Positions 1-50,251 of a DNA stretch of 50,251 bases are shown here, piece after piece. The position numbers and the translations under genes were made by a program. The DNA lies in assembly GCA_017465465.1 (NCBI GenBank), contig JAFTWE010000030.1, positions 1-50,251 of the forward strand. Reading direction: 5' to 3'. The notes beneath the pieces were generated by a model. It was not told where the DNA came from. It did not search any database and saw only the letters and a list, made by a program, of their open reading frames with translations. How positions within the stretch are numbered: position 1 is the stretch's first letter; every line of letters begins with the position of its first letter. Source of the DNA: Clostridia bacterium (lineage in GTDB: Bacteria; Bacillota; Clostridia; Oscillospirales; Acutalibacteraceae).

Positions 1-285
1 ATCAAGTGCCTGTATTTTTAAAAGCTCAACGATATTGGAAATCTTCTGCGGTACATTAGCTACTGCACAGATTTTAAGGTCATCGAACACCATTCTCTTA
101 AGAGGTATTTCATCAACAACTCTGCCTTCAGTAGTAAAGAAAGAACCGCCCGAAAAGAGAATTTTATGCTTATTAAGAAACTCTTTGCAAAATATTGCCT
201 CGTTAATTATTTTACCGTCTGCCCACGCAGGCCCCTCAACACCAAACTCGTCATTTGAAAATTTGTCATCTGAATTTTTACTCAT
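1..285 (-). CDS. Primase-like protein of a mobile element, N-terminal part only (runs off left edge)
   Basis: Reading the minus strand from an ATG at 285 gives 95 codons without a stop down to base 1, so only the N-terminus is in the window. A good ribosome binding site (TAGGAGGAAT) lies just upstream of the ATG. The visible protein starts MSKNSDDKFSNDEF and contains PAWADGKIINEAIFC. Its pattern (INEAxFCKEFL, then a short beta-rich stretch, then LKIxA) resembles the N-terminus of P4/D5-type primase-helicase proteins carried by integrative elements of Clostridia. That assignment is by recollection of the family; the catalytic parts lie outside the window. It is the first sign that the left flank is a mobile element. 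An overlapping plus-strand frame in the same place has no ribosome binding site and is not credible. Confidence 0.6.
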   Translation of the reverse strand, partial: MSKNSDDKFSNDEFGVEGPAWADGKIINEAIFCKEFLNKHKILFSGGSFFTTEGRVVDEIPLKRMVFDDLKICAVANVPQKISNIVELLKIQALD

Positions 286-803
286 TTCTTATTCCTCCTA
301 TCTTCGGCTTACTTGTTTTTACTCCTTTCCTTTTATTTAACCTCCTTGCCGTCGGGTAGGTCAGTGTATGTATGTCCTACTTATATACCGCACAAATTTT
401 GGTGTTTTGCTCACCATAATCAAAAAATATATATGAGATTTAAGCGATTTCTCTGCGTACGTGCGTACAAGTGTACGTATGTACGCAGGCAAATGATAAA
501 ACTTGCTCTATATACAAATGGGATTTATGAGTCTGAAAATGTTCTTGATATATCAGAGAAATTTTCAAGGTGGCTGTAGTATCCTTTATACAGGCTTTTG
601 CCGTTTCACCCGAAATAGTTCCTGCCCCGGAATCCCACCGCAACGTTGCCTTGCTCATATCATCGCAAAGTCATATCACTTTCGGACGGTCATTCAGTTG
701 TCAAGGTTCACGAGAGAAAACATCCCTCAAGGGGTAAGGATTTAGAAAGGCAAAAATGAAAGCAAATTTTGAAACTTTTTTATTTTAGTTAAAATTGCAC
801 AAC
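286..803. other. Non-coding stretch of the left mobile element
   Basis: No reading frame here has both a ribosome binding site and protein-like composition. It holds the 36-bp palindrome at 453-488 and, on the minus strand, a TTGACA-containing stretch near 700 followed by GC-richer sequence (about 590-660) that looks more conserved than its AT-rich surroundings. A minus-strand frame at 440-658 passes through this region but has an implausible Cys/His/Thr-rich C-terminus produced by the palindrome. The stretch probably holds control or transfer-related DNA for the element; I see nothing more definite. Confidence 0.4.
453..488. repeat. 36-bp imperfect palindrome
   Basis: The outer arms CTGCGTAC (453-460) and GTACGCAG (481-488) are perfectly complementary. 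The inner 10-base arms match at 7 of 10 positions, giving 15 of 18 pairs over the whole dyad. Two of the three mismatches would be G-U pairs in plus-strand RNA. There is no U-run on either side, so it is not a standard terminator. It is rich in GTAC repeats and lies about 170 bp upstream of the primase-like gene. An initiator, repressor or nicking-accessory binding site is possible, but the function is unknown. Confidence 0.6.
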
Positions 804-1038
804 AAAAAAGCCGTCACATAGACAGCACAAATAGCGGGAGGACATTTCATCCTCTCGCACAGTTTGTACTGAAACTATGTAACGGCTTAAAACTTAAGCA
901 CTGATTATCCGTATGTTACTGACCGAGTATCAGACTATACTTTTTCGGTCAGATAATATGTGTTGGCAATAAAGCCAATAAGTAAAAATATGTGTTTCAG
1001 TTGATATTTAGTTGTAAGGCAAATACATTATTTACCAA
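804..1038 (-). ncRNA. Structured minus-strand RNA or leader, about 235 nt, ending in an intrinsic terminator
   Basis: A consensus promoter (1073-1045) would start a transcript near 1038. It ends in a long nested hairpin followed by six U residues (809-804). The outer stem pairs 888-875 with 821-808 over 14 bp with one U-G pair. A middle stem pairs CAGTACAAA with TTTGTGCTG over 9 bp with one U-G pair. An inner stem pairs GCGAGAGGA with TCCTCCCGC over 9 positions with one mismatch. A second hairpin lies at 952-919 with an 8-bp outer stem and a nested 5-bp stem. The pairing is better on the minus strand than the plus strand, where the two U-G pairs become mismatches. A six-residue reading frame (ATG at 1028, stop at 1010-1008) is present but has no clear ribosome binding site. 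The layout recalls transcription attenuators ahead of antibiotic-resistance genes, but none follows; only the primase-like gene lies downstream. Confidence 0.55.
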
Positions 1039-1044
1039 TTTACT

Positions 1045-1073
1045 ATTATAAAGAACATTCGTTTGCTTGTCAA
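1045..1073 (-). promoter_or_regulatory. Sigma-A promoter for the minus-strand RNA
   Basis: On the minus strand TTGACA (1073-1068) and TATAAT (1050-1045) are separated by exactly 17 bp. Both hexamers match the housekeeping consensus perfectly, which is rare by chance. Transcription would run left into the structured RNA. Confidence 0.8.
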
Positions 1074-1096
1074 GAGCTTTTTCGAAAAAGAAAAGA

Positions 1097-1120
1097 TGGT
1101 GTCAGTTTTTGCTGACACCA
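1097..1120 (-). terminator. Hairpin with minus-strand T-rich tail
   Basis: The arms TGGTGTCAG (1097-1105) and CTGACACCA (1112-1120) form a perfect 9-bp stem with a 6-base loop. On the minus strand it is followed by a T-rich tract (TCTTTTCTTTTT), so it would act as a terminator in that direction, just upstream of the promoter at 1073. No minus-strand gene precedes it, so it may insulate the RNA unit from antisense transcription of the regulator operon, or serve as a protein-binding dyad. Confidence 0.45.
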
Positions 1121-1214
1121 CAATGCATTTTATAGTATTTTTTTAGATTACTTGTTAAAAACTCGATACTTGTTTTGTCACTTTAAAAAATATATAATAC
1201 GATATATAACCTTG

Positions 1215-1256
1215 TTTTGATAAAATTTTGATATTTATGGTTTATGATTATATGAT
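1215..1256 (+). promoter_or_regulatory. Promoter with tandem 11-bp regulator boxes, upstream of the response regulator
   Basis: Two direct repeats, TTTTGATAAAA (1215-1225) and TTTTGATATTT (1226-1236), are spaced by one helical turn, as is usual for OmpR-family response regulators. The second contains TTGATA (1228-1233), which sits 17 bp upstream of TATGAT (1251-1256) and would form a sigma-A promoter. The start codon at 1277 is close, so the 5' leader would be very short. A closely related pair of boxes precedes the transporter genes at 3135, which suggests control by the adjacent regulator. Confidence 0.6.
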
Positions 1257-1276
1257 TGAAACGGAGGTGTTAAGCA

Positions 1277-1948
1277 ATGCCTAAAATTCTGATAGTTGAC
1301 GATGAGCGAGATGTTGTAGAGCTTCTTCGCAATTATTTTGAGCTTAGTGGTTATGACGTGTTGTTTGCATACGATGGTGAAAAGGCGCTTGAAAAAATGA
1401 GTCAAAAACCCGATGTAATACTTCTCGACGTTAATATGCCAAAACTAAACGGACTTGAGGTGTGTAAAAAGATTCGTGAGTTTGTTTCCTGCCCGATCTT
1501 GTTTTTAACAGCTAATGTAGATGATGTTGATAAAATAAACGGCTTTTCTGCGGGTGGGGACGACTATATTACAAAGCCTTTCTCGCTTGATGAATTGGGT
1601 GCTCGTGTCTCGGCTCACTTGCGTCGTGATATGAGATTGCAGAAAAAATCTGATTTGAAATTTAGTGACGATTTGGTTATAGACTATTCCTCGAAAGCCG
1701 TCTATTTCAAGGATACACCAATTTCATTTTCTAAAACGGAATTTGACATTATTGAACTGCTTTCCACCAATGCCGGTATCGTTTTTGATAAAGAGCGTAT
1801 ATATGATCGTTTATGGGGATTTGACAGCGAAGGATACTCTATGACGGTGGTTGAACATATCCGAAAGATACGGGCAAAATTTACAGAAGCAGGCTGTAAA
1901 TCATACATAACAACAGTATGGGGGTGTGGGTATAAATGGGAAAATTAA
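1277..1948 (+). CDS. OmpR-family response regulator
   Basis: This 223-residue DNA-binding response regulator receives phosphate from the histidine kinase encoded next to it. The receiver domain (about 1-115) has the acidic pair D9/D10, the phospho-acceptor D51 in LLDVNMP, T78 and K100. The C-terminal winged helix (about 125-222) ends in the typical GCGYKW. The ribosome binding site GGAGGTG lies 7 bases before the ATG. The last 13 bases overlap the kinase gene, so the two are translationally coupled. The VanR/BceR-like layout (regulator, kinase, ABC ATPase, permease) suggests it controls the transporter downstream, and the tandem 11-bp boxes at 1215-1236 and 3135-3156 are its likely binding sites (inference). 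Its signal is unknown. Confidence 0.93.
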   Translation: MPKILIVDDERDVVELLRNYFELSGYDVLFAYDGEKALEKMSQKPDVILLDVNMPKLNGLEVCKKIREFVSCPILFLTANVDDVDKINGFSAGGDDYITKPFSLDELGARVSAHLRRDMRLQKKSDLKFSDDLVIDYSSKAVYFKDTPISFSKTEFDIIELLSTNAGIVFDKERIYDRLWGFDSEGYSMTVVEHIRKIRAKFTEAGCKSYITTVWGCGYKWEN

Positions 1949-3126
1949 GAAAAGCTATTGCAAGAATACCGCTCGTGTCCTCACTGATAATCGTTATGTC
2001 ATTTTTTATCATATTGGCGGTAATTCTTTCAAAAACAACGACGAGTTACGCAAATGAACAAATACAACTCATTCAAGCAAAATATATTGTGTTTGATGAG
2101 AAAACCGACGTGGGTGATGAATCAGAGCATAGTGTTGTGCATTATCATTATATAGATCTTCTTCCATTTTCCGAGGAAGATGAACAAGCACATAATTTTT
2201 ATAAAATAATCTATGAGTATTCCTCTTTTTTCTGGTGTATTGTCAGTATTACGATTGGCGCAGTTATCTTTTATTTCGGTAAGCTGCAAAAGCCGATAAA
2301 ACTTCTAATAAATGCTTCGGAAAACATTTCCGATGATAATCTCGACTTCGTTATAGATTACAGCGGCAAAGACGAGCTTGGACAGCTATGCTCTTCTTTT
2401 GAAAAAATGCGGTTATCGCTGATGGATAATAACCGAACAATGTGGCGAATGGTTGAAGAAAAACGAAAACTCAACAAGGCTTTTTCCCACGAACTCAGAA
2501 CACCGCTTACTGTTATGAGGGGAAACGTCGAGCTTCTTGAAAAAGTCTATATGAGGGCAGATGTTTCGGAGGATAAAAAAGCAGCACTACTAAAAACAGT
2601 ATCAAAGAACATAGAACGCATTGAAAGCTATGTTTATAGTATGGGTACGATGAGCAAATTGGAAGATCAACCGATACGACCAATGCAGACCTGTTCAAAT
2701 AAACTATCTGCCCAACTAAAAAAATCATTGGAAATACTCTGTCAAGGGAACGGACTTGTATCAACCTTTGAAGCGGAAACTGAATCCGGGGATATAAATG
2801 TCGATGGGAATGTAGTTATGCAGGTATTTGAAAATATCGTTTCAAATGCCCTTCGCTACGCCGTAAAGACAATAGATGTATCTTGCCACATATCCTCAGA
2901 TCACTTAGTTATATCTGTATCGGACGATGGGGCAGGTTTTTCGGAAGAAGAACTGAAAACAGCGACTGCACCTTACTATACGGGAAATCAAAATGATAGT
3001 GAACATCATTTTGGACTTGGTTTGTACCTATGCAAAATACTATGCGAAAAGCATAACGGCGCATTGAAACTTACAAACAATTCCACTACCGGAGCGTGTG
3101 TAATTGCCTCATTTTTCTGCAAATAG
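1936..3126 (+). CDS. Sensor histidine kinase
   Basis: This 396-residue membrane histidine kinase should phosphorylate the regulator encoded just upstream. It has a transmembrane helix at about 11-31, an external segment of about 65 residues rich in acidic residues and histidine, a second helix at about 97-115, and a HAMP-like linker (about 117-168). The H-box FSHELRTPLT carries H185. The ATP-binding domain shows the N-box (ENIVSNALRYA), G1 (SDDGAGFS) and G2 (FGLGLYLCK). The external segment makes it unlike the short intramembrane-sensing BceS kinases, so the sensing mode may differ. The ATG at 1936 lies inside the regulator gene. A terminator follows at 3166-3202, so the kinase and the transporter are probably separate transcription units. 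Confidence 0.92.
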   Translation: MGKLRKAIARIPLVSSLIIVMSFFIILAVILSKTTTSYANEQIQLIQAKYIVFDEKTDVGDESEHSVVHYHYIDLLPFSEEDEQAHNFYKIIYEYSSFFWCIVSITIGAVIFYFGKLQKPIKLLINASENISDDNLDFVIDYSGKDELGQLCSSFEKMRLSLMDNNRTMWRMVEEKRKLNKAFSHELRTPLTVMRGNVELLEKVYMRADVSEDKKAALLKTVSKNIERIESYVYSMGTMSKLEDQPIRPMQTCSNKLSAQLKKSLEILCQGNGLVSTFEAETESGDINVDGNVVMQVFENIVSNALRYAVKTIDVSCHISSDHLVISVSDDGAGFSEEELKTATAPYYTGNQNDSEHHFGLGLYLCKILCEKHNGALKLTNNSTTGACVIASFFCK

Positions 3127-3134
3127 TTTTTGAT

Positions 3135-3168
3135 TTATGATATTTTCTTGATATTTGAATGTTAAAAT
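3135..3168 (+). promoter_or_regulatory. Tandem 11-bp regulator boxes and probable promoter of the ABC transporter genes
   Basis: TTATGATATTT (3135-3145) is followed immediately by TCTTGATATTT (3146-3156). Both match the box TTTTGATATTT found upstream of the response regulator, again in an 11-bp tandem. A possible -10 element, TAAAAT (3163-3168), follows. A start near 3175 would lie inside the terminator hairpin, so the new transcript would lack the left arm and escape termination. The -35 element is not consensus, consistent with activator dependence. Confidence 0.5.
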
Positions 3169-3202
3169 GACCTTGCTACTAACGATAGCAGGGTCATTTT
3201 TT
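3166..3202 (+). terminator. Intrinsic terminator between the two-component genes and the transporter genes
   Basis: AATGACCTTGCTA (3166-3178) pairs with TAGCAGGGTCATT (3186-3198) over 13 positions with one U-G pair, and a run of six T's (3197-3202) follows. It ends the regulator-kinase transcript 28 bp or so before the ribosome binding site of the ATPase gene. Confidence 0.8.
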
Positions 3203-3223
3203 CTAATTCAAGGAGTGAAAATT

Positions 3224-3904
3224 ATGGATAGGATACTGACTGTAAAAAACATATCCAAAAGCTACAAAATCGGAAACGCACAAGTTCACGCTCTTAAAAG
3301 CACGACTTTAGAAATCAAGAAGGGCGAAATCGTCGTTGTTATCGGAAAAAGCGGTTCGGGCAAAAGTACCCTTTTGAATGTTCTTGGCGGTCTTATTGTT
3401 CCGGATTCGGGTGAGGTGCTGTTAGACGGCAAAAATCTTTATGCACTGAGCGAAAAGGAACGGGCAAGAATCCGAAATCAAAAGTGTGGTTTTATTTATC
3501 AGAATTTTAATCTGATCAACGAATTGTCCGTCATAAATAATATTAGACTGCCTTTTGATATTGCAGGCAAACCGTACAACACCAAAAGAGAAAAGGAACT
3601 GCTTGACATTTTGGATTTGGGTAAAAGACGTAATTTTTACCCGACACAGTTATCCGGCGGTGAAAGACAGCGTACCGCCGTTGCACGTGCTTTGCTCATG
3701 GAACCTTCCATTATTCTTGCGGATGAGCCAACCGGTAATCTTGATCTTGAATCAGGAAACAAACTGATGGCATTTGTGAAGCGTACCAATAGAGAACAAG
3801 GGCAAACCTATGTTATTGTAACCCACGATCTTGAATGGCTGAAAATTGCTCATACAGTTTACAGAATGAGTGACGGAAGGTTAGAGCGTGAGGTGCAGAA
3901 ATGA
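3224..3904 (+). CDS. ABC transporter ATP-binding protein (MacB/BceA type)
   Basis: This 226-residue nucleotide-binding subunit powers the permease encoded next to it. It has Walker A GKSGSGKST (41-49), the Q-loop YQNF, signature LSGGE (143-147), Walker B IILADEPTG with D167 and E168, and the H-loop H201. The size and sequence match the MacB/LolD/BceA subfamily, which pairs with FtsX-type permeases. The ATG at 3224 was chosen because AAGGAG lies 7 bases upstream and MDRILTVKNISKSY is the usual N-terminus; a longer frame from 3155 would include the terminator. The stop overlaps the permease start (ATGA). A role in antimicrobial-peptide or envelope-stress response is inferred from the neighbouring two-component genes. 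Confidence 0.93.
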   Translation: MDRILTVKNISKSYKIGNAQVHALKSTTLEIKKGEIVVVIGKSGSGKSTLLNVLGGLIVPDSGEVLLDGKNLYALSEKERARIRNQKCGFIYQNFNLINELSVINNIRLPFDIAGKPYNTKREKELLDILDLGKRRNFYPTQLSGGERQRTAVARALLMEPSIILADEPTGNLDLESGNKLMAFVKRTNREQGQTYVIVTHDLEWLKIAHTVYRMSDGRLEREVQK

Positions 3905-6537
3905 AACATACATTAGGTTTGATTAAAATATCTGCAAAAAGTTTGCTCAGAAAAAACAGCGGAAACAAGCTATTGCTCATAGCAATATGTATTCTGACGC
4001 TTGTTCCTATGTTTCTGTATAACACAACAAACAGTATTATTGCGACCGTCAAAGAGCAAAGAACAGCCGTTTACGGGATCTTTGATGAAATTTATTATCG
4101 TGAGCAAGTGTCGGAATTATCAACATTCACCGACGAAACATTTGAGGGACTACTGCCCAATTACAGATACGAAAGTTATGGTGTATTCTATACGGCTAAA
4201 ACCTTACCTTTGGAGGGAAACAAAAGCCTAAACTTAGGCTTTGCAGACTCCGAAGCAATACGGATCGGTTGTATAAGCATAAAAGAAGGTCGCCTGCCGG
4301 AAGCCGACAATGAAATTGCGTTGACTGAAGGTATCGCTCAAGAATTAGGCGATTATAGTGTCGGGCAGGAAGTTACCATTGAAAATCAAACGTATTCTCT
4401 GTGCGGAATCGTAAATGACTTCGGAAGATTATGGCCCCGAGGTGAATTGCAGATAAAGGACAACATTACGCCTGTCAATGCATTTATCACCCAAAACCGT
4501 CTTGAACAAGTTTTTGAAGAAACCCACAGCATCACACAACAAATTGTTATCATTAAAGAAGCGGGAATCGTTAATTCCAACGATGATACAACAAGGCTAT
4601 TTTCAAGCAACAAATCTTTTGATGTAAGTGAGAATTTCTCCATCCCTCAGAGCTTTATGATCTTGATGTATGTAATATCGTTGTTGATCGTGACAACGAT
4701 TCTGATTATGAACAAGACGAAGCTTCTTGCAAGAATCCGCAACTACCTCTTACTCGGTATGAATAAAGGCAGTGTTTTCTTTATTCTTATGTTCGAAATG
4801 ATATGCATTCTGATCATTGGTGCTGCGGTGGGAAGTGTGCTGAGTTTCTTTGTGTCAAAAGCTTGTTTGCACCTTCTTCTGAATAACGAATACAGTTATC
4901 CGGTGTTTGATTTCGATATGCAGTTGAACACGGCACTGATACTTTCCCTTTGCGTAGGGTTCATTATCACTTTTACAATCTATGCAGCATACATCGTAAA
5001 ACAGACTGCACTTGACAGTGAGATAAGCGGAAAACATTACAAAAACACGAAGGCAAGAGTCAGCATATTCAAATTGGATATGTTCAAAAATCGCAAAGCC
5101 ATTATAGCGATTGTACTGCTGATTTCATTATCGTGTACGTTATTGTCCTACGGAATCGCATATAAAAATTATTTCACCGAGGATGTAACAGAAACTAATT
5201 CAAACTATGTGGAAAATGATTATGACTTTCAGTTTGCCTCAAAACTAATCAATGCACCGCCTCTTACAGATAAAGTCACGGGAGAACAATTAACCCCCTT
5301 GCTTTTTACAAACAATTACGAAAAGAACGGGGCTGATCAAGACTTTATTGATTCCATTGCATCCATTCCGGGAGTGTCGAAGATTTTATCATACAGAGAG
5401 AATCAAAAAATGAATCTCCTTGTAAAAGCCGGCAGCATTGACACGTATTTTGATGCTTCCGACTCGATGCCCGACGGCAGATATAGTATGGAAACATTTA
5501 TGCAAATCAACAATTATGAGCTCATTTGGGATACATTCCAATATGCAGATGACGATGTGTTGATATGTAGCGAGATCGTCGGATACAGCCAGCAAAGCTT
5601 GGAAGAGTTAAAAGCATCTGTCATTGAGGGCGAAATCAACATAGACAAGCTAATGTCGGGAGAAGAAGTCATTCTCCGTGTTCCCGCATACAAAATAACG
5701 GAGCAAGATTTCGGTGGAGCGATACTAAGAGGAATTATCCCTGCAGAGTATGACGATCCGGATGCAATCAATATGACACAGTTTAAGGTCGGTGATGAAA
5801 TCACACTTTCGGGATTGCTTACGGACGAGCTGTTAAACGGCGGCGTCGCAGAATCGGATATATCTTTGTTTTACCGAAAGGATGTAACGGTAAAAATTGG
5901 GGCTATTATCCGCAGTACCGATGGTAAACTCATTTCAAGCAGAGCCGGAGCAGCTTGTTCGGTTCTGACTGCAAATGAAGTATTGGACGAGCTGGGAATC
6001 CCCGCCGCTTACAGCGTGGTTAGCATTTATACCGATGTTGATGCAAACAACACACTAATTGCGAAAGAACTGCAAGTATTGGGTCTTGATTACCCCAATA
6101 TGACATTTGAGAATTGGTCAAGTGATGTTAGGACGTATAAGATCTACAACCTGCTTGTGGCTATTTTCGCTGTAACATTTATGGTCATACTAACAGTAGT
6201 AACCTTTACGATGCTTCTGATTCAGCTTGTCATTAAGACAAGATTAAGCCTTTCGACATATACGCTTTATCGAATCAATGGCTTGAGTTTCCGAAAACTG
6301 ATAGCATCCTTGCTCCTACAGTTAGTAGCGGCCTTCTCCATCGGAGATATATTATCCGTGCCAATGACATGGTTGATAATTAAAAATAGTTTCAATATTT
6401 TAGGCGCAATAACGCATTACTTTACGCAAAGTGATTATCTGTTCGTTGTCCTAAGTGTGTTTGTGCTTATGGTTGTTTCGTTTATTCCGAGTTTAGTCAT
6501 ACTGTATAAGCGAAAGGACAACATCTTGATAGATTAA
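3901..6537 (+). CDS. Large FtsX-domain ABC transporter permease
   Basis: This 878-residue membrane subunit partners the ATPase. One N-terminal helix (about 25-43) is followed by an extracytoplasmic domain of about 200 residues and three helices (about 253-275, 290-318, 340-365) forming a first FtsX module. A fifth helix (about 398-417) then leads to a second external domain of about 300 residues and three C-terminal helices (about 720-742, 775-800, 840-865). Eight helices with two large external domains fit the two-module FtsX/LolCE-like export permeases better than BceB, which is shorter (about 640-660 residues) with ten helices. The ATPase gene overlaps its start by 4 bases and a hairpin follows at 6568. 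Substrate unknown; peptide export, detoxification or signalling to the kinase are all possible. Confidence 0.88.
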   Translation: MKHTLGLIKISAKSLLRKNSGNKLLLIAICILTLVPMFLYNTTNSIIATVKEQRTAVYGIFDEIYYREQVSELSTFTDETFEGLLPNYRYESYGVFYTAKTLPLEGNKSLNLGFADSEAIRIGCISIKEGRLPEADNEIALTEGIAQELGDYSVGQEVTIENQTYSLCGIVNDFGRLWPRGELQIKDNITPVNAFITQNRLEQVFEETHSITQQIVIIKEAGIVNSNDDTTRLFSSNKSFDVSENFSIPQSFMILMYVISLLIVTTILIMNKTKLLARIRNYLLLGMNKGSVFFILMFEMICILIIGAAVGSVLSFFVSKACLHLLLNNEYSYPVFDFDMQLNTALILSLCVGFIITFTIYAAYIVKQTALDSEISGKHYKNTKARVSIFKLDMFKNRKAIIAIVLLISLSCTLLSYGIAYKNYFTEDVTETNSNYVENDYDFQFASKLINAPPLTDKVTGEQLTPLLFTNNYEKNGADQDFIDSIASIPGVSKILSYRENQKMNLLVKAGSIDTYFDASDSMPDGRYSMETFMQINNYELIWDTFQYADDDVLICSEIVGYSQQSLEELKASVIEGEINIDKLMSGEEVILRVPAYKITEQDFGGAILRGIIPAEYDDPDAINMTQFKVGDEITLSGLLTDELLNGGVAESDISLFYRKDVTVKIGAIIRSTDGKLISSRAGAACSVLTANEVLDELGIPAAYSVVSIYTDVDANNTLIAKELQVLGLDYPNMTFENWSSDVRTYKIYNLLVAIFAVTFMVILTVVTFTMLLIQLVIKTRLSLSTYTLYRINGLSFRKLIASLLLQLVAAFSIGDILSVPMTWLIIKNSFNILGAITHYFTQSDYLFVVLSVFVLMVVSFIPSLVILYKRKDNILID

Positions 6538-6567
6538 ATTTTTTGTGCAAGATGATTTATATGCAAG

Positions 6568-6599
6568 AAAACAGGTGGGTTCATTTGTCCCACCTGTTT
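6568..6599. terminator. Hairpin between convergent genes
   Basis: AAACAGGTGGG (ending 6579) pairs with CCCACCTGTTT (6589-6599), an 11-bp perfect stem between the permease and the convergent TnpV-like gene. The T-run is short on the plus strand (TTTGTCGTTATT) and A-rich flanks give a tail on the minus strand, so it could serve both. Confidence 0.65.
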
Positions 6600-6606
6600 G
6601 TCGTTA

Positions 6607-6963
6607 TTAGTTAAAAATTAATTTTTCACACACAATCTCTCTTGCTCGTGCTTGAATATTACCCATTCTCTGCACCCACTCCATCTGATTTTTTTCTTTC
6701 AGTTTTTCGGTAACACCCTCTGCCTCTTTCATCTGCTCAATTAGAGTATCAAACATCTGTTGCGCCTGAGTATCAATATCAGCAAGATACTGCCATAGTT
6801 TTCCTTCAGCGAGTAAAGTTGTGAATACCACTTTCTTGTGTTTGAGAAGATAATCTTTATGTAACATTCCCCATTTACCGAGGGTAATATTCGCTTCTTC
6901 GGGTGGTAATATAAGGTTAGGTATGTTGAAATCTCCGACCTGTCTGTATGTAATATTTTTCAT
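6607..6963 (-). CDS. tnpV: TnpV-like transposon-associated protein
   Basis: This 118-residue protein resembles the TnpV family carried by transposons and integrative elements of Clostridia. The features I recognise are the tyrosine/glycine-rich start (TYRQVGDFNIPNLILP), LGKWGMLHKDYLLKH, the central LLAEGKLWQYLADIDTQAQ and the C-terminal ENQMEWVQRMGNI-like stretch (here KNQMEWVQRMGNI). The function of the family is not known to me beyond its association with mobile DNA. I chose the ATG at 6963, which has AAAGGATG upstream; a longer frame to 7113 overlaps the neighbouring gene and has no support. It lies 7 bases downstream of the DUF6809-like gene and is probably co-transcribed with it. Confidence 0.8.
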   Translation of the reverse strand: MKNITYRQVGDFNIPNLILPPEEANITLGKWGMLHKDYLLKHKKVVFTTLLAEGKLWQYLADIDTQAQQMFDTLIEQMKEAEGVTEKLKEKNQMEWVQRMGNIQARAREIVCEKLIFN

Positions 6964-6970
6964 AATCGCA

Positions 6971-7249
6971 TCATCCTTTCGTATCCTTAACAAATGTATC
7001 GTATGTAAATTTTGCACCGAGCCTGAAGCCTGATATAAAACTGTCTGCATTACTTGTTGTTGAAAATTCAATATAAGCACTGACATAGTTTTGAAACAGT
7101 TCCTTATCCTCACCGTTCAATCTTGCAGCAAGCTGTTCTTCTTTTTCCGCAAGGTTACTCAGTTTCTTTTTGAGCTTGGGTGTTAATTCCGAATTGACTT
7201 CTTGTGGCTCAATGTTGCCATAATAGAAATCTTCAATGATATTAGACAT
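6971..7249 (-). CDS. DUF6809-like small protein
   Basis: This 92-residue protein starts MSNIIEDFYYGNI and contains EKEEQLAARLNGEDKELFQNYV and SGFRLGAKFTYDTF in sequence order. This arrangement, a conserved IxDFYYGNI start, a helical middle and a GFRLGxxF end, matches a small protein family of unknown function (DUF6809) often carried as accessory cargo on integrative elements. It has no signal peptide or membrane segment and looks mainly helical. An AT-rich GGAGG-containing stretch precedes the ATG. It is the promoter-proximal gene of the minus-strand pair with the TnpV-like gene. The family name is from memory. Confidence 0.72.
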   Translation of the reverse strand: MSNIIEDFYYGNIEPQEVNSELTPKLKKKLSNLAEKEEQLAARLNGEDKELFQNYVSAYIEFSTTSNADSFISGFRLGAKFTYDTFVKDTKG

Positions 7250-7346
7250 TATGTATTCCTCCGTATCTGAGGAAATATATTAGAGTACGAAGTATAGAAT
7301 ATGTATTGCCGGAGAATTACTTGTGTTATGAACATCCGTACCATAC

Positions 7347-7382
7347 AAACCACTGAAGCAAGAGCTTTGGTGGTTTTCTTTT
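7347..7382 (+). terminator. Weak hairpin with T-rich tail
   Basis: AAACCAC (7347-7353) pairs with GTGGTTT (7370-7376), with a partly paired interior, and TTTTCTTTTTT follows. It would act on the plus strand between the mobile-element cargo and the rhamnosidase gene, although no plus-strand gene ends just upstream. Confidence 0.4.
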
Positions 7383-7421
7383 TTATAAGCTTTATTACCG
7401 CAAAATATCAGGGAGGGGCCT

Positions 7422-9752
7422 ATGAATTTTTTACAGACAATTATTTCTTACCTTGCAATAGCGGCGGCTTTTGTTTCTTCAATTTTTTCGTGCGGAAATA
7501 CACAGCTGATACCCTACACAAATGATTATGAAATTCCCGACAGCATCCCAGGATACAGTGTGATTTCTACCGAAGAAAAAGCGGACTGGACGGCAAAATG
7601 GATTTGGGATAAAGAAAACCTGACCCAAGAAAATGTCTGGATGTGCTTTAATAAAAAAGTAAATCTTGATAGTGTTCCCGAGGAGCTTATTGCTCACATC
7701 TCTGCCGACTCAAAATACTGGCTTTACATAAACGGAGAAACTGTTGTTTTTGAGGGCAGTGTAAAAAGAGGCCCCGATAAAAACAGCGGATATTATGACA
7801 GCATAGATATTGCACCTTTCCTCAAAGAGGGTGAAAACCTAATTTGTGCTTTGGTGTGGTATTGGGATAGCGAAACCAGCTATTCCTATAGCGGCAGCGG
7901 TCAGGGCGGCTTTATTTTTGAAGCCGTAAATGAAGATATTACCATAATTTCTGACAAAAGCTGGAAGGTAAAGAGAAACAGCGCTTTTGTTGACAGTCCG
8001 TTTTATCCGCCTAATTACAGACTTTCCGAATACAGTATTTATTTCGATGCAAGGAAAGATTCAGGCAATTGGATAAATGAAACTTACGATGTTGAATCCT
8101 GGGAAAACGCAACGGAATATGCCCTCGGCGGTGAGGGTGCTTACGGCAAGCTTTACCCCAGAGGAATACCGTTTTTGAAGGATTACGGTCTTAAGAATTA
8201 TGAAAATTCAGATAAGTACGAAAATTATACGGTAAAAAAGCTTTTCGGTGAAAAAATTACCGTAGATGTTCCCTATAATGCTCAGCTCACTCCCTATCTT
8301 AAAGTCATAGCACCTGCCGGCAAAAAAATTCGCATAACAACAGAAAACACTTTAATCGGCGCAGTTTCAACCACATACATAACCAAAGAAGGGGAGCAGG
8401 AGTTTGAGGCTCCGGGCTGGTTTAACGGAGAGCATATTACTTACAAGATACCGAGAGGTGTCAAGGTCGTTTCTTTAAAATACCGTGAAACAGGGTATGA
8501 CAGCTCGTTCTGCGGTAATTTTAAGTGTGATGATGAATTTTTGAACTCTCTGTGGCAAAAATCTCTGCGAACTCTCTATGTTACTATGCGTGACAACTTT
8601 ATGGATTGCCCCGACAGAGAAAGAGCCCAATGGTGGGGCGATGTTACAAGTGAAATGATTATGACAATGTACTCTATGGACAGCAGCTCATATCTGCTGT
8701 ATCAAAAGGGTGTTGAGGCTATGCTCTCTCACATTGACGATTCAAAAGTCCTTCAGACTGTTGTGCCTATAAGCGGTGATTATTTTGAGCTTCCCGTTCA
8801 GCAGCTTGCAGGAATTGTAGGCTTCCTCACTTATTATGAATATACAGGCGACAAGGCTTTTATTGAAAAGGTTTATACACCGTCTCTTGATTACCTGAAG
8901 CTTTGGGAAATCGGTGAAAACAATCTTGTCGTTCACCGTGAAGGCTCGTGGGATTGGCCTGATTGGGGCAAAAAAGCTGATATGACAGCAATAGAAAATG
9001 CCTGGGTTTACTATGCTCTTTCTGCCACAGAAAAAATGGCTGAGATTTTAGAAAAAGATGAAGATATCTCATTTATCACCGAAAGAAAAGAAATAATTTC
9101 AAAGGGCTACAAGTCTCTTTGGACAGAAGACGGCTTCAAAAGCAAGGACGTAAGAAAGCCTGACGACAGAGCAAATGCCCTTGCGGTTTTGTCAGGTCTT
9201 GCAGAAAAAGAGCAATACGCCACCATTGAAAATGTGCTCACTACCACTAAAAATTCAAGCCCATATATGGAATATTATGTTCTTGAAGCACTTTGTAAAA
9301 TGGAAAAATACGAAGCGGCAAAAGACCGAATTAAGGACCGCTATAAGGGTATGATGAGCGAGGATTATTCCACCCTCTGGGAGTTCTGGGATTCCTGGCG
9401 AGGCACCAAAAATCACGCTTGGAGCGGCGGCCCTCTTGTTATAATGAGCAAGCATTTTGCAGGCATAACTCCTCTTGAAGCAGGCTATGAAAAGGTTAAA
9501 ATTGACCCGCAATATGCTTTGACTGACAGTTTAAATTGTACCGTTCCCGCTGTTAAAGGGTTAATCACTCTGGACTATGCAAAAACTGACGGAAATTATA
9601 CTGTAAACCTTTCACTTCCCCAAAATATGAAAGCAGTTTTATATGTGCCCGATAAAGCTGTTGTAAATATCAATTCACAGCTTTATTACCAAAACGGTGA
9701 ATATACAAACGGTGATAAAATCGGTAATGTGGAAATAGTGGAAAAGCACTGA
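7422..9752 (+). CDS. Alpha-L-rhamnosidase, GH78-like, exported
   Basis: This 776-residue protein should remove terminal alpha-L-rhamnose from glycans such as rhamnogalacturonan. An N-terminal hydrophobic segment (about 6-24) ends in FSC, giving a signal peptide or imperfect lipobox. Beta-sandwich domains follow (TAKWIWDK... and the SADSKYWLYINGE stretch), then an (alpha/alpha)6 catalytic domain from about 380 to 700 and a C-terminal beta domain. The motif DCPDRERAQWWGD (395-407) supplies D395, E400 and D407 with the 5- and 7-residue spacing known in GH78 (D567, E572, D579 in Bacillus RhaB). The candidate general base is E654 in TLWEFWDSW. GGGAGGGG lies just before the ATG. It stands alone between hairpins. 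Whether it is anchored or released is uncertain. Confidence 0.88.
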   Translation: MNFLQTIISYLAIAAAFVSSIFSCGNTQLIPYTNDYEIPDSIPGYSVISTEEKADWTAKWIWDKENLTQENVWMCFNKKVNLDSVPEELIAHISADSKYWLYINGETVVFEGSVKRGPDKNSGYYDSIDIAPFLKEGENLICALVWYWDSETSYSYSGSGQGGFIFEAVNEDITIISDKSWKVKRNSAFVDSPFYPPNYRLSEYSIYFDARKDSGNWINETYDVESWENATEYALGGEGAYGKLYPRGIPFLKDYGLKNYENSDKYENYTVKKLFGEKITVDVPYNAQLTPYLKVIAPAGKKIRITTENTLIGAVSTTYITKEGEQEFEAPGWFNGEHITYKIPRGVKVVSLKYRETGYDSSFCGNFKCDDEFLNSLWQKSLRTLYVTMRDNFMDCPDRERAQWWGDVTSEMIMTMYSMDSSSYLLYQKGVEAMLSHIDDSKVLQTVVPISGDYFELPVQQLAGIVGFLTYYEYTGDKAFIEKVYTPSLDYLKLWEIGENNLVVHREGSWDWPDWGKKADMTAIENAWVYYALSATEKMAEILEKDEDISFITERKEIISKGYKSLWTEDGFKSKDVRKPDDRANALAVLSGLAEKEQYATIENVLTTTKNSSPYMEYYVLEALCKMEKYEAAKDRIKDRYKGMMSEDYSTLWEFWDSWRGTKNHAWSGGPLVIMSKHFAGITPLEAGYEKVKIDPQYALTDSLNCTVPAVKGLITLDYAKTDGNYTVNLSLPQNMKAVLYVPDKAVVNINSQLYYQNGEYTNGDKIGNVEIVEKH

Positions 9753-9770
9753 TATAAATTCAGTTAATAT

Positions 9771-9816
9771 GCCCTCTCTTTGGCAAAGTGTGAGCCGAAG
9801 AGGGGGCTTGGCTTTT
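9771..9816 (+). terminator. Terminator after the rhamnosidase gene
   Basis: GCCCTCTCTTTGGC (9771-9784) pairs imperfectly with GCCGAAGAGGGGGC (9794-9807), followed by TTGGCTTTT. It lies 20 bp after the stop codon. Confidence 0.65.
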
Positions 9817-9885
9817 ATATTAAGATTGAAAAATGTTCGGGGTTATGTTACAATAGTTAAAATGTGAAATTAAAGGAAGTTGATT

Positions 9886-11235
9886 ATGAAAATTGCAGTT
9901 ATCAACGGAAGCCCCAAAGGAAAATACAGCGTAACACTCCAGACTACGCTTTATCTTGAAAAGAAGTTTCCTCAGCACGAATTTTGCGTTCTCCACGCAG
10001 GGCAAAAGATAAAGGCCCTTGAAAAGGATTTTTCTCAGGCTAAGGATTTGCTTGAAAGCTCTGATGCCGTTCTTTTTTCTTATCCTGTTTATACCTTCCT
10101 TGCGCCTGCTCAGCTTCACCGCTTTATTGAGCTTGCAAAGGCAAACGGTGTTAATCTTAAAGGTAAATATGCCACGCAGATTTCCACCTCAAAGCACTTT
10201 TATGATATAACCGCACACAAATATATTGAAGAAAATTCTCTTGATATGGGTATGCGTTATATTCGCGGTCTTTCAGCCGATATGGAAGATTTACTCCAAG
10301 AAAAGGGCAGGGAAGACGCTGAAAAATTCTTTGAGCGTTTCCTCTGGTCGGTTAAGGAGGAGGTTTATACCTCTGCCCCTGCAAAAGCTCTTGGCTACAC
10401 TCAGGTGCCTGCAACAGTTATCTCTGAAAATAACCAAAAGAAAACGGATAAGGATATTATTATTCTCACTGACGAAACAAATCAGGCTTCAAACCTCAGC
10501 GCAATGATTGAGCGCTTTCGCAATGCTTTTGGCTACAACACACGAATTGTCAATATTTCAGAATTCCCCCTTGCAGGCGGATGCCTTGGCTGTTTCCGCT
10601 GTGCTGTGAGTGAAAAGTGTGTGTATAAAGACGGCTTTGACACCTTCCTTCGTGAAAATATTCAAAAGGCCGACGCCATTGTTTATGCTTTTAATATTTC
10701 AGACCATTCAATGGGCTCACGCTTTAAGATGTATGACGATAGAAACTTCTGCAACGGCCACAGAACGGTAACCGTTGGTATGCCTGTGGGCTACCTCGTT
10801 TCGGGCAATTATTCGCAGGAAAATAATCTGCGCTCAGTTATTGAGGCAAGAAGTGAAACGGGCGGTAACTTCCTTTGCGGTGTTGCAACAGACGAAATTG
10901 ACACCGATAATGAGATTGACACTCTTGCAAAAACGCTCACCTTTGCCCTTGAAACCAAGCACACGGCTCCGCAGAACTTCTGGGGTGTGGGCGGTATGAA
11001 AATCTTCCGCGACCTTATTTATCAGATGCGCGGTATGATGAAGGCTGACCACAAGTTTTATAAAAAGCAGGGCATTTATGACTTCCCGCAAAAGAACAAA
11101 GGCAAGTCAATGCTTATGTATGCCGTAGGTGCGCTCCTTTCAAGCGAAAAAATCCTTTCAAAAATGGGCAACAAAATGAACGAGGGTATGCTGATGCCTT
11201 ATGAGCAGATTCTCAAAAAAATGGATGATAATTAA
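9886..11235 (+). CDS. Tandem flavodoxin-fold (NADPH-dependent FMN reductase-like) protein
   Basis: This 449-residue protein has two flavodoxin-like modules. The first opens with IAVINGSPKGKYSVTLQ, the usual FMN phosphate-binding loop, followed by FSYPVYTFLAPAQ. The second starts near residue 185 (IIILTDETNQASNLS) and carries GCLGCFRC with cysteines at about 233, 236 and 239 and a further Cys shortly after, as in iron-sulfur flavoproteins and multimeric flavodoxins. It is likely a cytoplasmic flavin-dependent oxidoreductase; the substrate is unknown. The ATG at 9886 was chosen because AAAGGAAG lies 6 bases upstream; a TTG at 9880 is less likely. It is monocistronic, ending in a strong bidirectional terminator. 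Confidence 0.8.
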   Translation: MKIAVINGSPKGKYSVTLQTTLYLEKKFPQHEFCVLHAGQKIKALEKDFSQAKDLLESSDAVLFSYPVYTFLAPAQLHRFIELAKANGVNLKGKYATQISTSKHFYDITAHKYIEENSLDMGMRYIRGLSADMEDLLQEKGREDAEKFFERFLWSVKEEVYTSAPAKALGYTQVPATVISENNQKKTDKDIIILTDETNQASNLSAMIERFRNAFGYNTRIVNISEFPLAGGCLGCFRCAVSEKCVYKDGFDTFLRENIQKADAIVYAFNISDHSMGSRFKMYDDRNFCNGHRTVTVGMPVGYLVSGNYSQENNLRSVIEARSETGGNFLCGVATDEIDTDNEIDTLAKTLTFALETKHTAPQNFWGVGGMKIFRDLIYQMRGMMKADHKFYKKQGIYDFPQKNKGKSMLMYAVGALLSSEKILSKMGNKMNEGMLMPYEQILKKMDDN

Positions 11236-11242
11236 GCAATAA

Positions 11243-11280
11243 AAAAGAGCTGACTGACTTAAAAATCAGTTAGCTCTTTT
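11243..11280. terminator. Bidirectional terminator
   Basis: AAAAGAGCTGACTGA (11243-11257) pairs with TCAGTTAGCTCTTTT (11266-11280) between convergent genes, with A and T tracts on both sides. Confidence 0.85.
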
Positions 11281-11285
11281 CTCTT

Positions 11286-12158
11286 TTAAAATCCGCCGTT
11301 TACCGTTATGGTGTTGAGCATAACAACAGATGTGGTTTCAACATCTTTGCCAAAGGCTTTGTAATTATTGATTCTGATATCAACGGTATATTGCCAAGTT
11401 CCTTTAACAATTTTTCCGTCAGGACCTATGAGAACCTTAAGAGTTGGGTTGGTGTAATAAATCTTTGTGTCTTTTTCTGAAAGCTCAAGGGGAAGACCGA
11501 GGTCCTTTAACTGCTTTGTTACTTCTGTAATATCGCCAACAGCCGTAATCGCGTGACCCACCGAGCCTGAAAGAGCATCGTCTTTTGCGCCTGATGTCTG
11601 CTTGTGCATAGTCATTTCAATAGCCGTGCCGCTGCCGTTTTTATATGCCTTGGCATAAGCTACATCTGAAGCTGAAAGATTTTTGTATCCGCCTGTAATG
11701 CCGTCAGTTTCTTTTGAATTGCTTGCAAGGAGCTTTGCCATTATGGGTGTAATAAAGTCCATAACCTTTTCGTGCTCGCCGTTGTTAACGGAAATCTTTT
11801 TAAGCTCAATGCTTTGCTCAGATTTTGCGGTTGAATTTGATTTGATTGCCGCTTTTTTATAAGCGTCAACTATCTGTGCGGTTGACCAGTCAGCAGGATT
11901 ATCTGACACCTTTGTGGTGGTCGTGGCCGCGGATGTTGAAGCTTCTTCGTTTTCTGCCTGTGCCGAAGCTTCAGGAACAGATGCAGAAGCGGAGGAGCTT
12001 GGTTGAGTTTCGTCTGCGACGGTGTCGGTAAATTCTTCGCTCACATCGCCTGCTGTGGTTGTTTCGGGAGCGGCGGTTTCATCATCATTTGAACAAGCCG
12101 CTAAAGAAAAAATCATAGCAAGTGAAAGAAGAAAAGCCGATATTCTTTTAATTTTCAT
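11286..12158 (-). CDS. Putative lipoprotein of unknown function
   Basis: This 290-residue protein starts with a clear lipoprotein signal: a basic N-terminus, a hydrophobic core and the lipobox SLAAC with C22 as the lipidated residue. A linker of about 70 residues rich in Glu, Ala, Ser and Thr follows (about 23-88), then a folded domain (about 90-290) containing DWSTAQIVDAYKKAA and a beta-rich end (TWQYTVDIRINNYKAFG). I do not recognise the domain; the general look is of small membrane-anchored surface proteins of Clostridia. It lies downstream of the GNAT gene in the same direction with a 24-bp gap, and a bidirectional terminator follows its stop. Confidence 0.75.
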   Translation of the reverse strand: MKIKRISAFLLSLAMIFSLAACSNDDETAAPETTTAGDVSEEFTDTVADETQPSSSASASVPEASAQAENEEASTSAATTTTKVSDNPADWSTAQIVDAYKKAAIKSNSTAKSEQSIELKKISVNNGEHEKVMDFITPIMAKLLASNSKETDGITGGYKNLSASDVAYAKAYKNGSGTAIEMTMHKQTSGAKDDALSGSVGHAITAVGDITEVTKQLKDLGLPLELSEKDTKIYYTNPTLKVLIGPDGKIVKGTWQYTVDIRINNYKAFGKDVETTSVVMLNTITVNGGF

Positions 12159-12182
12159 ATAACATCACCTAAAATTATTTTA

Positions 12183-12734
12183 TTAAAGCTTTATTCCGAA
12201 GGCAACCTCTGTGCCGAGAATTTCAATTTCTTTAAATCCCAATTTTTTATAAAACTTTCCTGCGTTTACATTGTCAATGCCTGTGGAGAGAATAACTCCG
12301 CGCACACCCTTTTTCTTAAGATGCTCAAACAAAGCATTCATCAGCTTGCCGCCCCAGCCTTGATGCTGATATTGTGGCAAAAGGTCAATGTGAAGATGAG
12401 CAGGGTAGTCAGCTTTATATTTGTTTTGCAAAACCGTTGACACCAGACCCCATTGATACAAATCATCTGAGCAATGCTTTATAAGGGGAAGATAATCACG
12501 GTCAAAAATTTCTTTGTATGTGTCGTAATCCTCTGCACAGATTATGTAGCCCACAGCCCTACCGCCGTCATCAAGAACAAAGCAGTTATCAGGCTCGTGT
12601 TCAATATAATAATCACAAAAAACATGCAAAAGAAATTCGCACAGCTCCTCGCTCATTTCACCTTCATCACTGTTAAGGCAGATGTATTGAGCGTTTTTAA
12701 AATCTTTTTCTTCATATTTTCTTATGCTTAACAT
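12183..12734 (-). CDS. GNAT-family N-acetyltransferase
   Basis: This 183-residue protein has the GNAT acetyl-CoA fold. It opens with LSIRKYEEKDF, has a central beta-strand region (AVGYIICAED) and then motif A, LLPQYQHQGWGGKLMNALF, whose QxxGxG-type loop binds the acetyl-CoA pyrophosphate. The C-terminal motif B is NVNAGKFYKKLGFKEI. The acceptor is unknown. The ATG has GGGAG upstream, and a 17-bp-spaced promoter lies at 12793-12765, back to back with the promoter of the beta-helix gene. It is probably co-transcribed with the lipoprotein gene downstream. Confidence 0.88.
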   Translation of the reverse strand: MLSIRKYEEKDFKNAQYICLNSDEGEMSEELCEFLLHVFCDYYIEHEPDNCFVLDDGGRAVGYIICAEDYDTYKEIFDRDYLPLIKHCSDDLYQWGLVSTVLQNKYKADYPAHLHIDLLPQYQHQGWGGKLMNALFEHLKKKGVRGVILSTGIDNVNAGKFYKKLGFKEIEILGTEVAFGIKL

Positions 12735-12764
12735 TATTTTTCTCCCATTGGTTCGTCTTAGAAT

Positions 12765-12793
12765 ATAATATAAAAAATCAGTAAAAAAATCAA
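12765..12793 (-). promoter_or_regulatory. Promoter for the acetyltransferase-lipoprotein genes
   Basis: On the minus strand TTGATT (12793-12788) and TATTAT (12770-12765) are 17 bp apart, about 30 bp upstream of the ATG at 12734. It is divergent from the promoter at 12812-12840, with less than 20 bp between the two -35 elements. Confidence 0.65.
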
Positions 12794-12811
12794 TCCTTTT
12801 ATAAATTTCTA

Positions 12812-12840
12812 TTGGAAAAATACATTTGTTGGTGTATAAT
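12812..12840 (+). promoter_or_regulatory. Promoter for the beta-helix hydrolase gene
   Basis: TTGGAA (12812-12817), a 17-bp spacer and TATAAT (12835-12840). The start of transcription would be near 12847, leaving an untranslated leader of about 170 nt, far longer than a ribosome binding site needs. Confidence 0.75.
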
Positions 12841-12869
12841 GCTCATAAGGCAAAATTTTCTTCATCATT

Positions 12870-12970
12870 TACAATTGAAGACGGACGGTCGGCGGACTCT
12901 GTTTTAACATCAGCGGTAAAACGGCGTATATATTAACGGCAGAGTACAAAGCTCAGTCTTCGGGAGGGAG
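12870..12970 (+). promoter_or_regulatory. Candidate structured leader RNA of the beta-helix hydrolase gene
   Basis: Nested complementary segments lie in the leader: GAAGAC (12877-12882) with GTCTTC (12956-12961), ACTCTG (12896-12901) with CAGAGT (12940-12945), and GTTTTA (12901-12906) with TAAAAC (12917-12922). The segment is more GC-rich than the surrounding DNA. I could not match it to a riboswitch class I know. No terminator is visible before the gene, so any control would act on translation or RNA stability. The proposal rests only on pairing seen by eye. Confidence 0.35.
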
Positions 12971-13015
12971 AAAAGGCCTTTATAATTCTATTTTAAGCAA
13001 GATAGGAGTTACAAT

Positions 13016-14683
13016 ATGAATGCGTTATTAAAGCCATTATACACAATCTTTACAGCGATTTCACTTTTCTTTACATCGTTGTTTTGCCCTGCAACAATCT
13101 ACCCCGAAAGGGCAGGGCTTGATTTAACTTACCTTGAATATCCCGAAGAAGCTGTAATTTCTTTAGAGGATGTAGGTCTTACAACAGAAGAATTTACCTA
13201 CAGAGCGAGTGCAGACCACGCGGAGTATGTTCAGTCAGGCGGATATGACGATGTGGGCGGAGTTATTGTTTCACCTTATTACACAGCAAGAATAGGAAAC
13301 ACAGATATTCCCGTTTACGCTTCAATGGTTTTCTTGCGCGCAGACGATACGGGAACACTCCATTCTTTTTCTGAGGTATATGTTGAGCCTGACAGTAAAT
13401 TTTCATTTAACATTGTTTTAACAGGAACTTCGGCACAGCTTAAAAATGCTCTCGTTCTGCCTGAATCGTTAGGTGTTGAGGCAGAGTGTAAAGATAATGT
13501 TGTCCGCGCTTCAATCAACAAGCCCGGCATTTATACCTTTGTTTTTAACAATGCACAGCAGTATTACGGATACACTCTTTTTGTCAGAGAAAAGATTGAC
13601 GAAGAGGCGGAAATTGCCGAGTATATCGAACAATACGGCGAAGAAAATGTGTTGGTAGTTGAATCCGGTGTTCACGAAATGGATTATGCAAATTTTGTGA
13701 ATGTGGAAAATATGGTTATCTATCTTAAGCAGGGCGCTTACCTTGTTGCTAATCATCTTTACGATATTCAGAGCTTTGAGGATGAATCTTTGTATGTTGA
13801 ATACAGCGCAACGTCGGAAAATTCAATAGGCCTTACAAGATACCCGTTTGTGAATTTTTACAAATGCAAAAATATCATTCTTACAGGCCGCGGTGTGCTT
13901 GATTTGACCCGCCTTGACAGAAGAGAACGCAGGGGACTTGTGTTTACCGATTGTGAAAATATTTCTGTTTCAGATATCAAAATTATTAACTCACCTGAGT
14001 GGTCATTCATCACCTACTGTTGTAAAAATGTAGAAATTGATAATGTTGATATTTTAGGTTACAGAGGTAACGCAGACGGATATGCAATCTGCAACACCGA
14101 AAATGCAATCATTACCAACAGCTTTGTAAGAACCGCTGATGATGAGTTTGATGTTAAAGCTCTCGGCGGAAGAATGGATAGCAACAATATCACTTTTGAA
14201 AATTGCATTGCCTGGGGCGGATATGCAAGGTGCTTCGGAATTTGCGGTGAGGTTTATAATAATATTTCAAATGTTACCTTCCGCAACTGTGCTGTTGTTT
14301 ATCGCGACGGTGTATGGGATAATGACCGTATAGGTTCCCTTGTTATTACTGCGGAAAATTGCTACGGAACAATTGACAATATAGTTTTTGAAAACATTGA
14401 GATTTTCCGTGATGAAGGCAGAGCAATTCTTGTAAAGGTTTATGATGATGAGGCTGAAAACTTTGTGATAAAAAATGTTCAGTTTAAAAATATCACATAT
14501 ACCTCCTATCTTCCTTCTAAAATTGACGGTAACGGCAATAAATCAAATACTGTAGATGTCAAGGTTGAAAATGTTATCGGTAACGGCAGAAAAATCAAGC
14601 ATCCGGGAATAATGTTTTACACAGGAAAGCATTGCAATGTGGATTTTGAATATGAAAGCATTTTTGACTTTGTAAAGTCATAA
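13016..14683 (+). CDS. Exported right-handed beta-helix protein, GH28-like
   Basis: This 555-residue protein probably acts on pectic or other acidic polysaccharide. A hydrophobic N-terminus (about 8-25) acts as signal or anchor. An N-terminal beta domain (about 60-190) precedes a long right-handed beta-helix (about 210-530) with many N-x-x-V/I-x-N turns such as CKNVEIDNVDILGYRGNADG. Positions equivalent to GH28 polygalacturonase motifs are NADG (352-355, for NTDG) and ADDE with D375/D376 (for GDD). The usual catalytic-groove GHG is replaced around F407-G408 by CFGICG and no clear RIK is present. The activity may therefore differ from polygalacturonase. AGGAG precedes the ATG, and the gene ends at a bidirectional terminator. 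Confidence 0.78.
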   Translation: MNALLKPLYTIFTAISLFFTSLFCPATIYPERAGLDLTYLEYPEEAVISLEDVGLTTEEFTYRASADHAEYVQSGGYDDVGGVIVSPYYTARIGNTDIPVYASMVFLRADDTGTLHSFSEVYVEPDSKFSFNIVLTGTSAQLKNALVLPESLGVEAECKDNVVRASINKPGIYTFVFNNAQQYYGYTLFVREKIDEEAEIAEYIEQYGEENVLVVESGVHEMDYANFVNVENMVIYLKQGAYLVANHLYDIQSFEDESLYVEYSATSENSIGLTRYPFVNFYKCKNIILTGRGVLDLTRLDRRERRGLVFTDCENISVSDIKIINSPEWSFITYCCKNVEIDNVDILGYRGNADGYAICNTENAIITNSFVRTADDEFDVKALGGRMDSNNITFENCIAWGGYARCFGICGEVYNNISNVTFRNCAVVYRDGVWDNDRIGSLVITAENCYGTIDNIVFENIEIFRDEGRAILVKVYDDEAENFVIKNVQFKNITYTSYLPSKIDGNGNKSNTVDVKVENVIGNGRKIKHPGIMFYTGKHCNVDFEYESIFDFVKS

Positions 14684-14690
14684 CAGCAAA

Positions 14691-14724
14691 AAAGAGTGTT
14701 CACGAATTACCGTGAGCACTCTTT
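14691..14724. terminator. Bidirectional terminator
   Basis: AAAGAGTGTTCACG (14691-14704) pairs with CGTGAGCACTCTTT (14711-14724) between convergent genes, with A and T tracts on both flanks. Confidence 0.85.
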
Positions 14725-14729
14725 AAGTT

Positions 14730-15038
14730 TTATCCGATTTTTGTTCCGTTAAGCTTGATTTTAACACCCATAGGTCCTTTTAAAACGCCTGAACAGGTGT
14801 TTTCTTCAAAGGTTACATCAATATGAAGCATTTTTCCTTTGAGCATATCGCAGGTAGCATCTGCACTAAGGGTATTGCCGCTAATCTTAAGGTTTGAAAT
14901 ATCCATTTGAGGCACATCGAAGCCCGGCACTTCAAATTTGAAATCATATTCACCGTTGCTATCCTTTACTGTTATTTTTGCCGTTCCTTTAAAAAACATT
15001 GAATTTACGGGGACTTCCCAAATTCCTACACCAAGCAT
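14730..15038 (-). CDS. Small hypothetical protein
   Basis: This protein of 102 residues, mainly beta-strand in look, starts MLGVGIWEVPVNSMFFKG and has alternating hydrophobic strands (TAKITVKDSNGEYDFKF, LKISGNTLSADAT, HIDVTFEENTCSGVLKG). It has no signal peptide or membrane helix. I do not recognise the family. The pattern, an intact protein ending in a small beta-sandwich with a Gly-rich turn, suggests a small cytoplasmic lipocalin-like or ligand-binding barrel, but this is speculation. I chose the ATG at 15038 because AGAGGTG lies 5 bases upstream; an ATG at 15053 is closer to no such site. It is monocistronic and converges on the GH28-like gene. Confidence 0.65.
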   Translation of the reverse strand: MLGVGIWEVPVNSMFFKGTAKITVKDSNGEYDFKFEVPGFDVPQMDISNLKISGNTLSADATCDMLKGKMLHIDVTFEENTCSGVLKGPMGVKIKLNGTKIG

Positions 15039-15114
15039 AACTGCACCTCTCATTTTTTCTAAATTTTAACATTACAGAGATTTATTGTCAACTGCAAATT
15101 ACCCGTGCAAAATA

Positions 15115-15143
15115 TTGACTTTTTAATGATTATATATTACAAT
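15115..15143 (+). promoter_or_regulatory. Promoter of the glycan operon
   Basis: TTGACT (15115-15120), a 17-bp spacer and TACAAT (15138-15143) lie about 60 bp upstream of the dehydratase start in very AT-rich DNA. It is the only clear promoter before the run of closely spaced plus-strand genes ending at 28474. Confidence 0.72.
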
Positions 15144-15205
15144 ATATATCAATTATACAATCCCCCAATTCTGTCTTGATTTTTGATGAAAGCAGTTGAT
15201 TTATA

Positions 15206-17065
15206 ATGGATTTTACCAATGTTAAAACCAAGAAGATTATTATGACAATCTATGATATTATTGTAATAAATCTGTCTGTTATACTTGCGGCACTTGTCGA
15301 AAATATTGAGCTTAACGGATTTATGGCAATTTTACAAAGAAGTATACCGGTTACACTTGTTTTTCTTTTTCTTTATAAGGCTTTTGAAGTTTACAAAAGT
15401 ATGTGGGAATATGCCGGTTCAAAAGAGCTTTCCAAAATATTCGGTGCAACGGCAATAGGCGGAATTTCAAGTATCGCAATAGATATTATTATGTCTAATT
15501 TCGGCTTCGAAATTTCAAACATTGAGGGCGGAAATTTCGGAACATCCTTTTATATTGTCAGTACCGCATTGATTCTTTTCTTTACCTGCGCGTTCAGGTT
15601 AAGCTACAGATTTCTCAGACGTTCTTCAAGAGATTTAAGGTGGATGTTTCACAGGACAAACAACCGCGTTATGATTGTCGGCGCCGGAGATATGGGTATG
15701 ATTATCATTAAAGAGCTTGAAGCCAACAATTACCGCAAGGGTAAGCCGATAGTTGCCGTGGATGATAATCCGTTTAAACAAGGACAGTCAATCAGAGGCG
15801 TTCCGGTTAAGGGCAGTTGTAACGATATAGTTGAGCTTGCCGAAAAATACAGAATTGATACCATAATCATCTGTATTCCGTCAGCGACGGACACAAGAGT
15901 TAATGAGATTTTACATATTTGTGTTTCAACAGGCTGTCACCTTAAAATTTCTCCCAGCGTGCTCGAAATGGTTGAGGGAACCGAAACAAAAATCAGAGAT
16001 GTTAATATTACTGACCTTCTCTCAAGACCTGAGGTTAAGCTTGACACAGAAATCTGCAAATATATTACAGGCAAGAGCATTCTTGTTACAGGTGGCGGCG
16101 GCTCAATCGGCAGTGAGCTGTGCAGACAGATTTCAAAATATTCTCCTGCAAAAATAATTATATTTGACATTTATGAAAATAATGCCTATGTTTTAAAGAA
16201 TCAGCTTGATAAGTTCTATAAAGGCTTTCCGGAAATCATCATCAGAATTGGCTCTGTAAGAGATGAGAACAGACTAAGAGAAGTTTTTGAAGAATTTCAT
16301 CCGGATGTTGTTTTTCATGCGGCGGCTCATAAGCATGTTCCTTTGATGGAGGATTGCCCTAAGGAAGCAGTCAAAAATAATGTTTTCGGCACATTTAATC
16401 TTGCGAAGCTTGCGGTTGAATATAAGGTAGAAAGATTTGTAAGTATTTCAACTGACAAAGCGGTTAATCCCACAAATGTTATGGGTGCTACCAAGCGAGT
16501 AACCGAAATGATTATTCAGTATTTTGAAAGAAAGTGTCAGAATTCCACCAAGTTTGCGGCTGTTCGTTTCGGAAATGTTTTGGGCTCAAGCGGAAGTGTT
16601 ATTCCTCTTTTTACCGAACAGATTAAAAGCGGCGGACCGGTTACAATAACCCACCCTGATATTACTAGATATTTTATGACAATTCCCGAAGCATCACAGC
16701 TTGTTGTTCAGGCAGGCGGTATGGCATCAGGCGGAGAGATATTTGTGCTTGATATGGGTGAGCCGGTTAAAATTCTTACTCTTGCAGAAAATCTTATCAG
16801 TCTTTCAGGCTACAAGCCTTATGTTGATATTGATATTCAGTTCACAGGATTGCGTCCGGGTGAAAAGCTTTATGAGGAGCTGGCACTCGAGGATGAAATC
16901 GGTGACAGAAAAATGACTGCTAATAACAAGATTTTTGTTACAAGCCCTGTTAAAATGGATGATGAACTTTTTATTACACAGCTTGATGCTTTGAAAAAAG
17001 CCGAATCCTCAGAAATAAGAGATTTGCTAAAGGTTATAGTTCCAAATTATCACGAGGCTGAATAA
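15206..17065 (+). CDS. FlaA1/CapD/PglF-type membrane nucleotide-sugar 4,6-dehydratase
   Basis: This 619-residue protein should convert a UDP-HexNAc to the 4-keto-6-deoxy sugar for the surface glycan. Four N-terminal membrane helices (about 12-30, 45-62, 78-100, 112-130) precede a first Rossmann-like domain (VMIVGAGDMG) and then the catalytic short-chain dehydrogenase domain with TGGGGSIG (295-302) for NAD(P). The active-site stretch has S415, T416-D417-K418 and M426-x3-K430. Methionine in the place of the usual tyrosine is characteristic of FlaA1/PglF dehydratases. The ribosome binding site is weak. First gene of the operon; the product could feed the aminotransferase at 27341 and the sugar-phosphate transferase next to it, as in PglF-PglE-PglC pathways. 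Confidence 0.92.
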   Translation: MDFTNVKTKKIIMTIYDIIVINLSVILAALVENIELNGFMAILQRSIPVTLVFLFLYKAFEVYKSMWEYAGSKELSKIFGATAIGGISSIAIDIIMSNFGFEISNIEGGNFGTSFYIVSTALILFFTCAFRLSYRFLRRSSRDLRWMFHRTNNRVMIVGAGDMGMIIIKELEANNYRKGKPIVAVDDNPFKQGQSIRGVPVKGSCNDIVELAEKYRIDTIIICIPSATDTRVNEILHICVSTGCHLKISPSVLEMVEGTETKIRDVNITDLLSRPEVKLDTEICKYITGKSILVTGGGGSIGSELCRQISKYSPAKIIIFDIYENNAYVLKNQLDKFYKGFPEIIIRIGSVRDENRLREVFEEFHPDVVFHAAAHKHVPLMEDCPKEAVKNNVFGTFNLAKLAVEYKVERFVSISTDKAVNPTNVMGATKRVTEMIIQYFERKCQNSTKFAAVRFGNVLGSSGSVIPLFTEQIKSGGPVTITHPDITRYFMTIPEASQLVVQAGGMASGGEIFVLDMGEPVKILTLAENLISLSGYKPYVDIDIQFTGLRPGEKLYEELALEDEIGDRKMTANNKIFVTSPVKMDDELFITQLDALKKAESSEIRDLLKVIVPNYHEAE

Positions 17066-17092
17066 GAGAACAGCCTGAACAGGGTGGTTAAA

Positions 17093-17710
17093 TTGTATAA
17101 AACCATAAAAAGAATATTGGATTTTTTCTTAGCCTTTTTTGCACTGATAATTTTTTTGCCTGTTATGGCAGTAGCGGCAATTCTGATTAAGCTTGATGAC
17201 GGCGGTCCCGCTGTTTTTCGCCAGAAGCGTCCGGGTAAAGACGGAAAAATTTTTGAAGTGTATAAGTTCAGAACAATGAGCGTAAAAACTGAGGATGAAA
17301 ACGGAAGGGCTCTTTCAGATATGGAGCGTATGACAAAAATAGGCTCAATTCTGAGAAAAACAAGTATTGATGAATTACCTCAGTTTGTAAATGTACTAAA
17401 GGGCGAAATGAGCTTTATCGGTCCGAGACCTTTGCTTTGTGAATATCTTGAATTATATTCACCTGAGCAGGCACGGCGCCATGAGGTGAGACCGGGAATT
17501 TCAGGCTGGGCTCAGGTTAACGGACGAAATGCCATAACCTGGGAAGAAAAGTTCAATTATGATGTTTATTATGTTGAAAATATCAGCTTGTTCCTTGATG
17601 TTAAAATTTTGTTTAAGACTGTAAAAAATATTTTTGCTCGCGCAGATATAAATTGCAGTGAAGAAAACACAATGGAAAAATTTAAAGGAACGGTGAAGAA
17701 AGGAAGATAA
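17093..17710 (+). CDS. Initiating phosphoglycosyl transferase (PglC/WcaJ-type bacterial sugar transferase)
   Basis: This protein of 205 residues transfers a sugar-1-phosphate from a nucleotide sugar to undecaprenyl phosphate, the first step of lipid-linked glycan assembly. It has one N-terminal hydrophobic segment (about 5-30), then FRQKRPGKDGK, VYKFRTM, the conserved IDELPQ, SFIGPRPLL and RPGISGWAQVNGR. The short form, lacking the four extra helices of WbaP, matches PglC/CapM-like monotopic enzymes. A TTG at 17093 is the likely start, with AGGGTGG 5 bases upstream; a GTG at 17084 overlaps that site. It follows the dehydratase by 27 bp and precedes a GT4 by 6 bp, consistent with an operon. 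Confidence 0.93.
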   Translation: MYKTIKRILDFFLAFFALIIFLPVMAVAAILIKLDDGGPAVFRQKRPGKDGKIFEVYKFRTMSVKTEDENGRALSDMERMTKIGSILRKTSIDELPQFVNVLKGEMSFIGPRPLLCEYLELYSPEQARRHEVRPGISGWAQVNGRNAITWEEKFNYDVYYVENISLFLDVKILFKTVKNIFARADINCSEENTMEKFKGTVKKGR

Positions 17711-17716
17711 CAGGAA

Positions 17717-18826
17717 ATGAAAAAGATTCTGTTTGCGGCAACAATTACAGACCATTTTTATTATTTTCATTTACCGTATCTCAAATATTTTCACGACGCA
17801 GGCTGGGAGGTTCATGTTGCCGGAAGAGGTGACAGACAGTTACCCGATTGCGATTTTCAATATGATATTCCTTTTGAACGCTCCCCGTTTTCAAAAGGAA
17901 ACATCAAAGCTTACAAACAACTGAAAAAAATTATTGATGATAACCATTTTGATATAATTCATTGCCATACTCCAATGGGAGGAATTTTAACCCGCATTGC
18001 GGCCGCAAAAAAAAGACAGAACGGCACCAAGGTGATTTATACCGCACACGGATTTCATTTTTATAAAGGTGCACCTTTTGCAAACTGGGCAATATATTTT
18101 CCGATTGAGTGTTTTATGTCAAGAAAAACAGATTGCCTTATTACAATCAACGAAGAAGATTTTTTTCTTGCAAAAAGATTTTTCAAAAAGCCTGAAATCA
18201 AAAAGGTTGACGGTGTAGGATATAACAGTGATTTGTATTATCCTGTTTCTGAAGAAGAAAAGTATAAAATGCGCGCGGAAAAAGGTTTTTCTCCTAATGA
18301 AAAGCTACTGATTTATGTGGCGGAGCTTAATGCTAACAAAAATCAAGGAATGCTCATAAGAATGATGAGTGAACTTAAAACAACCAAAGCCAGACTTTTA
18401 TTGGCGGGTGCTGATAATTTTAACGGCGAGTATCAGAGACTGGCTAAAGAGCTTAATGTAGATGACAGAATAGAATTTCTCGGACACAGAGAAGATGTTG
18501 AAAAGCTTTTGAAGATGAGTGATATCTGTGTTGCTTCAAGCCTTCGCGAGGGACTTCCGGTTAATATTATGGAAGCTATGGCAACGGGACTTCCTGTTGT
18601 GGCAGTAGATAACAGAGGCCATCGTTCCTTGATAAGAAGTGGAATTGACGGTTTTTTGGTAAAAGCTAATGATATTGCGTCTTTGGCAGTTTTAGTAGAT
18701 TCACTTTTTAATGATAAGGCTTTATATAAGAGTATTTCAACTAATGCTCAAGAAAGTATAAAAAGGTTTTCAAAAGAAGCTGTTTTTATTCAGATGGAAA
18801 AGGTATATTCAAAGTTAAAGAGGTAA
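17717..18826 (+). CDS. GT4-family glycosyltransferase (EpsD-like)
   Basis: This 369-residue cytoplasmic GT-B-fold enzyme probably adds the second sugar to the lipid-linked intermediate. The N-terminal domain has FDIIHCHTPMGG and YTAHGFHFYKGAP, as in EpsD-type enzymes. The C-terminal nucleotide-sugar domain carries YVAELNANKNQ, FLGHREDV and the retaining-enzyme motif REGLPVNIMEAMATGLPVV, with the E-x7-E pair in it. It follows the sugar transferase by 6 bp and ends 3 bp before the EpsG-like gene. Acceptor and donor cannot be predicted. Confidence 0.9.
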   Translation: MKKILFAATITDHFYYFHLPYLKYFHDAGWEVHVAGRGDRQLPDCDFQYDIPFERSPFSKGNIKAYKQLKKIIDDNHFDIIHCHTPMGGILTRIAAAKKRQNGTKVIYTAHGFHFYKGAPFANWAIYFPIECFMSRKTDCLITINEEDFFLAKRFFKKPEIKKVDGVGYNSDLYYPVSEEEKYKMRAEKGFSPNEKLLIYVAELNANKNQGMLIRMMSELKTTKARLLLAGADNFNGEYQRLAKELNVDDRIEFLGHREDVEKLLKMSDICVASSLREGLPVNIMEAMATGLPVVAVDNRGHRSLIRSGIDGFLVKANDIASLAVLVDSLFNDKALYKSISTNAQESIKRFSKEAVFIQMEKVYSKLKR

Positions 18827-18829
18827 GAG

Positions 18830-19969
18830 ATGTATACAAGCTATGACCCCAATGCTTTTTTAAAATTAGCTTGGTTTTTTACGGTTATATGTTGTGCTGT
18901 GGGTTTGTTTTGCCGTAAATATCCGCTGAACAGATTAGGCGGAATCGGGCAGCCTTTGCCGAACCCGCTTTGCCTTGTTATAAGCATTCTGGCGTATGTT
19001 CCTTTTGCGGGGTTGAGAACAAACAGCGGCGATACGGTGTATTATATACACAATTTTGAATTAGAAGAACCGGATGGTGTCATAAACTATATTCCGGCGG
19101 GTGACAATTTATATACTCTTTTATCTGAAATAGTTAAGGAGACTGTTGATGATTACCATTGGCTATTATTTATTACTGCAATAATTACATATATTCCCGT
19201 TCTTTATATTTTATATAAATATTCTCATCCCTTTGAGCTTTCAATATTTTTGTTTATGGCAACGGGATATTTCGGTATGGGAATGAACGGCGTCCGTCAG
19301 TATTGCGCAGCAGGAGTTTTGATATTAGGAACCAAATTTTTGTTTTCTACGAAAAAATCAGCATTTATCAAGTATGCGGCTGTGGTTTTGGCAGCATGGA
19401 TGTTTCATAAGAGTGCAATTTTTATGTTGCCTGTATTTTTCTTTGTGCGAAGGAAAGCCTGGAAACCGTCATCATTTATGCTGATTTTCTTGAGTGCAAT
19501 AGGTCTTTCGATTTTTGATATGATTCTGCCGTCTTTTTTATCTGCTCTTGAAGACACTTCTTACGGTCATTATTCTACCGACGGGTGGTTTACAAATGGT
19601 CAGGAAAGCGGTTCCAGCTTTTTGAGGGTTGTTGTAGCTCTGGTTCCGATGGCTTTAGCATATTTTTCACAAAAGCGAATGAAACCCTTAGGACATATTG
19701 GAGATATTCTCATTAACTTGTGTTGCGTTCATGTTGCACTATATATTATTTCAATGTATAACTGGATTTTTGCGAGATTCGCAATTTATACCAGTGTGTA
19801 CTATATAATTCTTATGGCGTGGGTAGTATATAATGCAGTATCTAAAAAAGACCGTGCATTATACTGCACCTTGTGCATAGCGGCGTTTTATTATTATTCT
19901 ACTCAATTAGCGTATGCATTAATAGATTACCGTTCAGATGTATTTTTCCCCAATCTGAAATTTCATTAA
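18830..19969 (+). CDS. EpsG-family membrane polysaccharide polymerase
   Basis: This 379-residue integral membrane protein has about ten hydrophobic helices, including those near 14-28, 47-64, 110-130, 138-155, 180-200, 211-230 and 260-280. The conserved EpsG features FAGLRTNSGDTVYY and, in a membrane region, MGMNGVRQYCAAGVL are present. Such proteins are thought to polymerise exopolysaccharide repeat units at the membrane. The sequence is AT-rich compared with the operon's ends, as is common for serotype-specific genes. The ribosome binding site AGAGGTAAGAG overlaps the stop of the preceding GT4 gene. Confidence 0.88.
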   Translation: MYTSYDPNAFLKLAWFFTVICCAVGLFCRKYPLNRLGGIGQPLPNPLCLVISILAYVPFAGLRTNSGDTVYYIHNFELEEPDGVINYIPAGDNLYTLLSEIVKETVDDYHWLLFITAIITYIPVLYILYKYSHPFELSIFLFMATGYFGMGMNGVRQYCAAGVLILGTKFLFSTKKSAFIKYAAVVLAAWMFHKSAIFMLPVFFFVRRKAWKPSSFMLIFLSAIGLSIFDMILPSFLSALEDTSYGHYSTDGWFTNGQESGSSFLRVVVALVPMALAYFSQKRMKPLGHIGDILINLCCVHVALYIISMYNWIFARFAIYTSVYYIILMAWVVYNAVSKKDRALYCTLCIAAFYYYSTQLAYALIDYRSDVFFPNLKFH

Positions 19970-19978
19970 GGTGATAAA

Positions 19979-21004
19979 ATGTGTTATGATGTTTCTGTTA
20001 TAATACCTGTTTATAATGCCCAGGAATATCTTAAAGAATGCATCAATTCTATTATTAAGAGTTCTGTATTCAATAAGACAGAGGTTTTGTTGATAGATGA
20101 CGGTTCAAAGGACAGTTCCGGTGAAATCTGTGACAGTTTTTCGGCGAAACATGAAAATATTAAAACTTTTCATATTGCAAATGGCGGCGTGAGTAATGCA
20201 AGAAATCTTGGACTCGATAAAGCTTGTGGGGAATATGTTACTTTTTGTGATTCTGATGATTATTACATAAATGGTATTCTCGAAAAAGTTCTACTTACTT
20301 TAGAAAGCAAGCCTGATTTGCTTTTCTATGATTATTTATATGAGCAAGAAAAGGTTTTGAAAGTGAGCTATCCGTTTCCTGAAAGAGCAATGTTCTCGGG
20401 CAAAAAAGATATTGCTCAGTTTTTTAAGTTTATGTTAAAGGATGAATCCTTTAATTCTTCTTGCAATAAGTTTTTTAAGTATTCGGTTATCAGAGACAAT
20501 AATTTAAAATTTCAAATCGGTCAGAAGCATGGAGAAGACAGGGACTTTGTCATTAAGTTTTTATCGGTCTGCCAATCAGCTTTCTATTTACCGGAAACCG
20601 GATATTTTTACCGATACGTTAAATCAAGTGCTGTGAATAAATCCAGGACTGATTATTTTGATAATGTATATAACGAGCTTATTTTTAAAAGAGAAATGAG
20701 CAAAAAATTTGATTTAGATGATAGAGAAGCAGAGAAATGTATTGAAGAGAAGGCTTTGCATCAGATAATTTCCTGCACATTTGCAGCGTCAGAGAATGAT
20801 TTTTCTTCTTTTAAAGCTTCCCTTCATAAGCTTTTTGAAAATGATTTTCTAATGAAAATTTTGAATTCAAATTGTAATGCTTCACTTCAAAATTCTGCTT
20901 ACAAAAAAATACATGGCTACTTACTTTCAAAACAAGTTTTTTTGTGTTGGAGCTTTATTAAAGGCTTAAAACTAAAAGAGCGGATATACAAACTGATTCA
21001 TTAA
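19979..21004 (+). CDS. GT2-family glycosyltransferase
   Basis: This 341-residue inverting GT-A enzyme opens with VSVIIPVYNAQEYL, has the nucleotide-binding LLIDDGSKDSS (D40/D41) and the metal-binding DSDD (91-94) preceded by NGGVSNARNLGLD. The C-terminal half is helical and more divergent (ISCTFAASENDFSSF). It adds one sugar of the repeat unit; donor and acceptor are unknown. It is AT-rich, starts 10 bp after epsG and ends 11 bp before the pyruvyl transferase gene, so the three are one transcription unit. Confidence 0.92.
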   Translation: MCYDVSVIIPVYNAQEYLKECINSIIKSSVFNKTEVLLIDDGSKDSSGEICDSFSAKHENIKTFHIANGGVSNARNLGLDKACGEYVTFCDSDDYYINGILEKVLLTLESKPDLLFYDYLYEQEKVLKVSYPFPERAMFSGKKDIAQFFKFMLKDESFNSSCNKFFKYSVIRDNNLKFQIGQKHGEDRDFVIKFLSVCQSAFYLPETGYFYRYVKSSAVNKSRTDYFDNVYNELIFKREMSKKFDLDDREAEKCIEEKALHQIISCTFAASENDFSSFKASLHKLFENDFLMKILNSNCNASLQNSAYKKIHGYLLSKQVFLCWSFIKGLKLKERIYKLIH

Positions 21005-21014
21005 AGGGGTTACT

Positions 21015-22160
21015 ATGAAATACTTTTTATTTGACCATACAGGCAGTCTTAACAGAGGTTGCGAGGCGATAGTCAGAGGAACTAAAAATATAATTTCACG
21101 AAATGATAAAAATCCTCTCTTTCACCTTGCCTCATATTCTCCAGAAACCGATGCAGCCTTGAGAATTGAAACGAGTGCCATAAAGCCCCGTGCCCTTAGC
21201 GGAGTTGAAAAGATTTTTGCGGCCATTGATTTAAAAATCAATCACAGTGAATATTTTTCTTTAAAAACTGCTTATTCTGATGTCATTCAAAGAGCGGGAG
21301 ATTGCGATATCTGCCTTTCCGTGGGGGGAGATACATATTGCTACGGAGATAATGCTCCCTCAAGAGCAATTGCCAAAGCACTTCACAAAAACGGCAAAAA
21401 AACTGTCCTTTGGGGAGCTTCTATCGGCAAGGAAGATTTGAGTGCTGAAAAAATAGAAACCCTTAAAATGTTCGATGGTATTTTTGTAAGGGAATCTCTT
21501 ACTTATGCGCTTCTTGAAAAGATAATTCCGAGAGAAAAGCTTTTTCAGTTTGCAGACCCTGCCTTTTGTATGGAAAGAGAAGATTTGCCTTTACCTCAAG
21601 GCTTTGAGCAGGACAACACCTTAGGTTTTAATTTAAGTCCGTTGGTGGTGAAGAAAAATCCTGAGCTTATAGACGCTTGTGTGGATTTCCTCAAAGGAAT
21701 TATCCAAAACACTACTCTGCAAATTGCACTTGTTCCCCATGTAACAACTCCGGATAGTGATGATACCACTGTTCTTGATGAGATTTACAACAGACTTAAT
21801 GATTCTGCAAGGGTTGTAAAAATACCGGGTAATCTCAATGCTATGCAATACAAGGGATACATTGCAAGATGTCGCTTTTTTATCGGTGCCAGAACCCACG
21901 CGACCATTGCCGCCTATTCAAACGGTGTTCCGACTATTGTGTTAGGTTACAGCGTAAAATCAAGAGGCATAGCGAAAGACTTGTTTTCTGAAGAAAAATT
22001 TGTTCTTGATATCAATACTGTTTCAGGTACACAAGCTTTAAATTCAGAATTTTCCAAGCTTCTTGAGCAGGAAAGTGACCTTAGAAAAACATTGAGAAAA
22101 GTAATTCCCATGACTGTTAAAAGCGCAATGGACGCAGGTGAACAACTGATGAAAATTTAG
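21015..22160 (+). CDS. Polysaccharide pyruvyl transferase (CsaB-like)
   Basis: This 381-residue protein of the pyruvyl-transferase family transfers enolpyruvate from PEP to a sugar to form a ketal, adding negative charge to the glycan. It starts KYFLFDHTGSLNRGCEA, where SLNRGCEA is the usual first motif. It then has CLSVGGDTYCYGD and, in the C-terminal GT-B-like domain, ARTHATIAAYSNGVP and LGYSVKSRGIAKDLF. The presence of this gene predicts a pyruvylated surface polymer. It follows GT2 by 11 bp and is separated from the next gene by a 264-bp inverted-repeat element that starts at its stop codon. Confidence 0.9.
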   Translation: MKYFLFDHTGSLNRGCEAIVRGTKNIISRNDKNPLFHLASYSPETDAALRIETSAIKPRALSGVEKIFAAIDLKINHSEYFSLKTAYSDVIQRAGDCDICLSVGGDTYCYGDNAPSRAIAKALHKNGKKTVLWGASIGKEDLSAEKIETLKMFDGIFVRESLTYALLEKIIPREKLFQFADPAFCMEREDLPLPQGFEQDNTLGFNLSPLVVKKNPELIDACVDFLKGIIQNTTLQIALVPHVTTPDSDDTTVLDEIYNRLNDSARVVKIPGNLNAMQYKGYIARCRFFIGARTHATIAAYSNGVPTIVLGYSVKSRGIAKDLFSEEKFVLDINTVSGTQALNSEFSKLLEQESDLRKTLRKVIPMTVKSAMDAGEQLMKI

Positions 22161-22423
22161 GGTGGCGAATATAAATTCAAACCTGCCCGAAAGTGAGCAT
22201 TTTTATCGTTTTTCGGGTTTGAAAGGCGTCAGCCTATCTTCACCCTCAACAGCCAAAAAAATCTGAAAAATCTTAACTTTCGGGTCGAAGATTTTTTATC
22301 GTGAGGATTTTGGCAATTCAAGGCACAAAACACAGCAAATCCTTTTGGATTTGCGAGTATTTTAACGAAGAAGTGACGGAAATCATCCGATAAAAAACAT
22401 AGTTTGGATTATATTCGTCACCC
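22160..22423. repeat. MITE-like inverted-repeat element inside the glycan operon
   Basis: The ends form imperfect terminal inverted repeats of about 22-23 bp: GGGTGGCGAATATAAATTC at the left (from 22160) and GATTATATTCGTCACCC at the right (to 22423), with roughly 20 matches. The interior has no open frame and carries several hairpins, such as CCCGAAA with TTTCGGG, AAAAATCTT with AAGATTTTT and CAAATCC with GGATTTG. It begins exactly at the stop of the pyruvyl transferase gene and ends just before the ribosome binding site of the next gene. It looks like a non-autonomous repeat, perhaps one of many copies in this genome. No second copy is in the window. Confidence 0.65.
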
Positions 22424-22441
22424 TAATCGGAGGATGTCGTA

Positions 22442-23617
22442 ATGAAAAAGAAAATACTTTTTATAATCCCCAACCTTAAAAGCGGTGGGGCGGAAAAAAG
22501 TCTTGTTACGCTTTTGCAGCTTTTTGATTACGATAAATATGAGGTATCTCTGTTCCTTTTCAGAGAAGAGGGTCTGTTTTTAAATAGCGTTCCGCCTGAA
22601 ATTAAGATTCTGACTGCAGGTGAGAATTACAACCTTTTTGACGGAGATGCCAAACGGGCCATAAAAGCTTTTTTGAAAAAGGGCCGAGTGGTTTTGGCTG
22701 TTTCCAGATTATTGTATGCTCGTTGTTTTGAAAAAAACAGTAGCTATGAGCGCGAAACAAAAATGTGGAAACATCTCAAAAAAGCTGTTGATATTCCTAC
22801 TAAGCATTATGACTGTGTAATCGGCTATCTGGAGGGTATGTCTAATTGGTTAGCCCTTGAAATAAACGGAGAAAAGAAGATAGGCTATTTACATAATTAT
22901 CTTGATAAAACATCAAATGATAAAAGGAATTTTGTTGAAAAAATCAGCCTTTATGACTACTTTGTTACTGTTTCGCTGGAGTGCGCTGAAAACATAAAAA
23001 AAGCATGTATGGAATACAAAAATTTGCATGTAATACATAATATCGTTTCTCCTTATTTTATCAGAAAGTCAGCGGAATCCGAAGGGCTTCCCGAAGGCGC
23101 CGGCATTAAGCTTTTGACTGTTGGCAGACTGACTTATCAAAAAGGTCTTGAATATGCGATAGATGCTTGCAAGCTTTTGAAAGAAGAGTGTTATGATATT
23201 AAATGGTATCATATTGGTGTTGGAGAAGAGAGGCAAAACCTTTTAAAAAGAATTGAAGCAAATAACTTAACCGACACCTTTATTCTTCTCGGAGAAAAGG
23301 CAAATCCTTATCCGTATATCAATTCTTGCGATATATATGTTCAGCCCTCACGTTATGAGGGAAAAAGCATTGCCATAGATGAGGCAAAATGCCTTCAAAA
23401 GCCTATTGTTGTAACAAACTTCCCGTCTGTTTATGACCAGATTGAAGACGGCGTAAACGGTCTTATATGTGAGATGAATGCAAAGTCAGTTGCTGATGCT
23501 GTTGAAAGACTTATCAATGATGAAAAGCTTCGAGTTAAGCTTTCTGAAAATTTATCAAAAGAAAAAATCGGTAATGAAGAAGAAATTCAAAAATTATATG
23601 ATTTGATTGAGAGTTAG
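22442..23617 (+). CDS. GT4-family glycosyltransferase
   Basis: This 391-residue GT-B-fold enzyme opens with KILFIIPNLKSGGAEKSLV, the typical GT4 glycine-rich start. The C-terminal domain has LLTVGRLTYQKGLEYAIDA, FILLGEKANPYPYI and the donor-binding QPSRYEGKSIAIDEAKCL with the E-x7-E pair. It is likely to add one sugar of the repeat unit. Start chosen at the ATG at 22442 with GGAGG about 8 bases upstream. The mobile-looking repeat separates it from the preceding operon genes, so it may need read-through across that element. Acceptor and donor unknown. Confidence 0.92.
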   Translation: MKKKILFIIPNLKSGGAEKSLVTLLQLFDYDKYEVSLFLFREEGLFLNSVPPEIKILTAGENYNLFDGDAKRAIKAFLKKGRVVLAVSRLLYARCFEKNSSYERETKMWKHLKKAVDIPTKHYDCVIGYLEGMSNWLALEINGEKKIGYLHNYLDKTSNDKRNFVEKISLYDYFVTVSLECAENIKKACMEYKNLHVIHNIVSPYFIRKSAESEGLPEGAGIKLLTVGRLTYQKGLEYAIDACKLLKEECYDIKWYHIGVGEERQNLLKRIEANNLTDTFILLGEKANPYPYINSCDIYVQPSRYEGKSIAIDEAKCLQKPIVVTNFPSVYDQIEDGVNGLICEMNAKSVADAVERLINDEKLRVKLSENLSKEKIGNEEEIQKLYDLIES

Positions 23618-23618
23618 T

Positions 23619-24782
23619 ATGAAAATTCTGTTGGCCATTTTAATTATAATTTTGCTTGCTGTGTTGGCGGCAATATCCTTTGATGTTGTTCCTTTTGCAA
23701 TCAGCACTTTTTGGCGAATGAAAATCGGCACCTTGAGAGGTGACGATTGGTTTGCCGCAACCGCAGATACTGCTGTCAGGTGGAGCGAAAAAGGCTTGCC
23801 CCGGGTGCCGAAGGTTGCAGACAAGCGTCTCACGGTTATCGACAGAATAAAAAGGAATTATTTTTCGGAAACGATTCAGTCCTGGCAAGCAGGCTCTGTT
23901 TTGTTAAGCCTTAATGAAATCGCCCCTGAAGAGGCGAAAAAACTGACTCTTAAATATATTGACCCGCAAACAGGGGAGTGGCTCAGCTTTATTAACAGAG
24001 TTGACAGCGCATTTTTAGCATACGCCATTTTGTCAAGCCCTTATATAAGTGCTGACTTTGTAAAACCCGCAATGACATCAACTGCTGAAATGCTTCTTAA
24101 TAAATATGATAAATTCGCAAGTATACCTTATTCACAGAATTCTAATTACAGATATGTAGATACAGTTGGTCTGGTTTGTCCGTTTTTGATAAAGTATTCG
24201 TTGACTTACGGTGACGATAAGGCTATGAAAGCTGCCATTGCTTTGATTAAAGAATACGAAGAATACGGTGTTCATAAGGAGTTTAAAACTCCGGTCCACT
24301 GCTTTGATGTTAAATCTGAAGCCCCTCTTGGTTTATACAGCTGGGGCAGAGGTTGCGGTTGGTGGGCAACAGGTCTTGCGGAATCATTTAAAATCCTTAA
24401 TGAAACAGATGAAAACAGCTTTGTTGAAGAAAAGATTGTTGTACTCAGGAGCTTGCTTACCTTCACCTCAGTGATAACAAAGTATCAGAGCGAGAGCGGT
24501 GCATTTGACAGAAATATCTTTGCCCCATCCGGAGCAGACAGCTCTGCCACAGCAATGCTTTCTTATGCACTTGCTTATGCAGGTGAGCTTACTAAAAACG
24601 ACGAGCTGACAGCTTGTGCAGACAAAGCGATGAAATATATCTATACGGTTACAAGGCGAAACGGTGTTGTGGATTACTCTCAAGGTGACACAATGGGTAT
24701 AGGCTTTTATTCTTCGGCTTCAGTGGTTTTACCTGCAACACAGGGTTTTGCTTTAAGAGCATATATGTTACTTAATAAATAA
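23619..24782 (+). CDS. Membrane-anchored GH88/GH105-like unsaturated glucuronyl/galacturonyl hydrolase
   Basis: This 387-residue protein has the (alpha/alpha)6 barrel of the GH88/GH105 group, which hydrolyses unsaturated uronic acid residues made by polysaccharide lyases. An N-terminal hydrophobic stretch (about 2-26) is a signal anchor. Landmarks are DTIQSWQAG-like packing (here SETIQSWQAGSV), YVDTVGLVCPFLIKY with the candidate catalytic Asp, and the barrel motif WGRGCGWWATGLAE, which parallels the WARGNGW region of YteR. It starts 2 bases after the GT4 stop, so it is translationally coupled to glycan-assembly genes, which is unusual for a catabolic enzyme. It could trim or remodel the nascent polymer instead. 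Confidence 0.8.
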   Translation: MKILLAILIIILLAVLAAISFDVVPFAISTFWRMKIGTLRGDDWFAATADTAVRWSEKGLPRVPKVADKRLTVIDRIKRNYFSETIQSWQAGSVLLSLNEIAPEEAKKLTLKYIDPQTGEWLSFINRVDSAFLAYAILSSPYISADFVKPAMTSTAEMLLNKYDKFASIPYSQNSNYRYVDTVGLVCPFLIKYSLTYGDDKAMKAAIALIKEYEEYGVHKEFKTPVHCFDVKSEAPLGLYSWGRGCGWWATGLAESFKILNETDENSFVEEKIVVLRSLLTFTSVITKYQSESGAFDRNIFAPSGADSSATAMLSYALAYAGELTKNDELTACADKAMKYIYTVTRRNGVVDYSQGDTMGIGFYSSASVVLPATQGFALRAYMLLNK

Positions 24783-24795
24783 AGGGGGCTTTGTT

Positions 24796-25557
24796 TTGAT
24801 TGATTTACATTCACACATTTTGCACGAAATGGACGATGGTGCCAAAAGCTTGCAGGAGGCGGTGCGCCTTTGCGCTTTGGGCAGAATAAATCATATCAAA
24901 AAAATTGTAGCAACTCCTCATTTCAATGCACTGGGTGACATTGATAATTTTATTAGTCAAAGAGATGAAAAAGCATCACTTTTAAAAAGTGAGATTGAAA
25001 AGAACAATATACAGACCCAGCTTTATACAGGTGCAGAGGTCTTTGTGGATGATGATATTTTCTTTTCAAACAACCTTAAACGCCTTACAATCAATAATTC
25101 CAAATATCTTTTGGTGGAATTCAGCTTTTACGGACTCAGAATAAAGCACGTTTCTGATTATCTTAATGAGCTGTTTTCTATGGGTGTTGTTCCTATAATT
25201 GCTCACCCTGAAAGATATGAATTCTTTCAGAGTGATTATGATGCAATCAATGAATTTGCTTCACGGGGTGTCCTGTTTCAGTTGAATGCAGGAAGCCTTG
25301 CAAGCCGTGACGGCAGGGAAGAATTTGAGCTTGCCTATGAAATGGCGTTTAAGGGTGTGGCATCATTCATAGCAACCGATGCGCATTCACTTGCTCACAG
25401 ACCAAATGATATTGGTGAAATGCTAAGACAATTCCCTCAGGATATTAACCCTGAGCTTATGAATAAAATGTTAGTCACTAATCCTCAGATAGTTTTAAAT
25501 GATGATGATATGCCGAGAATTCGGTACCGTCGTATTGAAAAACGCAGGTTTTATTGA
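24796..25557 (+). CDS. CpsB/YwqE-type tyrosine-protein phosphatase (PHP fold)
   Basis: This 253-residue metal-dependent phosphatase dephosphorylates BY-kinases such as the one encoded next. The PHP metal ligands are visible: H5 and H7 in DLHSH, H42 in ATPHFN, E81, H137 in IAHPERY, D195 and H197 in TDAHS. The start is a TTG at 24796, with GGGGGC upstream. It follows the GH105-like gene by 13 bp and precedes the kinase by 28 bp. The pair controls chain length and export in encapsulated Firmicutes, here presumably for the EpsG-type polymer. Confidence 0.93.
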   Translation: MIDLHSHILHEMDDGAKSLQEAVRLCALGRINHIKKIVATPHFNALGDIDNFISQRDEKASLLKSEIEKNNIQTQLYTGAEVFVDDDIFFSNNLKRLTINNSKYLLVEFSFYGLRIKHVSDYLNELFSMGVVPIIAHPERYEFFQSDYDAINEFASRGVLFQLNAGSLASRDGREEFELAYEMAFKGVASFIATDAHSLAHRPNDIGEMLRQFPQDINPELMNKMLVTNPQIVLNDDDMPRIRYRRIEKRRFY

Positions 25558-25585
25558 CAACAAATGTTAACAGGAGTGAAGTTAA

Positions 25586-27313
25586 ATGAATCAGGAAAGA
25601 TTTGACCAGACACCTCATAATATTTATGATGACGGTTCTTCAATAGATATTATAAAGCTGTTTAAAAGCATAATCAGCAAGCTGTGGATTATTCTGCTCG
25701 TTGGTGTTGTCGGTGCGGCCGCAGGCTATATTATTTCGGAGTCAACTTACATAAGGCAGTATTCTGCATCAACCACCCTTGCATTTATGCAGACTCAGTA
25801 TGTAAGAGTTACCGACTATTCCGAAACAGGTGAAGCTGATACTTATGTTCAGGAGCATACGACATTCTATACACAGGATGTAGTTAACCGTTATCAGCGT
25901 TTGCTTACAAGTGATTCGATGGTTTCTAAAATTAAAACAGCACTTGACGCACAAGGATTGTCCACTGTTTATTCGGAAGGCTTTATCAGAAATTCTCTGT
26001 CTATTACCGGTGTTGACGGCTTGGCAGGCTTCTTTGTTATCAGCGTGTCAAGTACGGACAGCGGATATTGCGAGCGTGCGCTGAAAATCGTTATGGACGA
26101 GTTTGAAAGCTATATCAACGGCTTTGATAATACTATAAGCATCAGCGTAATCAATGAGCCTACTTCTCCAGGTGTAAGCAATGACTCAGGCTCAATAGCA
26201 AATGCAATGTACGGCTTTATTATCGGAGCTGCTCTTGTTGTTTTGATTATCTTCTTTACTGTTATTGTTTCTGATACCGTTCAGAATATGGATAACCTCA
26301 AGGCTATCACAGGAGCAAAGGTTCTCGGCGCAATCCCTGTTATTGAAAAGCCGAACGGCTTATTTATGAAGAAAAAGGTTCCCTCGGGCTCATTGCTTAT
26401 AACGGACGAGCAAAAAGTTTCGTTCTCATTTGTCGAAAGCTTCAAGGCTATCAGAACAAAGCTTGAAAATGTATATACCGATAAGGGTCACAAGTGCTTT
26501 GTTGTTACCAGTACTTATGAGGACGAAGGTAAAACAACCACATCCGTTAATATTGCTGTTGCCCTTGCTCAGAAGGGTAAGTCTGTTCTTCTTATGGACT
26601 GTGACTTCAGAAAGCCTGCTGTTCTTCGTGCGGTTGGTGTTAAGAGTGATACACGTTACGGTCTTATCCCCATTATCAAAGGCACTTCTACCTATGTGGA
26701 TTCAATTAAGTTTATTAAATCTCTCGGTATTTTCGTGTTACCCACAGGCGGTGTTTCTCTTAAATCTACCGAAGTTCTTGACGCTGAAAAAGTGCGCAAT
26801 GTAATCGACCAGGCAAGAAAAGAGTTCGATTATATCATTATTGACTCTCCTCCTACCCATGTTGTTACTGACAGTTTGGTTATTGCTCCTCTTGCAGACG
26901 GTATTATTTACTGCGTAAGAAATGACTACGCCAAGGCAAGTGAAATTACAAGGACTGTTGATGAAATCCGCGGTGCAGGTATTGAAATTATCGGTACAAT
27001 TCTCACAATGAGCACAGGTGAGGAAAATAACCGCTATTACAAAAAGAAAGGCTATTACCGCAGAAGAGGCGGACGCTACGGCCGTTACGGTTACGGCAAG
27101 AAGAAAGGCTCTTACGGAGCTTACGGTGATTATGGCGGATATGGCGGCTACGGCGGTTACGGCGGCTACGGTTACTCAAGCGGCTACGGATACGGAAGTA
27201 GCTACGGCGGCTATGATAACAGCTACGGCGGCTACAGCGGATATGGCGGCTCAGGCGGTTACGGCAGCTACGGCAAAGGTAACGACAGCCAGGATAACCA
27301 AAAAAGAAGTTAA
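25586..27313 (+). CDS. Wzz-BY-kinase fusion with Gly/Tyr-rich tail
   Basis: This 575-residue protein fuses a Wzz-type chain-length domain to a bacterial tyrosine kinase. Membrane helices lie at about 32-52 and 208-230, flanking the external domain. The kinase has Walker A (STYEDEGKTTTS, about 309-320), Walker A' (VLLMDCDFRKP) and Walker B (YIIIDSPP). The tail (about 484-575) begins YYKKKGYYRRR and continues as GGYG-type repeats with about 24 tyrosines, far more than the usual cluster of 4-8 autophosphorylated tyrosines. It is encoded by repetitive GGC/TAC-rich DNA. In most Firmicutes the two domains are separate CpsC and CpsD proteins. CpsB-like phosphatase is the partner just upstream. The ribosome binding site is AGGAG. 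Confidence 0.93.
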   Translation: MNQERFDQTPHNIYDDGSSIDIIKLFKSIISKLWIILLVGVVGAAAGYIISESTYIRQYSASTTLAFMQTQYVRVTDYSETGEADTYVQEHTTFYTQDVVNRYQRLLTSDSMVSKIKTALDAQGLSTVYSEGFIRNSLSITGVDGLAGFFVISVSSTDSGYCERALKIVMDEFESYINGFDNTISISVINEPTSPGVSNDSGSIANAMYGFIIGAALVVLIIFFTVIVSDTVQNMDNLKAITGAKVLGAIPVIEKPNGLFMKKKVPSGSLLITDEQKVSFSFVESFKAIRTKLENVYTDKGHKCFVVTSTYEDEGKTTTSVNIAVALAQKGKSVLLMDCDFRKPAVLRAVGVKSDTRYGLIPIIKGTSTYVDSIKFIKSLGIFVLPTGGVSLKSTEVLDAEKVRNVIDQARKEFDYIIIDSPPTHVVTDSLVIAPLADGIIYCVRNDYAKASEITRTVDEIRGAGIEIIGTILTMSTGEENNRYYKKKGYYRRRGGRYGRYGYGKKKGSYGAYGDYGGYGGYGGYGGYGYSSGYGYGSSYGGYDNSYGGYSGYGGSGGYGSYGKGNDSQDNQKRS

Positions 27314-27340
27314 ATAATCAAAGTGAAAGAAGTGACCATT

Positions 27341-28474
27341 GTGTCAGAAAGAATTTTTCTTTCTCCGCCCCACATGAACGGCAGAGAAATCAATTTCATA
27401 AATGAAGCATTTGATACAAATTGGATTGCACCTTTTGGCCCTAATCTTACAGGCTTTGAAAACGATATGAGCAAATATCTTGGAATCAATAAATCTCTTG
27501 CTCTTTCTTCAGGCACTGCTGCAATGCACCTTGCGTTAATGTATGTAGGAGTGCAAAAGGACGATGTCGTATTTTGTTCAGACCTTACTTTTGCAGGTAG
27601 TTGTAATCCTGCTGTTTATATCGGTGCTAAGCTTGTGTTTATTGATTCAGATTATGAAACCTTCAATATGAGTCCGGTTGCTTTGGAGAAGGCGTTTGAA
27701 AAATACGAAAAACTCGGCAAGCTTCCCAAGGCTGTTATTATTGTTGACCTTTACGGTAACCCGGCTAATTTTGATGAACTTCTCCCAATTTGTGAAAGCT
27801 ACGGCGTTACTGTTATTGAAGATGCTGCTGAAGCTCTGGGTGCTGAATATAAAGGTAAAAAGTGCGGAACTTTCGGAAAAATCAATATTCTGTCATTTAA
27901 CGGAAATAAAGTTATCACTACTTCCGGTGGAGGAATGGCTTGTTCGGAAGATACACAGGCCATAGAAAAAATGCATTTTTGGGCTAACCAGTCAAAGGAA
28001 CCTGTTAATTATTACCTTCACAAAGAGGTTGGGTATAATTACCGAATGTCTAATATAAGCGCAGGAATTGGTAGGGGGCAGATGCTGACACTTGATGAAA
28101 GAGTTAGTCAGCGCAGGTTCGTCAATGAGTACTATAAAAAAGAACTTGGTGATTTACCGATTAAGTTTTCACCGGAAACGGTTGGCGCTGTTTCAAGTTG
28201 TTGGCTTTCTGTTATTACGATTGATGAAGGAATCAGTGTTTCTCCGGATGATGTTATTGAGGCACTTGAAAAAGAGAACATTGAATCTCGCCGTGTTTGG
28301 AATCCTATGCACTGTCACCCTGTCTTTGCTGATTGCGACTATATCAACAGCGGTGAGATTGATGTTGGCATCGATGTATTCAACAGGGGAGTATGTTTGC
28401 CGTCGGGTTCGAGCTTAAGTGAAGAAGAGCTTCAACATATAGTTAAGGTTGTAAGAGCTGTTTTTGGCAAATAA
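27341..28474 (+). CDS. DegT/DnrJ/EryC1-family PLP aminotransferase (PglE-like)
   Basis: This 377-residue sugar aminotransferase should convert the 4-keto sugar from the FlaA1-type dehydratase to a 4-amino sugar. It opens SERIFLSPPHMNG, followed by the usual AFDTNWIAPFGP. The PLP-linked lysine is K190 in SFNGNK. PLP phosphate-binding contacts lie near LSSGTAAMHLAL, with IEDAAEALGA holding the cofactor-facing Asp. The likely start is a GTG at 27341 preceded by AAAGAAGTGA; an upstream GTG at 27323 would add six residues. Last gene of the operon. A PglD-like acetyltransferase is not visible in the cluster. Confidence 0.92.
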   Translation: MSERIFLSPPHMNGREINFINEAFDTNWIAPFGPNLTGFENDMSKYLGINKSLALSSGTAAMHLALMYVGVQKDDVVFCSDLTFAGSCNPAVYIGAKLVFIDSDYETFNMSPVALEKAFEKYEKLGKLPKAVIIVDLYGNPANFDELLPICESYGVTVIEDAAEALGAEYKGKKCGTFGKINILSFNGNKVITTSGGGMACSEDTQAIEKMHFWANQSKEPVNYYLHKEVGYNYRMSNISAGIGRGQMLTLDERVSQRRFVNEYYKKELGDLPIKFSPETVGAVSSCWLSVITIDEGISVSPDDVIEALEKENIESRRVWNPMHCHPVFADCDYINSGEIDVGIDVFNRGVCLPSGSSLSEEELQHIVKVVRAVFGK

Positions 28475-28594
28475 ACCGCAAAATTCGTATACATTTATAT
28501 ATATGTGTTTTTACGGGTGTTTTTTGTGTAAAATCTGCAAGAAAACTGCAACAGAAAAAACATCAAAAAAGTTTTAAAAAAATCAAAAAAATGC
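28475..28594. other. AT-rich spacer between glycan operon and ribosomal promoter
   Basis: No gene is present. A weak AT-rich hairpin (ACATTTATATATATGTGT followed by TTTTT at about 28490-28515) could end the glycan operon, and poly-A tracts resembling UP elements lie just upstream of the -35 at 28595. Confidence 0.4.
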
Positions 28595-28623
28595 TTGACA
28601 TACTAAGCGTACTGTGGTATTAT
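28595..28623 (+). promoter_or_regulatory. Promoter of the S10-spc-alpha operon
   Basis: TTGACA (28595-28600), a 17-bp spacer and TATTAT (28618-28623), with A-tracts upstream. It is the only strong promoter before some thirty co-directional genes. Transcription should start near 28630. Confidence 0.82.
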
Positions 28624-28633
28624 TCTACAGTAC
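28609..28633. promoter_or_regulatory. Dyad centred on the -10 element of the ribosomal promoter
   Basis: GTACTGT (28609-28615) and ACAGTAC (28627-28633) are perfect inverted repeats centred on the -10 hexamer (centre 28621). The left arm is upstream of the expected start, so this is a DNA-level symmetry, and could be an operator. A palindrome over the -10 of the main ribosomal promoter is not something I can explain. Confidence 0.45.
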
Positions 28634-28927
28634 ACTATATTATTATGTAGTATGGTGTGTAGATATGCGTTGATGTGGGATGTGGCAACTCGTAGAAGTT
28701 GGGAACTCTCGCGGAGTATGTCCGATTTTAAACCGGGCGCAAGAATAACGAGCACACAGAAGTTCGCTTCCCTTAGCGGACTAACTATGTGTGTAAGTGC
28801 GTTTTGAACGATGCACACTACCCGGAACTAACCCATTCCGGTTTTTAAATGTGAAGGGTGGAAACACCCGGAATAGTTGAGAAAATGTTCAAAACGAATG
28901 CCCGCCAAATTTTAAGGAGGCAGAATC
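28630..28927 (+). ncRNA. Structured leader of the S10 operon
   Basis: About 290 nt of untranslated leader lie between the promoter and rpsJ. It contains a 5' stem-loop (28631-28659, 8 bp with two U-G pairs), a long hairpin at 28753-28793 with an inner 8-bp stem and CACACA/TGTGTG base, and a 3' domain. In that domain a perfect 10-bp helix pairs 28800-28809 with 28887-28896 and encloses two hairpins: CCGGAA/TTCCGG (28822-28841) followed by TTTTT, which resembles an attenuator, and GGGTG-GAAA-CACCC (28856-28869), a GNRA-capped stem. A second CCGGAA (28868-28873) could compete for TTCCGG. Autogenous control by a ribosomal protein is the natural explanation. Confidence 0.6.
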
Positions 28928-29239
28928 ATGGCAGTTAAGGGGAAGATTAGAATCAGACTCAAGGGCTATGACCACAGCCTTGTCGACAAGGCAGCAGAAA
29001 AGATTGTTGAAACTGCAAAGCGCACAAACGCTCAGGTTTCAGGTCCAGTTCCGCTCCCCACCGAGAAGGAAGTAGTTACAGTTCTTCGCGCAGTTCATAA
29101 GTACAAGGATTCTCGTGAACAGTTTGAACAGCGCACACACAAAAGGCTTATCGACATTATCAGACCGTCAGCTAAGACCGTTGACGCTTTGAAAGGTCTT
29201 GAGCTTCCCGCAGGCGTAGAAATCGAAATCAAACTCTGA
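28928..29239 (+). CDS. rpsJ: 30S ribosomal protein S10
   Basis: This 103-residue protein of the 30S head also binds NusB/NusG in antitermination complexes. It carries the family signature [10 protein letters not shown] and [16 protein letters not shown], and ends in the usual [23 protein letters not shown] lies 8-10 bases before the ATG at 28928. First gene of the long operon; the leader upstream is structured. Confidence 0.98.
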
Positions 29240-29297
29240 TTAACGCCGCAGGTCATGTTGGCTCAGCCAACCAATAACCTATAAGGAGGAAATTAAA

Positions 29298-29927
29298 ATG
29301 AAAAAAGGTCTTATCGGCAAGAAAATCGGCATGACACAGATTTTCGACGAAAAAGGTAACGTAATCCCCGTTACAGTTATTGAAGCCGGTCCTTGTGCAG
29401 TTGTTCAGAAGAAGACTGCTGAGAACGACGGTTATCAGGCTGTTCAGGTAGGTTACGGTGACGTGAAAGCACAGCGCGTTAACAAGCCTATGAAAGGTCA
29501 CTTTGACAAAGGCAATGTTGCCCCCAAGAAGGTTCTCAAAGAGTTCCGTCTTTCAGACATCGATTCAGTTAATGTTGGCGACATCCTCAAGGCAGACTTG
29601 TTTGAAGTAGGCGAGAAGGTTGACGTAATCGGCACAAGCAAAGGTAAAGGTACAGCCGGCGTAATTAAGCGTTGGAACTTTGCAAGACTCAGAGAAAGCC
29701 ATGGTACTGGTCCTGTTGCAAGAAACGGTGGTTCACTCGGTGTTATCGACCCCGCCAGAATCTTCAAAGGAAAGAAAATGGCAGGTCACCTCGGTGCTGA
29801 GCGTGTTACAATTCAGAATTTGACAGTTGCCAAGGTTGATGCAGAAAACAACCTCATCGCAGTTAAGGGCGCCATTCCGGGTCCTAAGGGCGGAATCGTT
29901 GTTATCGCAGACGCTAAGAAAGCTTAA
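29298..29927 (+). CDS. rplC: 50S ribosomal protein L3
   Basis: This 209-residue early 50S assembly protein has an extended loop that reaches close to the peptidyl transferase centre. Signatures are [40 protein letters not shown] and GKKMAGHLG. The gap after rpsJ (58 bp) contains GTTGGCTCAGCCAAC (29257-29271), a short hairpin. TAAGGAGGAAAT precedes the ATG. The length is normal for Firmicutes. Confidence 0.98.
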
Positions 29928-29943
29928 GGAAGGAGTGTAATGT

Positions 29944-30567
29944 ATGCCTAATTGTTCAGTATTTGACAGCAAGGGTAAGAAAGTTTCAGATATCGAGCTT
30001 GCAGAGTCAGTTTTCGGTATTGAGCCTAACCAGTCAGCTATGCATCTTTGCGTAGTAAATTATCTTGCAAACCAGCGCCAGGGCACACAGTCCACTAAAA
30101 CTCGTTCCGAAGTTAGTGGCGGCGGAAGAAAGCCTTGGAGACAGAAGGGAACAGGCCGTGCCCGTCAGGGTTCAACAAGAAGCCCTCAGTGGACACACGG
30201 TGGTATTGCTCACGGTCCCAAGCCTCGTGAGTACGGTTTCTCAATCAATAAGAAGGTTAAGAGACTTGCTATGAAGTCAGCTCTTTCTTCAAAGGTAGCA
30301 GCTGCTGAAATGGTAGTTCTTGAAAGCCTTGAGCTTGGAGCAATCAAAACTAAGGACGTTGTAAGCGTTCTTTCATCACTTGAAACAGGTAAGAAGGTTC
30401 TTATCGTTCTTCCTGAAAAGAATGATGTAATCTACAGAAGCGCACGTAACATCGCAGGTGTTCAGGTTTCACTTGTAAGCACTCTCAATGTTTACGACAT
30501 TCTTAACTGCGACACAATGGTTGTTCTTAAGGATGCAGTTTCTAAAATCGAGGAGGTTTACGCATGA
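29944..30567 (+). CDS. rplD: 50S ribosomal protein L4
   Basis: This 207-residue protein lines the nascent-chain exit tunnel with its extended loop, [23 protein letters not shown] here. In Enterobacteria it represses its own S10 operon through the leader RNA; whether it does so here is unknown, but the long structured leader makes the question worthwhile. The start is an ATG at 29944 with GGAAGGAG upstream. Its stop overlaps the rplW start by 4 bases (ATGA), indicating coupled translation. Confidence 0.98.
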
Positions 30568-30875
30568 GTAAAGTAGCACAGGATATTATCCTCCGCCCGA
30601 TTATCACAGAAGAAAGCATGATGGGCACAGCAGAAAAGAAATACACTTTCGCTGTTGCTAAGACTGCTAACAAAATTGAAATCGCAAAGGCTGTTGAAGA
30701 GCTCTTCTCATCAAAGCCCGGCGACATCAAAGTAGCAAAGGTTAACACAATCAACTGCAAAGGTAAGCTTCGCAGACAGGGCCGTTTCGAAGGCTTCACA
30801 GCATCTTGGAAAAAGGCTATCGTTACCCTCGCTGAAGATTCAAAGACCATCGAGTTCTTCGACGGCATGATGTAA
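30564..30875 (+). CDS. rplW: 50S ribosomal protein L23
   Basis: This 103-residue protein lies at the tunnel exit and docks trigger factor and SRP. Signatures are [32 protein letters not shown] and [15 protein letters not shown]. It overlaps rplD by 4 bases with the ribosome binding site GAGG inside the rplD coding sequence. The length is within the usual 93-105 range, with a slightly extended C-terminus. Confidence 0.97.
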
Positions 30876-30953
30876 TAACAACTTAAGCGGTAATGTATGG
30901 AGTTTGACATCTCCGCTAAGCCGCTTGAATCACTTGAAAAGGAGTGTGAAAAA

Positions 30954-31787
30954 ATGTCGATTAAACTTTACAAACCGACCACAAACGCTCGTCGTAATAT
31001 GTCGGTTACTGATTATTCAGAGCTTTCAAAAGTAGCTCCTGAAAGAAGCTTGCTCGTTCCATTGAGCAACAAATCAGGTCGTAACAGCTACGGCAGAATC
31101 ACCGTTCGTCATCGTGGCGGCGGAAACCGTAGAAAATATCGTGTTATCGACTTCAAGAGAGATAAGTTTGGTGTAGCAGCTGAGGTTCTCACAGTTGAGT
31201 ATGACCCCAACCGTTCAGCACACATCGCTCTTGTTAAATATGAGGATGGCGAGAAGAGATACATCATCGCTCCCGCAGGCCTCAAAGTAGGCGATAAGGT
31301 TATGGCAGGCCCCGAGGCTGACATTAAGCCCGGTAACGCTCTTCCTCTTATCAACATCCCTACAGGTACTTTCGTACACAACGTTGAGCTTTATCCCGGT
31401 CGCGGCGGCCAGCTCGCTCGTGCAGCAGGTAATGCAGCTCAGCTCATGGCTAAGGAAGGTCCTTACGCCCTTCTTCGTCTTCCTTCAGGCGAACTCAGAA
31501 ACGTTCCAAACGGTTGTATGGCAACAGTTGGTGTTGTTGGCAACACAGACCATGAAAACGTTAAGATTGGTAAAGCCGGTCGTAAACGTCACATGGGCTG
31601 GAGACCTACAGTTCGCGGTTCTGTAATGAACCCCAATGACCATCCACACGGTGGTGGTGAAGGTAAGTCACCTATCGGTCGTCCCGGTCCTGTTACTCCT
31701 TGGGGCAAACCTGCTCTCGGTTACAAGACTCGTAAGACCAAGAAAGCATCAGACAAACTTATCGTTAAACGTCGTAACGGCAAATAA
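30954..31787 (+). CDS. rplB: 50S ribosomal protein L2
   Basis: This 277-residue protein binds 23S rRNA near the peptidyl transferase centre and helps join the subunits. Signatures are [31 protein letters not shown], the acidic and basic loop motifs and [12 protein letters not shown] at the C-terminus. The ATG at 30954 is preceded by AAAAGGAGTG and gives the standard 277-residue length; an in-frame ATG at 30897 would add residues with no family match. Confidence 0.98.
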
Positions 31788-31807
31788 GTCGAAAGGAGAT
31801 AAAGATA

Positions 31808-32089
31808 ATGGGCAGAAGCGTAAAGAAAGGCCCCTATGTGCGTCCCGAGTTGCTTAAGAAAGTAATCGAGATGAACGAAAAGGGCGAGAAAATTGTTCTT
31901 AAAACATGGAGCCGCAGCTCCACAATCTTCCCTGACTTTGTCGGCCACACATTTGCAGTTCATGACGGACGCAAACATGTTCCCGTATATGTTACAGAGG
32001 ACATGGTAGGCCATAAGTTAGGCGAATTTGCACCTACAAGAACTTACAGAGGTCATGCAGGTTCAAAAACATCAAACAACGGTAAATAA
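31808..32089 (+). CDS. rpsS: 30S ribosomal protein S19
   Basis: This 93-residue protein of the 30S head contacts S13 and the A-site tRNA region. It contains [34 protein letters not shown] and [22 protein letters not shown] lies ahead of the ATG. The length is the usual 92-93. Confidence 0.98.
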
Positions 32090-32112
32090 TCGGCAAAGGA
32101 GTGTGTAATAAA

Positions 32113-32448
32113 ATGGAAGCAACAGCGAAAGTTACTTATGTTCGCATAGCGCCCAGAAAGGTTCAGATAGTTCTTGACCTTATCAGAAATAAGCCAGTTG
32201 AAGAAGCAATGGCTATCCTCAAGCACACGCCAAAGGCCGCGTGTGAACCGCTTGCAAAGCTTCTTAAATCAGCAGTTGCAAATGCGGAAACAAACAAGAA
32301 TATGGACGTAACAAGACTTTACGTAGCACAGTGCTTCGTATGTCAGGGTCCAACTCTTAAACGTATCAGACCAAGAGCACAGGGTCGTGCATTCAGAATC
32401 AACAAGAAGACTTCGCACATCACAATGGTGCTCAAAGAAGCAGAATAA
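32113..32448 (+). CDS. rplV: 50S ribosomal protein L22
   Basis: This 111-residue protein has a beta-hairpin that lines the exit tunnel near macrolide sites. Signatures are [23 protein letters not shown]-like [13 protein letters not shown] and [15 protein letters not shown]. The ATG at 32113 follows AAAGGAGTG by 9 bases; a GTG at 32101 lies within that site and is rejected. Confidence 0.98.
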
Positions 32449-32467
32449 GCGAGGAGGAGGTTTACAA

Positions 32468-33151
32468 ATGGGCCAGAAAATTAATCCAACCGGTTTAAGA
32501 ATCGGTGTTATCAAAAACTGGGAATCACGTTGGTACGCCAACAAAGGCACATTCGGCGACACACTCGTTGAAGACTATAACCTTCGTGAGTACCTTCTTG
32601 AAACTCTCGCTCCCGCCGGTGTACCAAAGGTTGAAATCGAAAGAGATGCAAACCGTGTATACATCAACATTCACTGCGCAAAGCCCGGCATGGTAATCGG
32701 CCGCGGCGGTTCAGAGATTGAAAAGCTCAAGGCAATTTGCGCTAAGAAGCTTGGCGGTGACAAGCAGGTTTCAATTAACATTATTGAAATCAAGCAGCCT
32801 GATCTCGATGCTCAGCTTGTAGCTGAAAACATCGCATCTCAGCTTGAAAGACGTATTTCTTTCCGTCGTGCTCTTAAGCAGTCTATCGGACGTGCAATGA
32901 AGCTCGGCGCAAAGGGTATCAAAACTCAGGTTTCAGGTCGTATCGGCGGCGCTGAAATCGCTCGTACAGAACAGTATCATGAAGGCACAATTCCGCTTCA
33001 GACAATTCGTGCTGACATCGACTACGGTTTTGCAGAAGCAAAAACAACTTACGGCCGTATAGGCGTTAAAGTTTGGGTTTACAAAGGAGAGGTTCTTCAT
33101 GACACCACAACTCGCAGACCCAGACGTCGCAGGGAAGGAGGAGCTAAATAA
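32468..33151 (+). CDS. rpsC: 30S ribosomal protein S3
   Basis: This 227-residue mRNA-entry protein carries a KH domain with [10 protein letters not shown] and helps unwind mRNA. It starts [13 protein letters not shown], preceded by GAGGAGG, and ends in an Arg-rich tail. An ORF starting at 32387 would add a frame inside rplV and is rejected. The stop overlaps the rplP start (TAATG). Confidence 0.98.
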
Positions 33152-33576
33152 TGCTGTTACCTAAGCGCGTTAAACACCGCAGAGTGCAGAGAGGCCGCCT
33201 TAAGGGTAAGGCAACCAGAGGTAATACAGTTACTAATGGTCAGTACGGTATTCAGGCTCTCGAACCTGCATGGATCACATCAAACCAGATTGAAGCAGCC
33301 CGTATTGCTATGACTCGTCATATCAAACGTGGTGGTAAAGTTTGGATTAAGATTTTCCCCGACAAGCCAATCACAGAGAAGCCCGCTGAAACTCGAATGG
33401 GTTCAGGTAAAGGTTCTCCCGAATATTGGGTTGCCGTTGTTAAGCCCGGCAGAGTTCTTTTTGAAATTGCCGGCGTTGATGAGGAACTTGCACGTGAGGC
33501 TCTTCGCCTTGCAGCTAACAAGCTCCCAATCAAATGCAAATTTGTTACTAAGGAAGAAACGGGTGGTGAGCAGTAA
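33151..33576 (+). CDS. rplP: 50S ribosomal protein L16
   Basis: This 141-residue protein sits near the A-site and contacts tRNA elbow regions. Signatures are [22 protein letters not shown]-like [40 protein letters not shown] and [18 protein letters not shown]. It begins within the TAATG overlap with rpsC and ends in the TAATG overlap with rpmC, so the three are translationally linked. Confidence 0.98.
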
Positions 33577-33779
33577 TGAAAGCTAGTGAAATCAGAAAGA
33601 TGTCCGCAGCTGAGCAGGAAGCAAAGCTTCACGATTTGAAGGACGAGCTCTTTAAACTGCGTTTCCAGCAGGCCATTAACCAGCTCGACAACCCAATGCG
33701 TATTAACGCCGTTAAAAAGGATATCGCAAGAATTAAGACTGTTCAGCGTGATATCGAACTTCACGGCGCTAATTCGTGA
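33576..33779 (+). CDS. rpmC: 50S ribosomal protein L29
   Basis: This 67-residue helical hairpin protein lies near the tunnel exit with L23. It contains LHDLKDELFKLRFQQAINQLDNPMRI split across its two helices and ends in the usual DIARIKT stretch. Its ATG overlaps the rplP stop. Length normal. Confidence 0.97.
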   Translation: MKASEIRKMSAAEQEAKLHDLKDELFKLRFQQAINQLDNPMRINAVKKDIARIKTVQRDIELHGANS

Positions 33780-33798
33780 GAAAGGGAGGTAGATTTTA

Positions 33799-34056
33799 AT
33801 GGAAAAAAGAAACCTCAGAAAAACTCGTGTAGGCATTGTTAGCAGCGACAAGATGGATAAGACTGTTGTTGTTTCAGTTAAGGATAAGGTAAAGCATCCT
33901 CTTTATAAGAAGATTATTAACCGTACCATTAAACTTAAAGCACACGATGAGAACAATGAATGCGGCATCGGTGACCGCGTACTTGTAATGGAAACTCGTC
34001 CTCTTTCAAAAGATAAGAGATGGCGCGTAGTAGAAATTATCGAGAAAGCCAAATAA
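33799..34056 (+). CDS. rpsQ: 30S ribosomal protein S17
   Basis: This 85-residue OB-fold protein binds 16S rRNA early in assembly. Signatures are [20 protein letters not shown] and [19 protein letters not shown], followed by [27 protein letters not shown] precedes the ATG. Confidence 0.98.
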
Positions 34057-34083
34057 TGGCGCAGGTGTAAGGAGGCCTATATT

Positions 34084-34452
34084 GTGATACAGCAAGAAAG
34101 TAACCTCAAAGTAGCTGACAACACGGGCGCTAAAGAGATCAGATGTATCCGCGTTCTCGGTGGCTCAGGCAGAAGATATGCTAACATCGGTGACGTAATC
34201 GTTGCTTCAGTTAAAAAAGCAACACCCGGTGGAGTTGTCAAAAAAGGTGAGGTAGTAAAAGCAGTAGTTGTTCGTTCAGCAAGCGGTGTTCGTCGTAACG
34301 ACGGCACATACATCCGCTTCGATGAGAACGCAGCTGTTATTATCAGAGAAGATAAAAATCCCAGAGGAACTCGTATTTTTGGACCGGTAGCAAGAGAGCT
34401 TCGTGAAAAAGATTTCACAAAGATCTTGTCACTCGCTCCCGAAGTACTTTAA
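34084..34452 (+). CDS. rplN: 50S ribosomal protein L14
   Basis: This 122-residue protein forms an intersubunit bridge and is the docking site of RsfS. The start is a GTG at 34084, preceded by AAGGAGG. Signatures are [18 protein letters not shown] and [19 protein letters not shown], split across the N-terminal barrel, and [15 protein letters not shown] at the end. The length matches exactly that of most bacteria. Confidence 0.98.
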
Positions 34453-34468
34453 TCAGGGGGTGCAGAAG

Positions 34469-34795
34469 ATGAACAAAGTACACGTTAAGACTGGTGATAC
34501 AGTCGTAGTTATCAATGGTAAAAACCGTGGTGCAAGAGGTAAGGTGCTTCAGGTAAGCCCTTCTGAAGGCAAGGTTATCGTTGAAGGCATTAACATCGTA
34601 ACTAAGCATGTTAAGCCAAGAAAAATGGGTGAGCAGGGCGGCCTTCTTAAGGCAGAAAGTGCTCTCTACGCAGACAAAGTTCAGCTTGTTTGCCCCAAAT
34701 GCGGTCAGCCCACAAGAGTTGGCCACAAAGTAAATGCTAAAGGCAAGAAAGTCCGTGTTTGTAAGAAAGACGGCTGCCACGCAGAATTTGAATAA
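34469..34795 (+). CDS. rplX: 50S ribosomal protein L24
   Basis: This 108-residue assembly initiator of the 50S has a KOW motif ([12 protein letters not shown]). Its C-terminus carries C75, C78, C98 and C103 in CPKCGQ and CKKDGC, a zinc-ribbon form found in many Firmicutes. The ATG at 34469 follows GGGGGTG; an ORF start at 34403 lies inside rplN and is rejected. Confidence 0.97.
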
Positions 34796-34810
34796 GGAGG
34801 AGCATGACAT

Positions 34811-35350
34811 ATGGCAAGATTAAAGGAAACTTATGTTAACGAAGTCGCACCGGCTTTGATGAAAAAGTTTGAATACAAGAGTGTCATGCAGATTCCTAAG
34901 CTTGATAAAATCGTTATCAACGTAGGCTGCGGCGAAGCAAGAGACAATCCAAAGGTTGTTGACGCTATCGTTAGCGATGTTCAGCAGATTACAGGTCAGA
35001 AGCCTGTTCTCTGTAAGGCAAAGAAGTCAGTTGCTAACTTCAAGCTTCGTGAAGGTATGACCATCGGTGTTAAAGTAACACTCCGTGGTGAGAGAATGTA
35101 TGAATTCCTTGACAGATTCTTCAATCTCGCACTTCCACGAGTAAGAGACTTCAGAGGTATCAACCCCAACTCTTTCGACGGTAGGGGTAACTACTCTATG
35201 GGTATCAAAGAGCAGTTGATTTTCCCTGAAATCGATTATGATAAGATTGACAAGGTAAGAGGCATGGACATTTGCTTCGTTACAACAGCTAATACAGACG
35301 AAGAAGCTCGTGAGTTACTCACACTTATGGGCGCTCCGTTCTCAAAGTAA
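34811..35350 (+). CDS. rplE: 50S ribosomal protein L5
   Basis: This 179-residue central-protuberance protein binds 5S rRNA and contacts the P-site tRNA. Signatures are [20 protein letters not shown], of which the latter part includes Lxx[18 protein letters not shown], and [25 protein letters not shown] lies before the ATG. Length 179 is standard. Confidence 0.98.
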
Positions 35351-35362
35351 GGAGGTATTATT

Positions 35363-35548
35363 GTGGCCAAGACATCTATGAAAGTTAAGCAGGCAAGACC
35401 CGCTAAATATTCATCAAGACAGTACAACAGATGCAAAATCTGCGGCAGGCCTCATGCCTACCTCCGTAAGTACGGAGTATGCCGTATTTGCTTCAGGGAA
35501 CTTGCTCACGCAGGCCAGATTCCCGGAGTTAAAAAAGCTAGTTGGTAA
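35363..35548 (+). CDS. rpsZ: 30S ribosomal protein S14, zinc-binding type Z
   Basis: This 61-residue short S14 has C24-x2-C27-x12-C40-x2-C43 (CKICGR and CRICF), the zinc-binding form typical of Firmicutes. The long, zinc-free paralogue is not in this window. The start is a GTG at 35363 with TAAGGAGG upstream. The short form and the position between L5 and S8 are standard for the spc region. Confidence 0.97.
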
Positions 35549-35578
35549 GAGAGCAGTTGCATAAAGGAGGTTGACGGT

Positions 35579-35977
35579 ATGCAGATTACTGATTCCATCG
35601 CCGACATGTTAACAAGAATCCGTAACGCAAGTTCGGCTAAACATGATTCGGTTAAGGTTCCCGCATCCAACATGAAGAAAGCGATTGCTCAGATTCTTGT
35701 TGATGAGGGTTATGTAAAAAGTTTTAAAGTTGAAGATGATGGCAAACAGGGCATGATTGAGATTGTTCTTAAATACGGTCCTAACAAGACATCAGCTATC
35801 ACAGGTTTACGCAGAGTTTCTAAGCCCGGCTTGCGTATCTATACAAATGTTGAGGATATGCCTAAGGTTATGAAAGGCCTTGGTATTGCAATCCTTTCAA
35901 CACCTAAGGGTATTTTGACTGATAAGGACGCTCGCAAGGCCAACGTAGGCGGCGAAGTTCTTGCATTCGTCTGGTAA
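35579..35977 (+). CDS. rpsH: 30S ribosomal protein S8
   Basis: This 132-residue protein binds the central domain of 16S rRNA; in E. coli it represses the spc operon through a site near rplE. Signatures are [18 protein letters not shown] and [27 protein letters not shown] lies ahead of the ATG. No obvious S8-like target was seen around rplE. Confidence 0.98.
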
Positions 35978-35992
35978 GGAGGTGCTGTTAGA

Positions 35993-36547
35993 ATGTCACG
36001 TATAGGTAGATTACCGATTGCTATTCCTGCTGGTGTAGACGTAACAATCGACGGCAGCACTGTTACAGTTAAAGGTTCTAAAGGAACTCTTACCAGAACA
36101 GTGCACAGCAACATCACAGTTGCTAAAGAGGGCGAAACAGTAGTTGTTTCTCGTCCTGATGACAACAAGATGAACCGTTCTCTTCACGGTCTCACAAGAA
36201 CACTTGTTGCAAATATGATTCAGGGTTGTAACGAAGGTTACAGCAAAGAGCTTGACATCATCGGTATCGGTTACCGTGTTGCAGTTCAGGGCAGCGAGCT
36301 TCAGATGAACCTCGGCTTCTCTCATCCTGTTAACATGCAGATTCCCGAAGGACTTTCTGTTGAAGTTCTTGTTCCTGTATCACCCGCAAAAATCCGTATT
36401 TCCGGTCCTGACAAGCAGTTGGTAGGTCAGTTTGCCGCTAATATCCGCGAAAAGCGTCCTCCGGAGCCTTATAAGGGTAAGGGCATCAAGTATGTTGATG
36501 AAGTTATCCGTCGTAAAGAAGGTAAAGCCGGTAAGGGCGGCAAATAA
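35993..36547 (+). CDS. rplF: 50S ribosomal protein L6
   Basis: This 184-residue protein at the factor-binding site has two similar domains. Signatures are [36 protein letters not shown] and [24 protein letters not shown] lies before the ATG. The length is normal for Gram-positives. Confidence 0.98.
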
Positions 36548-36574
36548 GAGTCTAAATGAAGGAGTGAAACACTT

Positions 36575-36934
36575 ATGGTTAGCAGACCTGATAGTAATAA
36601 GGCAAGAATCAAGCGCCACACAAGAGTTCGTGGTAAGATTTCAGGCACAGCTGAGTGCCCTCGCCTTAATGTATTCCGCTCTCTCAAGCACATCTACGCT
36701 CAGTTAATTGATGATGTACAGGGTGTTACCCTTGTATCTGCTTCAACTGTAGAAAAGGACTTCGAGGAGTACGGCGGAAACAAAACCGCAGCTCACAAAG
36801 TGGGCGAATTATTGGCAAAGAGAGCCGCTGAAAAAGACATCACAGAATGTGTTTTTGACCGTGGCGGTTACATTTATCACGGCCGTGTGCAAGAGCTGGC
36901 CGAAGGCGCCCGTGAGGGTGGCCTCAAGTTCTAA
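36575..36934 (+). CDS. rplR: 50S ribosomal protein L18
   Basis: This 119-residue 5S rRNA-binding protein of the central protuberance contains [20 protein letters not shown] and [18 protein letters not shown], and ends in [29 protein letters not shown] lies before the ATG at 36575. Length normal. Confidence 0.98.
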
Positions 36935-36951
36935 GTAAGGAGGAATTACTT

Positions 36952-37452
36952 TTGGCTAAGATTGATGCATCGGCTATGGAGCTTCAGGAAAGAGTAGTTG
37001 CCATCAACAGAGTTTCCAAAACAGTAAAGGGCGGTCGTATCTACAAGTTCGCAGCTCTCGTTGTTGTTGGCGATGGTAACGGCACAGTTGGTTTTGGTAT
37101 GGGTAAGTCAGGCGAAGTTCCTGACGCTATCCGCAAAGGCATTGAAGATGCAAAGAAAAATCTTATCAAGGTTTCACTTAAGGGCACAACAATCCCTCAC
37201 GAAATCATTGGTAAGTTCGGCGCAGGTGTTGTTCTTCTTAAACCGGCAGCACCCGGTACCGGCGTTATCGCAGGCGGCCCGGTTCGTGCCGTTGTTGAAA
37301 CAGTAGGTATCAAGGACATCCGTTCTAAGGCACTTCGTTCCAACAATCCCTGCAATGTAGTAAGAGCTACTATCGACGGACTTTCAAAGCTTCGTAACAT
37401 TGACGAAGTTTCAGCAGTTCGCGACAGATCAGCTAAAGAAATTTTAGGTTAA
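36952..37452 (+). CDS. rpsE: 30S ribosomal protein S5
   Basis: This 166-residue decoding-fidelity protein is a target of spectinomycin resistance and ram mutations. It starts at a TTG (36952) after AAGGAGG. Signatures are [36 protein letters not shown], and [19 protein letters not shown]. The TTG start is unusual for so highly expressed a gene, but no ATG or GTG fits. Confidence 0.97.
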
Positions 37453-37466
37453 GGAGGGTGGACACA

Positions 37467-37646
37467 ATGGCAAAAGTTCAGGTTAAACTTGTAAAAAGCT
37501 TAATCGGCAGCAAGAAAGATCAGATTGCCACCGCCCATGCACTTGGTCTTCATAAAATCGGTGATGTTTCGGTTCAGCCCGAAAATCCCCAGACCTTAGG
37601 TAAGGTGAAGAAGATTGCTCACCTTATCCAGGTTAGCGAAGCATAA
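37467..37646 (+). CDS. rpmD: 50S ribosomal protein L30
   Basis: This 59-residue protein is of the short bacterial type (VQVKLVKSLIGSKKDQIATA and a C-terminal NPQTLGKVKKIAHLIQV). The ATG at 37467 is preceded by AAGGAGGGTGG; the GTG at 37458 lies inside that site. Present in Firmicutes but missing from some other lineages. Confidence 0.96.
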   Translation: MAKVQVKLVKSLIGSKKDQIATAHALGLHKIGDVSVQPENPQTLGKVKKIAHLIQVSEA

Positions 37647-37663
37647 GCAAGGAGGTGCGAAGT

Positions 37664-38107
37664 ATGAAGTTGCACGAACTTTCACCGGCAGCTGGCTCAA
37701 CAAAAGAGCGCAAGCGTATCGGTAGAGGTGCAGGTTCCGGTCAGGGTAAGACCGCTGGTAAAGGTCACAAGGGTCAGAAAGCCCGTGCCGGTAGAGGTAT
37801 GCGTCCCGGATTTGAAGGCGGTCAGATGCCTTTGCAGAGACGAGTTCCTAAGAGAGGCTTCAACAACATTTTCCGTGATGTAGTTGTTACAGTTAATGTT
37901 TCTGACCTCGAAGCAAGATTTGACAACGGTGCTGTTGTTGATGTTGCTGCTCTTAAAGACGCAGGTCTCGTTAAAAATTACTTTGATTCTGTTAAGGTTC
38001 TCGGTAACGGTGAAATCACCAAGAGCCTTGAGGTTAAGGTAAATGCTTATTCTGAGTCTGCCAAACAGAAGATTGAGGCAGCCGGAGGAAAGGCCGAGGT
38101 GATTTAA
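37664..38107 (+). CDS. rplO: 50S ribosomal protein L15
   Basis: This 147-residue late-assembly protein has the Gly/Arg/Lys-rich N-terminus (GRGAGSGQGKTAGKGHKG) and a core LEARFDNGAVVDVAALKDAG. The ATG at 37664 follows AAGGAGG; a GTG at 37655 is within the site. It ends 2 bp before secY, as is usual for the rplO-secY pair. Confidence 0.97.
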   Translation: MKLHELSPAAGSTKERKRIGRGAGSGQGKTAGKGHKGQKARAGRGMRPGFEGGQMPLQRRVPKRGFNNIFRDVVVTVNVSDLEARFDNGAVVDVAALKDAGLVKNYFDSVKVLGNGEITKSLEVKVNAYSESAKQKIEAAGGKAEVI

Positions 38108-38108
38108 C

Positions 38109-39452
38109 ATGTTTCAGACATTTGCTAATGCATGGAAAATCCCCGAACTCAGAAAAAAGATTTTATTCACAGCTTTAATTCTTTTAGTTTTCAGAATTGG
38201 TTCAGCTATTCCCGTTCCTTTCATTAACGTTGGCGAAAACGGTATTTTCGACTTTGCTAACGACCCCACAATGCAGGGCACATTTATGGAATATCTGACA
38301 ATGATGACAGGTAACGCTTTTAACTACGGTACAATTTTCGCAATGTCAATTACACCGTATATTAACAGCTCCATCATCATGCAGTTGCTCACCGTTGCAA
38401 TTCCTCCTCTTGAGAGACTTGCTAAAGACGGTGAAGAGGGCAGAAAAAAGATTGCTTCAATCACAAGATTTGTTACAATCGCTCTTGCTCTTCTTCAGAG
38501 TACTGCTTATTACTTCTACATCAGAGGTAATAATCTCTTGCTCGGCAATGCTGACGGCGCAGCCTTCACAGGCTTTGCTGCAGTGTTCCAGGCAGTTATC
38601 ATAATTCTCTGCTTCACAGCCGGTACAGCCCTTCTTATGTGGCTCGGCGAGCAGATTAATGCAAACGGTATCGGCAACGGTATTTCACTTATCCTTTTCA
38701 CAGGTATCGTGTCAAGAATCCCCACACTCGTTGCTCAGCTCTTCTCAGCTGACGGCGGCTACTTCACAAGAGGCGGCGTTTGGGCTGTTCTTTCAGTTGC
38801 TGTTGTTATTGTTCTTCTTCTTATGATTGCTTACATCGTATGGATGGACAATGCAGAGCGCCGTATTCCGGTACAGTATGCAAAGAGAGTTGTAGGCCGT
38901 AAGATGTACGGTGGCCAGAGCACTCATATTCCGATTAAGGTTAATATGTCAGGTGTTATGCCCATCATCTTCGCAAGCTCAATTCTTTCACTTCCTCCAA
39001 CAATTAACCTTTTCGTTAATGCTAAGGAAGGAACAGGCCTTGCAACATTCTTCAACATTTTCACAAGCTCACACTGGGCTTACGGAATTATGTATTTCTT
39101 CATGATTCTCTTCTTTGCTTACTTCTATGCAAGCATTCAGTACAATCCTGTTGAAATGGCAAACAACATCCGTAAAAACAGCGGTGCTATCCCGGGTATC
39201 CGTCCCGGTAAGCCCACATCTGATTACATCAAGAAAATTTTGTCAAGAATCACTTTGCTTGGTGCATTGCTTCTCAGCGTTGTTGCTCTTTTCCCAATCC
39301 TGTTCCAGCAGATTACAAAAGTATGCGGCTACGAAATGGCAATTTCACTCGGAGGTACATCAATCATCATTCTTGTTGGTGTAGCTCTTGAAACAGTTAA
39401 GCAGCTCGAATCACAGATGATGATGCGTCACTACAAGGGATTCCTTGATTAA
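38109..39452 (+). CDS. secY: Preprotein translocase channel subunit SecY
   Basis: This 447-residue channel subunit of the Sec translocon has ten membrane helices. Recognised features are the N-terminal helix (AWKIPELRKKILFTALILL), the signature stretch SITPYINSSIIMQLL near helix 2, PPLERLAKDGEEGRKKI, and the cytoplasmic C5-loop around GIRPGKPTSDYI. It begins 2 bp after rplO and ends 16 bp before adk. Length normal. Confidence 0.97.
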   Translation: MFQTFANAWKIPELRKKILFTALILLVFRIGSAIPVPFINVGENGIFDFANDPTMQGTFMEYLTMMTGNAFNYGTIFAMSITPYINSSIIMQLLTVAIPPLERLAKDGEEGRKKIASITRFVTIALALLQSTAYYFYIRGNNLLLGNADGAAFTGFAAVFQAVIIILCFTAGTALLMWLGEQINANGIGNGISLILFTGIVSRIPTLVAQLFSADGGYFTRGGVWAVLSVAVVIVLLLMIAYIVWMDNAERRIPVQYAKRVVGRKMYGGQSTHIPIKVNMSGVMPIIFASSILSLPPTINLFVNAKEGTGLATFFNIFTSSHWAYGIMYFFMILFFAYFYASIQYNPVEMANNIRKNSGAIPGIRPGKPTSDYIKKILSRITLLGALLLSVVALFPILFQQITKVCGYEMAISLGGTSIIILVGVALETVKQLESQMMMRHYKGFLD

Positions 39453-39467
39453 TCGGAGGACGAGAAT

Positions 39468-40100
39468 ATGAATTTAATTCTTCTCGGTGCACCGGGTGCA
39501 GGTAAAGGCACACAGGCAGAGGTTATCTGCGATAAGCTTTCAATCCCTGCAATTTCAACCGGTAACATCATCCGTGAAGCTCTTGCAAAGGGCACGGAGA
39601 TGGGCGTTAAAGCCAAATCATACATCGACGCAGGTCAGCTTGTTCCTGATGAAGTAGTTATCGGAATCATTAAAGAAAGACTTGCTAAAGATGATTGCCA
39701 GAAAGGATTTATCCTTGACGGTTTCCCAAGAACAATTCCTCAGGCAGAAGCTCTTGATGCAATGGGCATTGTCATTGACAAGGTTATTGACATCGAAGTT
39801 CCTGATGAGAAAATTATTAAAAGAATGTCCGGCAGACGTGTTTGCTCAAAGTGCGGTGCTTCTTATCATCTTGAATATAAGAAACCTGCTAAAGACGGCG
39901 TATGCAATGTTTGCGAAGGCGAGCTCATCCAGCGTAAGGATGACCACCCGGACACAGTTCTTGACAGACTCAATGTTTATCACGAACAGACTGAGCCTCT
40001 CAAGGATTACTACTCAAAAGCAGGCTTGCTTAAGGTAGTTGAAGGCCAGGAGGAGGTTGCTGATACAACAGTACTCACTCTCAAGGCATTGGAGGATTAA
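39468..40100 (+). CDS. adk: Adenylate kinase
   Basis: This 210-residue enzyme catalyses ATP + AMP to 2 ADP. The P-loop is GAPGAGKGT (7-15), the AMP site includes STGNIIREA, and FILDGFPRT is conserved. The LID carries a zinc site, C126, C129, C146, C149 (CSKCG and CNVCE), typical of Gram-positive enzymes. CGGAGGAC lies before the ATG. It sits in its usual position after secY. Confidence 0.97.
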   Translation: MNLILLGAPGAGKGTQAEVICDKLSIPAISTGNIIREALAKGTEMGVKAKSYIDAGQLVPDEVVIGIIKERLAKDDCQKGFILDGFPRTIPQAEALDAMGIVIDKVIDIEVPDEKIIKRMSGRRVCSKCGASYHLEYKKPAKDGVCNVCEGELIQRKDDHPDTVLDRLNVYHEQTEPLKDYYSKAGLLKVVEGQEEVADTTVLTLKALED

Positions 40101-40102
40101 GC

Positions 40103-40852
40103 ATGATAGTGCTCAAAACGAATCACGAGTTAGCGCTGATGCGCGAAGCGTGTGTTATATCGGCAGGAGCATTAAAATTAGCGGGGGAGGCAGTCGAGCC
40201 CGGTGTAACAACAGCCGAAATCGACAAAATCGCCTTTGATTACATTACCAAGTGTGGCGCAGAGCCAAACTTCCTTGGTTACGGTGGTTTCCCCGCTACC
40301 GCATGCATTTCCATAAACGATGAGGTCATTCACGGAATTCCGAGTAAAGACCGCGTTATTAAAGCAGGCGACATTGTCAGCATTGACCTTGGAGCTAAAT
40401 TGAACGGATTTAACGGTGACAATGCTGCTACTTTCGCAGCGGGGGATATCTCTCCCGAAGCGAAGCGGCTGTGCGACACAACCAGAGAAAGCCTTTATGT
40501 AGGCATTCAGAAGGCTGTTGCAGGCGGCAGAGTCGGTGATATCGGTTCAGCTGTCGCGGCTTATTGCGAGGAAAGAGGCTTTTCCGTTGTTCGTGAGTAT
40601 GTTGGTCACGGCGTCGGCAAAAACCTTCACGAAGACCCCAGTGTCCCGAATTACGGCACTCCCGGAAGAGGTGTGCGACTGTTACCGGGTATGACAATTG
40701 CCATTGAGCCTATGATAAATATGGGCAAAGCAGGAGTTAAAACATTATCCGATGGTTGGACAGTTAAAACCAAAGACGGTTCACTGTCAGCACACTTTGA
40801 ACACACGGTGGCTATTACACCGGACGGGCCGGTTATACTGACCCAGATTTGA
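40103..40852 (+). CDS. map: Methionine aminopeptidase, type I
   Basis: This 249-residue enzyme removes the initiator methionine from nascent proteins. The substrate histidine H77 and the five metal ligands D95, D106, H169, E202 and E233 are all present, in [34 protein letters not shown] and HFEHTVAI. The ATG at 40103 starts 2 bp after the adk stop, with GGAGG inside the adk end. Confidence 0.97.
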
Positions 40853-40865
40853 GGAGGAGAAAGCA

Positions 40866-41084
40866 ATGTCAAAACAGGATATGCTTGAACTTGAAGGCGT
40901 AGTAATCGAAGCATTACCAAACGCAACATTTCAGGTTGAGTTGGAAAACGGACACAAAATTTTAGCCCACATCTCAGGCAAGCTTCGTATGAATTACATC
41001 CGAATTCTTCCCGGAGATAAGGTAACGGTTGAGGTTTCACCCTATGACCTTACCAGAGGGCGCATCACATGGCGTTCCAAATAA
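40866..41084 (+). CDS. infA: Translation initiation factor IF-1
   Basis: This 72-residue OB-fold protein occupies the ribosomal A-site during initiation. It shows [38 protein letters not shown] and the terminal [11 protein letters not shown], near identical to Firmicute IF-1. GAGGAGG lies before the ATG. Confidence 0.98.
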
Positions 41085-41131
41085 ACGCTTACAGAAATTA
41101 ACAGGCTAATTTTTAAGGAGGGCATTCTAAT

Positions 41132-41245
41132 ATGAAAGTCAGACCTTCTGTAAAGAAAATTTGCGAGAAGTGCAAGATCATTAAGCGCAAGGGAAAAATC
41201 ATGGTTATCTGTGAGAATCCTAAGCACAAACAGCGTCAGGGTTAA
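41132..41245 (+). CDS. rpmJ: 50S ribosomal protein L36
   Basis: This 37-residue protein is too short for most ORF scans. It starts [14 protein letters not shown] after TAAGGAGGG and has the zinc ligands C11, C14, C27 and H32, the zinc-binding form. It lies between infA and rpsM as in other Firmicutes, and its length is standard. Confidence 0.97.
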
Positions 41246-41282
41246 TCCGACGCAAACCATTCAATGGAGGTGCAACTGACAA

Positions 41283-41651
41283 ATGGCGCGTATATCAGGT
41301 GTTGACCTTCCCAGAGAGAAGAGAGTTGAAATCGCTCTTACTTATATCTTTGGTATAGGTCGTAAGACTGCTAGCGACATTATAGCAGCTACAGGTATCA
41401 ATCCCGATACAAGAGTTAAGGATTTATCTGAAGAAGATGTTTCAAAATTGCGTGAGTACATCGACCACAACGTTAAAGTGGAAGGTGACCTTCGCAGAGA
41501 GACCGCATTCGATATTAAGAGACTTATCGAAATCGGTTGTTATCGCGGTGTTCGTCATCGCAAGGGCCTGCCCGTAAGAGGACAGCGTTCTAAAACAAAC
41601 GCCCGTACACGCAAAGGTCCTAAAAAGACTATTGCTAACAAGAAGAAATAA
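41283..41651 (+). CDS. rpsM: 30S ribosomal protein S13
   Basis: This 122-residue 30S head protein bridges to the 50S. Signatures are [20 protein letters not shown] (20 residues), [10 protein letters not shown], and the C-terminal [27 protein letters not shown] lies ahead of the ATG. Length standard. Confidence 0.98.
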
Positions 41652-41666
41652 TAAGGAGGTAGAATT

Positions 41667-42074
41667 ATGGCACCTAAGGGTTCCGCTAAAAAAGGCACTG
41701 CAACACGCAGACGCCGTGAGCGTAAAAACATCGAGCGCGGAGCAGCTCATATTCAATCCACCTTCAACAACACAATTGTTACTATTACCGACACTCAGGG
41801 CAACGCAGTTTCATGGGCAAGCGCCGGTGAAATGGGCTTCAGAGGCTCTAAGAAGTCAACTCCCTTCGCAGCTCAGACAGCTGCTGAGGTTGCAGCAAAG
41901 GCTGCTATCGAACACGGTATGAAAACAGTTGAGGTTTACGTAAAAGGCCCGGGCGCAGGTCGTGAAGCCGCAATCAGAGCTTTGCAGACAGCAGGTTTGG
42001 ATGTAACAATGATTAAAGACGTTACTCCCATTCCTCACAATGGCTGCCGTCCGCCTAAGAGAAGGCGCGTATAA
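41667..42074 (+). CDS. rpsK: 30S ribosomal protein S11
   Basis: This 135-residue platform protein lines the mRNA exit channel. Signatures are [20 protein letters not shown] (20 residues), [20 protein letters not shown] and [10 protein letters not shown] at the C-terminus. TAAGGAGG lies before the ATG. Length within the usual range. Confidence 0.98.
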
Positions 42075-42101
42075 ACCTATAATTTCAGGAGGTGTAACTA
42101 C

Positions 42102-42725
42102 ATGGCAAGATATACCGGTGCGGTTTGTAAATTATGCCGCCGTGAGGGTAAGAAACTTTTCCTTAAAGGTGAAAGATGCTACACACAGAAATGTGCTCTT
42201 GAGCGTCGTTCTTATGCTCCCGGTCAGCATGGCCAGAGCCGCAAAAAGACATCGGAATATGGTATGCAGCTTCGTGCTAAACAGCAGGCAAGACGCTACT
42301 ACGGCATTAACGAAAGCCAGTTCCGTAAATATTTCGCAATGGCAGAGCGTAAGCAGGGTAAGACAGGTGAAAACCTTCTCAGAATCTGCGAAAGCCGCCT
42401 TGACAACATTGTTTACCTTTTGGGCTGGGCAAGCTCCCGTGCAGAAGGCAGACAGCTTGTAACACACAATCATTACCTTGTAAACGGCAAGAAGGTTAAC
42501 ATTCCTTCAATCCTTCTCAGAGCAGGTGACGTAATCACCGTAAAAGAAGGCAGCCGTGACAGTGAAAAAATCAAAGCTGTACTCGAAACAAACGGTTCTC
42601 GTCCTGTTCCGCAGTGGCTTGATAAAACATCAAACTACGAAGCAAAGGTTGTAAATCTTCCGGAACGCGACCAGATCGCAACTCCAGTAGAAGAACAGCT
42701 TATCGTTGAGTTCTATTCAAAATAA
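42102..42725 (+). CDS. rpsD: 30S ribosomal protein S4
   Basis: This 207-residue 16S rRNA assembly initiator carries the zinc form: C9, C12, C26 and C31 in the N-terminus. It contains [20 protein letters not shown], the S4-type RNA-binding domain ([20 protein letters not shown]) and the C-terminal [21 protein letters not shown] lies before the ATG. In Bacillus S4 represses its own gene; the alpha-operon position is ancestral. Confidence 0.98.
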
Positions 42726-42769
42726 TAATTACTAAGCAGTTTTGCTGTAAATTACAAGGAGGGTTTTGA

Positions 42770-43720
42770 ATGATAGGAATCGAAAAGCCCAAAATCGAAA
42801 CAGCTGAAGTTTACCCTGACGGTACTTACGGCAGATTTGTAGTTGACCCGCTTGAAAGAGGTTACGGTACAACTCTCGGCAACAGCCTCAGAAGAGTTCT
42901 CCTTTCCTCTCTCCCGGGATACGCTATCACATCTGTTAAAATCGACGGTATTCTTCACGAGTTCTCCACAATTCCCGGCGTTAAAGAAGATGTAACTGAG
43001 ATTGTTCTCAACCTCAAGAGCGTTATTCTTAAAATCCACGGTGAAGGCCCCAAAACTATGTATGTAGATATGAAGGGCGAGGGCGAACTCACAGCGGGTT
43101 GCTTTAAATGTGATTCGGATGTTGAAATTCTCAACCCCGAGCTTCACATTGCTTCCCTTGATTCTGATGCCGATGTTCACATGGAAATTACCTGTGATAA
43201 GGGCAGAGGATATGTGTCAGCAGAAAAGAACAAGCAGGAAATGCAGCCTGTTATCGGCGTAATTGCTGTTGACTCAATTTTTTCACCTGTTTTAAAAGTT
43301 AACTACACAGTTGAAAACACACGTGTTGGTCAAATTACTGACTATGACAAGCTTACACTTGAGGTGTGGACAGACGGTACAATTTCTTCAAAAGAAGCTG
43401 TATCCCTTGGCGCCAAGATCCTCAACGATCACCTCAGTCTCTTCGGTGACCTCTCAGATGAGGCATTTGAAACAGAGATTATGGTTGAAAAGAGCAAGAA
43501 CGGCAAAGAAAAAGTTCTCGAGATGACCATTGAGGAACTTGACCTGTCAGTGCGTTCTTTCAACTGCTTGAAGAGAGCAGGTATTAACACAGTTGAAGAT
43601 TTGATCGGAAAGTCAGAAGACGATATGATGAAGGTTCGTAACCTCGGCAGAAAGTCACTTGATGAAGTTGTTGCAAAGCTTGCTTCATTGGGCTATGACC
43701 TTCGCAGAGATGACGAGTAA
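42770..43720 (+). CDS. rpoA: DNA-directed RNA polymerase alpha subunit
   Basis: This 316-residue subunit assembles RNA polymerase. The N-terminal domain has [20 protein letters not shown] and [17 protein letters not shown]. The C-terminal domain (about 245-316) has [20 protein letters not shown], which contacts UP elements and activators. AAGGAGGG lies before the ATG. The 62-bp gap before rplQ is the longest in the last part of the operon, and no promoter is seen in it. Confidence 0.98.
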
Positions 43721-43781
43721 TTTTCGCTGTATTTCGAATTTTTAAGGAATCCAACCTATTAACGGTAAAGGAGTGATTTTA

Positions 43782-44138
43782 ATGCCCGGTTCCAGAAAGC
43801 TTGGTAGAGCAACTGACCATCGTTTGTCAATGCTCAGAGGCATGGTAACTTATCTTTTAGAGAGCGGCAGAATAGAAACCACCGTTACAAGGGCAAAAGA
43901 AGTCCGCGCAATGGCTGAAAAAATGATTACCATTGCTAAAGACGACAGTCTTCACGCAAGAAGACAGGTTTTAGCTTACGTTACAAAAGACGACGTAGTT
44001 AAAAAGCTTTTCAATGAAATTGCCCCCAAATATAAGGACGTTAACGGCGGCTATTGCCGTATCATCAAGACAGGAGCTCGTCGCGGTGACGCTGCAGAAA
44101 TGTGCATCATCGAACTCATCGACCCTGCTAACAAATAA
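43782..44138 (+). CDS. rplQ: 50S ribosomal protein L17
   Basis: This 118-residue protein at the bottom of the 50S contains [20 protein letters not shown] and the C-terminal [15 protein letters not shown]. The ATG at 43782 follows AAAGGAGTG; an ATG at 43773 lies within that region and would add three residues. Last gene of the operon, followed by a terminator. Confidence 0.97.
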
Positions 44139-44151
44139 GTTAAACCAAAAT

Positions 44152-44177
44152 AAGAGCTACCCGTAAGGGTAGCTCTT
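44152..44177. terminator. Terminator of the S10-spc-alpha operon, bidirectional
   Basis: AAGAGCTACCC (44152-44162) pairs with GGGTAGCTCTT (44167-44177), followed by TTTAGTTT. The convergent glycosyltransferase gene also ends here, and the minus strand has its own T-rich tail. Confidence 0.88.
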
Positions 44178-44182
44178 TTAGT

Positions 44183-45319
44183 TTATCTTAGTATATTCAT
44201 TATATTTTGTGCAACATTTTCCCAAGTGAATTTCTTTGCTTTTTTTATTGCATTTTCAGAATAAGAAGCATACAGGGATTCATTTAAACAGATTTTTGAA
44301 ATCAAATCAGCTAATTCTTTTGGGTCATCCTTGGATATCAACTCACCGTTTATGCCCTCATCTATTATTTCAGGCATTGCACATATCTTTCGACCAATGC
44401 ACGGTAATCCAAAGGTCATCGCCTCAACAAAACTGATACCAAAACAATCAAATCTGGAGGGGAGAACAAATAGGTCACACTTATTCAAGATTTCAATCAG
44501 CTGTTGTTTATTAACAAAGCCGTGGTTAATTACAAATTCATCGTGTTCAAATTCAGTTTTGATTCCGCAAATATGCAAGTAAAACTTTTTATCAGAGTTG
44601 TTATTAAGAATTTCATTGGCTTTAATTGCCAAATCAACACCTTTGCGTTCATAACTTACTCCTGTGAGAACAAGATGAATTTCGTTATTCCCCGCGATGT
44701 TTTTACTTTTTATGTTATCAGGAAGATTAACTCCATGCCAGTTGGCGCCTGCATATACGGCGTGAACCTTTTTGGGGTCAACACCGGTTGTGTTTATCAT
44801 TGAGTCAGCCAACCATTGGCTCATACAAAGAACGCCTTGCGCATTTTGATAAATCTTTCTCACATAATCTGCAGCTCTTTTAACGGACTTAACAGAATTG
44901 TTTTCAGAACCAAAAGGTAAATAGCCGTATTGGTTATAATAATCTAATGCTAAATCGTGTGAAGCATCCGTGTATACATAGTATGGCGGGAGATTGTCGC
45001 TTGGCTGAAAACCACCAAATTCAATCAAAGCATCATAATCGTTTTTGTTGCAATGCTTGCGCAGTATTTTTGAATTCAAAGGATTCATAACCGATGGACC
45101 TAATTTAGATGTTAGTGCTCTGTTTTTTATAGAATTCTTAACATCGCAATGGCTTAGCATATTTATTTTTGTGTTGATTTGGGTGTGATAATCAGACAGC
45201 TTTAATGTTGTTACTTCATTTTCACTAAAATCACTTAATGCTGAGTAAAGACTTAATGGGGTGCCTGACCAGGACAATCTATCTTTAATATCATAAGGCG
45301 CTGCCATACAAATTTTCAT
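44183..45319 (-). CDS. GT4-family glycosyltransferase
   Basis: This 378-residue GT-B enzyme opens KICMAAPYDIKDRLSWSGTP and has the donor-binding C-terminal domain: HLVLTGVSYERKGVDLAIKA, LPSRFDCFGISFVEAMTFGL (with the E/FxE-type retaining motif) and EFIDEGINGELI-like EIIDEGINGELIS. I chose the ATG at 45319, preceded by GGGAGTG; a start at 45364 would overlap the upstream flippase gene. It lies 45 bp after the flippase gene in a two-gene minus-strand operon that converges on rplQ. It may add a sugar to the lipid-linked glycan of the main operon; no direct evidence. Confidence 0.88.
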   Translation of the reverse strand: MKICMAAPYDIKDRLSWSGTPLSLYSALSDFSENEVTTLKLSDYHTQINTKINMLSHCDVKNSIKNRALTSKLGPSVMNPLNSKILRKHCNKNDYDALIEFGGFQPSDNLPPYYVYTDASHDLALDYYNQYGYLPFGSENNSVKSVKRAADYVRKIYQNAQGVLCMSQWLADSMINTTGVDPKKVHAVYAGANWHGVNLPDNIKSKNIAGNNEIHLVLTGVSYERKGVDLAIKANEILNNNSDKKFYLHICGIKTEFEHDEFVINHGFVNKQQLIEILNKCDLFVLPSRFDCFGISFVEAMTFGLPCIGRKICAMPEIIDEGINGELISKDDPKELADLISKICLNESLYASYSENAIKKAKKFTWENVAQNIMNILR

Positions 45320-45364
45320 ATTAACACTCCCAACTTGATATGAAGTAATTATACAGTTATTCAT

Positions 45365-46903
45365 CTATTTTGTAAAGTCTTTTCTAAAAATGAGCCGTTT
45401 AAGCCACTGCATTTCTTCCTTGTCAATAGCTCTGAACAGCCGTAAAACAGAAAAATAAATTATAATCTCAATTAAAACATAAAAAATGGCATTGGTTTTA
45501 AAATTCAAATTAAAACTGAAAATCTTGCCAAAAAATTCACCGCATAGGCAAGAAGTAATGATTCCAAGCAGGGGAACAACCAAATCCTTAAACAGCTCAA
45601 TCGTTACCTCGCTTACAACCGTTAACCGCCTGAAGCTGAGGACAAAATTTATCAGCTCGCTTAAATAAATCACCAATATGTAACCCTTTACTCCCATAAG
45701 CGGTACAAGAAAATACACAAGTGCAACACAGCTTCCCGCATCTATAATATTGTATTTCATATAACTCATTTGCTGGTCAAGCCCCTTGAGCATTCCGTCA
45801 ACAGAGGTATCCATATACATCACAACAACAAGCGGAGCTAAGATTTTTATGTAAAATCCGCAATCACTGTTGCCGTAAAAGGCAAATGAAAGCCGTTGTG
45901 CATTGAAAAACATAATTCCTGCTGTGCCTATTGCAAACAAAAGTGTAAGGTGAAGCACACGGCGGATTATATAGTGAATACGCTTGTACTGCCCCGAAAC
46001 ATAATGGGCCGAAATTTCAGGAACAAGCAGACCTGAAAGCGAAGATATAAGCGCTGAAGGGTAAAGAATAATCGGCAAGGTCATTCCGTGCACAATTCCA
46101 TAGGTTGCAATGGCATTGTCGACTGAACCTCCTGCTTTTTTTAGCCCCTTTGGTATAAGAATATGTTCAACCGTGGTTAAAACGGAGCGCATTTCTGATC
46201 CGATTGCATCCGGCAAAGCAATCCTGAAAAGATTTTTCCATACTTTATTTGAGCTTTTTTCTTTCTCTTTTCTTGAAGTAAAGCAATACACCGAATAGGA
46301 GCTTAACAGTGAAAAAATTTCGGCAAAGCTTATACCGATAACAATCGCTTTGCAAAAATCCTCTGAATTTCCGTTCGAAATTTTGCCGATAAAAAATACA
46401 GTTATCCCGATTTTAAAAAGCTGCTCAAAAAGCTGAACGGAAGTGTACCGCATTATTTTTCCTTCGGAGGTAAAATATCCGTTGAGTGAAGCCGACATTG
46501 AAACAAACGGCAGGCTTATACTCAGAATTTTCAATGACGATATCGCACTTTCATTTTCAATCCATTTTGTAGCTATTAAATCTGAACTGGCAGTTAAAAG
46601 AAAGCCCATTGCCACGCCGCAAAAAGCTCCGTAAAATAGACAACGACTCATAATTTGCCGCTGATTTTGTCTGCCGAGAGCCAAGCTGTCGGCTACAAGT
46701 CGCATAGACGCAAGACGAATTCCTGCCACGGAAAAGGTAATTGCCATTGCATACACAGTTGAAACAAGCTGAAAAAGTCCTATTCCCTCAGCTCCGATGA
46801 TGTTGGTCAGATATACATTAAAGCTCACCGAAACCGTTCTCATCAGAAAGGAGGAGGCGGTGAGCATAATTGTGTTTGCCAAAAGTCGTTTTGCATTGCT
46901 CAT
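45365..46903 (-). CDS. Polysaccharide/lipid-II-type flippase of the SpoVB/MurJ-like MOP family
   Basis: This 512-residue protein has about 14 hydrophobic helices and the MOP-superfamily N-terminus (LLANTIMLTASSFLMRTVS). The motif GAEGIGLFQLVSTVYAMA is characteristic of the SpoVB/stage V branch, and GIRLASMRLVADSLALGR follows. The ATG at 46903 has GGGTGATT upstream; a TTG at 46915 is less likely. It should flip a lipid-linked sugar across the membrane. The main glycan operon lacks a Wzx flippase, so this could be it, but a peptidoglycan or spore-envelope role is equally possible. It is divergent from the secreted hydrolase and first in a two-gene operon. Confidence 0.88.
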   Translation of the reverse strand: MSNAKRLLANTIMLTASSFLMRTVSVSFNVYLTNIIGAEGIGLFQLVSTVYAMAITFSVAGIRLASMRLVADSLALGRQNQRQIMSRCLFYGAFCGVAMGFLLTASSDLIATKWIENESAISSLKILSISLPFVSMSASLNGYFTSEGKIMRYTSVQLFEQLFKIGITVFFIGKISNGNSEDFCKAIVIGISFAEIFSLLSSYSVYCFTSRKEKEKSSNKVWKNLFRIALPDAIGSEMRSVLTTVEHILIPKGLKKAGGSVDNAIATYGIVHGMTLPIILYPSALISSLSGLLVPEISAHYVSGQYKRIHYIIRRVLHLTLLFAIGTAGIMFFNAQRLSFAFYGNSDCGFYIKILAPLVVVMYMDTSVDGMLKGLDQQMSYMKYNIIDAGSCVALVYFLVPLMGVKGYILVIYLSELINFVLSFRRLTVVSEVTIELFKDLVVPLLGIITSCLCGEFFGKIFSFNLNFKTNAIFYVLIEIIIYFSVLRLFRAIDKEEMQWLKRLIFRKDFTK

Positions 46904-46956
46904 ATAATCACCCAAACTATGTTTATGAAAAAATAAGCAAAAGCAGAATATCGTTG

Positions 46957-46985
46957 TTGTAATAAAATAAATTTTGTGTTAAAAT
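46957..46985 (+). promoter_or_regulatory. Promoter for the secreted alpha/beta hydrolase
   Basis: TTGTAA (46957-46962), a 17-bp spacer and TAAAAT (46980-46985), just ahead of AGAGGTGAGG and the ATG at 47004. The region is shared with the divergent flippase gene. Confidence 0.6.
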
Positions 46986-47003
46986 CACATAGAGGTGAGG
47001 TTA

Positions 47004-48458
47004 ATGAAAAAAATTCTGAGCTTTGTTTTAGCTTTGATTTTAACAGTTTCATCAGTAACGGTGGCTTTTGCACAAAATGACAACTATACCCCCGTAATTC
47101 ATGTTACGGGCATGGCAAACACCGACCTTGTTTTAGACAGAGGTCTTGAAACCGAAAAGCAGGTTTTCGGCGCTGAAGAAGAGGATATGAACACAATGAT
47201 TAAAAATCTTATTGCTCCTGCAATTTTCTTTCTTCTCGGCGGCAGTGAAGAGCGCTTTGCCAAATCGCTTGTTAAGCATGTTACCCCTGTTTTTGAATAC
47301 ATAAAATACAATGAAGACGGCACATCTGCTTATAATGTTACCATTGAAAAGGACCTTACAGTGAAATACGGTGTCAGCTCATTTATTTATGACTGGCGAG
47401 CCGACCCAATGATAGTTGCTGATGAGCTTAAGCAGTTTGTAGATGATGTTAAGGCTTTTTATAACAGCGAAAAAGTAATACTTATTGCTGAAAGTATGGG
47501 CGGAGTTATGACATCAGCCTATATTTATAAATACGGTTATTCTGACCTTGAAGGTGTAATTTACCGTTCAACTGCAATGTACGGACTTACTCTTATCGGT
47601 GAGCTTTATACCGGAAGGTTTGATTTGTCTGCAAAAGAGATTGGCTTTTATCTCAATAATTTTATGTTGAGCGAAGCTTCTCAGCAGATAATTCTCCGCA
47701 ATGTTATAAACACATTGGGTGTATTTTTGGTAAATCCTCTTGTCAATAAGCTGGACCGCTTCTTTGAGAATCAGAGCGATTATATCTATAATGAATTTTT
47801 AATAGATATTTTCGGTTATCTGCCCGGACTTTGGAGCTTTGTTCCGGATGAATATTACGAAGAAGCCAAGGAATTTATGCTTGATGAAACCGTGAACGCT
47901 GAGCTTATTAAAAAAATTGATGTTTATCACTATGAAGTCAGACCGTCCATAAACCACACCATTAAGGCAATGGAGGCAGACGGGGTAACAGTTGCATTTA
48001 TCTCTCACTACGGCTTCAGCGCACTCCCTGCAACCGAAAATAAGAGCTATATGTCAGACGCCCTGATTGATACCAAATTCACATCAGGCGGTGCAACCTG
48101 CAGTGACTTTAATTCAACTCTCGGAGAAGGATATGTTCAGGCTGTAAAAGACGGACACAACCATATTTCACCTGATAATATGATTGATGCTTCAACTTGC
48201 CTCTTGCCTGAAAAAACCTGGTTTGTCAAAGGAATGCTTCACACCTGGTACAGCGATGATTATGAAGACTTGATTAAGTGGATAATTGACGAAAACGGTG
48301 CGGCAGATATTCATTCAAACCCAAGATTCCCGCAGTTTTTGATGAATAATGAGGATGACGGCACAACCTTGCCGATGACCGAAGAGAATATGGATTTCAA
48401 CAGTGACAAGGTTACATTTGAAATTGTGATTGATTTTGTTAAAAGTATCTTTGAATAA
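47004..48458 (+). CDS. Secreted alpha/beta hydrolase, lipase/acyltransferase-like
   Basis: This 484-residue protein has a classical signal peptide (MKKILSFVLALILTVSSVTV ending in AFA, cleavage about residue 23). The core has an alpha/beta-hydrolase strand (TPVIHVTGMANTDL), a cap region, and the nucleophile elbow IAESMGGVM with S164, an AxSxG variant of the GxSxG motif. Further along are FDWRAD-like YDWRADP, the candidate acid residue region and HNHISPDNMIDAS with a candidate catalytic His. The layout resembles LCAT/PDAT-type acyltransferases and bacterial triacylglycerol lipases; the substrate is unknown. AGAGGTGAGG precedes the ATG; an ATG at 46995 would precede that site. Monocistronic, ends at a hairpin. 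Confidence 0.82.
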   Translation: MKKILSFVLALILTVSSVTVAFAQNDNYTPVIHVTGMANTDLVLDRGLETEKQVFGAEEEDMNTMIKNLIAPAIFFLLGGSEERFAKSLVKHVTPVFEYIKYNEDGTSAYNVTIEKDLTVKYGVSSFIYDWRADPMIVADELKQFVDDVKAFYNSEKVILIAESMGGVMTSAYIYKYGYSDLEGVIYRSTAMYGLTLIGELYTGRFDLSAKEIGFYLNNFMLSEASQQIILRNVINTLGVFLVNPLVNKLDRFFENQSDYIYNEFLIDIFGYLPGLWSFVPDEYYEEAKEFMLDETVNAELIKKIDVYHYEVRPSINHTIKAMEADGVTVAFISHYGFSALPATENKSYMSDALIDTKFTSGGATCSDFNSTLGEGYVQAVKDGHNHISPDNMIDASTCLLPEKTWFVKGMLHTWYSDDYEDLIKWIIDENGAADIHSNPRFPQFLMNNEDDGTTLPMTEENMDFNSDKVTFEIVIDFVKSIFE

Positions 48459-48462
48459 AATT

Positions 48463-48490
48463 AACGGCGGATAGTTACTTATCCGCCGTT
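48463..48490 (+). terminator. Terminator after the hydrolase gene
   Basis: AACGGCGGATA (48463-48473) pairs with TATCCGCCGTT (48480-48490), an 11-bp perfect stem with a 6-base loop, followed by TTATG. It separates the hydrolase from the tRNA region. Confidence 0.78.
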
Positions 48491-48495
48491 TTATG

Positions 48496-48524
48496 TTGAC
48501 AAAAGACCTGAATTTTGATAAAAT
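48496..48524 (+). promoter_or_regulatory. Promoter of the tRNA-Ser region
   Basis: TTGACA (48496-48501), a 17-bp spacer and TAAAAT (48519-48524). The transcript would start near 48531, run through the truncated tRNA copy at 48543, and then reach the intact tRNA-Ser, suggesting the promoter once served a gene at 48543. Confidence 0.72.
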
Positions 48525-48542
48525 ACCATTCGTTGAATATAT

Positions 48543-48584
48543 GGAAGCGTATCGAAGTGGTCATAACGGGACTGACTCGAAATC
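48543..48584 (+). pseudogene. Truncated tRNA-Ser copy, 5' half only
   Basis: The 42 bases align with 48736-48777 of the intact tRNA-Ser with 39 identities, including the unbroken D-arm and anticodon stretch CTGACTCGAAATC. The similarity stops sharply after the anticodon loop. No variable arm, T-arm (GTTCGAATC) or acceptor 3' strand follows, so this cannot be a functional tRNA. The following 150 bp carry no gene and only a UUCG-capped hairpin (48711-48724). Confidence 0.75.
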
Positions 48585-48735
48585 TTCTTCGTCAAACGGA
48601 AGTCAATCTTCCAAAAAGCCTTTAACCGTGCGGGTTTCGGGCATTCCCTTGGTTCTAAAACACGATGAGTTCTAACGAGAATTCTAATACAACTGAATAT
48701 TTGCGTTAATACTCCTTCGGGAGTTTAACATATAC

Positions 48736-48824
48736 GGAGACGTATCGAAGTGGTCATAACGGGGCTGACTCGAAATCAGTTAGGGAGCAATCCCCCGCGA
48801 GTTCGAATCTCGCCGTCTCCGCCA
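48736..48824 (+). tRNA. tRNA-Ser (anticodon CGA), with encoded CCA
   Basis: The acceptor stem GGAGACG/CGTCTCC (48736-48742 with 48814-48820), a G discriminator and a CCA at 48822-48824 are encoded. The anticodon stem-loop GCTGA-CTCGAAA-TCAGT gives anticodon CGA. A long variable arm follows (AGGGAGCAATCCCCC region), as in class II tRNA-Ser, then the T-loop GTTCGAATC. It is preceded by a truncated copy and followed by a strong terminator. Confidence 0.93.
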
Positions 48825-48830
48825 ACGGAA

Positions 48831-48862
48831 CCCTTGAAAACCCAGTGTTTTCAAGGGTTTTC
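48831..48862 (+). terminator. Terminator of the tRNA-Ser transcript
   Basis: CCCTTGAAAAC (48831-48841) pairs with GTTTTCAAGGG (48847-48857), followed by TTTTC, immediately after the CCA end. Such a sequence directly after a tRNA is also typical of integrase attachment contexts. Confidence 0.8.
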
Positions 48863-49143
48863 TGTATCTTTGAGATTTTTCTTTGCGGTGTTTTTTATGG
48901 TTGTAGCCGTATTTTTTCGCACATTTTACGCTTGTAAATCCTGCTTGGAATTAGAACAAAAAAGCCCTGAGACCGCATAAAATAAGGCTTTTTTCAAGGT
49001 GGCTCATTGCAGGCCGTTAGAATCATTTTTATCGGCAAACATTTTCGGCATTTTTAAAAGTACCGGTTGAAGCATACTTGATTAATAATCTTTTATGTTC
49101 TGTGGGGGTTGGGATTCAAATACGGCAGAAAACAAAAAATGCT
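48863..49143. other. Non-coding spacer with one bidirectional hairpin
   Basis: No gene is visible. AAAAAAGCC (48958-48966) pairs with GGCTTTTTT (48986-48994) and has T-tracts on both strands. The border between chromosome and the decayed element probably lies in this spacer, but I could not identify an attachment repeat. Confidence 0.5.
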
Positions 49144-49169
49144 GCCCCACCGATTTTTCTCGGTGGGGC
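49144..49169 (-). terminator. Terminator after the excisionase-like gene
   Basis: GCCCCACCGA (49144-49153) pairs with TCGGTGGGGC (49160-49169). On the minus strand the stem is followed by AGCATTTTTTG, so it ends transcription of the HTH gene. Confidence 0.82.
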
Positions 49170-49174
49170 TTGGT

Positions 49175-49774
49175 TTATGCATCATCATTCTTCATTTTTC
49201 TTTTGCGGCGGCGTTGTTCGTTTTCACGCTCTCTGCGTTGTATGTATTTAAATTCTCGGATGAGTTCTTTATATCGGTCGGTGCGTGGGTTGGAGAGCTT
49301 TTGCGGTGATGCCATATAGCATATAAATTCTTCCTTCACGCAGTATTGGGTACTGCCGATTTTTACACCGTGCAAGGTATGTTCTCTTATCAGTTCGTGT
49401 ATGCGCTGTGGATTATGTCCGACAAGTTCCGCCGCCGTCTGCGTGGGCAGAGCTTCGGGTAGCTCTGCCCACAGCACCTCCAACCATAGTCTGAAGGCTT
49501 CGCAGTTTTCTTCGGTGGCTTCGAGCATCGGGCGCGGATGCCATTCGGTTCGGTTTGAGAACAGACCGTTCAGTTCGGACAGGAATCCCACCTCGGTATC
49601 CATACGGAGTTTGAACATTTCCGCATCCTCTATCAGAACTCGGTACTTATGGGTTGTGTGTCCTGTGTTTTCATGTGGGATATAATTATGATCCATCAGA
49701 TATTTCATCTTCCGTGTGGAGATGTGAAGGTATTGCCTGAGCTGACATCCGCTCATATATTTCTTTTCAGCCAT
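49175..49774 (-). CDS. HTH/excisionase-like DNA-binding protein of an integrative element
   Basis: This 199-residue protein has a helix-turn-helix-like N-terminus (QLRQYLHISTRKMKYLMDHN) and a second at about 113-140 (TQTAAELVGHNPQRIHELIR) resembling an excisionase/MerR-type wing (GSTQYCVKEEFICYM). The C-terminus is highly basic (ERENEQRRRKRKMKN). Genes of this kind lie beside the tyrosine integrase in many Clostridial integrative elements. The ATG at 49774 has AAAGGAT upstream. It is downstream of the integrase remnant by 51 bp. The role in excision is inferred from the context. Confidence 0.7.
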   Translation of the reverse strand: MAEKKYMSGCQLRQYLHISTRKMKYLMDHNYIPHENTGHTTHKYRVLIEDAEMFKLRMDTEVGFLSELNGLFSNRTEWHPRPMLEATEENCEAFRLWLEVLWAELPEALPTQTAAELVGHNPQRIHELIREHTLHGVKIGSTQYCVKEEFICYMASPQKLSNPRTDRYKELIREFKYIQRRERENEQRRRKRKMKNDDA

Positions 49775-49825
49775 ATATTAAATCATCCTTTCAGTTAGCA
49801 AAAATGCACCTCTGTCCGAGGTGCA

Positions 49826-50110
49826 TCATTCCTTTGCTTTATTAAAGATATTGCTGATAATATCAGCGCTTTCCTGTTTCTTGGACTTATCAAGGTGAGC
49901 ATAAATATTTGCCGTTGTCGCAAGGTCGGAGTGACCAAGGAAGGCCGACACGTTCAGCAGAGGCACATCCTGATTGATGAGGATGCTTGCGAAGGTGTGT
50001 CGCAGGTCGTGGAAACGAATCTTTCGCAGGTCGTATCTTTCGATAAGGTCTGCGAACCTTTGTGTGACTCTGTTCGGTCTTAGTAGTTCGCCGAGCTGAT
50101 CTACGCAGAT
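49826..50110 (-). pseudogene. Tyrosine integrase, 3' remnant (94 codons)
   Basis: The minus strand encodes the C-terminal catalytic part of a phage-type tyrosine recombinase: RPNRVTQRF, IRFHDLRHTFASIL with the H-x-x-R pair, SAFLGHSDLATTANIYAHLD with the second His and the nucleophile Tyr. The N-terminal arm- and core-binding domains, the first catalytic Arg and the Lys are missing. The frame begins in ICVDQLGELLRPN at 50110, where sequence upstream switches to a different protein. An intact frame from 50173 exists only because an unrelated frame lies upstream. The gene is broken, and the element cannot integrate by this enzyme. Confidence 0.8.
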
Positions 50111-50251
50111 ATTTTTTATCGTTAGGACAAGTGAAGGTGATATATTTTCGCTCGTCCGTCCATGTGATTTCATATCCGCGCTTTTGCATTTCGGATATAA
50201 AATCTTGTTTGCTGCCGCTTTTGTTCATTGCCGAATTGATGTCAGCCATTA
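50111..50251 (-). pseudogene. Conjugative relaxase, internal fragment, joined to integrase remnant
   Basis: The frame running in from the right edge (minus strand) reads ADINSAMNKSGSKQDFISEM, then GYEITWTDERKYITFTCPND, the pattern of MobP/Tn1549-type relaxase C-terminal regions (a WTDERKYIT core). At about 50108-50120 it stops matching and the frame of the integrase begins, so the two genes were joined by deletion. The rest of the relaxase lies beyond the window, and the downstream frame from this point (reading YLRRSARR) is out-of-frame junk. Family match is by recollection. Confidence 0.65.

What the first reader, a model, noticed from the sequence alone, without database searches (positions are those of the whole stretch)
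28630..28927. Long structured leader before rpsJ: a candidate undescribed ribosomal-protein regulatory RNA
The S10 operon begins with almost 300 nt of non-coding RNA. Its last part is enclosed by a perfect 10-bp helix (28800-28809 with 28887-28896) containing a terminator-like hairpin CCGGAA/TTCCGG plus U5 (28822-28846) and a GAAA-capped hairpin (28856-28869). A second CCGGAA (28868-28873) could compete for TTCCGG. A large upstream hairpin (28753-28793) and a 5' stem-loop complete a multi-domain RNA. This is more elaborate than a leader needs to be and fits attenuation by a ribosomal protein, perhaps L4 as in E. coli, although the sequence is unlike the E. coli S10 leader as I know it.
Basis: partly seen in the sequence, partly recalled or inferred. 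Interest (0 to 1): 0.75.

Follow-up and report, generated by a model that had tools for sequence, protein, structure and literature searches.

The report
Two-part S10 operon leader RNA switch

Summary
The leader is not an undescribed kind. Its 5' domain (28665-28740) is the S10-Clostridia ribosomal-protein leader (RF03136): a covariance model built without the genus's loci finds it at E=4e-20, once in the genome, and two same-genus orthologues reach Rfam's cut-off (the window's copy does not). The 10-bp helix shows compensatory changes in the genus. The 81-nt Rfam model does not cover a 3' domain: a hairpin, a 22-nt spacer, an ACACCCGG element, and a closing helix. In a class-wide sample, 48 of 62 matches to a strict module pattern lie just downstream of a core. 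In nine Bacilli loci ACACCCGG sits inside the core instead. Downstream, a segment complementary to the core's 3' strand (helix R) can, in the window's family, alternatively pair with the Shine-Dalgarno. I infer a translational switch: a ribosomal protein on the core would release this segment to mask the ribosome-binding site. Attenuation at 28822-28846 remains possible but is less well supported as the general output. The GAAA-capped hairpin and second CCGGAA are genus-level or not conserved. The ligand is untested.

The parts
28595..28623 (+). predicted sigma-70-type promoter TTGACA-17-TATTAT
   Evidence: 11 of 12 consensus positions; a TTG-type -35 lies at the same place in genus relatives by eye
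28631..28659 (+). 5' stem-loop P0
   Evidence: fold, mean z -2.72 in 14 genus leaders, weak in two
28665..28740 (+). core = S10-Clostridia (RF03136) ribosomal-protein leader domain
   Evidence: 80.8 bits, E 4.2e-20 with model R1 from 29 leaders outside the genus loci; only match at E 0.001 or better in genome G000; RF03136 19.4 bits (cut-off 35.1), E 0.1; 13 of 20 rpsJ loci at or above cut-off
28675..28712 (+). core helix A (28675-28680 / 28707-28712) enclosing helix B (28686-28690 / 28697-28701)
   Evidence: 9 of the 11 pairs of A and B have changes on both sides in 29 leaders; pair check
28720..28738 (+). core helix C (28720-28724 / 28734-28738)
   Evidence: invariant in 29 of 29, so no covariation for or against; alignment
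28753..28793 (+). large hairpin P2
   Evidence: hairpin kept with changed sequence in 14 genus leaders, mean z -3.83
28797..28816 (+). hairpin X, GUGCGU/AUGCAC, mutually exclusive with helix E
   Evidence: present in 16 of 16 genus leaders (GCGCAC in L007, ACGCAU in L015)
28800..28809 (+). helix E, 5' strand
   Evidence: compensatory changes, 156 of 160 cells paired
28822..28841 (+). hairpin T (CCGGAA/UUCCGG), terminator-like
   Evidence: -6.9 kcal/mol
28842..28846 (+). U5 tract after hairpin T
   Evidence: at least 4 U of 5 in 61 of 64 family leaders (genus included), 28 of 40 class leaders
28842..28863 (+). 22-nt spacer of nearly fixed length between hairpin T and ACAC
28864..28879 (+). ACACCCGG element, four variable nt, GUUG (GUGU in many other Clostridia)
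28887..28896 (+). helix E, 3' strand
28734..28739 (+). helix R, 5' strand CGGGCG (also the 3' strand of core helix C)
   Evidence: complement near the gene start in 63 family leaders, mean z 2.28; four control segments -0.49 to 0.68
28899..28904 (+). helix R, 3' strand UGCCCG
28900..28921 (+). predicted anti-Shine-Dalgarno hairpin GCCCGCC / GGAGGC
   Evidence: fold; appears on its own when only the core is enforced; 44 of 69 family leaders hold both halves
28915..28920 (+). Shine-Dalgarno AGGAGG
   Evidence: sequence
28928..29239 (+). rpsJ (S10), first gene of the S10 operon
   Evidence: ORF; ribosomal-protein ORFs follow (gene names by recognition, no family search run)

Best explanation
The stretch 28630-28927 holds a divergent S10-Clostridia ribosomal-protein leader with an additional conserved 3' domain, and it is predicted to work as a translational switch in which a ribosomal protein, most likely L4, would bind the core and thereby free a segment that masks the Shine-Dalgarno. 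Shown by comparison: (1) the 5' core 28665-28740 is homologous to RF03136; (2) downstream lies a conserved unit of hairpin T, a 22-nt spacer and ACACCCGG, closed in this genus by helix E (28800-28809/28887-28896); (3) the core's 3' strand CGGGCG (28734-28739) has a complement at 28899-28904 that is kept, in varying register, in the family. Inferred: without the protein, helix R (28734-28739 with 28899-28904) forms, opens core helix C and leaves the ribosome-binding site open. With the protein, helix C is held, 28900-28906 is released and pairs with GGAGGC 28916-28921, and translation of the operon stops. In the nine Bacilli loci seen, no such 3' domain follows the core, the core lies directly before the Shine-Dalgarno and ACACCCGG sits inside it, so the same two parts could act by proximity. 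Hairpin T with its U5 may add transcription attenuation in this family. That the ligand is L4 rests on analogy with E. coli only.
For: Core membership: (39 of 39 rpsJ loci given to one search matched, E 1.7e-5 or better; the 40th source, E. coli rRNA, did not). 3' module: found by a loose pattern in 99 of the 109 non-Bacilli loci examined. A strict pattern ACRCMCGGNNNNGTGTRNNG has 62 matches in 196 class genomes (8 for the reversed control pattern, my count of the table), 48 of them 33-223 nt downstream of a core on the same strand; of the other 14, 13 are in genomes without a core row and 1 on another contig. Nearly fixed geometry: a stem ends 22 or 23 nt before ACAC in 39 and 43 of 64 family leaders (14 at 24, 0-6 elsewhere) and, at 21, 22 and 23 nt, in 27, 25 and 22 of 40 class leaders not used to find the rule (8 at 20, 12 at 24, 0-4 elsewhere). 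Helix E: compensatory changes. Helix R, against simple shuffles of the region: mean z 2.28, 33 of 63 family leaders at 5 of 100 shuffles or fewer; 1.53, 11 of 31 in the class sample; 1.03, 3 of 24 other named loci; four control segments -0.49 to 0.68. Extensions covary (ACC/GGU in L146, ACU/AGU in L147, ACA/UGU in L151). Energies of the two states are close: core plus masked site -94.1, R plus E plus T -95.9 kcal/mol, and the masked hairpin appears unasked when the core is enforced. GCCCGCC goes with GGAGGC: of leaders with a GGAGG, 44 of 45 with GCCCGCC against 13 of 20 without, not corrected for kinship.
Against: Core helix C never varies, so its competition with R cannot be proven by covariation. 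Helix R is weak in the 24 other named loci (3 at 5%), and one of its control segments, the nucleotides just 3' of the tested one, also reaches 5% in 14 of 63 family leaders (mean z 0.68). Fewer than half of the tested leaders outside the family are individually significant. The anti-Shine-Dalgarno hairpin is family-specific. Of the 136 class genomes with a core, only 49 have any match to the strict module pattern; the window itself does not match it (GUUG for GUGU), and 10 of 109 non-Bacilli loci fail even the loose pattern. Without constraints RNAfold does not choose the core: enforcing it costs 4 kcal/mol, and in the R state the unconstrained remainder pairs the Shine-Dalgarno region with other parts. 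No protein binding, RNA-seq or reporter data exist here. No significant primary-sequence resemblance to E. coli rRNA was established.
Confidence: 0.5

Rival explanations
1. Transcription attenuation: a ribosomal protein (L4) bound to the core stabilises a pause or termination at hairpin T and U5 (28822-28846), as in the E. coli S10 leader; helix R and the Shine-Dalgarno hairpin are secondary.
For: Hairpin plus U tract in 77 of 92 leaders against 18 expected from dinucleotide shuffles; at least 4 U of 5 in 61 of 64 family leaders; paired length changes of the T stem within the genus, 6 to 8 pairs. The E. coli mechanism is summarised in PMC10931766 (passages read).
Against: The stem is weak (-6.9 kcal/mol). 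Outside the family the U tract decays (28 of 40 with 4 U of 5; L151-L155 read UUUAAUUA or UUUAUUUA) while the spacing to ACACCCGG is kept, which termination does not require. No conserved antiterminator was found; the CCGGAA competitor is in 5 of 16 genus leaders.
Confidence: 0.3
2. The same switch, but the ligand is S10 itself (NusE), L2 or another protein of the operon, not L4.
For: No test here separates the proteins; rpsJ is the first gene in the locus; PMC7247131 (passages read) lists a predicted L2 leader before rplB in Alphaproteobacteria.
Against: In the passages read, L4 is the S10-operon regulator with experiments behind it (PMC10931766), and PMC7247131 argues that an established regulator is the best guess for a new leader of the same genes.
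Confidence: 0.2
3. A structured but unregulated 5' UTR that protects or stabilises the mRNA.
For: Long stable folds also protect mRNA (general knowledge); no functional data.
Against: Sequence-conserved stretches (ACACCCGG, GGAGUAUGUCCGA), nearly fixed spacing and mutually exclusive helices exceed what protection needs.
Confidence: 0.08
4. A leader-peptide attenuator (51-codon open frame inside the leader).
For: An open frame of 51 aa starts in the 5' stem-loop in the window, L001 and L002.
Against: Frame, length and sequence are not kept in the genus (longest ATG frames 10 to 79 aa in different places in 14 leaders).
Confidence: 0.01

Closest known systems
S10-Clostridia ribosomal protein leader, RF03136 (Eckert and Weinberg 2020, PMC7247131; Firmicutes S10 leader credited there to Yao et al. 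2007, not held)
   Same: Same place (5' UTR of rpsJ), same three helices and conserved nucleotides in 28665-28740.
   Different: The Rfam model is 81 nt and ends at the core. Hairpin T, the 22-nt spacer, ACACCCGG, helix E and helix R are outside it. The window's copy scores below the cut-off.
rpsJ motif RLC-47-1 of Peptostreptococcaceae (NAR 2024, PMC11109978; one section read, figure not held)
   Same: Leader of rpsJ in Clostridia, proposed as a ribosomal leader.
   Different: Reported from three genera of another family; its consensus figure could not be seen, so overlap with the 3' domain described here cannot be judged.
E. coli S10 leader (L4, NusA; PMC10931766, passages read)
   Same: Long structured leader of the same operon with an attenuator hairpin; L4 controls both transcription and translation there.
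   Different: No Rfam family but RF03136 matched the leader at E up to 10; the E. coli leader was not aligned directly; no L4 data here.
B. subtilis L10(L12)4 and L20 attenuators (PMC10931766, passages read)
   Same: Firmicutes ribosomal-protein feedback; for L10(L12)4 through mutually exclusive helices.
   Different: Other proteins and other RNAs; output there is termination, here predicted to be mainly translation.

Membership tests
S10-Clostridia leader (RF03136) | lies in the 5' UTR of rpsJ, first gene of the S10 operon | tested here: met
   core ends 187 nt before the rpsJ ATG
S10-Clostridia leader (RF03136) | nested helices A and B followed by hairpin C, with the conserved UGA, GGAG and AUGUC nucleotides | tested here: met
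   model R1 matches over positions 1-75 of 75 with no non-standard pair marked; E 4.2e-20
S10-Clostridia leader (RF03136) | score at or above Rfam's gathering cut-off (35.1 bits; a search threshold, not an anatomical feature) | tested here: inconclusive
   window 19.4 bits, below it; 13 of 20 rpsJ loci at or above it, among them 2 of 7 genus loci, L015 38.7 and L014 35.8; L016 31.3 and L009 26.3 below; L003 (the window), L004, L005 no match at E up to 1
S10-Clostridia leader (RF03136) | covariation in the helices | tested here: met
   95.9% of cells paired, 9 of 16 pairs changed on both sides, slid registers 33-51%; helix C invariant
E. coli-type S10 leader | sequence/structure match to a described leader of that type | tested here: inconclusive
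   no Rfam family but RF03136 at E up to 10; whether Rfam holds an E. coli-type S10 leader was not checked
E. coli-type S10 leader | L4 binding and L4-dependent termination | not testable with these tools
   needs protein and transcription assays
Intrinsic terminator / attenuator | GC-rich hairpin followed by U tract | tested here: met
   for the window and its family
Intrinsic terminator / attenuator | transcripts ending at the U tract, and a conserved antiterminator | tested here: inconclusive
   no RNA data; CCGGAA competitor not conserved
rpsJ motif RLC-47-1 | published consensus | not testable with these tools
   figure and supplements not held

The most novel reading that the evidence does not exclude
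The S10 leader of Firmicutes is a two-part RNA: a core and an ACACCCGG element that evolution has moved. In Clostridia the element is hung 3' of the core on a hairpin at a nearly fixed 22-nt distance; in the Bacilli loci seen it sits inside the core's own hairpin (9 of 9, and in 0 of 100 Clostridia cores). In Clostridia a long-range helix between the core's 3' strand and the region before rpsJ couples protein binding to ribosome access. That would be a rearranged ribosomal-protein leader with two different couplings to translation.
Probability: 0.45. Interest if true: 0.65.

Novelty: new variant of a known kind. Interest (0 to 1): 0.5.

Why it matters
The S10 operon leader of Firmicutes has a published motif, but the passages read here give no mechanism and no tested ligand for it. 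The conserved 3' domain, its nearly fixed spacing and the core-to-Shine-Dalgarno coupling give specific, mutually exclusive helices that a reporter and a binding assay can test. If the ACACCCGG element is part of the protein site, its two placements offer a natural experiment on how an RNA binding site can be rearranged.

Tried and rejected
1) Undescribed family: rejected for the core. 2) GAAA-capped hairpin and second CCGGAA as general regulatory elements: the first is kept in the genus only, the second not even there. 3) Antiterminator between the core's CCGGG and hairpin T's CCCGG: noticed, but T's 5' strand is CCCAGG in many Clostridia, so not general. 4) Module-local hairpin ACAC/GUGU: paired in 174 of 200 cells in other genera of the family but 32 of 64 in the genus; helix E uses the same strand in a number of lineages, so I do not rely on it. 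The class sample cannot test it because the search pattern required GTGT. 5) Covariation scan of the ungapped 3' domain in 99 leaders: four column pairs just above the null maximum, none building a helix. 6) Helix E across 93 leaders by best-helix search against simple shuffles: 27 at 3 of 60 shuffles or fewer, mean z 1.16; supportive, not decisive. 7) rRNA mimicry: the Bacilli element has its best 23S place at 677 in 4 of 9 loci, but shuffles reach the 23S score in 20 to 200 of 200; in an ungapped test of the conserved segment 93 of 151 shuffles do. 16S scores were printed but not given their own shuffle count; L088 reached 14.5 there and was not followed. 109 cores score no better than shuffled (12.35 against 12.73). 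Negative, with E. coli rRNA only. 8) Leader peptide: not conserved. 9) In one search I used wrong coordinates for the outer core helix; corrected.

Rows dropped: near-identical loci were left out of the family and module counts (L001, L008, L013, L018, L020, L023, L099 in one script or another), as were loci without the module pattern (19 of 118: nine Bacilli and ten others, L024, L027, L047, L050, L051, L061, L087, L094, L111, L115) or without a core match by regular expression (31 of 40 class leaders used; 24 other named loci used). Of the 48 class leaders with core and module, 40 were fetched. The Bacilli sample is nine loci of three genera.

Full report
WHAT IS THERE. The window carries the S10 operon (rpsJ 28928-29239, then ribosomal-protein ORFs; gene names by recognition) behind an aminotransferase-like gene ending at 28474. 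A near-consensus promoter lies at 28595-28623, so the predicted leader is about 298 nt.

CORE = KNOWN LEADER. Rfam at its own cut-offs finds nothing in the leader. A permissive search of 401 bases gives one match, RF03136 S10-Clostridia, at 28662-28740, 19.4 bits against a cut-off of 35.1, E 0.1. In 20 rpsJ loci scanned the same way (the window's among them), 13 are at or above the cut-off, including L015 and L014 of the window's own genus. L016 and L009 are below it, and L003 (the window), L004 and L005 gave no match at E up to 1. I aligned 29 cores that are not among the genus loci (nine carry other genus labels; the genus label of the 20 named records was not checked). Their helices are 95.9% paired with 9 of 16 pairs changed on both sides, against 33-51% in slid registers; helix C is invariant and so gives no covariation. 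The model built from them finds the window at 28665-28740 with 80.8 bits, E 4.2e-20, and nothing else at E 0.001 or better in the 2.47-Mb genome. It also matched 39 of 39 further rpsJ loci of genus relatives, other Clostridia and Bacilli, and not E. coli rRNA. In 196 genomes of the class, 136 have the core (stricter filters, so a lower bound). The 'undescribed' reading therefore fails for the core: PMC7247131 (passages read) states that the S10 leader of Firmicutes was already established and reports numerous examples in Clostridia.

A 3' DOMAIN BEYOND THE RFAM MODEL. In 99 of 109 non-Bacilli loci examined, the core is followed, after a variable region, by an ACACCCGG-type element, usually GAA before it and four free nucleotides and GUGU after it. 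Before it lies hairpin T with a U tract: 77 of 92 leaders, 18 expected from shuffles. The end of the hairpin lies about 22 nt before ACAC: stems ending there number 39 (22 nt) and 43 (23 nt) of 64 family leaders, against 14 at 24 nt and 0-6 elsewhere. To test this on leaders not used to find it, I searched 196 class genomes for a strict module pattern: 62 matches in 61 genomes, 8 for the reversed pattern. Of the 62, 48 lie 33-223 nt downstream of a core in the same orientation; 13 are in genomes without a core row and 1 is on another contig. The strict pattern is met in 49 of the 136 genomes with a core, so it understates the module or the module is absent in some; the window itself fails it (GUUG for GUGU). 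I fetched 40 of the 48. The same spacing appears (27, 25 and 22 of 40 at 21, 22 and 23 nt; 8 at 20 and 12 at 24; 0-4 elsewhere), while the U tract is poorer (28 of 40 with at least 4 U of 5, against 61 of 64 in the family). A bare terminator would need the U tract and not the spacing, so hairpin T looks like part of a folded domain that may also terminate in this family.

HELICES IN THE GENUS. Its 5' strand can instead form hairpin X with AUGCAC-type partners, in 16 of 16. P2 and P0 are kept (mean z -3.83 and -2.72 in 14 leaders; P0 weak in two). The GAAA-capped hairpin is a genus feature (58 of 64 cells; 103 of 200 in other genera of the family with slid registers 64-96; 30 of 160 in the class sample).

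A LONG-RANGE HELIX TO THE CORE. The minimum-energy fold of the free leader pairs the core's 3' strand with 28899-28903. I asked whether relatives keep a complement to CGGGCG plus three nucleotides between the module and the start codon, against simple shuffles of that region: mean z 2.28 in 63 family leaders, 33 of them at 5 of 100 shuffles or fewer; 1.53 in 31 class leaders, 11; 1.03 in 24 other named loci, 3. Four other core or neighbouring segments gave mean z -0.49 to 0.68; the highest, just 3' of the tested segment, reached 5% in 14 of 63 family leaders. Register and sequence vary (UGCCCG, CGCCC, UCGCCU, UGUUGUACG), and the extension covaries with the variable nucleotides after the core (ACC/GGU L146, ACU/AGU L147, ACA/UGU L151). 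This helix R excludes core helix C and, in the window's family, the hairpin GCCCGCC/GGAGGC that covers the Shine-Dalgarno. With the core enforced the Shine-Dalgarno hairpin forms unasked at -94.1 kcal/mol; with R, E and T enforced -95.9; free minimum -98.1. 44 of 69 family leaders hold both GCCCGCC and GGAGGC.

BACILLI. In nine of nine Bacilli loci (seven Paenibacillus, one Cohnella, one Halalkalibacter) ACACCCGG is inside the core hairpin, none follows the core, and the core ends a few nucleotides before the Shine-Dalgarno; in 0 of 100 Clostridia cores is ACACCCGG inside. This is the basis of the 'moved element' reading. That the two ACACCCGG stretches are the same element is inferred from an 8-nt identity and their complementary distribution in a narrow Bacilli sample.

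MECHANISM. I commit to translational control by the core/R/Shine-Dalgarno exchange, with attenuation at T as a possible second output. L4 is chosen by analogy with E. coli, where it acts on both transcription and translation (PMC10931766, passages read). An attempt to identify the ligand from rRNA resemblance was negative.

LITERATURE. I found no description of the 3' domain in the held text: searches with 'S10-Clostridia' and 'ribosomal leader', 'S10 leader'/'rpsJ' combinations, S10 operon with L4 and B. subtilis, a pipeline/leader search, and rpsJ with C. difficile. Only passages or one section of a few of the listed papers were opened. Yao 2007 is not held, and the RLC-47-1 figure (PMC11109978) and all supplements are not readable, so prior description of the 3' domain cannot be excluded.

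Noticed in passing
28826-28837 (loop of hairpin T and flanks): The loop segment ACUAACCCAU of hairpin T is invariant in 16 of 16 genus leaders while stem length varies from 6 to 8 pairs, and it was not seen in the module-bearing leaders of other genera listed. No explanation found; a protein or loop contact specific to this genus is possible.
   Followed up: partly
28714-28724: The core contains GGAG-U-AUG (GGAGUAUGUCC), an AUG one nucleotide after a Shine-Dalgarno-like GGAG, in most relatives; the frame after it is not kept and some leaders lack the AUG (L085, L092), so it looks like RNA conservation rather than a reading frame.
   Followed up: partly
24796-28474: A PHP-type phosphatase, a chain-length/tyrosine-kinase-like protein with a long Gly-Tyr-rich tail and a DegT-like aminotransferase (names from general knowledge, no search run) sit directly upstream of the S10 operon.
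   Followed up: no
L127-L132, L151-L155 (class sample): In many Clostridia the linker right after the core reads like ACAAGUCACUGUACA and the segment after the module like GUGUACAG..CUUGUUGUACG, which together would extend helix R into one long helix with few mismatches.
   Followed up: partly
L070, L072, L073, L078, L088-L091, L095: Bacilli leaders carry ACACACCCGGCYCCUUUGCCAUG-type sequence in the core hairpin; the CUCCUUUGCCA part resembles a boxA-type sequence (recalled), which might matter for NusB-S10.
   Followed up: no
48736-48821: tRNA gene, the only Rfam match in the window at gathering thresholds.
   Followed up: no
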